The position numbers and the translations under genes are program-made. From Phycisphaeraceae bacterium (GTDB taxonomy: Bacteria > Planctomycetota > Phycisphaerae > Phycisphaerales > Phycisphaeraceae): a stretch of 40,158 nucleotides of DNA. Below the pieces are notes generated by a model. It did not search any database. It was not told where the DNA came from and worked only from the letters and a program-made list of their open reading frames with translations. Of the stretch, positions 1 through 40,158 are shown in pieces. Numbering within the stretch: position 1 is the first letter of the stretch; the number at the start of each line of letters is the position of its first letter. The stretch lies in the NCBI GenBank assembly GCA_028280965.1, contig JANQKT010000238.1:1-40158 (forward strand), written 5' to 3'.

Positions 1-3000
1 CCATTTCCAGAGCACGCCCTCGGGGTCGCCCTCGGGCACACCCCGGGCAGCATGTGGCGTGCCTATTCTCAGGAACTCGGCCTGCTGGCTCGAGTTGCCA
101 TAGCCGTCGCCAAACCGCTCATTGATCGCAACAAAAGTATTGACCCAGCCCTTGAACCCTTCATAGATGTTCTCGGCTTGCGCGGTTAATCCGGCGGGCT
201 CGAACGGGCAGTTGCCCATCAGGTCCTGCGCCCGCTGGCACTGGCGGCCGAGCCACTTGACTTGATAGTCGAGGGCTTCTTTCTCCCGACGCAGCTTGCG
301 CATCATGTTTGCGAGGCGGCGGTCGGAGGTGCGTGCCGCGGAGGGCGCGATGGAGTTCCAGCCTTCTTTTGCGTCGTTCCATGCGTCATTGAGGTCATAT
401 TCAAAAAGCCCATAGGGGTCTTTCCCAAGACCAACCGCAAAGTGCCCTAAATGCAAGTGCTGCCCATCGACATCCCCCGCCGGGTCCGGTGTGATGAACC
501 GTCCGGTGGCGGGGTCGTAGTTGCGAGCACGCATATGCAGCAAATCGGTCACGTAGTCCTTGCGTTGCCCGGTGAACTCGATCGGGCAGAGCGTGAACAA
601 CGAGGGCGTGTCGTTGTAAAGACGCAGCCGCGCCGAGCCGTCGCAGGGCGTCATCGCCCAGGGGTCGTTGGCTGAAATTGTTCCGTCGGCAGGTAGCGGT
701 CCAGTTACCAGTCCGAAGTAGATCCCGAAGTCCGCGTCATCAACATCACCGTCATTATCGAGGTCGCACGCGGGGTTTGACGAGGGGCCGTTGTTCGGGC
801 CCGTGAAAGCACCGAACATGATGCCGTCGTCCGCGGCGTCCACTTTGCCGTCACCGTTAAAATCCGCTCGCAGGACGGCAAGGATATCATGGCTCCCGGT
901 TAGGCTTGACCGGAAGTGCTGCACCTCGCCGGAGTCGGAATACTCTTTACGCTCGATCACCGACCCACCCGCGCTGACCACTCCCATGACGTTGTACTGC
1001 TGGTCCTGGAGCGCGAAGCACCGGGTCTCCAGCGAGTCGTCCTGGCCCGGATTGAGGTTGTGCCGGATCTCGGCGAGTGAGTCGAGGTAGTGCCCGGCGC
1101 CGAAGGCCATCGAGTCCCAGACGTACTGGGTGATCACCTTACCCGCGCCGTTATGGGTCTCGATCAGGCGGTCACCAAGGTAGTAGTGGGTGATCAGTTC
1201 GGAAGACAGATATCCATCTGCGGTCCAGACCCAGTCCTGGACCCGGCGGCCATAAGCGTCGTACTTGTACAGGGCAAGGAGGGAGCCGTTCTTGATCTGC
1301 TGCGTCGCGCTGTCGTAATACGCGTTGTAGACCAGGTACAGGCGTCCTTGGTTATCGTAGACGTAACGCCGCGACCCATCGAAGGTCAGGTTCCCCGCGG
1401 CGTCGTACTCGAAGTCCGTTTCCTGCTCATCGCTCTGATTCGGGTCGTAGCTGAAGCGATCCACCAGCTCGGTAACGCTGGTCGCCCCCGTCTTGATCGT
1501 CACATCATCAACAAAGCAGTCGTCATCGCTGGCAATAAAACCCATCCGCCCAGGCGCGATCAGATCGAAGTTGCCGTTGGCAGCCGTCGTCTGAAAAACG
1601 ACATTCGTCCAAGAAGAAGGTTCGTTGGGTGAGTTATGGCACCAAACCGTGACGTATTGGCCCGTGCTCTGCACGCGGTACCACAGCCGGTCGGTCGCCG
1701 AGGCTGTTGGTTGGCTGTTCGCCGTGGTCGGGGTGAAGGTCGTGTAGGCCCGGCCCTTGACGTACTTGCGCCCTTCCGGCGCGGACCCGCTGTTGCTGTG
1801 GGTGAGGCGCAGGGCCTCGAAGTCGCCCGGGCCGTGGTGGTTAAACACGAACAGCAGAGAGGCATCGGTCGCGGACGCCGACGCCCGGTCCACCGAGAAA
1901 GTCACATCAAAAACAGTAGCGCGCAGGTGGCGGTGCAGGATCGCCCCGCCCTGCTTGGCCGTGATCGGGTCGCCGCCGAGGTTCAGGGCTCCGTCGTGCC
2001 CTGCCCCCGTGTCCTTGTCTCCATACGCGTGCGAGACCGCCTCCCAGGCCGGGCCGATGCGGCGCGGGAAGACCTGGGGCGCGAACTGGATGCCGTCGAA
2101 CTCGGCGTTGTTGACCTCGGTGTACAGCCCCCAGCGACCCGACGGGAAGCCGTCGGCGATTGCGGGCTGCCCAAAGGTGTGCTGATCGAGGGTCTGGTAG
2201 CTGGGCCGGAGCGAGACGGGGTAGTCGGTGTTGGCCGCAGTTCCCGTCTGGGGGATTGTGAAGAGGACCGTACTCTTGCCGCTGGAGGTGACCCGGTAGG
2301 TCTCCCAGTTGCCCGTTGCGTAGTTCTTCGCGTGGATGTAGTAGTCCGTCGCGGACTTGTAGCCAAAGACATAGCCCACCAGGCCGGAGGTCGTGGTCGA
2401 AGTCACGCGGACCGCGCCGAACATCGGCATCGGGCCGGATTCGGGGCTGGCCAGCACCACGCCCGGGTTCGAGTTGTTGATCGCGCCGTTGGTCACCCGC
2501 AGGCGGCTGCCACTCACGATCGACAGCGAGGTGCCGCCCGCAGGAAGAACCGCTTCGAGTTCACCCGCCGAGCTCTGCGCCGCGGTATTGAAGTCAAACC
2601 CATCCACCACATTCCCGGGGTGGGTCACGTCTTGCTTGAGAGAGTTGATGCGGTTTTCGTCGTCGACCGTGACACCGAACGCGTCGGACTGGGCCTCGTC
2701 GTCGACCGTGGTGCGGTTGCCCAGGTGGTCGAGCTCTCGGGTCTGGTCGTACAGGTTCCAGTAGGCCGATTCGGTGACGGTGGTGGAACTGCCCGTGCCG
2801 GTCACCTCGATCTGGCCGGCAAAAGTGGATGTCACACGGTTCAGCCCGTCGTGGGTAAATTTGCGCGAGTAGGCCTTGTGCTTCTGTCGGTCGTCGTACA
2901 GGCGGCGGCCGACTTCGTCGTAGCCATGCTTGATATGGATCAGGTCATTCGTGCCCGCCCCACCGGAAGCTGCGTCGGTACGCTCCCACTGCATACGCGT

Positions 3001-6000
3001 CGCCTGCCCGAAGCGATCCCACGACGCGTCATACGGATCACTCCCGGAAGTGCCTTCACCGGCCTCATCAACGAAATCCAGGCGGGTCTTGGCGACCGGG
3101 TAGGTCTTGCGGACCAGCGCGCCCGAGCCGAGGTAGTCGTACTGAGAAACGTCGTAATCGGAGAACCCGCCGGGGGTCGTGTCTTTGAGCCCGGAGGGGC
3201 GGCTGATCAGGTCCCCGATGGTGTTCGCCGCCCCGTACTGCAGATCAACCTCACGGCCGTTGGGGTAAACGACCGTCTCGATACGGTTGCCCTTGGCAAA
3301 CGCCCCGCTCCCGGGGGAGGCCTCGCGCTTGATCTCGACGATCTGGGCGCCGGGCCCAAAGGGCGCGGCGTAGTCCTGGCTCTGGGTCTTGAGGTTGTAG
3401 AAGCCGTCGTAAGTATTCGTGATACGTGATGACTCGTTTGTGCCCGCATCATTTGAGTACGTCGAGGCACGCAAAACCTCGCCATACGTCCCATACACGT
3501 AGTTGATACGCTTGGTATAACCGCCAACACCACCGCTTGTCACCTTGCGGTGGTCCAACCAGCCCTCATCGGTGTACTCGGAGGCCCAAACAAGTGCACG
3601 CCGGTCCTTGAACGTGTGTGAGCGGCCGTCAGCCATGTAGGTGTATTCTTCACGGTCGTAGCCACCCGCGTTGTCATTCAGCTGGCCAGCTGCTTCGCTG
3701 TCGTCGCTCTCCGCGGTGATCTTCGCGCGGAGCAGGTCATTCCGGGGAATCGGGCAGCCCTTGTCATTGAGCTCGCTCGAATAGACGTACTTCTGGGTCT
3801 GGATCGTGCCCGCCGCGAGCTGGGCCTCCACCGTCTTGAGCTGGCCGTACTCGTTGTAGGTGCTGACCGTGATCCGGTTCGAGTCGCTGGTTGCCGCGCC
3901 GGGGGTGAAAATCAGGCCGTCCCAGTTCTCGATCATCCGGGTCTTACGGCCCGCCGCGTCGTGGGCATAGTGCGTCTTGCGGCCGTCGTTACGTATCTTG
4001 ACTTCATCCTGTCCGCGCTCATCGAATTGAGTAACCGAAACCCGATACTCATCAGAGGTATTCACATTGCGAGCCGCGACATCCGGGTCTGCTTCATTGG
4101 GGATGCCGTCGCTATCGGCGTCGATAGGATTGCCCTGCGCATCAAACACATAACGCGTGGTCCCGTTGTCCTGGCCGAAGTCCACGGTACGCTCCAGACG
4201 CCCGCCCTTGTCGTAACGGTTGACCAGCACACTCAGCACGCTGTTCGTCTTGCTCAGCGGCCCCACCGTCGTCGTGTCGTCGTGGTACCGGGCGAACGAG
4301 GTTTCGACAACCGGACGATCAGCGTTGTCGTAGATCGTTTCTGATTGAGACAAGACCGTGTCGGCATCGGCGTGGTCGCGGAACCGCCAGGCCCGGTCGA
4401 AGGCGTCGTAATCGGTCGCGGTAAACCCGCCGCGCGGGCCGGATTCCTTGACCTGACGTTCGGCGTTGTCGTACTCGTATGAGGTTTCCAGATAGGCACC
4501 GGTCGACCCGGCGTTCGTCTCGTACTGGCGGACATGATTGAGCCGCCAGGGCCGGTTGTTCGCGGTGTCGTAGTGCCAGGTCACCTTGCCTAGGAGCGTG
4601 CCCGTCTGGTTGTTCTGCGTGTAGATCGCCTCGGTCACGCGGTCATCGTGGGTACGCGTGATCGCAGACCAGGGTCCGTGGTCCGGCTTGGACCATCGAG
4701 TCTCGCTGTCGGCCCCGAGCAGCTCATCGAAGTTCGTGCCGGTGTAATCAGCAACGCCACCGGTCAGCGTGGCGACCGGCCGGATGTACTGCACCCGTGT
4801 GCGGTAGTCCATAAAGTCGTCTTCAGCAGCATCCCCATCACGGTCCTGGTCGTAGAAATGCGTGACGACCTTGACCATATTGTTAGTGCCGCCGCCCGTC
4901 CCGGAGGGATCGGCTGCGGTGGCGCCAGAGTCGTCGGTCCCGACCCACTCTTCGATGTAGCGCCCTGCGGCATCGTAGACCGCCGCCGAGATCGTGCCCG
5001 TCTCGTCCACGCTCCGGAGGATCTGGTTGAGGTGGTTGACCGCCAGCACCGAAGTTTCGGTGTAGTGGGTGCCCTTGGTCCCCTCGTCATCAAACCCCGT
5101 CAGCGTATCGATCTTGTGGTAGACCCGCTCACGAATACGGATGCCGCGCCAGTCATACGCGAACGTGATCCGGCTCAGCGGCGTCAGCGCCTCGGCGCCG
5201 GTCGGCGTCGCGCCGTTCCAATCGTTACCGGCGTTGGTGAGCTTCGCGTCGTACTGCATCACCAGCTGGCCCAGCCGGTCGTAACGCATGACAATGATTG
5301 CGCCCGCATCCGCCTGGTGCGGATACTCCCGCTCCTCGTAGTACACCGGGCCCGTGCTGGTCTGCGGGTCGTAGGCAGCGCCCGCCGAATCGACGAGCCC
5401 ATAGGTATAGAACCTCTTGACCCCGGCGCCATCGGCGCTGCTAGTCAGCCGACCAGTTGCGTCAAAGGTCCGCTGTTCGGTCAGGACCACCGCCGTCGTT
5501 GTGGCGCCCTGGCTGTCAAGGCCCTGGCGGGAGCGGGTCAGCGTCCGGCCCGCTGCGTCAAAGGTCTTGATGATCCGCATCGCACCAACGGTGCCCACCT
5601 TCATGTCACAGACCTTCAGCCTGCCCAAGGCGTCGGGCGCATAGGAAGTGGTCAGGCCCCGCTCATCGGTCTGACTCGCCATGAATATATGGCCGTATGC
5701 AGTCACCGTGCTGTAGTCCGCGGTGTTGGCCTGAGGGTTCGCCGCCTTCGCGCCGTAGTAATAGTCGCGCGCGAGAGGGCGCCCGCGATCATCCTCCGAA
5801 GTCGATTCCGAATATGAGACCGTCGTCCAGGCACCACCGCGGACGATCTTCTCGAGCTTCATCGTGTCCGACCCGTCCGAGTCGTTGATCGTGGTCGTCC
5901 GCTTCGTGCCATGAGCGATGCCGGTGATGTTGCCGTTGCCATCCCGGGTCGGGAACCCACGCTCACTGATACGGGTGCGCACCATGCCATTCTGCGAGCG

Positions 6001-8619
6001 ATCACGCAGCGAAACCGTGCCGTCGGGGTTTTCGGTACGCACGATACGGAACGCGAGCCCCTGGCCCGGCGCCATAAACACCGACTTGGTGACGTAATGC
6101 CCCAGATGATCGGCGTCGCTGGCCAGGGCATTGAGGAACGCCTCCGTTTTCGCTTCGTCGTCAATCCCTGCGTAACCCGCCTTGGGGTCCTGCGTCGCGC
6201 AAACAATCTCCCAGGACTCGTACTCGGTGCCGTTGGCCGTGTCGTAGGACCACACCAACGAGTAAAAGGTTGCAACGGGAATCATCGTGCCCGGGTTCGA
6301 CGGGTCTTCGACGTATTGAATGGTCTCGCGGATGACCTCGATGTCGTCGTTAGGGTGCGTGTCGTTCAGATCGGTGTACTGGCTGCGGAACGTCGTCACG
6401 AGGTTGCCAACCTCAGAACCCGCAGGGTTCATTGGATCGAACGCCCCGCTTTCACCAAGCGATTGCACCGTCTTAACCAGGTTCCCCGCGCTGTCGTACG
6501 CGTAGTATTCCCAGTCGCCCCTGTCGGTCTGGTAAAGCCGTGGGTATCCGTTACTGTGATAAGACCACGTCTCAATCAGAGAAGCGACCTCGTTCGCCGG
6601 GACGGGGTCCGGGTCCGCGATCGTCCGGCGTTCGATCAGCCGCTGACGATTTGCGTCCAGTGCATAAACCTCAACCACCTTGGACACAACCGTGTTGACG
6701 TTGTCCTCGCTGATCACGTGGGTGACCGTTTTCTCGTTCCCGGATTCCTCGATGTCGATCCAGCTTTTCCGCAGAGCAGCGCCGGTGCCGGTGTTCAAGC
6801 CTTCGGACAGCACCCACCGCTTGTTCACCGCGTCCCAGTTCAGCTCCGAAACATCCTCGGCAATCAGTGTGCCATCGGATTTGTAGGAGCTGTCGGTGAC
6901 GCGGATGACCGTGCCGTCCGATCCCGGCCCCAAGTCCTGCACCCTCACCTTGCGGAACGCGTTGCCCACCGGGTTCCACTTGTTGGACCCGTTCCAGGTC
7001 GCGTCGTTGTAGTACTCCACCGTGTACCCGTCCGAAGCGGACGTGTTCACGTTTAGCAGGGACGCCACCATCGGCGAACCGCCGTTCCACTCCCCGTTCA
7101 TGATCTGGCTAACCGCGCCGCTGGATGAATCGGTAATGAGTTGGTTCGTGCCGTTCTCGACATCGGGGTCCAAGTTCGCCGTCAACAAACTGGGGTCATC
7201 CACGTCAGGGTCGGGCTCGGACATCTCCACCGACATGACCCCTGTCGGCTGCCCGGGCTCATCCGAACCCGCATCGATCGCGATCTCAGCGTCGCCGTTG
7301 GAGGCATCCAGCTTGGTCGTAGAGCCTTCCCCGCCCCCGCATCGGCCTTCATTGGCCCGCCCCACCCCATGCTCGCTGTCAGGCGAGGGGCTGCTGTCGG
7401 GCTCCGGCAAATCAGAGAGGAGGAATGCTACATCTTGGATAAACCAGCTAGATTCATATGATTTGTGAAGGGGGTCAAGTGTTTCTAGCTCCCCGATCTC
7501 AGGAAAATCCTTGATCTCCAAGACTGGCTTGGAGAGAAACGCACCAGAAGAAGGTACTTTGCCCTCATCAAATCGATGCCATTTGTTATCGATTGGGATC
7601 GGAGACTTGTACTGATCATAAAAACGATTGTCAGGATACCCAGGCTCTTGGTAGCCACGAAGGAAGATGATAATCGTGTCGCTTTGATTAACGCCTGCAA
7701 GCGTGCTCGCCGAGATCGCCGCCACCCCTCCATATCCGACACCATCGGCTTCTCCCCAGACATCCGATGATTGTGTGGGATACTCGTATGAATAGTACTG
7801 CACGAGAAGACCGACGCGGGGTAAGTAGGAAGGCGTCGCGGGATCTGCGGCTAATCCAACGTCTGCAGCACTAAGTAAGAAGCCATCTACAATTAGATTG
7901 TCCCACGCATCTTCTATCGCGGCTTCTGCAGAATTATGCGGCCCATACGCAGCAGGCCAGCTCAATTCCATCACCGGATAATCAAGCCCGCCATGAGCAA
8001 AATAAGCGGAATCGCCGAGCTTTCGCGCACCAAGCTTGTAGATGTACTCCAAGACTGTATCGAGCGCTTCTTTGTAGTTCTCAACCGTCACCGCAGCAGA
8101 AATCCCCCCCGCACTGGACCAGGTCGGAGCCCCCGGGAGCCAGGTCAGCGGGAAATCGTCTTCGACAAAATCAACGGCCTGTGGCGGGTTTCCGCTGATC
8201 GCCTCTTCCGGATCAATAAAGTACTCGTAGAGCTTCTTGCCCGGTGTATAGGGAGTACCGGTGTAAAACGCCTCAACCACCGCGCCAACAAGCTCAGTCG
8301 CGTATACCGGATCAGCGTACGCACGTGGGTACCATTTTTCACGCGGCTTCGGCGGCGTCTTCAGGTCTTCATCGCCGCAGCCTGTCGAATTGGGCCAAGG
8401 CCCGTAGTAGCTGCCCAGTTGGGTCGGGTCGTGCACGTTCCCGTTTAATTGAGAAATCAAGAAGTATAGCGCGTTGTACTCACGCATCGCCTCCTCGATC
8501 GGCAGGCGCCCGGGAACCGTAGAGCCGCTGCTGTCTTGGGCCATCGCGGAATGCACAAACCCAAGCAGTGCAATGACCAAACAAATACGCTTCGCGGCAC
8601 CCAACATAGGCAGACTCAT
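1..8619 (-). CDS. Giant secreted RHS/YD-repeat protein with dockerin-like and LamG-like insertions (3' end outside window)
   Basis: One uninterrupted frame runs from ATG at 8619 past the window edge (>2,873 residues). AAAGG lies 9 bases before the ATG. Residues 1-28 form a signal peptide with likely cleavage after AMA. Residues about 30-550 match no family I know. From about residue 750 there are many YD/RHS repeats, such as YDRLGQLVMQYD (~1111), YDAAGRY (~1225) and HDAAGRKT (~1550). A thrombospondin-3-like loop DADSDGIPNEADPD is near 1500. Residues ~2005-2376 look like two jelly-roll (LamG/concanavalin-like) units. YD repeats resume at ~2400. Two EF-hand-like loops at ~2583-2635 resemble a type I dockerin. 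The hallmark RHS core end NYDPATGRFITPDP follows at ~2700, then a variable C-terminal tail. RHS proteins form a shell around a C-terminal effector; the effector is not visible here. Exported or surface location is inferred. The gene probably shares a transcript with the upstream 286-residue membrane protein (85 bases apart). Confidence 0.93.
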   Translation of the reverse strand, partial: MSLPMLGAAKRICLVIALLGFVHSAMAQDSSGSTVPGRLPIEEAMREYNALYFLISQLNGNVHDPTQLGSYYGPWPNSTGCGDEDLKTPPKPREKWYPRAYADPVYATELVGAVVEAFYTGTPYTPGKKLYEYFIDPEEAISGNPPQAVDFVEDDFPLTWLPGAPTWSSAGGISAAVTVENYKEALDTVLEYIYKLGARKLGDSAYFAHGGLDYPVMELSWPAAYGPHNSAEAAIEDAWDNLIVDGFLLSAADVGLAADPATPSYLPRVGLLVQYYSYEYPTQSSDVWGEADGVGYGGVAAISASTLAGVNQSDTIIIFLRGYQEPGYPDNRFYDQYKSPIPIDNKWHRFDEGKVPSSGAFLSKPVLEIKDFPEIGELETLDPLHKSYESSWFIQDVAFLLSDLPEPDSSPSPDSEHGVGRANEGRCGGGEGSTTKLDASNGDAEIAIDAGSDEPGQPTGVMSVEMSEPDPDVDDPSLLTANLDPDVENGTNQLITDSSSGAVSQIMNGEWNGGSPMVASLLNVNTSASDGYTVEYYNDATWNGSNKWNPVGNAFRKVRVQDLGPGSDGTVIRVTDSSYKSDGTLIAEDVSELNWDAVNKRWVLSEGLNTGTGAALRKSWIDIEESGNEKTVTHVISEDNVNTVVSKVVEVYALDANRQRLIERRTIADPDPVPANEVASLIETWSYHSNGYPRLYQTDRGDWEYYAYDSAGNLVKTVQSLGESGAFDPMNPAGSEVGNLVTTFRSQYTDLNDTHPNDDIEVIRETIQYVEDPSNPGTMIPVATFYSLVWSYDTANGTEYESWEIVCATQDPKAGYAGIDDEAKTEAFLNALASDADHLGHYVTKSVFMAPGQGLAFRIVRTENPDGTVSLRDRSQNGMVRTRISERGFPTRDGNGNITGIAHGTKRTTTINDSDGSDTMKLEKIVRGGAWTTVSYSESTSEDDRGRPLARDYYYGAKAANPQANTADYSTVTAYGHIFMASQTDERGLTTSYAPDALGRLKVCDMKVGTVGAMRIIKTFDAAGRTLTRSRQGLDSQGATTTAVVLTEQRTFDATGRLTSSADGAGVKRFYTYGLVDSAGAAYDPQTSTGPVYYEEREYPHQADAGAIIVMRYDRLGQLVMQYDAKLTNAGNDWNGATPTGAEALTPLSRITFAYDWRGIRIRERVYHKIDTLTGFDDEGTKGTHYTETSVLAVNHLNQILRSVDETGTISAAVYDAAGRYIEEWVGTDDSGATAADPSGTGGGTNNMVKVVTHFYDQDRDGDAAEDDFMDYRTRVQYIRPVATLTGGVADYTGTNFDELLGADSETRWSKPDHGPWSAITRTHDDRVTEAIYTQNNQTGTLLGKVTWHYDTANNRPWRLNHVRQYETNAGSTGAYLETSYEYDNAERQVKESGPRGGFTATDYDAFDRAWRFRDHADADTVLSQSETIYDNADRPVVETSFARYHDDTTTVGPLSKTNSVLSVLVNRYDKGGRLERTVDFGQDNGTTRYVFDAQGNPIDADSDGIPNEADPDVAARNVNTSDEYRVSVTQFDERGQDEVKIRNDGRKTHYAHDAAGRKTRMIENWDGLIFTPGAATSDSNRITVSTYNEYGQLKTVEAQLAAGTIQTQKYVYSSELNDKGCPIPRNDLLRAKITAESDDSEAAGQLNDNAGGYDREEYTYMADGRSHTFKDRRALVWASEYTDEGWLDHRKVTSGGVGGYTKRINYVYGTYGEVLRASTYSNDAGTNESSRITNTYDGFYNLKTQSQDYAAPFGPGAQIVEIKREASPGSGAFAKGNRIETVVYPNGREVDLQYGAANTIGDLISRPSGLKDTTPGGFSDYDVSQYDYLGSGALVRKTYPVAKTRLDFVDEAGEGTSGSDPYDASWDRFGQATRMQWERTDAASGGAGTNDLIHIKHGYDEVGRRLYDDRQKHKAYSRKFTHDGLNRVTSTFAGQIEVTGTGSSTTVTESAYWNLYDQTRELDHLGNRTTVDDEAQSDAFGVTVDDENRINSLKQDVTHPGNVVDGFDFNTAAQSSAGELEAVLPAGGTSLSIVSGSRLRVTNGAINNSNPGVVLASPESGPMPMFGAVRVTSTTTSGLVGYVFGYKSATDYYIHAKNYATGNWETYRVTSSGKSTVLFTIPQTGTAANTDYPVSLRPSYQTLDQHTFGQPAIADGFPSGRWGLYTEVNNAEFDGIQFAPQVFPRRIGPAWEAVSHAYGDKDTGAGHDGALNLGGDPITAKQGGAILHRHLRATVFDVTFSVDRASASATDASLLFVFNHHGPGDFEALRLTHSNSGSAPEGRKYVKGRAYTTFTPTTANSQPTASATDRLWYRVQSTGQYVTVWCHNSPNEPSSWTNVVFQTTAANGNFDLIAPGRMGFIASDDDCFVDDVTIKTGATSVTELVDRFSYDPNQSDEQETDFEYDAAGNLTFDGSRRYVYDNQGRLYLVYNAYYDSATQQIKNGSLLALYKYDAYGRRVQDWVWTADGYLSSELITHYYLGDRLIETHNGAGKVITQYVWDSMAFGAGHYLDSLAEIRHNLNPGQDDSLETRCFALQDQQYNVMGVVSAGGSVIERKEYSDSGEVQHFRSSLTGSHDILAVLRADFNGDGKVDAADDGIMFGAFTGPNNGPSSNPACDLDNDGDVDDADFGIYFGLVTGPLPADGTISANDPWAMTPCDGSARLRLYNDTPSLFTLCPIEFTGQRKDYVTDLLHMRARNYDPATGRFITPDPAGDVDGQHLHLGHFAVGLGKDPYGLFEYDLNDAWNDAKEGWNSIAPSAARTSDRRLANMMRKLRREKEALDYQVKWLGRQCQRAQDLMGNCPFEPAGLTAQAENIYEGFKGWVNTFVAINERFGDGYGNSSQQAEFLRIGTPHAARGVPEGDPEGVLWKW

Positions 8620-8704
8620 GGATTCAACGCCTTTCTAGAATCAAAACGAACCGATTACTCTGACCCAGCACATATAAATACATCAACAAAAACAATAAAG
8701 ACGC

Positions 8705-9565
8705 CTACCGGCTCACTTCGCCGGACATCACACGCTCTTCCACCCGGCGCATCGCATCCAGGTGCTGATCGATATGATTTCGATTGGACTCGACTTGCTG
8801 GCGCTCGCTGAAGGAGAGCGCCTGCTCGATGCTGACGCCCCGACGCCCCGCTTCTTCCATCACACGCTTGAGCCGGTCGGTGCTGATGGTCGAGAGGTGG
8901 CGCAGCTCGACCGGCAGGGACTCAGAGAACTGCGCCGCCCGGCGCCACTGGTCAGCCTTGTGCGGGACCACCTGCATCGCATATTCACCCGTAGCGAAAC
9001 GAAGCGCCTCCACCGCCGACACCGCTTCGGATACGTTTGTACGCAATTCGCGTAGGCGATTGGGATCTGGGCGTGTCTGGCGGATGGGCTCGACCGGGAG
9101 ATCGATATCCAGCCCGGATAAATCCGGCGCGGCCTGGCTCATACGGAGGTCGCGTTCGTAGTGGACAAGGGCACGCCTGGCATTCGTGACCGCCTGGTCC
9201 GCGGCATCGAGACGGGCCTGGTTCTGCTCGGTCCACTCGGCGAGACGGGTCAGCACCGCTTCGGCCTGGCCCTCGGACAGTTCCATCGCCGCCAGATCCT
9301 CCGCCGTCAGCGCCACGGCGTGGCACGACCGCATCACATGGCTGGCAACAGCCCGGTCGAGTCCGGGCTCAGCCTGTGCTTCTGGCGTTTCGCCTGAAGT
9401 CTGGGCCTGGGCTGTGGAAGCCAGCCAATCGGGTGTGCTGACGTTCAAGAACACGCCCCAGGCACCGAGGCCGATGGCGCCCGCGCCCAGCAAACCTTGT
9501 AGGGCATATTTGCGCTTGCGCGCGGTGTGATCGGCGGGGGCGGGAGAAAGAATTGGCTTAGTCAT
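8705..9565 (-). CDS. Membrane-anchored hypothetical protein, probable operon partner of the RHS gene
   Basis: 286 residues from ATG 9565. I chose this start because GGAGG lies 9 bases upstream; a longer frame opens at 9640, but its extra 25 residues contain no sensible signal. A basic N-terminus (about residues 12-18) is followed by one hydrophobic segment at about 20-42, then an alanine/glutamine-rich stretch. The rest is a hydrophilic, mostly helical domain with likely coiled coil at about 120-165 (many E, Q, R, A) and again in the last 60 residues. Topology is probably N-in with a periplasmic body. No domain is recognised. It lies 85 bases upstream of the RHS gene in the same direction, so co-expression is likely, and a role in export or anchoring of the RHS protein is possible but unproven. 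Confidence 0.75.
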   Translation of the reverse strand: MTKPILSPAPADHTARKRKYALQGLLGAGAIGLGAWGVFLNVSTPDWLASTAQAQTSGETPEAQAEPGLDRAVASHVMRSCHAVALTAEDLAAMELSEGQAEAVLTRLAEWTEQNQARLDAADQAVTNARRALVHYERDLRMSQAAPDLSGLDIDLPVEPIRQTRPDPNRLRELRTNVSEAVSAVEALRFATGEYAMQVVPHKADQWRRAAQFSESLPVELRHLSTISTDRLKRVMEEAGRRGVSIEQALSFSERQQVESNRNHIDQHLDAMRRVEERVMSGEVSR

Positions 9566-10030
9566 CTTGTCATGCCTCCGAGCGGAGATCCATCGAATCC
9601 ATGTACACAGCACAGCTACAAGCCCGACCGGCGCACGCACGCCGGTGGCTTTCTCCCGCTCTCATTGTGTCTCAAGCCCAGAACCCCCACAGATCGGTTC
9701 CCCTAGGTGAGACTTGAAGCCCGGCCTGCACATCGCCGGAGTCAACAGGTTGTACCCAAGACGAATCTGTGCGCCAAGAGTTAGTTTGGGCATGAACGCC
9801 ATTTTATCGCTCCCGGAAGCTCCACACCTCTGGCAGAGATCACGGTCTTGTGCGCACGCCTAGTGTGGTGTGGTTGCTAACCCCCTGCCCTGCCAAGGCT
9901 AGCCGGTATTCTTTTTCCTATTGCCCCGCCCCGCTTATGCGTGGTTCGTGCCCACGCCCCAACTTCGGGGGGGTGTGAGAATTTGGGGTTATGTTCAATA
10001 CGGCTCTAAGAACATGTGATCGAGGTTACG
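9566..10030. other. Gene-free intergenic stretch of about 460 bases
   Basis: I see no convincing coding frame. It must hold the promoter of the minus-strand membrane-protein/RHS pair, but I cannot assign -35/-10 boxes with confidence. A 7-bp GC-rich hairpin (ACCGGCG, six-base loop, CGCCGGT) at 9627-9646 would fall in the 5' leader of that transcript. A second G/C-rich stem-loop near 9952-9977 lacks a U-tract. Composition is more mixed than in neighbouring core genes. Confidence 0.5.
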
Positions 10031-10240
10031 AGAACTGGCCCGCTTGAATTGTTAGTCTGGTCCAACCCGAAAGGATCAGGCGATGCCAGGCAAGCGACAC
10101 ACGACGGAGCAGAAGGTCCGGATCTTGCGTGAGGCCGAGCAGGCCGGCAAAACGATTGTTGACGTCTGCCGCGAGCACCAGATCAGCGAGCAGACGTTCC
10201 ACCGCTGGAAGAGCGAGTTCGGGATGCTGGAGGTCGACCT
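10031..10240 (+). mobile_element. Left-end remnant of an IS3-family insertion sequence
   Basis: The first ~50 codons after ATG 10083 encode the helix-turn-helix start of an IS3-type OrfA (MPGKRHTTEQKVRILREAEQ, then SEQTFHRWKSEFGML). About 50 bases before the ATG, the stretch starting near 10031 (AACTGGCCCGC...) resembles an IS3-type terminal repeat followed by a short leader. The similarity to OrfA stops after the GML motif. There is no leucine-zipper part, no OrfB with a DDE domain and no right end, so only a fragment remains. The exact left terminus is a guess. Confidence 0.6.
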
Positions 10241-10544
10241 GCTGGACGGAGTAATCCGTGGCCACTCGATTAAGGGGGTTACGAATCAGCACGAACTGCA
10301 CAGGCTCTTGAATCACTATGGCCTTCTCGACACTACAGGCGTGCCTGACCGCTATCGAGATGGCGAAACAGGTAGGCGAGACCGGATCGCCGTGCTTAAT
10401 CGCGCAATGGCCGACCTGTTGATCGAGTGTGTCGATCCTGATGATCAGAGTACCACTGGTCCGCAATCGAGTGATGATGATGGACCAGAGCCCCGTGAGG
10501 CCAAGACGATCGATCCAAAGACGGTGGAGGGGATTGAGGCATGA
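10083..10544 (+). pseudogene. Chimeric open frame: truncated IS3 OrfA fused to unrelated sequence
   Basis: 153 codons. Residues 1-50 are the OrfA helix-turn-helix of an IS3-type transposase. Residues ~51-153 have no OrfA character; they are acidic near the end (SSDDDGPEPREAKT) and may be the 3' part of an older gene into which the insertion sequence jumped or recombined. The frame is open across the joint, so a product could be made, but transposase activity is ruled out because the coiled-coil part and OrfB are missing. It lies about 190 bases upstream of the integrase gene in the same direction. Confidence 0.55.
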
Positions 10545-10591
10545 AACACTATGAAATCAAGCAAAATATCAATCTGAGACTGCCGAATTAG
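10541..10591 (+). CDS. Possible 16-residue peptide overlapping the chimeric frame (ATGA)
   Basis: ATG at 10541 overlaps the TGA stop of the preceding frame by the classic ATGA arrangement, and GGAGGGG lies 8 bases before it. It encodes MKHYEIKQNINLRLPN. The overlap and ribosome site suggest translational coupling to whatever gene the 3' half of the chimeric frame came from. It may equally be the stump of a longer gene cut short. Weak call. Confidence 0.2.
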   Translation: MKHYEIKQNINLRLPN

Positions 10592-10736
10592 ACCGCTCTT
10601 TTTTCGCCCCGTGCGCGCACATACAAATAAATCACAGAATGTGTCTGTATCACGTACATATGGGAAAGAAAAAGAAGTGAACGAGAGTGTCGAAATGATC
10701 TCTTGGCATAAACGTCGTAGACGAAAGGACTCTGCC

Positions 10737-12089
10737 ATGGCCTCGATCTCAACCAATAAGCAGAACGGGCACCGCACGATCTACGTGACCGGCCCGGACA
10801 AGCGCCGCCCCCCGATCCGCCTGGGTAAGTGCTCAAAGAAGCAGGCGACGGTCGTCCTCGGCTTTGTGGAGGACCTGAACCGCGCCAAGAGGACCAACAG
10901 CAGCCCGGCCGACAAGACGCTGGCCTGGCTCAAGGACATCGACCCGGTGCTGTACGAGCGCATTGCTGCCGTGGGCCTGGTCGAGCCGCGCAATGATCAG
11001 ACCTTGGGCGAGTTCCTAGATGAGTACCTGGCGATACGCGAGCCGAGCGTCAAGCCCTTCACCTACTCCCGGATGAAGCAAAGCAAACGCCACGCGCTGG
11101 CCCACTTCGGGGCAGAGAAGCCGCTCCGCTCGATCACCGATGCCGATGCACAAGCGTACCGGGCGTTCCTGCTGAACGATCAGGCACTGGCTGAGGCCAC
11201 CTCCCGTAAACACTGCGGCGACGCCCGGATGTGGTTCAACTACGCCATTAAAACCGGGCTTGTCGATCACAACCCGTTCATGTGCGTGCCGGTCTCGGTG
11301 GGCGGCAACAAGAAGCGCCAGGCGTTCATCTCCGACGAATATGCACAGAAGGTGTTGGCTGAGTTGCCGACGGCGGAGCTGCGTCTGATCTTCGCTCTAG
11401 CCCGATGGGGCGGCCTACGGATTCCCAGCGAGCCCCGTGAACTGGTGTGGTCAGACGTGGGCTGGGACCGCAGACGACTGCGAGTCCCCTCGCCGAAGAC
11501 CGAACATCACACCGGGCACGAGTGCCGCACCATTCCCCTGTTCCCAGAGATCGAGCAAGCGCTGCGCGAGGTCTTCGAGAAGGCCGAGGACGGCTCCGTG
11601 CACGTGCTGCCATTCTTGCAAGAGCGAAGTGGCGCGTCCCTCCGCAAGCCCATGCTGGCCGCCATACAGCGAGCGGGGCTGAAAGTGTGGCCAAGGTTGT
11701 TTCACAACCTACGGGCCTCCCGCCAGACCGAACTGGCCGCGGTTCGACCGGCTCACGTCGTCTCAGCCTGGATGGGCAACACCGAGCAAGTTGCCGAGCG
11801 TCACTACCTCCAAGTCAGGGACGAAGACTACGAAGCGGTGCTCAACGAGGAAGTGGTGCGCAAAGCGGTGCGCGCAATGGCGACAGACCACGCTCATGCC
11901 CGCCACGGCTATAACGAAAAAGCCCCCTCTGATGCCAGAGAGGGCCATTGTGCGGTAAGTCCCGCTAAGCGCGAGACCAATAAAGTGCCCGTGACAGGAT
12001 TCGAACCTGTACTCCCTTGCGGGAACTGCCACCTGAAGACAGCGCGTCTGCCAGTTCCGCCACACGGGCGTGGGGATTGGGTAGTGTAG
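10737..12089 (+). CDS. Tyrosine recombinase / phage-type integrase, C-terminus running antisense through tRNA-Leu
   Basis: 450 residues from ATG 10737; AAAGGA lies 7 bases upstream, so I prefer this to the longer frame opening at 10611. An N-terminal arm-type domain (1-~85) is followed by a SAM-like core-binding domain (~85-190) and a catalytic domain (~200-370). Catalytic residues visible are Arg228 (in WGGLR), a lysine in SPKTEHHTG, His323 and Arg326 (FHNLR), and nucleophile Tyr357 (ERHYLQV). The usual LGH motif reads AWMGN. Residues after about 390 are not integrase-like: they are the antisense of the tRNA-Leu terminator, the whole tRNA and part of its promoter (VPVTGFEPVLP is the usual antisense reading of a tRNA T-arm). 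It probably drives integration of an element at this tRNA. The region before the gene (10,540-10,730) is AT-rich, unlike the chromosome around it. Confidence 0.9.
   Translation: MASISTNKQNGHRTIYVTGPDKRRPPIRLGKCSKKQATVVLGFVEDLNRAKRTNSSPADKTLAWLKDIDPVLYERIAAVGLVEPRNDQTLGEFLDEYLAIREPSVKPFTYSRMKQSKRHALAHFGAEKPLRSITDADAQAYRAFLLNDQALAEATSRKHCGDARMWFNYAIKTGLVDHNPFMCVPVSVGGNKKRQAFISDEYAQKVLAELPTAELRLIFALARWGGLRIPSEPRELVWSDVGWDRRRLRVPSPKTEHHTGHECRTIPLFPEIEQALREVFEKAEDGSVHVLPFLQERSGASLRKPMLAAIQRAGLKVWPRLFHNLRASRQTELAAVRPAHVVSAWMGNTEQVAERHYLQVRDEDYEAVLNEEVVRKAVRAMATDHAHARHGYNEKAPSDAREGHCAVSPAKRETNKVPVTGFEPVLPCGNCHLKTARLPVPPHGRGDWVV
11917..11945 (-). terminator. Rho-independent terminator of tRNA-Leu
   Basis: Read on the minus strand, a 9-bp stem with one C.A mismatch (11937-11945 pairing with 11922-11930, six-base loop) is followed directly by five U. 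It begins about 40 bases after the 3' end of the tRNA. It lies wholly inside the integrase frame on the other strand. Confidence 0.75.
11986..12069 (-). tRNA. tRNA-Leu (CAG anticodon)
   Basis: 84 bases, class II. The acceptor stem GCCCGTG/CACGGGC pairs perfectly (12069-12063 with 11993-11987), and the discriminator base is A (11986). The D-arm start TGGCGGAACTGGCAGACGCG is typical of bacterial leucine tRNAs. The anticodon loop CTTCAGG gives CAG. There is a long variable arm (GTTCCCGCAAGGGAG) and a T-loop GGTTCGAATCC. CCA is not encoded. The 3' end faces the integrase gene, the usual attachment position for tRNA-directed elements. Confidence 0.95.
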
Positions 12090-12110
12090 CTTGGAGGGTG
12101 GGATCGTCAA
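12083..12110 (-). promoter_or_regulatory. Promoter of tRNA-Leu
   Basis: On the minus strand, TTGACG (12110-12105), a 16-base spacer and TACACT (12088-12083) precede the mature tRNA 5' end by 13 bases, which fits a sigma-70 promoter with a short 5' leader. The TAG stop of the integrase frame lies antisense to this -10 box. Confidence 0.7.
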
Positions 12111-12185
12111 GCATGTGGGGCTGCCAAGGCGATGCCCAAAGAAAAACGCTCGCTTGGCCTGGCTTGATCTGATACAAGATCAGGC

Positions 12186-13607
12186 ATGCTGCTCATGCCA
12201 ATCAAAAAGCTTCTACTGCTGCTCACAGGCTTGTGCTGCGTCGCGGCACTCTCGACGGGATGCTCAGCGGCCGGCCCGAAACACCGCCCGCCCAACATCC
12301 TGTTCATCATGGTCGATGACCTGGGCAAGGAGTGGGTCTCCTACTACGGCGCTGAAGGGATCCAGACGCCGCATATCGATGCGCTTTCGGCCGGGGGGAT
12401 GACCTTCCGCAACGCGTGGTCGATGCCGCAGTGCACGCCGACGCGCGTGACGCTGCTGACCGGGCAGTACCCGTTCCGCCACGGCTGGACCAACCACTGG
12501 GATGTGCCGCGCTGGGGCGCGGGCGCGCACTTCGACCCCGGCCTGAACCCTTCTTTCCCGCTTGTGCTGCGCGGGGCGGGCTACAAGACCGCGGCGACGG
12601 GCAAGTGGCAGATCGACGACTTCCGCGTCGAGCCGCGCGCGATGGACGAGGCCGGCTTCGACCGCTGGTGCATGTGGACCGGCTACGAGACGGGCAACCC
12701 GCCCAGCGGCGAGCGTTTCTGGGACCCATATATCGCGACCGACGGCGTCAGCCGGACCCACGCGGGCCGGTTCGGCCCCGATGTGTACTGCGAGTTCCTC
12801 ATCGCCTTCATGCGCGAGCACCGCGACCAGCCGATGCTGCTGTACTTCCCGATGGCGCTCACACACGGCCCGCTGACCACCACCCCCGACGAACCCGACG
12901 CCGGTGGCAACGCGCGCTTCCCCGCGATGGTTCGGTACATGGACAAACTGGTCGGCCGGCTCGTCGCCGAACTCGAAGCGCTAGGCATCCGCGACCGGAC
13001 ATACATCGTCTTCACCACCGACAACGGCACGGGCATGCGCATGAACGCCAGGCGCAACGGCCGGTCGGTCCGTGCGGCGAAAGCAAAGATGGTCGAGGCG
13101 GGCACAGCCATGCCGTTCATCGTTACCGGCCCGGGGGTCCGGCCGGGCACGACGACCGATGCGCTCGTGGACTTCACCGACCTCGCGCCAACGTTCATCG
13201 ACCTGGCGGGCGGCGAAATGCCTGGCGGGCAGGCGATCGACGGCCGGTCCTTCGCCCCGCTGCTGCGCGGCGAGGCAGACGACTCGCCGCGAGCCTGGAT
13301 CCTGTCCATGGGCGGCCACCCCGCCAAACTGCGCGACGGCCGGGTCGTCCCCGCCCAGCCCTACGACGACCGCGTCCTGCGCGACAAACGGTACAAGGCC
13401 TGGGTCAGCCAAACACACGAGATCACCCGGCTCTTCGACATGCAAGCGGACCCATGGGAAGAGCAGAACCTGATCGACAGCAACGCCCCAGAACACCGGG
13501 CGGCAGTACGTAAGTTCCAAGCGATCATCGACGGCCTGCCGGAAGAGGACGCCGCGCCGAGGTATAAGCCCAACCCCGCTCAGCCGTGGGATCGGACCGA
13601 GAAGTGA
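12186..13607 (+). CDS. Sulfatase, lipoprotein-anchored (arylsulfatase A family)
   Basis: 473 residues. A type II signal (positive charge, hydrophobic core, LSTG/C) predicts lipidation at Cys26 and an outer or inner membrane location facing the periplasm. The metal-binding start NILFIMVDDLG is at 37-47. The formylglycine site is Cys83 in CTPTR, followed by TLLTGQYPFRHGW. A conserved lysine sits in ATGKWQID, and the second metal-site motif FTTDNGTG is at about 275-285. Family members hydrolyse sulfate esters, often of algal or animal polysaccharides, after Cys is converted to formylglycine by FGE; the true substrate cannot be read here. An in-frame ATG at 12195 is an alternative start. No carbohydrate enzymes flank it; it converges with hslV. 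Confidence 0.92.
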   Translation: MLLMPIKKLLLLLTGLCCVAALSTGCSAAGPKHRPPNILFIMVDDLGKEWVSYYGAEGIQTPHIDALSAGGMTFRNAWSMPQCTPTRVTLLTGQYPFRHGWTNHWDVPRWGAGAHFDPGLNPSFPLVLRGAGYKTAATGKWQIDDFRVEPRAMDEAGFDRWCMWTGYETGNPPSGERFWDPYIATDGVSRTHAGRFGPDVYCEFLIAFMREHRDQPMLLYFPMALTHGPLTTTPDEPDAGGNARFPAMVRYMDKLVGRLVAELEALGIRDRTYIVFTTDNGTGMRMNARRNGRSVRAAKAKMVEAGTAMPFIVTGPGVRPGTTTDALVDFTDLAPTFIDLAGGEMPGGQAIDGRSFAPLLRGEADDSPRAWILSMGGHPAKLRDGRVVPAQPYDDRVLRDKRYKAWVSQTHEITRLFDMQADPWEEQNLIDSNAPEHRAAVRKFQAIIDGLPEEDAAPRYKPNPAQPWDRTEK

Positions 13608-13643
13608 TGCACAAGCGGAATCAACTGCCCACAGACAGCATGG

Positions 13644-14213
13644 TCACGCCAGATCCAGCAGCGTGATGTTCGTGTTGGAGTAGATGCACAGCTCACCGGC
13701 GATGGTCAGGCCGTTGCGGCAGATATCGGACGGGGCCTGATCGGTGTGGGCCAGCAGCGCGCGGGCGGCGGCGGTGGCGAAGGTGCCGCCCGAGCCGATG
13801 CCGATGACACCGTCGCTGGGCTCGATGACGTCGCCGGTGCCGGAGACGAGCAGCGAGACCTCGGCGTCGGCGACGACCAGCAGCGACTCGAGCCGGCGGA
13901 GCGCGCGGTCGGTCCGCCACTGCTTGGCCAGCTCGACCGCGGCCTTCTTGACGTTCTGCGGCGAGTCCTGCAGGTGGCGCTGGAACCGCTCGAGCAGCGC
14001 GAAGGCGTCGGCGGCGGCGCCGGCGAAGCCGACGAGCACGCCCCTGCCGCCGGCGCCGAAATCGTCGAGTTTACGGACCTTGACGGCGTCGGCCTTGGCG
14101 ACGGCGTTGTTCATCGTGACCTGCCCGTCGCCGGCGATCGCGACCGCCTCGCCCCGCCGAACGCAGAGCACGGTCGTGCTGCGGATCTCCAGGCCGTTTC
14201 GTTTGGTTGGCAT
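13644..14213 (-). CDS. hslV: ATP-dependent protease peptidase subunit HslV (ClpQ)
   Basis: 189 residues from ATG 14213. I prefer it to ATG 14222 because a TAGAAT hexamer sits 7 bases before it, matching the leaderless layout of neighbouring genes. HslV forms a double hexamer in the cytoplasm and degrades proteins unfolded by the ATPase HslU. The N-terminal nucleophile threonine is the first T of STTVL (Thr13 from this start), so a 12-residue propeptide must be removed; E. coli HslV has only Met. Other family marks are AIAGDGQVT, VLVGFAGAAADAF, AVELAKQWRTDRALRRLE, GIGSGG and AGELCIYSN. No hslU is in the window. It diverges from rsmH and converges with the sulfatase gene. Confidence 0.93.
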   Translation of the reverse strand: MPTKRNGLEIRSTTVLCVRRGEAVAIAGDGQVTMNNAVAKADAVKVRKLDDFGAGGRGVLVGFAGAAADAFALLERFQRHLQDSPQNVKKAAVELAKQWRTDRALRRLESLLVVADAEVSLLVSGTGDVIEPSDGVIGIGSGGTFATAAARALLAHTDQAPSDICRNGLTIAGELCIYSNTNITLLDLA

Positions 14214-14220
14214 AGCGGGC

Positions 14221-14226
14221 ATTCTA
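14221..14226 (-). promoter_or_regulatory. -10-like box TAGAAT of hslV (leaderless layout)
   Basis: TAGAAT ends 7 bases before ATG 14213. The RNA start would fall at or next to the start codon. No Shine-Dalgarno sequence is present. Confidence 0.45.
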
Positions 14227-14301
14227 CGCCTGTGCCGCGGGCGGTGCGAAGCGGGCCGTGGCGATGAATGCGGGCCGGATGGGACGCTTCGCGTCTGCCG
14301 C

Positions 14302-14307
14302 TACACT
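14302..14307 (+). promoter_or_regulatory. -10-like box TACACT of rsmH (leaderless layout)
   Basis: TACACT ends exactly 6 bases before ATG 14314, with no Shine-Dalgarno site between. It would start the division/wall transcript. Confidence 0.55.
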
Positions 14308-14313
14308 TCCGGC

Positions 14314-15318
14314 ATGGATCCTGGTGCCGACCCATCCGCCGGCCACGTGCCCGTGCTGTTGAACGAGGTTCTCTGCTTCTTGGACCTTGAAGATGCGCAC
14401 CCGGGCCTGCGCGTGCTCGATTGTACGCTCGGCCGAGGCGGGCACGCGGCGAATATCATCCCGCGGACCGGGCCCCGCGGGACGTACATCGGCCTGGACC
14501 TAGACCCGGCCAACCTGGCATATGCAGAGCAGCGCCTGTCGCCGATTGCTGCGCAGCACGGCGTCACGCTGCACCTGGCGAACACGAGCTTTGCCTCCGC
14601 GCAGACGGTCTTGCGCAGCCACAACATCGATCGTGTTGATCGCGTGCTCGCGGACCTCGGCTTCGCGTCGAACCAGGTCGATGACCCGGCACGCGGCCTG
14701 TCGTTTAAGCACGACGGCCCGCTGGACATGCGGCTGGACCCCAGCGCCCCAACGACCGCGGCGGGCCTGGTCAACCGGCTGGGCGAGGGCGAATTGGCGG
14801 ACGTGATCTACCGGTTCGGAGATGAACGGTTGAGCCGACGGATCGCGCGGAAAATTGTGCAGGCGCGCGGCGATCGGCCGATCTCTACAACATCCCAGCT
14901 CGCCGAGATTTGCCGCCGCGCATACCCCCGCAGCAGTCAACGGAATCGTTCGACGATCGACCCGGCGACACGCACGTTCCAGGCCCTGCGGATCGCGGTG
15001 AACGGCGAGCTGGACGCCTTGGACACGCTGCTTGGACGGCTGCCCGAGATCGTCGTAGGTGGCGGGCTGGCCGGGATCATCAGCTTCCACTCGCTGGAGG
15101 ACCGGCCGGTCAAGCAGGCCTTCCTGAAGCTTGAGCAACAAGACCTGTTCGAACGCGTGACACGCAAGCCCGTCACCGCAAGCGAGCAGGAACAACACGA
15201 CAACCCGCGCAGCCGCAGCGCGAAACTCAGGGTCGCCAAGCGGCTCGGACCCCGCGAGGAACCCACGCACCACAACCAGGCCCCGCCGGACCCCGGCAGA
15301 CCGCCCGACACGCTATGA
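14314..15318 (+). CDS. rsmH: 16S rRNA (cytosine(1402)-N4)-methyltransferase RsmH (MraW)
   Basis: 334 residues. Uses S-adenosylmethionine to methylate N4 of C1402 in the ribosomal P site. The start ATG 14314 is supported by HVPVLLNEVL beginning at residue 11 and by the -10 box 6 bases upstream; the frame is open much further upstream only as the antisense of hslV. Motifs: DCTLGRGGH (SAM site), YIGLDLDPANL, ADLGFASNQVDDPARGLSF, DGPLDMRLDP, FQALRIAVNGEL and ISFHSLEDRPVK. These match RsmH from end to end. The last ~20 residues are a proline-rich tail. rsmH heads division/wall clusters in most bacteria, and here it precedes lysM, ftsL-like and ftsI genes. Confidence 0.96.
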   Translation: MDPGADPSAGHVPVLLNEVLCFLDLEDAHPGLRVLDCTLGRGGHAANIIPRTGPRGTYIGLDLDPANLAYAEQRLSPIAAQHGVTLHLANTSFASAQTVLRSHNIDRVDRVLADLGFASNQVDDPARGLSFKHDGPLDMRLDPSAPTTAAGLVNRLGEGELADVIYRFGDERLSRRIARKIVQARGDRPISTTSQLAEICRRAYPRSSQRNRSTIDPATRTFQALRIAVNGELDALDTLLGRLPEIVVGGGLAGIISFHSLEDRPVKQAFLKLEQQDLFERVTRKPVTASEQEQHDNPRSRSAKLRVAKRLGPREEPTHHNQAPPDPGRPPDTL

Positions 15319-15367
15319 TCGTCGGGCCGTCAGGGACGACGGCGGCCCAACCCACGGATGAATCGGC

Positions 15368-16564
15368 ATGGCTCGTGAAACCAAAGTCGGATTGATCGTC
15401 GGCCTCGGCGTGATCCTGTTCGTCGGCGTCTTTGTCTCCGACTACCTCTCGGTCCCCCAGCACAAAGATGAGCTGGGCGCCGAAGACTTGGCCAACTTCC
15501 ACCACCAGACGACCAACCAGCCGCAGTTCGTGCTGACGCGCGACGAGGCGGGTGAGGAAGGTACGCCAACGAATGATCCCGCGCGCCTCGCCGCGGCCGC
15601 GCTTGAGCAGGCCGAGCGCCGCGACGGCCCGCCTGTGGTCGAGCGTCGGGAGGTAGAGACGGTGTCCGAGCCACCGTTCCGTGAGATGAGCGACCGGCGT
15701 TTCGCCGATAGCCCGACGCCCGTCGCCCAGGAGCGCCGCACCCCGCCAACCGAGTTGATCGGCGTCGCCGATATCGACCACGGCGCCTTGTCCGAGGCCC
15801 ATCAGATCGAGCCCGAGCGCATCGGGCCCGGCGGCAACTCACTCGAACACGTCGCGCACGTCGAGATCCCCGAGACGCCGGCGATCAGGCCCCGGCCGCG
15901 TGTCGTGCTGCATGTCGTGAAGTCCGGCGAGACGCTGTCGGGCATCGCACGCCAGCACTACGACGGCGACGGGAACATGTGGCGGTCGATCCGCGACGCG
16001 AACCCGGGCAAGGTCGGGCCCAACGGCGAGGTCCGCGAGGGCGCCGAACTGGTCATCCCCAAACGCAGCGCCGACGCCGAGGACCCCACGGCGGAGCTGA
16101 CCGAGCGCGCGGCCGGCGAGGGCGAACGCCCCGCCCGACGACGCGTCCGCATGGTCACCGTCAAGAGCGGCCAGACCCTCAGCGAGATCGCGGCCGACCA
16201 GTTGGGCGACGCCAACCGCTGGCGCGACATCATGGAAGTCAACGACGATGTGCTCGAGAAGCCCGAGCTCCTGCGGGCGGGCATGAAGCTGCGCATCCCC
16301 GCGGACGGCGGGGCGGAACTGATTGAAGCGGCCAACGAAGCACTGGCTGACCGCGCAGACCGAGACCGCGAAGAAGAGCCCGAGGCCGGAAACAACAACG
16401 CCCGCACCTACACCGTGAAGCCGGGCGATAGTTTGTCGCTGATCGCCGCCAAGCAGTTGGGTAACCAGAACCGCTACAACGAAATCTTTGAGGCCAACCG
16501 CGACAAGCTCAGCAGCGCCGACGCCATCACGGTTGGCATGAAGCTTACGCTGCCGGCGCGCTAA
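15368..16564 (+). CDS. Inner-membrane protein with three LysM domains
   Basis: 398 residues. An N-terminal membrane segment (about 8-28) is followed by a long, acidic, proline-containing linker (~30-178). Three LysM domains follow at about 179-232 (HVVKSGETLSGIARQHY), 258-316 (VTVKSGQTLSEIAADQLG) and 345-398 (YTVKPGDSLSLIAAKQLG). LysM binds N-acetylglucosamine-containing glycans, so the protein probably tethers the inner membrane to peptidoglycan. The third LysM ends the protein. It sits between rsmH and the ftsL-like gene, 49 bases after rsmH and 30 bases before the next gene, so a wall or division role is likely. A TATGAT hexamer overlaps the rsmH stop codon (15314-15319) and could give an extra promoter. 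No enzyme domain is visible. Confidence 0.85.
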   Translation: MARETKVGLIVGLGVILFVGVFVSDYLSVPQHKDELGAEDLANFHHQTTNQPQFVLTRDEAGEEGTPTNDPARLAAAALEQAERRDGPPVVERREVETVSEPPFREMSDRRFADSPTPVAQERRTPPTELIGVADIDHGALSEAHQIEPERIGPGGNSLEHVAHVEIPETPAIRPRPRVVLHVVKSGETLSGIARQHYDGDGNMWRSIRDANPGKVGPNGEVREGAELVIPKRSADAEDPTAELTERAAGEGERPARRRVRMVTVKSGQTLSEIAADQLGDANRWRDIMEVNDDVLEKPELLRAGMKLRIPADGGAELIEAANEALADRADRDREEEPEAGNNNARTYTVKPGDSLSLIAAKQLGNQNRYNEIFEANRDKLSSADAITVGMKLTLPAR

Positions 16565-16594
16565 GCCAGCCCCCGGATCCGATACGGAATCGCC

Positions 16595-16882
16595 ATGACC
16601 TTCCGCTACCTCGCCGTTGTGTTGCTGTTGACCGCGATCGGTGCGGGGCTCTTAGGCATGCGCCAGCAGCAGCTCAACGACAAGCACGCCATCGCCGAGC
16701 ACCACGCCGCGATGAAGCGCGACCGCGAGCAGATCAAGGACCTGCAGGTGCGCATCGCCAAGCGGACGACGCGCGAGGCGCTCCTGGAAGCCATCGACCG
16801 CCGCCGGCTGGACCTCGAGCCGATCACCCGCCAGCCCGCCGGGACCGCGCCGGGCAACGCCGACGAGCCGACCGATGGCTGA
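16595..16882 (+). CDS. FtsL-like small bitopic protein
   Basis: 95 residues: a short cytoplasmic start, one membrane helix at about 5-22, then a charged coiled-coil stretch (~27-75) and a loose tail. Sequence alone does not identify FtsL, which is poorly conserved. The call rests on size, topology, coiled coil and position directly before ftsI and after rsmH. The end overlaps the ftsI start by 8 bases, implying translational coupling. FtsL forms a subcomplex with FtsB and FtsQ that activates FtsWI. The coiled coil is short for FtsL, so it may be a different partner of the transpeptidase. Confidence 0.65.
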   Translation: MTFRYLAVVLLLTAIGAGLLGMRQQQLNDKHAIAEHHAAMKRDREQIKDLQVRIAKRTTREALLEAIDRRRLDLEPITRQPAGTAPGNADEPTDG

Positions 16883-18725
16883 ATCAAAAGATGACAATAC
16901 GCCGAACAAACCCGGCGGGTCGTACCGCCTGACGGACTGGTGCCCGAGCGCCGCCGAAGCGCAGCAGCGCCAGCGCGGCCGCCGCGTGCTGTGGACGGGG
17001 CGCAGCGTGATCATCGTGCTGACCGTGATGTTCGTCGGCCTGCTCGGGCGCGTGTACCAGTTGCAAGCCCACCCGGGCGAGCAGATCGTCGCGTTGCAGG
17101 ACTCGCAGGCCGGCACCGCCGAACTCGCCGCGATGCGGGGCGGGCTGATCGACCGCACCGGCCGGGTCCTCGCCGCGACGCGGGTCGGCTACCGGCTGTT
17201 CTGCGACCCGGCCATGATCGAGGACCGCGCCGACTTCGTGCGTGACGTCTGGTTCATGCTGGGCTACGACCCGTCCGAACTCGCCGAGCGGCTGTCGGAT
17301 ATGAGCCGGCTACGCTACATCGTGCTGGACCAACGTATGAGCGACGAGCAGGTCGCCGCCTTCCGCCAGGCCCAGGAAGAGGGCACGCTGCCCGGCGGGA
17401 TCTACCTGGAGCCGATCACGGTACGCGACTACCCCCAAGGGCCGCTGGCGGGCACGCTGATCGGCTGTGTCGGGCGTGACGGCGAGGGACTCGAAGGGCT
17501 CGAATACCACTGGGAGCAGCGCCTCGAAGCACGCCCCGGCCTGTACCACTTCATGCGCGACTTCAAGCGCAGGCGGATGTGGGTCAACGACGAGGGCTAC
17601 GTCCCCTTCGAAGACGGCGAGAACATCCGGCTGTCGATCGACGCGGTGATCCAGCGCATCGCCGAGGAAGAACTGGCCGCCACGCTCGAACAGTACAACG
17701 CCGACTCGGGCCAGCTCATCGTCATGCAGCCGCACACCGGCGAGATACTGGCGATCGCGACCTTCCCATCCTACGACCCGGGTTCGTTCGGCGATGTTGA
17801 GGACGAGCAGCGCCGGAACCGCCCGGCCACCGATGTGTTTGAGCCGGGCTCGATCTTCAAGCCCTTCGTCTGGGCCGGACTGACCGAGATGGGTGTGATC
17901 GCACCCGGCGACCTGATCGACACGACGGTCAGCGGCGCGTGGGTGATGCCCAACAGCCGGGTGCTGCACGACGTGCACGGCAAGGGCACGATCTCCTGGC
18001 ACAAGGTGCTGAAGTACTCGTCGAACATCGGCATGGCAAAGGGCGCGCTGCGCGTCGAGGTCGAGGACGTCTATGACATCATGCGTTCGTTCGGATTCGG
18101 GCGCAGGACAGGGATCGACCTGCCCGGCGAGGTCGGCGGGCTCTTGAAGATGCACGATCACGCCGGCGCACGCTCGTATTCTCACGGCTCCTGGCCGATG
18201 GGCCAGGAGGTTGGCGTGACCGGCATCCAGATGGTGCGCGCGATGTCCATCCTTGCCAACGGCGGGGTCATGGTTGAGCCGCGCATCGAGGCGTTAGGCG
18301 CCGGCAAGCTCGACGCCCCGGATGCAACACGTCAGCGCGTGATCAGCCGGCGCACCGCCGAGGCCACGCTCTACGCGATGCGCGACGCCGTCGTTGACGG
18401 CACCGGCAAGAAGGCCAACTCGCCCTACTACGACCTGTTCGGCAAGACCGGCACCGCGCAGCTGCCCAACTTCGACACCGGCGGGTACTACGACGACCGC
18501 TACGTCTCGTCCTTCCTCGGCGGGGCGCCCGTCGATCACCCGCGCCTCGTCGTCGGGTGCTTCGTCAAAGACCCCGACCGTTCGATCGGGCACTACGGCG
18601 GGGTTGTCGCCGCGCCCGCCGTCCGCCGGGTCGTCGAACGCTCGCTGGTCTACCTCGGCGTGCCCGCCAACGAAGGGACCGACCCGACGGAGCTGGCCGT
18701 CGAGCGGTACGAAATCGTGGAATAG
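16875..18725 (+). CDS. ftsI: Class B penicillin-binding protein, FtsI/PBP3-type transpeptidase
   Basis: 616 residues. Cross-links peptidoglycan stem peptides on the periplasmic face, normally at the division site with FtsW. A cytoplasmic N-terminus (~1-45), one membrane helix (~46-62), a pedestal/dimerisation domain starting at GGLIDRTGRVLAAT, and the transpeptidase domain from ~240. Active-site motifs are Ser326-x-x-Lys329 (PGSIFKP), Ser382-Ser-Asn384, and Lys524-Thr-Gly (FGKTGTA). There is no PASTA domain. It overlaps the FtsL-like gene. The cluster ends here: no murE, murF, mraY, ftsW or ftsZ follows, and gcvT comes next. A class B PBP argues for a peptidoglycan wall and fits Phycisphaerae better than budding planctomycetes; this is inference. 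Confidence 0.93.
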   Translation: MAESKDDNTPNKPGGSYRLTDWCPSAAEAQQRQRGRRVLWTGRSVIIVLTVMFVGLLGRVYQLQAHPGEQIVALQDSQAGTAELAAMRGGLIDRTGRVLAATRVGYRLFCDPAMIEDRADFVRDVWFMLGYDPSELAERLSDMSRLRYIVLDQRMSDEQVAAFRQAQEEGTLPGGIYLEPITVRDYPQGPLAGTLIGCVGRDGEGLEGLEYHWEQRLEARPGLYHFMRDFKRRRMWVNDEGYVPFEDGENIRLSIDAVIQRIAEEELAATLEQYNADSGQLIVMQPHTGEILAIATFPSYDPGSFGDVEDEQRRNRPATDVFEPGSIFKPFVWAGLTEMGVIAPGDLIDTTVSGAWVMPNSRVLHDVHGKGTISWHKVLKYSSNIGMAKGALRVEVEDVYDIMRSFGFGRRTGIDLPGEVGGLLKMHDHAGARSYSHGSWPMGQEVGVTGIQMVRAMSILANGGVMVEPRIEALGAGKLDAPDATRQRVISRRTAEATLYAMRDAVVDGTGKKANSPYYDLFGKTGTAQLPNFDTGGYYDDRYVSSFLGGAPVDHPRLVVGCFVKDPDRSIGHYGGVVAAPAVRRVVERSLVYLGVPANEGTDPTELAVERYEIVE

Positions 18726-18737
18726 TCCAACCACGTT

Positions 18738-18817
18738 CAGCCGCGACGCCACGCGTCGCAGGCGAATACTTACAGAAGCATCACATGAAGAACCAGCGAC
18801 GCGTGGCGTCGCGGCTG
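18738..18817. repeat. Paired-hairpin inverted repeat (REP/BIME-like)
   Basis: Arms 18738-18759 and 18796-18817 are perfect 22-base reverse complements separated by 36 bases. Each arm also folds on itself (CGACGC, three-base loop, GCGTCG). It lies between the ftsI stop and the gcvT promoter. No U-tract follows, so it is not a simple terminator, though it could slow or end ftsI transcripts. Confidence 0.85.
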
Positions 18818-18823
18818 TTGCCA

Positions 18824-18829
18824 TACAAT
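18824..18829 (+). promoter_or_regulatory. Possible -10 box TACAAT of gcvT
   Basis: TACAAT lies about 36 bases before the TTG start, leaving a leader with a good Shine-Dalgarno site. No clear -35 box, because the upstream bases belong to the inverted repeat. Confidence 0.4.
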
Positions 18830-18865
18830 GCCTGCCTATTGAGTACCCGACACAAGGAACCCGCC

Positions 18866-19981
18866 TTGAAACGCACCGCCTTCTACAACTACCACCAGGA
18901 ACACGGCGCGAAGTTTGTTGACTTCGCCGGCTGGGAGATGCCGATCCACTACGGCTCGATCATTGATGAGCACAAGCAGTGCCGCGAGAGCGGCGCGGTG
19001 TTCGACGTCTCGCACATGGGCCGGGTCCGCATCGCCGGGCGGCATGCGCGCAAGCTGCTCGAGACCCTGCTGACCCGCAAGGTCAGCGACATGGACGAGG
19101 GCCAGGCCCGGTATTCATTGATCTGCAACGAGCGCGGCGGGGTCATCGATGACGTCCTGGTCTACCGCTTCCCCGACGACTGGCTGCTGGTCGTCAACGC
19201 GAGCAACCGCGAGAAGGTGCTCGCGCACATCGACGTGGTCGCCAGGCAGTCCGACTACACGGTCAAGGTCGATGACCAGACCGAATCGACCGCGATGATC
19301 GCGGTGCAGGGCCCGCGCGTCATGGAGCAAATCGGCAAGTTCTCCAGCACCGTGCCGACGATGAAGAACTACCGCTTCACCGAGAAGAACCTGATGATCC
19401 TGAAGATGATCATCTCGCGGACCGGGTACACCGGCGAGGACGGGGTCGAGGTCATGCTCGGCGCGAAGATGGCGCCGATGGCGATCAAGCTGCTGTTGAA
19501 AGACAAGGGCGAGGGCGTCGTCAAGCCCGCGGGCCTGGGCGCGCGTGACACACTGCGGATCGAGGCGGGCATGCCGCTGTACGGCCACGAACTCGACGAA
19601 GACACCGACCCGCTCTCGGCGGGCCTGAAGTTCGCCGTGGCGCTGGACAAGGACCAGACCGAAGACGGCCCGGCGGTCCCGCGCTTTGTCGGGCAGGATG
19701 CGCTCGAGAAGACCGCGGCGGACGGCCCGCCGAAGCAGCTCATCGGCTTGAAGATCGAGGGCAAGCGCACGCCGCGTCAGGGGTGCGGACTGCAGAAGGA
19801 CGGCGCATCGATCGGCACCGTCACCTCAGGATGCATGAGCCCGACACTGGGCGTGCCGATCGCAATGGCGTATGTCAAACCCGGAAGCACAAAAGAAGGC
19901 GAGACAGTTTCGTTAGCGCTCGGTATCGAAGGCGTACCCGCGACAGTCTGCAAGCTGCCGTTTTACAAGCGGGCGAGATAA
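18866..19981 (+). CDS. gcvT: Aminomethyltransferase, glycine cleavage T protein
   Basis: 371 residues. Takes the aminomethyl group from lipoylated H protein, gives methylene-tetrahydrofolate and releases ammonia. The start is TTG 18866: AAGGA lies 7 bases before it and homology begins at once (LKRTAFYNYHQEHGAKFVDF), whereas the open frame continues back to 18557 through the inverted repeat and ftsI. Motifs: FAGWEMPIHYGSI, VFDVSHMGRV, VQGPR, SRTGYTGEDGVEV, GLGARDTLRIEAGMPLYGHEL and SGCMSPTLGVPIAMAYV. Length matches the family. No gcvH, gcvP or lpd is nearby. It supplies the same folate pool as FolD at 27.5-28.3 kb. Confidence 0.95.
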   Translation: MKRTAFYNYHQEHGAKFVDFAGWEMPIHYGSIIDEHKQCRESGAVFDVSHMGRVRIAGRHARKLLETLLTRKVSDMDEGQARYSLICNERGGVIDDVLVYRFPDDWLLVVNASNREKVLAHIDVVARQSDYTVKVDDQTESTAMIAVQGPRVMEQIGKFSSTVPTMKNYRFTEKNLMILKMIISRTGYTGEDGVEVMLGAKMAPMAIKLLLKDKGEGVVKPAGLGARDTLRIEAGMPLYGHELDEDTDPLSAGLKFAVALDKDQTEDGPAVPRFVGQDALEKTAADGPPKQLIGLKIEGKRTPRQGCGLQKDGASIGTVTSGCMSPTLGVPIAMAYVKPGSTKEGETVSLALGIEGVPATVCKLPFYKRAR

Positions 19982-20053
19982 TCACGATGCCCTTATTCCA
20001 CATCGGCGCACGGCCCACTGGCAGAGGCAAGCGATCCCAAGGCCAAGCCTGAT

Positions 20054-20059
20054 TATACT
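20054..20059 (+). promoter_or_regulatory. -10-like box TATACT of the PP2C-type phosphatase gene
   Basis: TATACT ends 8 bases before ATG 20068, with no Shine-Dalgarno site between. The RNA start would be within a base or two of the ATG. Confidence 0.5.
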
Positions 20060-20067
20060 TTCATCCA

Positions 20068-21522
20068 ATGGCTCTGACCACGCCCGCCGAAATCGAGAAG
20101 GCCTATCTCGACAAGCATCTGCGTTGGCTGCACAAGCGGTTTTATGTATACGCCTGGACGCTGGGGATTGGCTGGAACGCGATCAGTTTATTGGGGGCCG
20201 TCCTCGGGCTGGTCGTGATTGCCCTGGGCAAAGAAGAGATGCACGGCGACGATGTGCTGGCAAAGTCCGCCGTGTTCTGGGTCAGTTTCTTCCTGAAGAC
20301 CACAATCGTCGCGTTGGTCTTTGTTGCCAGCATCCTATGGGTCAGGCGGAACCACCCGCAACGCGATAGAACCATCCAGCTCATCTATTGGCTGTTTGTT
20401 GGGCCGCACCTGATCGATATCCTCTACAGCATCGCGGTATGGCTATGGATCGACCAACAGGGCGCGACAGATCTACTCATCGGTGACGTTTCGGCTCGCC
20501 TTCTCTTTAGTCACTTTATCGCCGCTCTGATTATCCCCTGGACGGTCCGCGAGTCTGCCCTGGTCCTGGCTCCCGTCGTTGCGATCCGTACAGTTCTCAT
20601 CGCGCTCCTTGCAACCGACCCGGTCGCCGGCCGTGCGGTTGCAGTGCTGGGACTGGGGCTGGCCGGTCTGCCGGGCATCTGTGTCTGTTGGATCAAACAG
20701 TATCGCTTCCGCCGTGGGTTCCAGTTTGAGGCGTACCGCGATGCGTTCCAGCATGTTTCACGCGAGGTGAGCCAGGCCCGGCAGTTGCACGAGAGCTTCT
20801 TCCCGAAACCGATTGACACCGGCCCGCTGCGTCTGGACTACGCCTATCAACCGATGGCCCAACTCGGAGGCGATTACATCCACGCACAATCCTGCCGCGA
20901 CGGGCAAGGGCGGGCACAATCTCTGCTCTGCGCCGTGATCGATGTGACCGGACACGGCCTTTCTGCGACGCTCACGGCCAACCACCTGCACGCGCTGATC
21001 AAGCGCCAGACACAGCACAGCGAGCGGCCCGACCCGGGCAATCTGATCGCCGAATTGAACCGCTATATGTACGAGAGCTTTTCAGGCATGAGTGTTTTTG
21101 CAACCGCCTTGTGCATGCGCCTCGATGTTCGAGAGCGGCGTGTGGTTTGGGCGTCGGCCGGCCACCCGCCGGGGCTACTGAGCCAAGGCGGGTCTTTCGA
21201 GCCCATCTTGGAATCGACCACATTCATGCTGGGTGCGGTCCCGCCCGAGGGCTATCAATCCGAATCCCAATCACTTGTTCTTACCACGGACTGCTCCGTG
21301 ATCGCGTACAGCGACGGCGCATCTGAATTGCCGTTGGCACAAGGAGGCATGCTGGGAATCAAAGGGCTGTGCCAGCATCTCAACACACTGTCTACCGAGG
21401 GGCGACTGACATGCCGCCACGCCATGGACAGCCTCAACGAGATCTCCACGGGCGAGCGCCAGGACGATATTCTGCTGGCCAGGCTCGACTTGAATCTACA
21501 AGACGAGGGCCCGGCTAATTGA
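20068..21522 (+). CDS. Membrane-bound PP2C/SpoIIE-type serine phosphatase (RsbU-like)
   Basis: 484 residues. About six hydrophobic helices fill residues ~25-215. A short helical linker (HVSREVSQARQLHESFFPK, typical just before SpoIIE phosphatase domains) leads to a phosphatase domain at ~250-480. Metal-site motifs are LGGDY (usually GGDFYD), IDVTGHG and QDDILLARLDL, with AGHPPGLL and YSDGASE as further marks. Such enzymes dephosphorylate anti-sigma-factor antagonists or other Ser/Thr phosphoproteins. The membrane part has no named sensor domain I recognise. Its stop is two bases from the stop of a convergent sigma-70 gene; no anti-sigma kinase or STAS antagonist is in the window, so a link between the two is only a guess. 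Confidence 0.88.
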   Translation: MALTTPAEIEKAYLDKHLRWLHKRFYVYAWTLGIGWNAISLLGAVLGLVVIALGKEEMHGDDVLAKSAVFWVSFFLKTTIVALVFVASILWVRRNHPQRDRTIQLIYWLFVGPHLIDILYSIAVWLWIDQQGATDLLIGDVSARLLFSHFIAALIIPWTVRESALVLAPVVAIRTVLIALLATDPVAGRAVAVLGLGLAGLPGICVCWIKQYRFRRGFQFEAYRDAFQHVSREVSQARQLHESFFPKPIDTGPLRLDYAYQPMAQLGGDYIHAQSCRDGQGRAQSLLCAVIDVTGHGLSATLTANHLHALIKRQTQHSERPDPGNLIAELNRYMYESFSGMSVFATALCMRLDVRERRVVWASAGHPPGLLSQGGSFEPILESTTFMLGAVPPEGYQSESQSLVLTTDCSVIAYSDGASELPLAQGGMLGIKGLCQHLNTLSTEGRLTCRHAMDSLNEISTGERQDDILLARLDLNLQDEGPAN

Positions 21523-21524
21523 TT

Positions 21525-22403
21525 TCACGCCCCGCGCCGTGCCGCGGCGTCTTCGCGGGCGCGGATCGCGGCGAGCGGGCGGTCCGAGTTCATGCGCGTG
21601 TTGAGCTTGCGCAGCGCCTCGATCTCGATCTGCCGGACCCGCTCGCGCGTCAGGCCGACCACGGCGCCGATCTCCTTGAGCGTCAGCGGCTCGTCGCCGT
21701 TCAGCCCGTAGCGCAGCCGCAGGATCGTCGCCTCGCGCTCGTCGATCGCGTCCAGCAGCGTGCCGATCGTCTCGAGGTCGTCGTCGAGCAGCACCGCCTC
21801 GTCCGGCGTCAGGATCCGTTCGTCGGCGACCATGTCGCCCAGCGACGGCGCGTCCTCGTCCCCGCCGCCCTCTTGTGACGGGCGTTGGCAGGCACGGACC
21901 GCCTTCTTGATGATCCGCACCTTTTTCTCCGGCAGGTCCATCCGCTCGGCGAGCTCCTTGAGGTTCGGCTGCCGGCCGAGCTCTTCTTCCAGGTCGCGCG
22001 AGGCCTTCTTCCACTTCGCGATCAGCTCAACCATGTACGCGGGGATGTGGATCGGCTGCACCGCGTTGATCAGCGCACGCTTGATCGCCTGCTTGATCCA
22101 CCAGGTGCCGTAGGTCGAGAAGCGGGCGCCGAACTCGGGGTCGAAGTTCTCGACCGCCTTAAGCAGGCCGATGTTGCCCTCCTCGATCAGGTCCTGCAGC
22201 GGCAGGCCGCGGTTCATGTACCGCTTGGCGATCGAGACGACCAGCCGCAGGTTCGAGCGGATCATGTGTTCGCGGGAGGCCATGCAGCCCTCGTCGCGGA
22301 TCCGCCGGGCCAGCGCGACTTCCTCTTCGCGCGTCAGCAACGGGCTCTCGTCGATCTGCTTGAGGTAGACCTCCAGGTCGGATTTCACGCGGCGCGTCGC
22401 CAT
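21525..22403 (-). CDS. RNA polymerase sigma-70 factor, group 2 (RpoD-like, no region 1.1)
   Basis: 292 residues. The start ATG 22403 is chosen because GAGAGG lies 7 bases before it and region 1.2 begins at once (DLEVYLKQIDESPLLTREEE). Region 2 contains NLRLVVSIAKRYMNRGLPLQ, DLIEEGNIGLLKAVENFD and FSTYGTWWIKQAIKRA. Region 3 follows (IHIPAYMVELIAKWKKASRD), then region 4 with the helix-turn-helix LTLKEIGAVVGLTRERVRQI. Region 1.1 is absent, so it is group 2 or a short primary factor. It binds core polymerase and should read -10 boxes like those described here. It is divergent from a glycosyltransferase gene and converges with the phosphatase gene. Confidence 0.92.
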   Translation of the reverse strand: MATRRVKSDLEVYLKQIDESPLLTREEEVALARRIRDEGCMASREHMIRSNLRLVVSIAKRYMNRGLPLQDLIEEGNIGLLKAVENFDPEFGARFSTYGTWWIKQAIKRALINAVQPIHIPAYMVELIAKWKKASRDLEEELGRQPNLKELAERMDLPEKKVRIIKKAVRACQRPSQEGGGDEDAPSLGDMVADERILTPDEAVLLDDDLETIGTLLDAIDEREATILRLRYGLNGDEPLTLKEIGAVVGLTRERVRQIEIEALRKLNTRMNSDRPLAAIRAREDAAARRGA

Positions 22404-22623
22404 AGCTTTCCCTCTCTCCGTGTCCCTGGACCGCCCGTGGAACGGCCCTAATCCGGGCTGGCAACGCCTGCCCCGCGTATTGATCGGACCCTGCCAAGGG
22501 CCGCTTAAGTGTTTTCGGACTTTGCCGCTCTGCTGGTACCGGCGGATCGGCACGACCGTCACAGGCGGATACCGGATCCGCAGACAAGTCCTTTCAGCAC
22601 CCATGCGCCCTTGCCCGAGCGGC

Positions 22624-22629
22624 TATCCT
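22624..22629 (+). promoter_or_regulatory. -10-like box TATCCT of the glycosyltransferase gene
   Basis: TATCCT ends 7 bases before ATG 22637; no Shine-Dalgarno site. Confidence 0.4.
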
Positions 22630-22636
22630 TTGTCTT

Positions 22637-23509
22637 ATGCATGTCGTCTTTCATGCCGGCCCGCTCAGCGAGTTCATGCTGCTAGTGCCGCTGATGCGCG
22701 CGATGGATCCGCCGATGACGGCCGTCGCGCCGTGGCAGCGCGCCTCGCTGGCGGCCCGGCTGCTGGGCGCCGCGCCCATGGATATCGAGATGTTCGAGTT
22801 CACCCGTCTGCACAGCGCGGACGGGCCCAGCCGCGTCAGCCCCGCGGTCGCTGAGCTGTTCACGTCCGCCCGCCGGATCGTCAGCTTCCTGGGCAGCGAG
22901 GAAGACGCCTGGTCGGCGAACGTCCGTCGGCTCGCGCCCGATGCCGAGTTGGTGCTGCTCGACCCGAGACCGAGCAACGACGATGCACGGCACTTCACCG
23001 AATGGCACCGCGTACAGCTCAAGCAGAAAGGCATCGCGCTCGACCCGGCCGAGCCCGAGCCGCTGTTCAACCCGACCGGCCCGATCGTCGTCCACCCCGG
23101 CGGCAGCGCGATCAAGCGCTGCTGGCCGATCGACCGCTACGAAGCGTTGATCCAGAAGTTGCTCAGCGCGGGCCTGCCGGTCAAGGCCGTGTTCGGCGAG
23201 GTCGAGCTCGAGCGCTGGTCCGCCGACCGGATCGCCTACTGGACCGATGAATTGCAGGCCGAGTCGTTCCGCGCGTCCGACGCGCTGACCCCACTGCTGC
23301 AGGAGGCGCGGCTGTTCATCGGCAACGACGCGGGGCCGATGCACATCGCCGCCCAGCTCGGCACACCCACGCTCGCGGTGCTCGGCCCGACCGACCCGGC
23401 GAAGACCGGCCAGCGCGGCGGCCATATCCGGCACACCGTCCCGCCCGGAGGCCCGGGGCGGATCGAGGATGTGACGCTCGACGCCGTTCTGGCCATGATA
23501 ATCGCTTAG
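22637..23509 (+). CDS. Glycosyltransferase family 9 (heptosyltransferase-like)
   Basis: 290 residues, GT-B fold, short for the family (usually about 320-350). The C-terminal donor-binding half is clear: VVHPGGSAIKRCWPIDRYEA and later FIGNDAGPMHIAAQLGTPTL followed by GPTDP, as in ADP-heptose:LPS heptosyltransferases. The N-terminal half (GPLSEFMLLVPLMRAM) replaces the usual GDxL motif with LSEF, so the acceptor site may be degenerate. It probably adds a sugar to a cell-surface lipid or polysaccharide at the inner face of the inner membrane. No other polysaccharide genes are adjacent. Confidence 0.86.
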   Translation: MHVVFHAGPLSEFMLLVPLMRAMDPPMTAVAPWQRASLAARLLGAAPMDIEMFEFTRLHSADGPSRVSPAVAELFTSARRIVSFLGSEEDAWSANVRRLAPDAELVLLDPRPSNDDARHFTEWHRVQLKQKGIALDPAEPEPLFNPTGPIVVHPGGSAIKRCWPIDRYEALIQKLLSAGLPVKAVFGEVELERWSADRIAYWTDELQAESFRASDALTPLLQEARLFIGNDAGPMHIAAQLGTPTLAVLGPTDPAKTGQRGGHIRHTVPPGGPGRIEDVTLDAVLAMIIA

Positions 23510-23580
23510 CCTCTTTCGGATAATGGCAGATATTTGGCCACACCCTCGAACATCTCTGCAGGTCGTACGTCTACACCGAT

Positions 23581-24360
23581 ATGAACGACTTCCTCCGATC
23601 TGCAGTCTTGGGAACCGCCCTGCTTTTTCCGACGCTGTCTCACGCCGCCGACCCCGCCGAAACCCGGTCAGAAGACGGCCGGACATTAGGCCAGCTTGTT
23701 CATGAGATCGATCAACTCCGAGATGGTGAAGACACCCCGTTCAAAGAGGTTGAACAACGCGCTCAGGCCCTGCTCGATCAGTTCAAGAAACCCGAAGAGC
23801 AGGCCCTCATCTACTACACCGTGACCTTGATCTATTCCCAAACCGGTCAGACTCATCCCAGGCGCACGGCCCACTTCGCCGAGAAAACGGCCGCCCTGCC
23901 ACTGGACCCGGTCAAGAAACTGAAGACATACATCTGGTGGGGCGATGCGCTGCAATGGGAGCACCGCCGGTCAAAAGGCGAGGCCTACGCCAAAGCGCGG
24001 GAAGCAGCGACGGCCGCGTACCTGAAAGGCCTCAAGCTCTGCCTGGACTACAATGTCCCGGAGCAGCGGCTCGAGCCGCCCGATCCCCAGCCAAATCCGA
24101 ACGGGGACGGCCCGGGCGGGCAAGCTGATCGCGAGTCAGCAGGCCAGGACGGCGCACGGATCCAGCATATCAAGCTGCTAAACAGCATGGTCCTCCATCG
24201 CGACAGCCTCGAAAAACAGATCATCGATCTGCATCTTCGACGTCAACCCGATCTTGACGAGCTTAAGCGGCTGGCGGATGAAATCCTCAAAGATAAAGAA
24301 GCGGTTGAGAAACTGACAACACAGGCGCAAACGGCTCTTGATGAGCGTAACGAAGATTAA
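23581..24360 (+). CDS. Secreted helical hypothetical protein
   Basis: 259 residues. Signal peptide 1-22 with likely cleavage SHA/AD. The mature protein is almost all helix: ~35-150 looks like degenerate TPR-type pairs (KPEEQALIYYTVTLIYSQTG), then a Pro/Asn/Gly-rich acidic linker (~160-185), then a charged C-terminal coiled coil. No catalytic motif. A GATAAT hexamer at about 23518-23523 could be its -10 box. It sits alone between the glycosyltransferase and ispH genes. Function unknown; periplasmic location is predicted from the signal peptide. Confidence 0.75.
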   Translation: MNDFLRSAVLGTALLFPTLSHAADPAETRSEDGRTLGQLVHEIDQLRDGEDTPFKEVEQRAQALLDQFKKPEEQALIYYTVTLIYSQTGQTHPRRTAHFAEKTAALPLDPVKKLKTYIWWGDALQWEHRRSKGEAYAKAREAATAAYLKGLKLCLDYNVPEQRLEPPDPQPNPNGDGPGGQADRESAGQDGARIQHIKLLNSMVLHRDSLEKQIIDLHLRRQPDLDELKRLADEILKDKEAVEKLTTQAQTALDERNED

Positions 24361-24449
24361 ATGCAGGCCGGTTCGGTTGGGGCCTGGCTGGATTACCTGT
24401 TCTGACAAAACGACTCGCTCATCCGTGTGGCCCCTTACCACCAACGTGA

Positions 24450-24455
24450 TAAAAT
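24450..24455 (+). promoter_or_regulatory. -10-like box TAAAAT of ispH (leaderless layout)
   Basis: TAAAAT ends exactly 6 bases before ATG 24462 and is preceded by TGA, an extended -10 (TGN). No Shine-Dalgarno site. Confidence 0.55.
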
Positions 24456-24461
24456 GAACGG

Positions 24462-25406
24462 ATGAAGGTGATCCTCGCCAACCCGCGCGGGTTCTGTGCC
24501 GGCGTGCACATGGCCATCGATACCGTGCAGGAATTGATCGACCTGATCGGCCCGCCGCTGTGGGTCTTCCACGAGATCGTGCACAACAAGCACGTCGTCG
24601 AGCGGTTCATCGAGCAGGGCGTGACGTTTGTGGACTCGATCGACGAGGTGCCCGAGGGCCAGACCGTTGTGTTCAGCGCCCACGGCGTCTCGCCCGCGGT
24701 GCGCGAGCGCGCCAAGGCGCGCAGCCTGCGCATGATCGACGCGACCTGCCCGCTGGTCACGAAGGTGCACGTCGAGGCCCGCCGTTACGCCAAGCAGGGC
24801 TGCAAGATCCTGCTCGTCGGCCACGCGGGGCACGACGAGGTCGAGGGCACGTTCGGCGAGGCGCCGGATGCGATCACGATCGTCGAGTCCCCCGCGGACG
24901 TCGAGGCGACCAACTTCTCCGCCGACGACCAGCTGATCTACCTGACGCAGACGACGCTGAGCATCGACGATGCGAACGTGATCATCGGCGCGATCAAGGC
25001 GAAGTACCCGCACTGCAAGGCCCCGCCGAAGGAAGACATCTGCTACGCAACGACCAACCGCCAGCACGCCGTGCGCGACATGGCGAAAGACGCGGACCTG
25101 ACGCTGGTCGTCGGCAGCCAGAACAGCTCGAACTCGGTCCGCCTGACCGAGATCAGCGAGACCGACGGCACCCCCGCCAGGCTGCTGGACGACAAGAGCG
25201 GGCTGGATGACGGATGGTTTGAAGGCGTCGAGACGGTGCTGGTCACCGCGGGCGCCTCGGCCCCCGACGACCTGGTGCAGGCGATCGTGCAGGAGCTGGC
25301 CGACCGGTTCGGCGCCGAGGTCGAAGAATCAACGCCGGTGGACGAGGGGATGCAGTTCGCCCTGCCGGTGACGCTGCGGGTGATGAAATCTCAGGCAACA
25401 CCTTGA
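24462..25406 (+). CDS. ispH: 4-hydroxy-3-methylbut-2-enyl diphosphate reductase IspH (LytB)
   Basis: 314 residues. Last step of the MEP isoprenoid pathway: HMBPP is reduced to IPP and DMAPP on a 4Fe-4S cluster in the cytoplasm. The cluster ligands Cys12 (NPRGFCAGV), Cys96 (DATCPLV) and Cys194 (DICYATTNRQ) are all present at family spacing. Substrate-site motifs HEIVHNKHVVE, FSAHGVSP, GHAGHDEVEGTFG, TQTTLS, GSQNSSNS and TAGASAP are intact. Length is normal. Translation appears to start on a leaderless RNA. Neighbours are unrelated in function. Confidence 0.97.
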   Translation: MKVILANPRGFCAGVHMAIDTVQELIDLIGPPLWVFHEIVHNKHVVERFIEQGVTFVDSIDEVPEGQTVVFSAHGVSPAVRERAKARSLRMIDATCPLVTKVHVEARRYAKQGCKILLVGHAGHDEVEGTFGEAPDAITIVESPADVEATNFSADDQLIYLTQTTLSIDDANVIIGAIKAKYPHCKAPPKEDICYATTNRQHAVRDMAKDADLTLVVGSQNSSNSVRLTEISETDGTPARLLDDKSGLDDGWFEGVETVLVTAGASAPDDLVQAIVQELADRFGAEVEESTPVDEGMQFALPVTLRVMKSQATP

Positions 25407-25424
25407 TCACAACAGGGGGTGTCT

Positions 25425-25784
25425 ATGCCGGATAAGAAAACCAAGCCCAAAGAGCCTTTCGCGGTACAGGCCGCGAAGTTCAGTTAGATCGCGCCGATCG
25501 CCGCCATGGGGATCAGCTTCATGGCGAACAACGCCGTGCACGGCGACGGCAAGTACAAGTTCGGCGACAAGCTCGCGACCGAAGACCGGGTCGTCTTGAT
25601 GATCAGCGGTTCGGTGTCGCTCTTGCTGTTCGCGTTCGGCCTGGCCTTTGCGATGATTGCCCTGATGCGGATGAAACAGCACGGCAGGAAAGGCATCCTG
25701 GGCCACGCGCTCGCCGGCCTGATGATCAACGGCGTGATCATCGGCCTGATGGCGACGCTCGCGATCCTGTCCCTGCTGCAATGA
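25425..25784 (+). pseudogene. Small two-helix membrane protein gene interrupted by in-frame TAG at codon 21
   Basis: ATG 25425 follows a strong ribosome site (AGGGGGT, about 4-5 bases away). Twenty codons (MPDKKTKPKEPFAVQAAKFS) are followed by TAG at 25485-25487; the same frame then stays open to 25784 and encodes IAPIAAMGISF, a short hydrophilic loop and two strongly hydrophobic segments typical of DUF4190-type envelope proteins. CAG or TGG to TAG is a single change. An internal ATG at 25506 could restart, but it has no ribosome site and would lack the charged N-terminus. Pseudogene, readthrough and sequence error are all possible. Confidence 0.7.
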
Positions 25785-25813
25785 TGCCGATCGGCGCGCT
25801 CAACAGATGCCCG

Positions 25814-26701
25814 TCAGCGGCCATCCAGATCGATGATCTGTGCCGGCCTCATCCCGCGTTTAAGCATCTCAAAATCAAACATCGTGTCAAGCAGCTTGTT
25901 GGGGTTGTTCGTCGCCTCGTCCATCGCGATCGTCAGACGCGATTCATAGCCGGAGACATGGACCTCAAGCCGCTCGCAGATGCTCGGCCAACGCGTCTTG
26001 CGTACGCCCGGCACCTCGACACCGAACGAGCCTTCAAGCTTCGCGGTCAGCACGCTGAAGCCCTCGGCGTTGTTCAGGTCCACACGCGTCGGGCGGAAGG
26101 TCTCGGGATCAATCAGCAGCCGCATGTCCTCGCCGGGTGTGACGACGAGGTACTGGCCGTTGTACATCGACACCGATGCCCCGCTCTGGCCAGCAGAGGA
26201 CTGGATCGGCAGCGGCGTTAAACCGAGCAAGGCGGGCATCACCTCCGGCCGAACCGGGAGCGGGAACGCACGCCGCCCGGGCGCATCGAGCTTGTCTAAC
26301 GCGCCGACATACGCCGTCTTGTTGTCGCCATCCACCAGATCGAACAGCCAGTACTGCTCTTTGTTTGATCCCGCCCAGAGGTATGTTCTGCCGAGCTTTT
26401 CGACCAGGAACGCGGTCTCAAACTCGCTCTCGTGCGGCCGGCGGAGCATCAGCTTGCCCTCGCCCTGCTCCCGGCGGACCCCGCCACCGTCTTCACGCCA
26501 AACGATGACCACATCGGTACGTGCCCAGAGCGAGCTCAACACCTCGAGCTGCTCGTTGTAGCGCTCGGCCAGTTCGTTGTAGGTGATGTCCGCGTTGGTG
26601 ATCGGCGAGGCATGGCCTCCGCCGGTCGTAAACGCGTCGTCTTGCTTGCAGCCGATCAGCGCGAGCCAACAAACAAACAATAGAACAAGGGGGGCAGGCA
26701 T
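25814..26701 (-). CDS. LolA/DUF4292-like lipoprotein
   Basis: 295 residues from ATG 26701. The type II signal peptide (LVLLFVCWLALIG/C, lipid Cys at 18) starts only here; the frame upstream to 26905 is antisense-type noise through a repeat. The body reads as one beta-rich domain: ERYNEQLEVLSSLWARTDV, then GEGKLMLRRPHESEF, GRTYLWAGSNKEQYWLFDL and later DPETFRPTRVDL and FDFEMLKRGM, like LolA/LolB-fold outer-membrane lipoprotein carriers. It probably sits in the periplasm as a lipoprotein. Oddity: the start codon and first five codons come from the right-hand edge of a paired-hairpin repeat. A TTG eight codons in (26680) is an alternative start. It follows the 201-residue gene in the same direction. 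Confidence 0.8.
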   Translation of the reverse strand: MPAPLVLLFVCWLALIGCKQDDAFTTGGGHASPITNADITYNELAERYNEQLEVLSSLWARTDVVIVWREDGGGVRREQGEGKLMLRRPHESEFETAFLVEKLGRTYLWAGSNKEQYWLFDLVDGDNKTAYVGALDKLDAPGRRAFPLPVRPEVMPALLGLTPLPIQSSAGQSGASVSMYNGQYLVVTPGEDMRLLIDPETFRPTRVDLNNAEGFSVLTAKLEGSFGVEVPGVRKTRWPSICERLEVHVSGYESRLTIAMDEATNNPNKLLDTMFDFEMLKRGMRPAQIIDLDGR

Positions 26702-26780
26702 TCCTGCCTGTCGCAGGCCGAAGGCCTGACCCAATCGTGATTCGGCTTCGCCGAATGACAGGCAGGAATGCCCGTCCCCC
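26689..26780. repeat. REP/BIME-like paired-hairpin repeat, copy A
   Basis: Arms 26689-26712 and 26757-26780 match as reverse complements at 22 of 24 positions. Each arm also folds alone (CAGGCA, four-base loop, TGCCTG). Between them are two more perfect hairpins: CAGGCC-GAA-GGCCTG and ATTCGGC-TTC-GCCGAAT. The same family occurs at 29724-29818. The left arm contains the start codon of the LolA-like lipoprotein gene. Confidence 0.9.
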
Positions 26781-26799
26781 TGATCATTCGGAAGTTCCA

Positions 26800-27405
26800 T
26801 CAAAGGTCCAGCTCCAGCACCTGCCCCAGTTGCTCCGTCACGCCGACGATCTCTTCCTCGGTAATGTGCGGGTCCAGCACTTCGATCGACATCTCCTCGT
26901 TCCACTTGCCGAAGTGGCCCTTGGCGATGTCTAGCTTGGGCGTGAACCGCCAGTAGTCCTGCACCGGCCCGTCTTCCTGTTCGCGTCGGTCGATACCATC
27001 ATGCCGCAAGAGCTTCTTGCGCAGCAGGATCAACGCAAGGACATAGCGGAACGCGAGCTGTTTCGGTTCGGCCGCGTCGTCCATCGAGAGCATCAGCTCC
27101 TGGATCGCCGCGTCGCCGACGAGCAGTTTCTTTTTTTCGTTAGGCTCGGGCACCTCGGTCCGCCAGAAGCCGAACAGGTATGGCGGGCGGAAGCTGTTTT
27201 CTTCCCAGCTATCGGCGCCGACATCGACGCGCAGCATGGGCAGCTCGCCCTTGTCATTGACCTTACGCTGCTCCTCGGAGCGGCCCTCCGAGGGCGGATC
27301 GACGAGCGCGGCGTAGACGGTCTCACCGGGTTCGAGCTCACGCCCGGTCGCGGCGCAGACGCCGGTTGGGCGTTGGATGTCGTAGGTGTTCTGGAGTTGG
27401 GACAT
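26800..27405 (-). CDS. Conserved-looking hypothetical protein with CxxTGR N-terminal motif
   Basis: 201 residues. The N-terminus holds CAATGRELEPGETVYAALVD, which recalls the zinc-ribbon-like C..TGR.L.PGE start of small planctomycete proteins; only one cysteine is in the motif, so zinc binding is unlikely. A beta-rich middle (ENSFRPPYLFGFWRTEVPEP) is followed by a helical segment (DDAAEPKQLAFRYVLALILL RKK) and a tail ending EQLGQVLELDL. No signal peptide, so cytoplasmic. It precedes the lipoprotein gene in the same direction with the repeat between. I do not recognise a function. Confidence 0.75.
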   Translation of the reverse strand: MSQLQNTYDIQRPTGVCAATGRELEPGETVYAALVDPPSEGRSEEQRKVNDKGELPMLRVDVGADSWEENSFRPPYLFGFWRTEVPEPNEKKKLLVGDAAIQELMLSMDDAAEPKQLAFRYVLALILLRKKLLRHDGIDRREQEDGPVQDYWRFTPKLDIAKGHFGKWNEEMSIEVLDPHITEEEIVGVTEQLGQVLELDL

Positions 27406-27494
27406 AGGGTCTAGGGCCTAGGGTCCAGGCTCGGTTTTCGCATGAATACAGTGGCGTTGCGCCACCTTGGGTTCAATCCGGAAAGTGCTTTCTA

Positions 27495-28349
27495 TTAGGC
27501 CAATCCAAGCTGCCGCTCCGCCGCGGTGACGGTCTGCTCGATCAGGGTGGCGATGGTCATCGGCCCGACGCCGCCCGGGACGGGGGTGATCAGGGACGCC
27601 TTCTCCGCTGCGGGTTCGAAGTCAACGTCGCCGACGTTGCCTTCGTTGTAGCCCGCGTCCATAACGACCGCGCCGGGCTTGATCCAGTCGCCCCGGATGA
27701 ACTTCGCCCGGCCGACCGCGGCGACGACGATGTCGGCCTGCTTGATGATCTCGCCGATGTTCTGCGTCCGGCTGTGGCAGATCGTGACGGTCGCGTTGCG
27801 GTGCAATAGCAGGCCGGCCATGGGCTTGCCGAGGATCGCGCTTCGGCCGATGACCACGGCGTGCCTGCCCTCGATCTCGACATCGTACGCGTCCATCAGC
27901 CGGACGATCCCCTCCGGCGTGCAGCTCGCAAAGCCGGCTTCGCCGAACCACATGTGGGCGAACGATCCAAACGTCACACCATCGACATCCTTGCCGACGG
28001 GGATCGCCTCGAACGCGGCGCGTTCATCGACGTGCGGCGGAGCGGGGTGCTGGAGCAGGATGCCGTTAATCGCCGGGTCGCTGCCCAACTCGTTGACCGC
28101 GGCAAGCAGTTCTTCGGTCGTCGTCTGCTCGGGCAACTCGACTTTGCGCGACTGCATACCGATCTTCTCGCAGCGTTTGCGCTTCATCTGCGTGTAGGTG
28201 ATCGACGCGGGGTCGGCCCCGACGAGGACGGTCGCGAGGCAGGGCGTGACGCCAGCCTTGTCTTTGATGGTCTGGACGCGCTGGGCCGCCGCGTCGAGCA
28301 GTTCCTGGGCGACGCGCTTCCCGTCCATGAGGGTGGCGGTGGTTGGCAT
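27495..28349 (-). CDS. folD: Bifunctional methylenetetrahydrofolate dehydrogenase / methenyl-THF cyclohydrolase FolD
   Basis: 284 residues, the usual length. Interconverts 5,10-methylene-THF and 10-formyl-THF with NADP in the cytoplasm. The start ATG 28349 has a TATAAT box exactly 6 bases upstream; the frame remains open back to 29216 as antisense of cinA and is not coding there. Motifs: TVLVGADPASITYTQMKRK (catalytic Tyr and Lys), GILLQHPAPPHVD, KDVDGVT, CTPEGIVRLMD, VIGRSAILGKPMAGLLL, ATVTICHSRT and PVPGGVGPMTIATLIEQT. It diverges from cinA; 72 bases hold both -10 boxes. It shares the folate one-carbon pool with gcvT. Confidence 0.96.
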   Translation of the reverse strand: MPTTATLMDGKRVAQELLDAAAQRVQTIKDKAGVTPCLATVLVGADPASITYTQMKRKRCEKIGMQSRKVELPEQTTTEELLAAVNELGSDPAINGILLQHPAPPHVDERAAFEAIPVGKDVDGVTFGSFAHMWFGEAGFASCTPEGIVRLMDAYDVEIEGRHAVVIGRSAILGKPMAGLLLHRNATVTICHSRTQNIGEIIKQADIVVAAVGRAKFIRGDWIKPGAVVMDAGYNEGNVGDVDFEPAAEKASLITPVPGGVGPMTIATLIEQTVTAAERQLGLA

Positions 28350-28355
28350 CGCTTC

Positions 28356-28361
28356 ATTATA
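28356..28361 (-). promoter_or_regulatory. -10 box TATAAT of folD (leaderless layout)
   Basis: A consensus TATAAT ends exactly 6 bases before the folD ATG on the minus strand. No Shine-Dalgarno site. Confidence 0.6.
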
Positions 28362-28409
28362 GAGCGACTCGGAGCCTACGTTGACCGAACGCGGGCCTCG
28401 AAGGCTGAC

Positions 28410-28415
28410 TACACT
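28410..28415 (+). promoter_or_regulatory. -10-like box TACACT of cinA (leaderless layout)
   Basis: TACACT ends exactly 6 bases before ATG 28422, the same sequence and spacing as at rsmH. Confidence 0.55.
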
Positions 28416-28421
28416 CTCACG

Positions 28422-29720
28422 ATGCCCGCGATCCTCCTCTCGATCGGCGACGAACTCACCCTCGGCCAGACCGTCGATACCAACGCGGCCTGGCTGGCCG
28501 AGCACCTGTCCGCTCTCGGCATCGCGTGCCTGGAGCACCGCACCGTGCCGGACGACCTGGATGTGATCGCCGCTGCCATCCAACAGTGTGCCGAGCGTGC
28601 CGGCACCCTCATCATCACCGGCGGGCTCGGGCCGACCGACGACGACCTGACAAGGCCGGCACTCGCCAAAGCGATGGGTGCGGAGCTGATCGAAGACCCG
28701 GCGAGCGTCGAGCATATCTCGGCCTACTTCCGGGCCCGCGGGCGGGAGATGCCCGACCGCACCCGCGTCCAGGCGACGCCCCCGCAGACCAGCACAATGA
28801 TCGAGAACACCCGCGGCACCGCCCCCGGCATCCGTGCATCGCTTGGTGGGTGTGACATCTTCGTGACACCGGGCGTGCCGCGCGAGATGAAGGCGATGTA
28901 TGAACGCGACATTGAGCCGGCGATCCGGCAGAGCGCCGACCAGTATTCCGGGGTAACACGCACGATCCTGACCGCGAAGATCAACACCTTCGGCTCGGGC
29001 GAGTCCGACATCGCCGAACAGCTTGGAAACCTCATGGCGAGGGACCGCAACCCGCTGGTCGGCACAACGGTTTCCAACGGCTACGTCAGCGTCCGTGTCC
29101 GCAGCGAACACGCGGACCCACAACAGGCCGAGACGATGCTCGCCGTCACTATGAAGCAGGTCAGAGACAAGGTCGGCCCACTTGCGTTCGGGCATGATGA
29201 TGAAACCCTGCAGCAAGTGGTCATCGATCGGCTGAGAGGATCACGAAAGACAATAACAACCGCCGAGTCCTGTACCGGCGGCTTGATCGCGGGCATGCTC
29301 ACCGACGTCCCCGGCTCCAGCGCCGCTGTGCTGGGCGGCTGGGTGACTTACGCCAACGAGATGAAAACGAGATACCTCGGCGTGTGTTCGGAGTTAATCG
29401 AGCAGCATGGCGCGGTGAGCGCACCGGTTGTGGAAGCGATGGCCCGTGGCGCACTCAAACAAAGCGGTGCTGATTTTGCGCTGTCCACCTCCGGTGTCGC
29501 CGGGCCCGGGGGCGGGACCGACGCCAAGCCCGTCGGCACCGTCTGGATCGGCCTGGCTTGGCGCGAAGGCGGAGCGGTCAACGCCCATCGTTTCTTCACG
29601 AACCTCGCCGGCGACCGCGCGACGATCCGCGATCGCTCGGCGAAGTGCGCGCTGCAACTGCTGCGGCTGCAGTTGATGGGGCAAGATGTCGAGCACGTGA
29701 AATGGGCAACGCGCGCTTGA
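28422..29720 (+). CDS. cinA: CinA-family nicotinamide-nucleotide amidohydrolase (two-domain)
   Basis: 432 residues. The N-terminal COG1058/MoaB-like domain begins at once (MPAILLSIGDELTLGQTVDT, then IITGGLGPTDDDLTRPALAK and VTPGVPREMKAMYE). The C-terminal PncC domain starts near residue 275 (ITTAESCTGGLIAGMLTDVP, later STSGVAGPGGGTDAKPVGTV). Two-domain CinA proteins hydrolyse ADP-ribose and deamidate NMN, salvaging pyridine nucleotides; in some species cinA is linked with recA and competence, not here. Divergent from folD. Copy B of the paired-hairpin repeat starts four bases after its stop. Confidence 0.94.
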   Translation: MPAILLSIGDELTLGQTVDTNAAWLAEHLSALGIACLEHRTVPDDLDVIAAAIQQCAERAGTLIITGGLGPTDDDLTRPALAKAMGAELIEDPASVEHISAYFRARGREMPDRTRVQATPPQTSTMIENTRGTAPGIRASLGGCDIFVTPGVPREMKAMYERDIEPAIRQSADQYSGVTRTILTAKINTFGSGESDIAEQLGNLMARDRNPLVGTTVSNGYVSVRVRSEHADPQQAETMLAVTMKQVRDKVGPLAFGHDDETLQQVVIDRLRGSRKTITTAESCTGGLIAGMLTDVPGSSAAVLGGWVTYANEMKTRYLGVCSELIEQHGAVSAPVVEAMARGALKQSGADFALSTSGVAGPGGGTDAKPVGTVWIGLAWREGGAVNAHRFFTNLAGDRATIRDRSAKCALQLLRLQLMGQDVEHVKWATRA

Positions 29721-29723
29721 TCA

Positions 29724-29818
29724 GGGGGGCAGGCATTGCTGCCTGTCGTTCGGCATAGCCGAAATGCCAATGAGGTCGAGGCCGCGCCAGAGTTGACAGG
29801 CAGCAATGCCTGTCCCCC
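29724..29818. repeat. REP/BIME-like paired-hairpin repeat, copy B
   Basis: Arms 29724-29747 and 29795-29818 are reverse complements except for one position. They match copy A (26689-26780) apart from a C-to-G change in the left arm that is matched by G-to-C in the right arm. An inner hairpin TTCGGC-ATA-GCCGAA corresponds to one of copy A; the rest of the centre differs. It directly follows the cinA stop and could act as its transcript end. Confidence 0.9.
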
Positions 29819-29847
29819 TCCCGTTTGATTACTCAACCTGACCCGCT

Positions 29848-29888
29848 CGATTACGATTACGATCCACGAGAACGAGAACGAGAACGAC
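29848..29888. repeat. Short hexamer tandem repeats
   Basis: (CGATTA)2-CGAT at 29848-29863 is followed by three perfect GAGAAC units at 29868-29885. They lie between repeat copy B and the phosphatase gene, just before its probable start. Possibly slippage-prone DNA; no function visible. Confidence 0.7.
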
Positions 29889-29901
29889 ACAAACCGGACG
29901 A

Positions 29902-30669
29902 GTGGCCGCCTTGCCCCCAGATCCCGTACCCCAGACCCCAGACCCGATCCCGCCCGGCCGGATCGATATGCACAGCCATATCCTCCCCGGTATTGATGAT
30001 GGCTGCGCGACCGTTGATGAGTCGCTCGATTCGATCCGCCTGCTGAAGCAGCACGGCTTCGTTGGCAGCGTCTGCACACCGCACTGCTGGCCGATGCAGT
30101 ACCCGCACATCACGCCCACACATATCAAGGCCTGGCGTGATGCGTTGCAGAGAGAGATCGACAAGGCCGGACTCGACTACGCGCTCTGGACCGGCGGGGA
30201 GCTGCGCCTCTACCCCGACGCGGTCGAATGGATGAGCGCGCACGGCGTGCCGACGCTGGCCGGGTCCGAATTCGTGCTCTGCGATTTCTGGGAGCCGGAT
30301 TGGCAGGCTTGGATCGACGACACGCTCGACTGGCTGATTGAAAAGGGCTACACGCCGATCCTCGCGCACCCCGAGCGCTCGCCGACGCACGAAGAGTACG
30401 ACACGCACCTGGACCGCATCATGGACAGAGGCGTGCTGCTCCAGGGCAACCTGCGGTGCTTCACCGGCGAAGAAGGCCGCCACCCCGATCAGACGGTCCG
30501 GCGGTACATGGATGAGGACCGGTACACGCTGCTCGCGCTGGACATGCACCGGCCCAACACGCTGCAGGGCCGGCTCGACGGGATCGCGCTCGCGGCGGAG
30601 GAATTCGGGGCCGAGCGTGTCGAGGCGATGCTGGATACGAAGGTGCGGGAGCTTTTGTTCGGGGCCTGA
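29902..30669 (+). CDS. PHP-domain phosphatase, CpsB/YwqE-like (protein-tyrosine phosphatase family)
   Basis: 255 residues from GTG 29902. An ATG at 29968 would give a shorter form starting MHSHILPG, but conserved Ile-Asp lies just before it, so an upstream start is likelier. PHP metal motifs: DMHSHILPGIDDG, then CTPHCWP, TGGELRLY, ILAHPERSP, and LALDMHRP near the end. The family includes Mn-dependent tyrosine phosphatases that act on capsule-assembly kinases and some histidinol-phosphatase-like enzymes. No kinase or polysaccharide export genes lie nearby, so the substrate is open. The proline-rich N-terminus (DPVPQTPDPIPPG) comes from low-complexity DNA. Confidence 0.85.
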   Translation: MAALPPDPVPQTPDPIPPGRIDMHSHILPGIDDGCATVDESLDSIRLLKQHGFVGSVCTPHCWPMQYPHITPTHIKAWRDALQREIDKAGLDYALWTGGELRLYPDAVEWMSAHGVPTLAGSEFVLCDFWEPDWQAWIDDTLDWLIEKGYTPILAHPERSPTHEEYDTHLDRIMDRGVLLQGNLRCFTGEEGRHPDQTVRRYMDEDRYTLLALDMHRPNTLQGRLDGIALAAEEFGAERVEAMLDTKVRELLFGA

Positions 30670-30703
30670 CCGCGGGTCAACGGGTTCTGTAAGTCAACGC
30701 TGA

Positions 30704-30709
30704 TATAAT
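30704..30709 (+). promoter_or_regulatory. Extended -10 box TGATATAAT of the LplT-PlsC gene (leaderless layout)
   Basis: Consensus TATAAT with upstream TGN ends exactly 6 bases before ATG 30716. No Shine-Dalgarno site. Confidence 0.6.
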
Positions 30710-30715
30710 CCCGCC

Positions 30716-32665
30716 ATGCCCGAACCGGCCGACAGCCCGATGCCTGACGCCAGGCCGACGCCGCTGTGGCGGAACTCCGGCTTCACGCTGATGTGGGCGT
30801 CGGTCGCGGCCAGCGGCTTCGGTGACCGGATCATCATGTCCGCCGCGCTGATCCTGCTGGGCGCGATGGCGGCCGACACCGACGCGGGCCGGGTCAGCTT
30901 CAACGCCGCGACCCAGTTCTTCTTCTTCGCGCCCTACCTGGTCTTGTCGTTCACCGCCGGCTGGCTGGCGGACAAGCTGCCGCGCAAGTGGATCCTGCTG
31001 AGCTGCGACGAGCTGCGCGCCGTCGTGCTGGGCGTCGCGCTGATCGGTGTGCTGGGCCTGTCCGGCGACCCGGTCATGCCCGCCGACCAGCACTGGCAGG
31101 TCTACCTCGTGCTGCTGCTGGTCGGCTCGCTCGCCGCGACGTTCAACCCGACCCGCAACGCGATGATCCCCCAGATCGTCCGGCAGGCCCAGCTCCAGGC
31201 CGCCAACGCGCTGATCATCGGGCTGGGCGTGGTCGCATCGATGATCGGCGCGCTCGCGGCGACGCGCATCCTCGACGCCGAGCGAGGCGAGTCGATCAAG
31301 TTCGGCCTGATCATCGCGATCTGTTTCTACGCGGTGTCCGGCTCGTTCTTCGCCTTCCTCAAGCCGCGCGACGCCGACCGGGCCGAGCAGACCGACCGCT
31401 CGCTGCGGCAGGCGCTGCGTTACCTCAAGTGCCACCGCCGACACATCCGCCTGATCATCGTCTTCACCTGCGTGTGGGGCAGCGCGATGGTGGTCTACAA
31501 CGCCGCGCTGACCTTCGGCCACCTGCACTTCGGCTTTGTCGGCAAAGACCTCTTTAACCACTACCTGTACATGAGCGCGACGATCGGCGGCGGGATGCTT
31601 ATCGGCGCCGGTGTCATCTCCCTGATCGGCACGCAGCGCGAGGCGACGCTCGTGCTCAAGGTCGCGCTGATCGGCGCCGCGGTATGCATGATCCTGTTCA
31701 CGCTCGTGCCCTACCGCCCGGTGCACTTCGCCTCCGGCCTGCTCATCGGCGTGTTCGGCAACATGTGCATCATCAACGTCCTGTCCATGCTCCAGGTGCT
31801 CAGCCCCAACTACATCCGCGGGCGCATCATGGGCCTGACCAACATCGTCTCAACGGTCGGCACCGTCGTGATCAACGGCGTCATCTGGCAGCTGCCCAAC
31901 GCCGACAGCTGGATGCCCGCCGCCGTACTCGGCAACGCAGGCGTCCTGCTGGCCATCGGCGTGGTCGGCCTGGCGTGGACCCTGCCCCGCGGCCCCCTGC
32001 CCAACCGCGTCGCCAACATCTGCTGGCGGATCAACCGGCTGTTCTGCTTCAGCTGGCACCGCCTGACCGTGCATGGCAAGCACCACCTGCCCGCCAAAGG
32101 CCCGGTCGTCCTCGCCGCGAACCACACGACCGCGATGGACCCATTCCTCATGCAGGCCGGGTGTATCCGACTGGTCCGCTGGCTGATGCTCACCAGCTAC
32201 CGCCTGCCGATCGGCAACTTCATGTGGAACGCCATCGACCCGATCTGCATCGAGCACGACCTCTCGACCGGCGAGCGCGGCAACGCCATGAAGCAGGTCC
32301 GCCAGATCGTCGGCGAACTCAAAAAGGGCGACCTCGTCGGCATGTTCCCCGAGGGCAGCCTCCAGTACGACAAACGCGAGCTCAAAGACTTCGAAGAGGG
32401 CGCTGCCGCCGTCGCCCGGCTGTCGGGCGCGGCGGTCGTGCCCTGCTGGATCGACGGGACGGTCAGGAGCAAGTCCATGCTTATGCATGTGATCAAACGC
32501 ACACACTCAACGGTGACCTTCGGCGAGCCGTTCACGCCGACGCGCGATCAGAGCGCTCAAGAGATCACCGAAGAGATCCGCCGGCGCATCGTCGCGCTGG
32601 GTGAGGCTGAACTGCGTCGCAGGGGCGAATGGCCCGAGCCACCAGAGTCCGTGGCCCAGGCATAA
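30716..32665 (+). CDS. LplT-type lysophospholipid transporter fused to PlsC-type acyltransferase
   Basis: 649 residues. Residues ~15-430 are an MFS transporter with about 12 membrane helices (NSGFTLMWASVAASGFGDRI, later GWLADKLPRKW between helices 2 and 3). Residues ~440-640 are a cytoplasmic-side acyltransferase with block I NHTTAMD (NHxxxxD) and block III FPEGS. LplT flips lysophospholipids inward and the PlsC-like enzyme re-acylates them, so the fusion probably repairs membrane phospholipids. In many bacteria a third acyl-ACP/CoA ligase domain follows (Aas-like); it is absent here and the next gene is a cupin. Acyl donor and exact substrate are inferred. Confidence 0.9.
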   Translation: MPEPADSPMPDARPTPLWRNSGFTLMWASVAASGFGDRIIMSAALILLGAMAADTDAGRVSFNAATQFFFFAPYLVLSFTAGWLADKLPRKWILLSCDELRAVVLGVALIGVLGLSGDPVMPADQHWQVYLVLLLVGSLAATFNPTRNAMIPQIVRQAQLQAANALIIGLGVVASMIGALAATRILDAERGESIKFGLIIAICFYAVSGSFFAFLKPRDADRAEQTDRSLRQALRYLKCHRRHIRLIIVFTCVWGSAMVVYNAALTFGHLHFGFVGKDLFNHYLYMSATIGGGMLIGAGVISLIGTQREATLVLKVALIGAAVCMILFTLVPYRPVHFASGLLIGVFGNMCIINVLSMLQVLSPNYIRGRIMGLTNIVSTVGTVVINGVIWQLPNADSWMPAAVLGNAGVLLAIGVVGLAWTLPRGPLPNRVANICWRINRLFCFSWHRLTVHGKHHLPAKGPVVLAANHTTAMDPFLMQAGCIRLVRWLMLTSYRLPIGNFMWNAIDPICIEHDLSTGERGNAMKQVRQIVGELKKGDLVGMFPEGSLQYDKRELKDFEEGAAAVARLSGAAVVPCWIDGTVRSKSMLMHVIKRTHSTVTFGEPFTPTRDQSAQEITEEIRRRIVALGEAELRRRGEWPEPPESVAQA

Positions 32666-32701
32666 ACGCAACGAATGATGGTAATTGCCATCACGCACCG
32701 A

Positions 32702-32707
32702 TATACT
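32702..32707 (+). promoter_or_regulatory. -10-like box TATACT of the cupin gene
   Basis: TATACT lies 25 bases before ATG 32733, leaving a short leader with AGGAG at 32722-32726. A conventional, Shine-Dalgarno-led contrast to the leaderless genes. Confidence 0.45.
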
Positions 32708-32732
32708 GAGTATTCCGGGGCAGGAGTCTTCG

Positions 32733-33113
32733 ATGCTCATCCGCAAGCCAGACCAGGTCAGCCCCCAGCCGATGACCATGCCCGGCGCCGAGCGTGTCCA
32801 GATGCGGCTGATGGTCGGGCGGGAAGACGGAGCGCCGACCTTCGCGATGCGCGTCTTCGATGTCGAGCCGGGCGGCCAGACCCCGCACCACCAGCACAAC
32901 TACGAGCACGAGATCATGGTCCTCGACGGCCGCGGCGTCGCGATGTGTGGTGACACGCCACACGACGTCGCCGCCGGCGATGTCATCTATGTGCCCGCGA
33001 ACGAGTTGCACCAATTCCGCAACACATCTGATCAGACGTTCCGTTTTATGTGCATCGTGCCGACGCAGTTCGACTGCGGCGACGGCGCCTGCCAGCCTAC
33101 GCCGGGGTCCTAG
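32733..33113 (+). CDS. Single-domain cupin protein
   Basis: 126 residues from ATG 32733, with AGGAG 6 bases upstream (the open frame begins at 32685, but no ribosome site is there). The cupin motif 1 is PGGQTPHHQHNYEHEIMVLD (His, His, Glu metal ligands) and motif 2 is GDVIYVPANELHQFRN (second His). Such small cupins bind a divalent metal and act as dioxygenases, isomerases or sensors; nothing here decides which. Three cysteines lie in the C-terminal part (FMCIVP and DCGDGAC), possibly metal or disulfide related. Cytoplasmic. Confidence 0.88.
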   Translation: MLIRKPDQVSPQPMTMPGAERVQMRLMVGREDGAPTFAMRVFDVEPGGQTPHHQHNYEHEIMVLDGRGVAMCGDTPHDVAAGDVIYVPANELHQFRNTSDQTFRFMCIVPTQFDCGDGACQPTPGS

Positions 33114-33163
33114 CCGCCGTACCGGGCAGCCGTCTCATCATCACCTCAAGATGGATCGAATTC

Positions 33164-34240
33164 ATGGCCGACAATACCACCAACCCGACGACCGACGCCG
33201 ACAAGCCCGCGCGGCCGTTCTTCTCTACCCCCGTCGGCCTGGTGACCGGCGGGCTGCTGCTGTGGGTCTGCTCGTTCGTGATCAGCTGCGTTCTGACGGT
33301 CGCGCTCTTCCACAGCGGCGAGACCGCCGAGGGCGCCAATGCCGTCATCATCGCCTACTTCGCCTACACCCCGCCGATCCTGATCGCTGTCGGCGGCTCG
33401 ATCATGATGATCATCGGCGCCATCCGCTGGGCGATCTACGGCCGGGACAGCCTCGGCGCGCCATGGAACAAGAATCAGGTCACCCTGCTCAATTCGATCA
33501 ACGAGCGCCTGCTGCTCAGCGAGACGGCCAAGCGTATCGCCTACCGGCACGAGGATGTTGACCTGCTGCGATCGACGATCCAGGCGGATGTTGAAAAGAA
33601 AGACTTCGACGCGGCACTCGTGCTGGTCAACGAAATCGGCACGACCTACGGCCACAAGGAAGAGGCCGAAGAATACCGCGAGCACATCCTCGCGGCGCGC
33701 ACCAAGGAGATGGACGAAAAGGTCGAGCGGGCGCTGGCCAGGCTCGACGAGGTGCTGGCCAAGCACGACTTCGAGACCGCGGCCAAGGAGGCGCTCAAGA
33801 TCCAGCGGCTGTACACCGAGTCGCCGCGCGTCCGCGATGTGAACCGCAAAGTCACCCACGCGCGCGAGCAGTACAAGCACGACCTGGAGCGTGAGTTCCT
33901 CGAAGCGGCGAAGGTGGACAACGTTGACCGGGCGATCGAGCTGCTGCGGGAGCTGGACAAGTACCTCACCGAGCAGGAGGCCGCGCCGTTCCGCGAGACC
34001 GCCCGCGGGGTGATCGGCAAGAAGCGCGAGAACCTGGGCGTGCAGTTCAAGATCGCCGTGCACGACAAGGAGTGGCTGCGCTCGGTCACGGTCGGCGAGC
34101 AGATCATCCGCGAGTTCCCCAACACGCGCATGGCCGACGAGGTGCGCAGCATGCTCGATCTGCTGCGCGAGCGCGCCGCGGGCCAGCGCGCCGCCCAGCC
34201 ACGGGGCAGCGCAGCTCCGGCCTCACAATCGCAGGTCTAA
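33164..34240 (+). CDS. Membrane-anchored helical-repeat (TPR-like) hypothetical protein
   Basis: 358 residues from ATG 33164. Two membrane helices at about 23-50 and 65-90, then a long, charged, helical region (~110-335) with repeated patterns such as KKDFDAALVLVNEI, KHDFETAAKEALKI, KVDNVDRAIELLRELDK and DKEWLRSVTVGEQIIREFPN, each spaced about 60-70 residues. These look like TPR-type helix pairs used for protein binding. The end is a low-complexity Ala/Gln/Ser tail. The helical part is on the same side as both termini, probably cytoplasmic. It starts 50 bases after the cupin gene. No enzyme motif; function unknown. Confidence 0.78.
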   Translation: MADNTTNPTTDADKPARPFFSTPVGLVTGGLLLWVCSFVISCVLTVALFHSGETAEGANAVIIAYFAYTPPILIAVGGSIMMIIGAIRWAIYGRDSLGAPWNKNQVTLLNSINERLLLSETAKRIAYRHEDVDLLRSTIQADVEKKDFDAALVLVNEIGTTYGHKEEAEEYREHILAARTKEMDEKVERALARLDEVLAKHDFETAAKEALKIQRLYTESPRVRDVNRKVTHAREQYKHDLEREFLEAAKVDNVDRAIELLRELDKYLTEQEAAPFRETARGVIGKKRENLGVQFKIAVHDKEWLRSVTVGEQIIREFPNTRMADEVRSMLDLLRERAAGQRAAQPRGSAAPASQSQV

Positions 34241-34246
34241 ACGCCG

Positions 34247-34252
34247 TATACT
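34247..34252 (+). promoter_or_regulatory. -10-like box TATACT of icd (leaderless layout)
   Basis: TATACT ends exactly 6 bases before ATG 34259. It starts only 6 bases after the previous stop codon, so icd has its own promoter. Confidence 0.55.
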
Positions 34253-34258
34253 CCGGGC

Positions 34259-35287
34259 ATGAGTCACAACCAACACCCCCTGGTCGTCATCCCCGGCGAC
34301 GGCATAGGCCCGGAAGTCACCGACGCGGCGTTGCGCGTCCTCGAAGCAGCCGATGCCCCGCTCGCGCCCGAAGAACACCACGCCGGTCTTGCCGCGATCG
34401 ACGAGGTCGGAGAAGTCCTTCCCGATTCGACGCTCAACGCCATCAGGAACCGCGGGCTCGCGCTCAAGGGCCCTTGCACCACGCCGGTCGGCAAGGGCTT
34501 CCGCTCGGTCAACGTCCAGCTCCGTCAGAAGCTCGAGCTCTACGCCGCGATCCGTCCGGTGCGCTCGCTCGATGGTGTGAAGACGCGGTACGGGGGTGTA
34601 GACCTTGTCGTCTTCCGCGAGAACACGGAGGGTTTATACGCGGGTGTCGAGAACAACATCATTCCCGGGGTCGTGACGACGATGAAGGTCGTGACCGAGA
34701 AGGCGTCGATGCGGATCGCCCGCGCCGCGTTCGCCTATGCCAAGGCGCGCAACCGGAAGAAGGTCACCGTCTTCCACAAGGCCAACATCATGAAGGTCAG
34801 CGACGGCCTGTTCCTCGAGCGCGTGGACAAGGTGCACACCGAGGAGTTCCCCGAGGTTCCGTACGAGACGATGATCATCGACGCCGGCTGCATGCGGCTG
34901 GTGCAGGACCCGACGAACTTCGACGTGCTCTTGATGGAAAACTTCTACGGCGACATCGTCAGCGACCTCACCGCCGGGCTGGTCGGCGGGCTAGGCGTCA
35001 CGCCGGGCGCGAACATCGGGCAGGACGCGGCGATCTTCGAGGCCGTGCACGGCAGCGCCCCGGACATCGCCGGGCAGAACAAGGCAAACCCGCTGGCGCT
35101 GATTATGTCCAGCGTCATGCTGCTTAACCACCTGCACGAGACGCGTGGCGACACGAACGCGAAGGCCTCCGCCGAGCGGATCAAGAGCGCCTACAACGCC
35201 GCGCTCGCCGAGGGCGACAAGACCGCGGACCTGGGCGGGGCTTTATCAACGTCAGCGTTCACGGATGCGCTGATCAAACGGGTCTAA
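34259..35287 (+). CDS. icd: Isocitrate dehydrogenase, probably NAD-dependent (IDH3-like)
   Basis: 342 residues, the length of small homodimeric NAD-type decarboxylating dehydrogenases. IPGDGIGPEVTDAAL starts the fold. The substrate loop GKGFRSVNVQLRQKLELYAA has the Ser and Arg residues of isocitrate rather than isopropylmalate enzymes, and FRENTEGLYAGVE is the IDH signature. Catalytic Lys lies in VFHKANIMKVSDG, with metal Asp in IIDAGCMRLVQDP and NFYGDIVSDL. The cofactor loop reads VHGSAPDIAGQNKANP: Asp-Ile where NADP enzymes carry Lys-Tyr, which argues for NAD. Converts isocitrate to 2-oxoglutarate and CO2 in the TCA cycle. No other TCA genes are nearby. Confidence 0.9.
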   Translation: MSHNQHPLVVIPGDGIGPEVTDAALRVLEAADAPLAPEEHHAGLAAIDEVGEVLPDSTLNAIRNRGLALKGPCTTPVGKGFRSVNVQLRQKLELYAAIRPVRSLDGVKTRYGGVDLVVFRENTEGLYAGVENNIIPGVVTTMKVVTEKASMRIARAAFAYAKARNRKKVTVFHKANIMKVSDGLFLERVDKVHTEEFPEVPYETMIIDAGCMRLVQDPTNFDVLLMENFYGDIVSDLTAGLVGGLGVTPGANIGQDAAIFEAVHGSAPDIAGQNKANPLALIMSSVMLLNHLHETRGDTNAKASAERIKSAYNAALAEGDKTADLGGALSTSAFTDALIKRV

Positions 35288-35373
35288 CAAAAGTTCAGCG
35301 GGCGACACGCAGCGTCCCGCGCGAACATTCGATCGCCCATCAAACGGGAGGTCCCGCGTGACCCGCGACACCG

Positions 35374-35379
35374 TAAAGT
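35374..35379 (+). promoter_or_regulatory. -10-like box TAAAGT of the hydrolase gene (leaderless layout)
   Basis: TAAAGT ends exactly 6 bases before ATG 35386; no Shine-Dalgarno site. Confidence 0.45.
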
Positions 35380-35385
35380 CAATAG

Positions 35386-36348
35386 ATGAGCAGTATCAAA
35401 ATCACTGACTGGTCGATCCCCGGCAGCGGCGGGCAGCCGATCTATGGCAATACGCACTGGCCGGAGCAGTCGATGCTGCTTGAGCAAGGCCAGCCGCGTG
35501 GCGTCTTGATCTGCGCACATGGATTCAAAGGCTATAAAGACTACGGCTTTTTCCCTGGCCTTTGCAGTGCTGCCGCACAGGCAGGCCTGCTCGCACACCG
35601 TTTTAATTTCTCGCATAGCGGGATGACCAATCAGATCAATACCTTTAAACACCCCGAACTGTTTGAGAAAGATACTTGGGGTAAGCAGGTTTTTGATTTG
35701 GTGCAGATGCGTTCGATCGCCTGGCACACAAGGCGTTTCCCGGGACAAAGCTCTTTAGATTACACCTTGGAAACACCGGTTGTGGTCTTTGGACATAGCC
35801 GAGGAGGCGTCACTTCTTTACTCGAGGCATCTCGATCCTATGCAAGTGATTTCTACCATCGCCATTGGCCGTCTCTTGAGTACTGTGGGTACCTATTAGC
35901 CGGGCTCATCACCGCCGCCGCACCCGACTACGCCTGCAACCTCGACGACCTCGTGAAAGACCAGCTCCGCGCCGAGGGCCGCTTGCTCTCGCCCTCCGGC
36001 CGGACCGGCCAGGATTTATACGTCGGGCTGGGCTGGCTCGAAGAGATCGAGCACGACCCGGAGTTGTACGACCCTGTGCTCGCCGCGGCGCATGTGAAGT
36101 GCCCGATGCTGATCATCCATGGCGACGACGACTCGACCGTGCCGGTCGACTCCGCCCAAAGCCTGCATAAAGCCGCAACGCCCAACAGCCGGCTCGAGAT
36201 TATTGCGGGGGCCAATCACGTCTTTAACTGCCCGAACCCGCCGCCAGGAGGGCCGTACAGCGACCTGCCCGAGCAGACGCGGAAGATGATTGAGCTGAGC
36301 GTGGACTTTGCGGTGGCGTGCTGTGAGAAAGCGCGTTCGGCAGGCTGA
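35386..36348 (+). CDS. Alpha/beta hydrolase
   Basis: 320 residues. The oxyanion region is CAHGFKGYKDYGFFP. The nucleophile Ser sits in the elbow GHSRGGV (~residue 145), the acid is in IIHGDDDSTVP (~243) and the base is His in GANHVFN (~283). There is no signal peptide, so it is cytoplasmic. The closest general type is dienelactone hydrolase/acyl-esterase-like serine hydrolases; the substrate cannot be told. Oddity: codons up to about residue 170 are visibly AT-richer (TTT, TTA, ACT) than the remainder, which switches abruptly to the local GC-rich usage near 35,900. Both catalytic halves are intact, so it is probably functional. Confidence 0.87.
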   Translation: MSSIKITDWSIPGSGGQPIYGNTHWPEQSMLLEQGQPRGVLICAHGFKGYKDYGFFPGLCSAAAQAGLLAHRFNFSHSGMTNQINTFKHPELFEKDTWGKQVFDLVQMRSIAWHTRRFPGQSSLDYTLETPVVVFGHSRGGVTSLLEASRSYASDFYHRHWPSLEYCGYLLAGLITAAAPDYACNLDDLVKDQLRAEGRLLSPSGRTGQDLYVGLGWLEEIEHDPELYDPVLAAAHVKCPMLIIHGDDDSTVPVDSAQSLHKAATPNSRLEIIAGANHVFNCPNPPPGGPYSDLPEQTRKMIELSVDFAVACCEKARSAG

Positions 36349-36372
36349 TCTGGGAGAGCGGAACTCCCGCCT

Positions 36373-37782
36373 TTACCTTGTGATACAACCCAGATCGACG
36401 ATGACCCCGCCGGGGAAGTAGGCGTCGGCGTTGAGCGTGTTGCGGTCGATGAAAGTGAAAACAACGCAGTTGGCGTGCAGACGATTGGCGAAGCCGAGGT
36501 CGCCCTTGCCGGGGCCGGCCCACACGGCGTTGTCGTGCCGCTGGGCGTGGAAGTGGTAGTGCGCCAGGCCGGTGTGCATCGCGCGGACACAGGCGTCTGA
36601 TGCAAAGTAGATCCGGTCGTGCTGTCTGAGCAAGGGCTCAAAAGACTGAGCGGTGGCCTGGTTGCCGGCGTCGATGACCAGGACCCCGCCGTGCTCGGTC
36701 GTGTTGTCGGCCAGGTCTGTGTCGGCTTGCCTGAACAAGGCCGCAACAACCCGGCGGTCGTCGAGCGCGCGGATCAGCGCATCGAGCACGATGTAGTCAC
36801 CGACCGACAGATGGTCCGCGTGGTCGGTCAGGCGGTCGGGGCTTGTGTTGACGATCTCATCACCCGCGCCGGTCCCACGGGAGGCATGCGATCGTCCTTC
36901 CAACCGCCTGCCGATGTCGTCGTGCCAGTCGGCCCGGCCCCACCCCCGCCGATCAGCCGGGGCGATCATCGCCGCTGGTATGTGGCGCAGCGCGAGCGGC
37001 CCGGCTGGATCATCGCGGTGAGTGATCGCCCATCGGTGCAGGCGCTGGTCTTCGAACGATTGCTGAGATACGACCGTCAACAGTCGGCCGATCTCCTCGC
37101 GGTCGGCGGGCAGCTTAACGGACGAGTCGACACACCACCGCAGCGCATCGATCAAGGGGTCGTCCGGTTGCGGGGGCCTGCCCGACACCTCAAGCCTGAG
37201 TTGATCCGCGCCCCTCACGCGCATCAGCACGGTCCACGCCGCGGCGCGGACCAGGATCGCCGCATCTGCTTCGGGTTCGAACACGCTGCGCCGCAGCAGC
37301 TGCTCGGCAGGCTCGCCGGTGACCGCCCGGATCGCGCGCCGCTCGGGCCGCTGCTCGTCGTCGATCGTGACCGAGGGCGCTGACCAACTGCGGGTCAGCC
37401 AGGTCAGGGCCGCTTCTTCCCGCCGGGTTTCAGCCCGTTCGCTAAGCAGGCGGATCATCGGCCAGTCATCGATGAGCGCTGCGCGCTGCGCGGCCGAGCG
37501 CCAGAAACGATCGGGATCGATCGCCAGCATCCGGCCCACCGCTGCGCGACGCACCGCGATCGGGTGGCGGGCGTGGGTGACAAGCACAAACAACTCGAAG
37601 GCCTGCCCATCGCTTAGGCCCGCAATGGCGTTCAGGCGGGCGCTGGTACTAAGCGTCGGGTCGGTAGCGCGCTCAAGCGGGTTGGCCTGGCGTGGCGTTG
37701 TCGCGCAGCCACCGACCAAGAGCAGGCACAACAGCACGGCCAAGAGACGTATGCCGACACCCGGGGAAGGCCACCGAACCAC
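36373..37782 (-). CDS. Lipoprotein of unknown function
   Basis: 469 residues from GTG 37782, giving a compact type II signal (VVRWPSPGVGIRLLAVLLCL, then LLVGG/C). The open frame reaches ATG 37935, but that would overlap the previous gene by 80 bases and put 51 polar residues before the signal. The N-terminal half of the mature part is helical, like HEAT or armadillo-type repeats (residues with RRAAVGRMLA, ILVRAAAWTVLMR). The C-terminal half (~330-469) ends in a distinct domain: DRIYFASDACVRAMHTGLAH, then RNTLNADAYFPGGVIVDLGC. I recognise no enzyme family. Probably outer-membrane or periplasmic. Directly downstream of the 169-residue gene, so a two-gene unit is likely. Confidence 0.72.
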   Translation of the reverse strand: MVRWPSPGVGIRLLAVLLCLLLVGGCATTPRQANPLERATDPTLSTSARLNAIAGLSDGQAFELFVLVTHARHPIAVRRAAVGRMLAIDPDRFWRSAAQRAALIDDWPMIRLLSERAETRREEAALTWLTRSWSAPSVTIDDEQRPERRAIRAVTGEPAEQLLRRSVFEPEADAAILVRAAAWTVLMRVRGADQLRLEVSGRPPQPDDPLIDALRWCVDSSVKLPADREEIGRLLTVVSQQSFEDQRLHRWAITHRDDPAGPLALRHIPAAMIAPADRRGWGRADWHDDIGRRLEGRSHASRGTGAGDEIVNTSPDRLTDHADHLSVGDYIVLDALIRALDDRRVVAALFRQADTDLADNTTEHGGVLVIDAGNQATAQSFEPLLRQHDRIYFASDACVRAMHTGLAHYHFHAQRHDNAVWAGPGKGDLGFANRLHANCVVFTFIDRNTLNADAYFPGGVIVDLGCITR

Positions 37783-37855
37783 CGGCCCGGCAACCGGCGC
37801 CGCCACCTGGGACCGCCTGCTCGATGCATGGTACCGACGCGTGGAAGGGTCCACT

Positions 37856-38365
37856 TCAACGGGGGTGGCACTGGTTGGCGTACTCCCCGCCGGGGCACTG
37901 CCTATGGATCTGTTCCTGGAGTTTGAATCCTGCATCGCTTGAGGCGGAAACCCACTTGTTGGATTTCAAGGTGCGGTACTGCATCGATGGGTTGAATGTC
38001 GGGTCCGGGGGGGTTCCGGGGTCGCGTTTTTGCAGCCAGCCGAGGAACATGCCCGCGGCCTTGATGTCTTCGAGCGACATGCCATCGACGATCTGATCCT
38101 CGGGGCACTCGCCGCAAGCGAGGAGCACGGCTTCGTAGGTGTCGGCCGAGCCGTCGAGCGGAGAATTGGGCCACACATCCCCATCGTGGGCGACAAGCTT
38201 GATCTGTTTGTTCGCGACGTCGTAGTAGATGATCTGGAAGTTGCCGCCCCTGGGGTTCCCACCGCCGAACTGGCAGTAGACCAGCAGCAGACAAAGCAGC
38301 AGCACGACAACCGCCCCGCCGGTGACCGCCGCGGGGTTGTTATTCATTGTTTCACGCAGACCCAT
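37856..38365 (-). CDS. Small single-pass membrane protein, hypothetical
   Basis: 169 residues from ATG 38365, chosen because AAGGAG lies 6 bases upstream; the open frame starts at 38461 without a ribosome site. A short cytoplasmic start (MGLRETMNNNPAAVTGG) leads into one membrane helix (~18-33), then a Gly/Asn-rich turn and an exported domain with IIYYDVANKQIKLVAHDG, CGECPEDQIVDGMSLEDIKA and a C-terminal region ending CPGGEYANQCHPR. The CGEC pair and two later Cys may form disulfides. The 'NNNPAAVTGG plus one helix' start recalls pilin-like or unknown small planctomycete proteins, but no prepilin site is evident. It probably shares a transcript with the following lipoprotein gene. Confidence 0.75.
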   Translation of the reverse strand: MGLRETMNNNPAAVTGGAVVVLLLCLLLVYCQFGGGNPRGGNFQIIYYDVANKQIKLVAHDGDVWPNSPLDGSADTYEAVLLACGECPEDQIVDGMSLEDIKAAGMFLGWLQKRDPGTPPDPTFNPSMQYRTLKSNKWVSASSDAGFKLQEQIHRQCPGGEYANQCHPR

Positions 38366-38473
38366 GGTTTGCTCCTTGATGCCGGATACCCGGCCGGCTT
38401 GGCAGAGATGATTGAGATTGCACACGCAGCAGGGTGTATCGTAACGCTTTGAAACAGGCACGACAATCCCGGA

Positions 38474-39646
38474 TCAGCGGACCCTCATACGGTATTCAAG
38501 CCGGACGGCCGAGGTGTCGTCGATCAGTTGGCGGATCTCTTCGCCGGTGACGTCCGTGAGATCCACGCCGTCGTGCTTTTTGTTCATCAAACCAAGACTT
38601 AGCAGGGACCCGGCAGGCTCACGCAGGACCGTCACGTTCGGCTCGTCCTTGAGCTTCGCCTGCTTCGCGGCATATGCGATCGCGTCGTCGAGGTAGCCGA
38701 TCTCGTCAACCAGCTTGGCGTCCAGGGCTTCTTCGCCGATGAAGATCGCGCCCGTCGCGGCCTGCTCCAGCTCGGCTGTGGTGATCTTAGGGTTCGCGGC
38801 GGTCCGGCCCTCTTCGACCACCTTGAAGAATGTGTCGTACGCGTCGTTGACCAGGTTGGTCAGGACCGCCTCCGCGGCCTTGCCCTCCTCGGTCTGGTTG
38901 CCTTCTTCGTCGTACCACTCGACGAAGAAATCGTTGGCATCGTCTTTGTTTGGCGACTTGGTCGCGATGATCATGTTCATCTCCAGGCCGAGCTTCTCGA
39001 TCAACCCGCCCGCCGCGGGGACCTGCGCGAGCACGCCGATGCTGCCGGTGATGCCGGTACGTTCGCAGAAGATGTAGTCAGCGGGCGCGGAGATGTAGTA
39101 CCCGCCGCTTGCCGCGACGGTGCCGAAGCTGGCGACGACGGGCACGTCCTTGTGCTCGGCGCGGAATGTCTTGATGGCGTTCCAGATCTGATCGGACGCG
39201 GTCACGCCCCCGCCGCCGGAGTTGACCCGCAGGACGACCGCGGCCGGCGGGTCCTGCTTAAGCTGGTAAAACGCTTCTTCCGCAAACGCCGCGGTCGGTC
39301 CGTCGATCGTACCATTGATCTCAACAACGACGATACGGTCCTGCAACTCACTTGGTGTCACCTCGGCGCGGTAGGGCTGCTCTTGCAGGCCAGACGCCGT
39401 GAGCGCACTAAGCACGGTTGCCACCGGGCCGTACTTGGACAGATAGACATTGATCATGATAGATGTCAATAAGGCGACGATGAGCAGATACAGGATCACC
39501 TTCGTCGCCGACTTTGAGCCCGACGGTTGCTGCACGTACACCGCCGGGACGTAGCCGGGCGGGGGCGGCGGCGGGGTCGAGGTGCCGGTGGGGTCGATCG
39601 GCGCGCGGGGCGCACCGGGCGGGTTGGGCATGGGGCTTTCGGACAT
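38474..39646 (-). CDS. sppA: Signal peptide peptidase SppA-type, S49 family serine protease
   Basis: 390 residues from ATG 39646, with GGAG 7 bases upstream; the longer frame to 40123 is antisense of larC. A Pro-rich cytoplasmic N-terminus (~1-45) precedes one membrane helix (~46-66). The catalytic domain faces the periplasm: VVVEINGTIDG, VVLRVNSGGGGVTASDQIWN, then nucleophile Ser in GTVAASGGYYISAPADYI, and GITGSIGVLAQ. The catalytic Lys is probably in IATKSPNKDDAN. Later LVDEIGYLDDAIAYAA is typical. Short, single-repeat SppA (as in Gram-positives) degrades signal peptides left in the membrane. A C-terminal tail of ~60 residues is extra. Divergent from larC. Confidence 0.92.
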   Translation of the reverse strand: MSESPMPNPPGAPRAPIDPTGTSTPPPPPPGYVPAVYVQQPSGSKSATKVILYLLIVALLTSIMINVYLSKYGPVATVLSALTASGLQEQPYRAEVTPSELQDRIVVVEINGTIDGPTAAFAEEAFYQLKQDPPAAVVLRVNSGGGGVTASDQIWNAIKTFRAEHKDVPVVASFGTVAASGGYYISAPADYIFCERTGITGSIGVLAQVPAAGGLIEKLGLEMNMIIATKSPNKDDANDFFVEWYDEEGNQTEEGKAAEAVLTNLVNDAYDTFFKVVEEGRTAANPKITTAELEQAATGAIFIGEEALDAKLVDEIGYLDDAIAYAAKQAKLKDEPNVTVLREPAGSLLSLGLMNKKHDGVDLTDVTGEEIRQLIDDTSAVRLEYRMRVR

Positions 39647-39755
39647 CTTGCGTCTCCAGTTAGCCGGTTGAACGGGCGTCTTCATGCTACGCCGGATCGC
39701 CCGGGCGTGGTCGCGCCGGCGGGCGGGGATGCTGGTTCGGCCCCGCCGGCTGGGG

Positions 39756-39761
39756 TATGAT
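39756..39761 (+). promoter_or_regulatory. -10-like box TATGAT of larC
   Basis: TATGAT ends 8 bases before ATG 39770; no Shine-Dalgarno site. Spacing is similar to that at the phosphatase gene. Confidence 0.4.
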
Positions 39762-39769
39762 CGGTTGAT

Positions 39770-40158
39770 ATGAGCCGACATCTGCACATCGATCCGTTCA
39801 GCGGGATCGCCGGCGACATGTTCCTGGGCGCGATGATCGATCTGGGAGCGGACCTGGACGCGGTCCGCGCGGCGCTGAGCAGGCTCCTCATTGAACGGCC
39901 TTATGAAATCACGACCCGTCGTGTCTACCGCCATGGGATCGGCGCCGTCGATCTGAAGGTGGAGCTGTTGGATGGGCCTGAGGGTACACGGGCCGCTGAA
40001 GCGGCTCCGGCCGATGTCAAAGGGCACCACAAGCACGGGCACGATCATCATCACGACCACGGGCACACCCATAGCCATGATCACACGCACGATCAAGATC
40101 ACGGCCACCACTATCATCACCACACGGGCTACCGCGAGATCATGACGATGGTGGATGA
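39770..40158 (+). CDS. larC: LarC nickel-insertion protein, 5' part (runs out of window)
   Basis: 129 codons visible from ATG 39770. The start HLHIDPFSGIAGDMFLGAMI is the LarC (former DUF111) signature. Residues ~84-120 are a His/Asp-rich run (about 20 His, with HGHDHHHDHGHTHSHDH), common in LarC and thought to hold nickel. LarC inserts Ni into the pyridinium-3,5-bisthiocarboxylic acid mononucleotide to complete the NPN cofactor of lactate racemase-type enzymes, using CTP. larB, larE and larA are not in the window; they may follow. In some bacteria larC is split by a programmed frameshift; the relevant part lies outside. Confidence 0.93.
   Translation, partial: MSRHLHIDPFSGIAGDMFLGAMIDLGADLDAVRAALSRLLIERPYEITTRRVYRHGIGAVDLKVELLDGPEGTRAAEAAPADVKGHHKHGHDHHHDHGHTHSHDHTHDQDHGHHYHHHTGYREIMTMVD

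Follow-up and report, generated by a model that had tools for sequence, protein, structure and literature searches.

A planctomycete tyrosine integrase gene very probably carries its own attP, and integration of the element exchanges the C-terminus of the encoded protein. The gene that led to this result lies in the window, the whole stretch of 40,158 bp that was analysed, which is the entire contig C195 of a draft genome of 4.16 Mb in 263 contigs. Sequence comparison showed the arrangement itself, the continuity of the frame over the core, matched arm-like sites and unsplit genes, and at that level we show that the gene spans the predicted attP, that integration splits it, and that the protein predicted after integration retains its catalytic domain, its last codons and its stop coming from the antisense tRNA.

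In the circular element, a single frame would run from the N-terminal, core-binding and catalytic domains through some 85 disordered linker residues into a C-terminal helix hairpin. Along the linker DNA, a P arm-like site would come first, in many cases followed by a terminator, then a core that matches a tRNA or tmRNA 3′ end exactly, and last a P′ arm-like site. On recombining with the chromosomal target, the element would rebuild the tRNA, giving it the 3′ end and often the terminator. The integrase gene would stay beside the tRNA with its last 53–123 codons swapped for a few antisense tRNA codons, and the original C-terminus would be left stranded at the other end of the element.

The window integrase and its missing end

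The open frame of the integrase extends from 10611 to 12089 on the plus strand, and the ATG at 10737 is the start that agrees with the relatives in a 29-row alignment. The front part of the split gene (10737–12089, +) was thus delimited from the ORF, the domain matches and the comparison with contig C90 of the same genome, and it comprises, in order, the N-terminal, core-binding and catalytic domains, the linker, the antisense tRNA codons and TAG. The catalytic domain (PF00589, Phage_integrase) was placed at 11355–11822 (+; residues 249–404 of the frame from 10611) by a Pfam scan of the window protein, with a score of 33.1 bits against a cut-off of 27.1, and the same scan matched a SAM-like domain. 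Columns R, K, R, W and Y were invariant across 29 relatives, the window included, and we take them to be the catalytic positions (Arg, Lys, Arg, His/Trp, Tyr) of tyrosine recombinases. An HTH_Tnp_1 protein is encoded just upstream (10083–10541); a further part of a transposase was looked for there and none was seen.

As the sequence-only reading had noticed, the frame (10737–12089, +) runs antisense through a terminator and the entire tRNA-Leu(CAG) gene (11985–12069, −), although the end given there, 12110, was 21 nt too far, the TAG that closes the integrated form lying at 12087–12089 (+), upstream of the tRNA gene. This tRNA is the integration target and its 3′ end forms the integrase-side att core; the terminator-like hairpin and T run that serve it lie in the integrase linker (11917–11946, −; −20.3 kcal/mol). 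That reading had offered two explanations for the tail, and the first, replacement of the native C-terminus at the attachment site, is right, antisense tRNA codons standing in its stead. The second, that the frame had simply stayed open, is wrong: the linker belongs to the gene and contains an arm-like site, the terminator and the integrase's side of attP, and the element's opposite end still has the native C-terminus.

On the far side of the tRNA lies a gene that we take to be hslV (13644–14222, −), which had a single match in the window's genome and adjoins the same tRNA in three congeners (G016, G018 and G019). It anchors the chromosomal side: given its place beside the tRNA in all three, the right flank belongs to the chromosome and it is the integrase side that came in later, so that the tRNA does mark one boundary of an integrated element, as had been proposed. 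Comparison with an empty site in relatives had been suggested, and in G016 and G019 the same tRNA is followed by a terminator-like hairpin (identified by eye), with no integrase beside it. Two further features were observed at this locus. A sulfatase gene (PF00884, 12186–13607) separates the tRNA from hslV in the window, while in the three congeners hslV is next to the tRNA. G018 has a different integrase-like frame at the same tRNA-Leu(CAG) (L079, contig C7, 1474–2319), which points away from the tRNA, and the ORF listed for it reads the tRNA in sense orientation.

The tRNA 3′ end did not recur in the window, in accord with the earlier failure to see a second copy in positions 1–10,000, nor was there one to the right of the tRNA within the window, and a search of the genome with 25 nt of the 3′ end at up to 3 mismatches found none. 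Neither of the two contrary findings named in the sequence-only reading was therefore made. The other end had been expected either left of the window or lost; it appears to lie on C90, where a decayed copy of the tRNA 3′ end retains 10 identical nt. This att core, CCGTGACAGG, occupies 11989–11998 of the window and recurs on C90 just after 8221, a short match with an adjacent indel, and its codons GTG ACA GG sit in the integrase frame on both contigs. The far end was detected solely through an arm-like site. The 19-nt site GGTGCGCAANNCGGTGCGC had exact copies in the genome only at 11855–11873 of the window and at 8320–8338 of C90, and it lies within the P arm-like site of the integrase linker (AGTGGTGCGCAAAGCGGTGCGC, 11852–11873, +), an identical 22-mer of which starts at 8317 on C90. 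With up to 2 mismatches the pattern occurred at 13 places, as compared with 8 for a reversed-pattern control, so only the two exact copies are meaningful. Near 8221, C90 has a terminator-like hairpin (−22.5 kcal/mol) followed by the shortened tRNA 3′ end with CCGTGACAGG, and after the core, in the frame of the window integrase, comes the missing C-terminus, ending in PDLQLLMTAWNDLPESIRQTIMALVQHVSGNSQEVDNG. That C90 carries the far end of the window's element is thus well supported by the agreement of arm-like site, core, frame and motif.

The repeat shared by the window and C90 is only 10 nt long with an indel, the two contigs are separate in the assembly, and past ~9.3 kb C90 carries a type II secretion cluster, the ATPase of which is 76% identical to its relative in G016; the cluster may be cargo or rearranged chromosome, and together these observations indicate that the element may be rearranged. 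Comparison of the left flank of C90 with the congeners in search of an empty site was without result. The best phage-like candidate was a DUF5681-like protein, below the cut-off, beside the C-terminus on C90. This gene (L119, 8396–8788) directly follows the C-terminus, and the next proteins in L163 and L041 looked similar by eye. On C90 the integrase frame and the next gene overlap by 8 nt, but where another ORF followed, as it did in 37 of 42 cases, the offsets lay anywhere between −11 and 379 nt; the coupling is therefore not general and we make no claim for it.

The split could be suicidal, inactivating the integrase and leaving elements trapped and reliant on a complete integrase from elsewhere, as the available text of PMC8371274 describes for archaeal suicidal integrases. 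Most loci in genomes are integrated and the far repeat of the window looks decayed, as would suit such a fate, but genome collections inherently favour integrated copies, the entire catalytic domain remains with the gene start, and the integrated enzyme of Myxococcus phage Mx8 is, in the available parts of the sources, less active (PMC4701971) and altered in specificity (PMC6070905), that is, changed and not dead. We regard suicide as unlikely.

We consider it less likely still, and indeed improbable, that the far end on C90 belongs to a different element, since lost, and that the window integrase is a solitary remnant. The unjoined contigs and the weak repeat would fit such a history, as would the lack of clear phage genes on C90 beyond 9.3 kb and in the window left of 10 kb. 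It has to contend with an arm-like site identical at 19/19 positions, whose C90 copy is the sole other exact one in the genome, with a core that matches the 3′ end of this very tRNA in the same frame, and with the detection of only one integrase of this family in the window's genome.

Relatives, far repeats and frame continuity

A single-protein query against genome contigs returned no relative. Within the same taxonomic family, relatives were present in 36 of 51 genomes, counting the window's own. From 91 listed places the 70 stronger loci were taken, the window being one of them and L051 repeating the integrase of L012. The integrase stop lay within an antisense tRNA at 44 of the 70, the window included, with tRNAs of 12 amino-acid kinds; at two the frame traversed the whole tRNA, at seven it stopped before the tRNA and at one the tRNA was on the opposite strand. 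ARAGORN called no tRNA at the remaining 16, where, judging by eye, we take L017 to end in a tRNA-Phe and L027, L030, L031 and L032 in the 3′ end of a tmRNA. For named genomes the 29-row alignment was too diverse as a query and a 5-row alignment worked; the best 80 of 454 relatives were used, 78 of them titled planctomycete and two just ‘bacterium’, and removal of six duplicates of family loci left 74. A tRNA was overlapped at 55 of these 74, run through at five, preceded by the stop at two and not found at 12. Stops in an antisense tRNA at 44/70 and 55/74 loci make the arrangement more than chance. Cultured phages and plasmids (78 and 41 records) gave only distant matches, none covering 80% of the query, with 22–27% identity over 43–60% among the best 20 of each.

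The tRNA was read in all three phases (14, 7 and 7 among 28 classified loci), so continuity of the frame is not a necessary consequence of the tRNA sequence. A quick and rough FastTree tree of 134 integrases required no fewer than 73 changes of target among 112 labelled rows, and no fewer than 25 changes of tRNA phase. Several loci departed from the common form. L012 and L051 (G019:C1, ~1204581–1206723) are two family integrases in tandem on the same strand, 224 nt apart, and perhaps represent two elements at one tRNA-Glu. The near-identical integrases L036 and L037 (from G050 and G048) stop 85 nt before an antisense tRNA-Val, keep an arm-like motif and have tail-like sequence continuing past the stop, perhaps a shortened form. 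The target of L245, from a Planctomycetia MAG, was called a selenocysteine tRNA by ARAGORN.

Upstream DNA of ~5 to 40 kb was searched for 35 family loci, and a far repeat comprising 14–35 nt of the tRNA or tmRNA 3′ end was found in 22. It was missing in the other 13, seven of them with 37–40 kb searched. As decoys, the reverse strand gave a repeat in 1 of 35, with 50 open codons after it as well, and the DNA of other loci, many of which share a tRNA type, gave repeats in 29 of 1190 pairs, 12 of these with 50 open codons. Thirteen elements that were measured spanned 5.8–26.0 kb. To assess continuity, we read the integrase frame across the core into the sequence past the far repeat, as it would be in a circular element. 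The frame stayed open for 55–123 codons in 22 of 22, while the other two frames reached 40 codons in 4/22 and 1/22. Among the 74 named loci, 23 of which had a full 10 kb upstream, 13 further far ends were found, all in frame over 53–100 codons, the other two frames reaching 50 codons in 2/13 each. Both marks of an element integrated in a tRNA gene, the rebuilt tRNA and, at the opposite end, a displaced piece of the 3′ end, were thus seen at 22/35 family and 13/74 named loci, and in all 35 relatives with a far end the frame continues for 53–123 codons. The antisense tRNA codons beyond the repeat that replace them numbered 0–16 in the 22 elements and 29 in the window. Apparent repeats at L258, L295, L301 and L311 were each the locus matching itself and were dropped; those of 11 nt at L068 and 11–12 nt at L036 were taken as chance.

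That frames are merely open by chance in GC-rich DNA, the tail being read-through with no further integrase C-terminus, has in its favour the G+C content of 56–68% around the window gene, the abundance of long frames (161 ORFs of at least 80 aa in the window) and the reading of the tRNA in all three phases, but we rejected it on the far-end frame data as scarcely credible, in-frame continuation in 22/22 and 13/13 being set against few cases in the other frames, and the conserved C-terminal motif and the unsplit genes also oppose it.

Unsplit genes, arm-like sites and terminators

A conserved C-terminal motif was seen after the far repeats, and the uninterrupted gene itself was found on viral contigs. 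A scan of these gave 73 loci, 69 of which were classified, the partial matches L227, L229, L230 and L231 being left out. Eight contigs carried six distinct unsplit genes (L159 = L160, L163, L170 = L171, L184, L190 and L192), and all six matched a C-terminus profile built without them, with E values of 2e-5 to 2e-17 when these tails only were searched; the other viral-contig tails belonged to integrated copies, were short or unclear, or ran off the end of the contig. A relative's genome has a further unsplit gene, L020, on a contig of 6.2 kb. Altogether, no stop interrupted the frame at the core in any of the 35 elements for which a far end was found, or in the unsplit genes, placing the predicted attP within the integrase gene. 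The unsplit L171 and L175, which is integrated in a tRNA-Ser, share 83% identity across the 1109 nt of integrase before the core, are alike through much of the linker and part ways at the T-arm sequence GGGATTCGAACC, making them, to judge by this alignment, close to a before-and-after pair. The profile also matched the minus strand of L099 (E 6e-8; start 6196, counted along the reversed strand), close to L046 but on the opposite strand to it, which is possibly the far end of another element.

The AlphaFold2 model of the unsplit L163 protein consists of a confident core, a disordered stretch (residues 373–458) and a helix hairpin (456–493) with a mean pLDDT of 77–92 over residues 461–490. Both arm-like sites and the att core are encoded within the disordered stretch (residues 374–453). 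Its N-terminus is predicted to form three strands and a helix, in which we see a presumable resemblance to the arm-binding domain of lambda Int, and the whole model matched the Tn1549 and lambda integrases in the PDB; for binding of arm sites by the N-terminal domain, this fold and the lambda Int match of the predicted model are suggestive only.

Arm-like sites of 19 nt, matched within an element, were found on both sides of the core. For 24 cases, made up of 22 elements, the window plus C90, and L020, we compared the 300 nt before the core with the 220–260 nt that follow the far repeat, and the best shared 19-mer averaged 17.7/19 within an element versus 14.2 between elements. None of 10,000 permutations reached the own-pair mean, reversed controls averaged 13.7, and the own pair ranked first in 16 of the 24. 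L017, L031 and L010 were weak or ranked third or lower, the weakest being L031 (14/19) and L010 (15/19, rank 5). The sites typically take the form of direct repeats, GCGCAAAATCCGGCGCA being an example. Translation follows different frames on the two sides and gives AQNPAQ and GAKSGA, recurring peptide motifs that are therefore at least partly shadows of a DNA motif, and we infer that the sites probably bind the integrase.

At 58 of 114 loci with a tRNA, the tRNA strand carried a hairpin with a T run no more than 100 nt past the tRNA, while letter shuffles predicted 12.6 and integrase coding DNA gave 6. This terminator DNA is on the element side of the core, indicating that the element often supplies both the tRNA 3′ end and the terminator. 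On the displaced side a terminator was found in 8 of 22, below what would be expected had every original survived.

Comparison with known systems and significance

Among the systems compared, all judged from the available portions of the cited papers, a close likeness is to Myxococcus phage Mx8 (and Mx9), in which attP lies in the integrase gene, the site is of tRNA type and the C-terminus is exchanged (PMC4701971, PMC6070905), 112 residues giving way to 13 in Mx8 (PMC4701971). The Mx8 and SSV integrases extend across attP (Islander paper, PMC4383910). Mx8 Int also has an antisense-tRNA-like stretch, STGLEPVLLG, before its C-terminal part, but it is at most a distant relative of the window family (22% identity over 209 aa, E 0.003 in a single comparison), lacks the hairpin motif and gave no significant match to the C-terminus profile. 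On the planctomycete side, unlike Mx8, there is an entire family, and it uses many different tRNA and tmRNA genes as targets.

The SSV-type (suicidal) archaeal integrases are alike in that the att site lies in the gene, which is split by integration into a tRNA, but there the catalytic domain is on the C-terminal fragment (PMC8371274), whereas in the planctomycete family it is on the front fragment, with the tyrosine before the core. According to the available part of that review, the suicidal type is exclusively archaeal (PMC8371274); the planctomycete integrases are bacterial. PF16795 (Phage_integr_3, SSV-type) was not among the Pfam matches at E 0.001 when the window protein was scanned. 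The gene altered on integration in mycobacteriophage BPs is reportedly the repressor, and so, in contrast to the present family, not the integrase. In that phage, too, integration at att is tied to a changed phage gene product (PMC4557955, in part). Streptococcal ICEs share an att within the integrase gene and a C-terminus that differs between excised and integrated forms (PMC4701971), but use a serine integrase and a protein-coding target, rumA.

The principle is thus known from Mx8 and SSV, and what is new is a widespread variant in Planctomycetota with changeable targets; a literature search, with few subscription papers within reach, found no description of an integrase-spanning attP in planctomycetes. 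We infer that the helix hairpin affects recombination, and by analogy with Mx8 its loss most likely lowers or changes excision. Tentatively, and with rather less assurance than for the exchange itself, we propose a Planctomycetota-wide integrase family whose own coding sequence serves as attP, in which the disordered linker may accept any tRNA 3′ end in any phase and so allow the target to change freely, and in which removal of the hairpin by integration may act as a switch between integration and excision.

An att site inside the cognate integrase gene is, in the available text of PMC4701971, present in very few elements; here it is the usual design across a Planctomycetota-wide family. It accounts for integrases whose C-termini consist of antisense tRNA, VGDTGLEPVTSTV among the named loci being one case, and gives exact ends to elements that are otherwise hard to delimit. 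The integrases form a source of enzymes for many tRNA genes, with their core and arm sites predicted. In 35 elements the free and integrated proteins can both be read from the sequence, making directional control by C-terminal exchange testable in many natural pairs.
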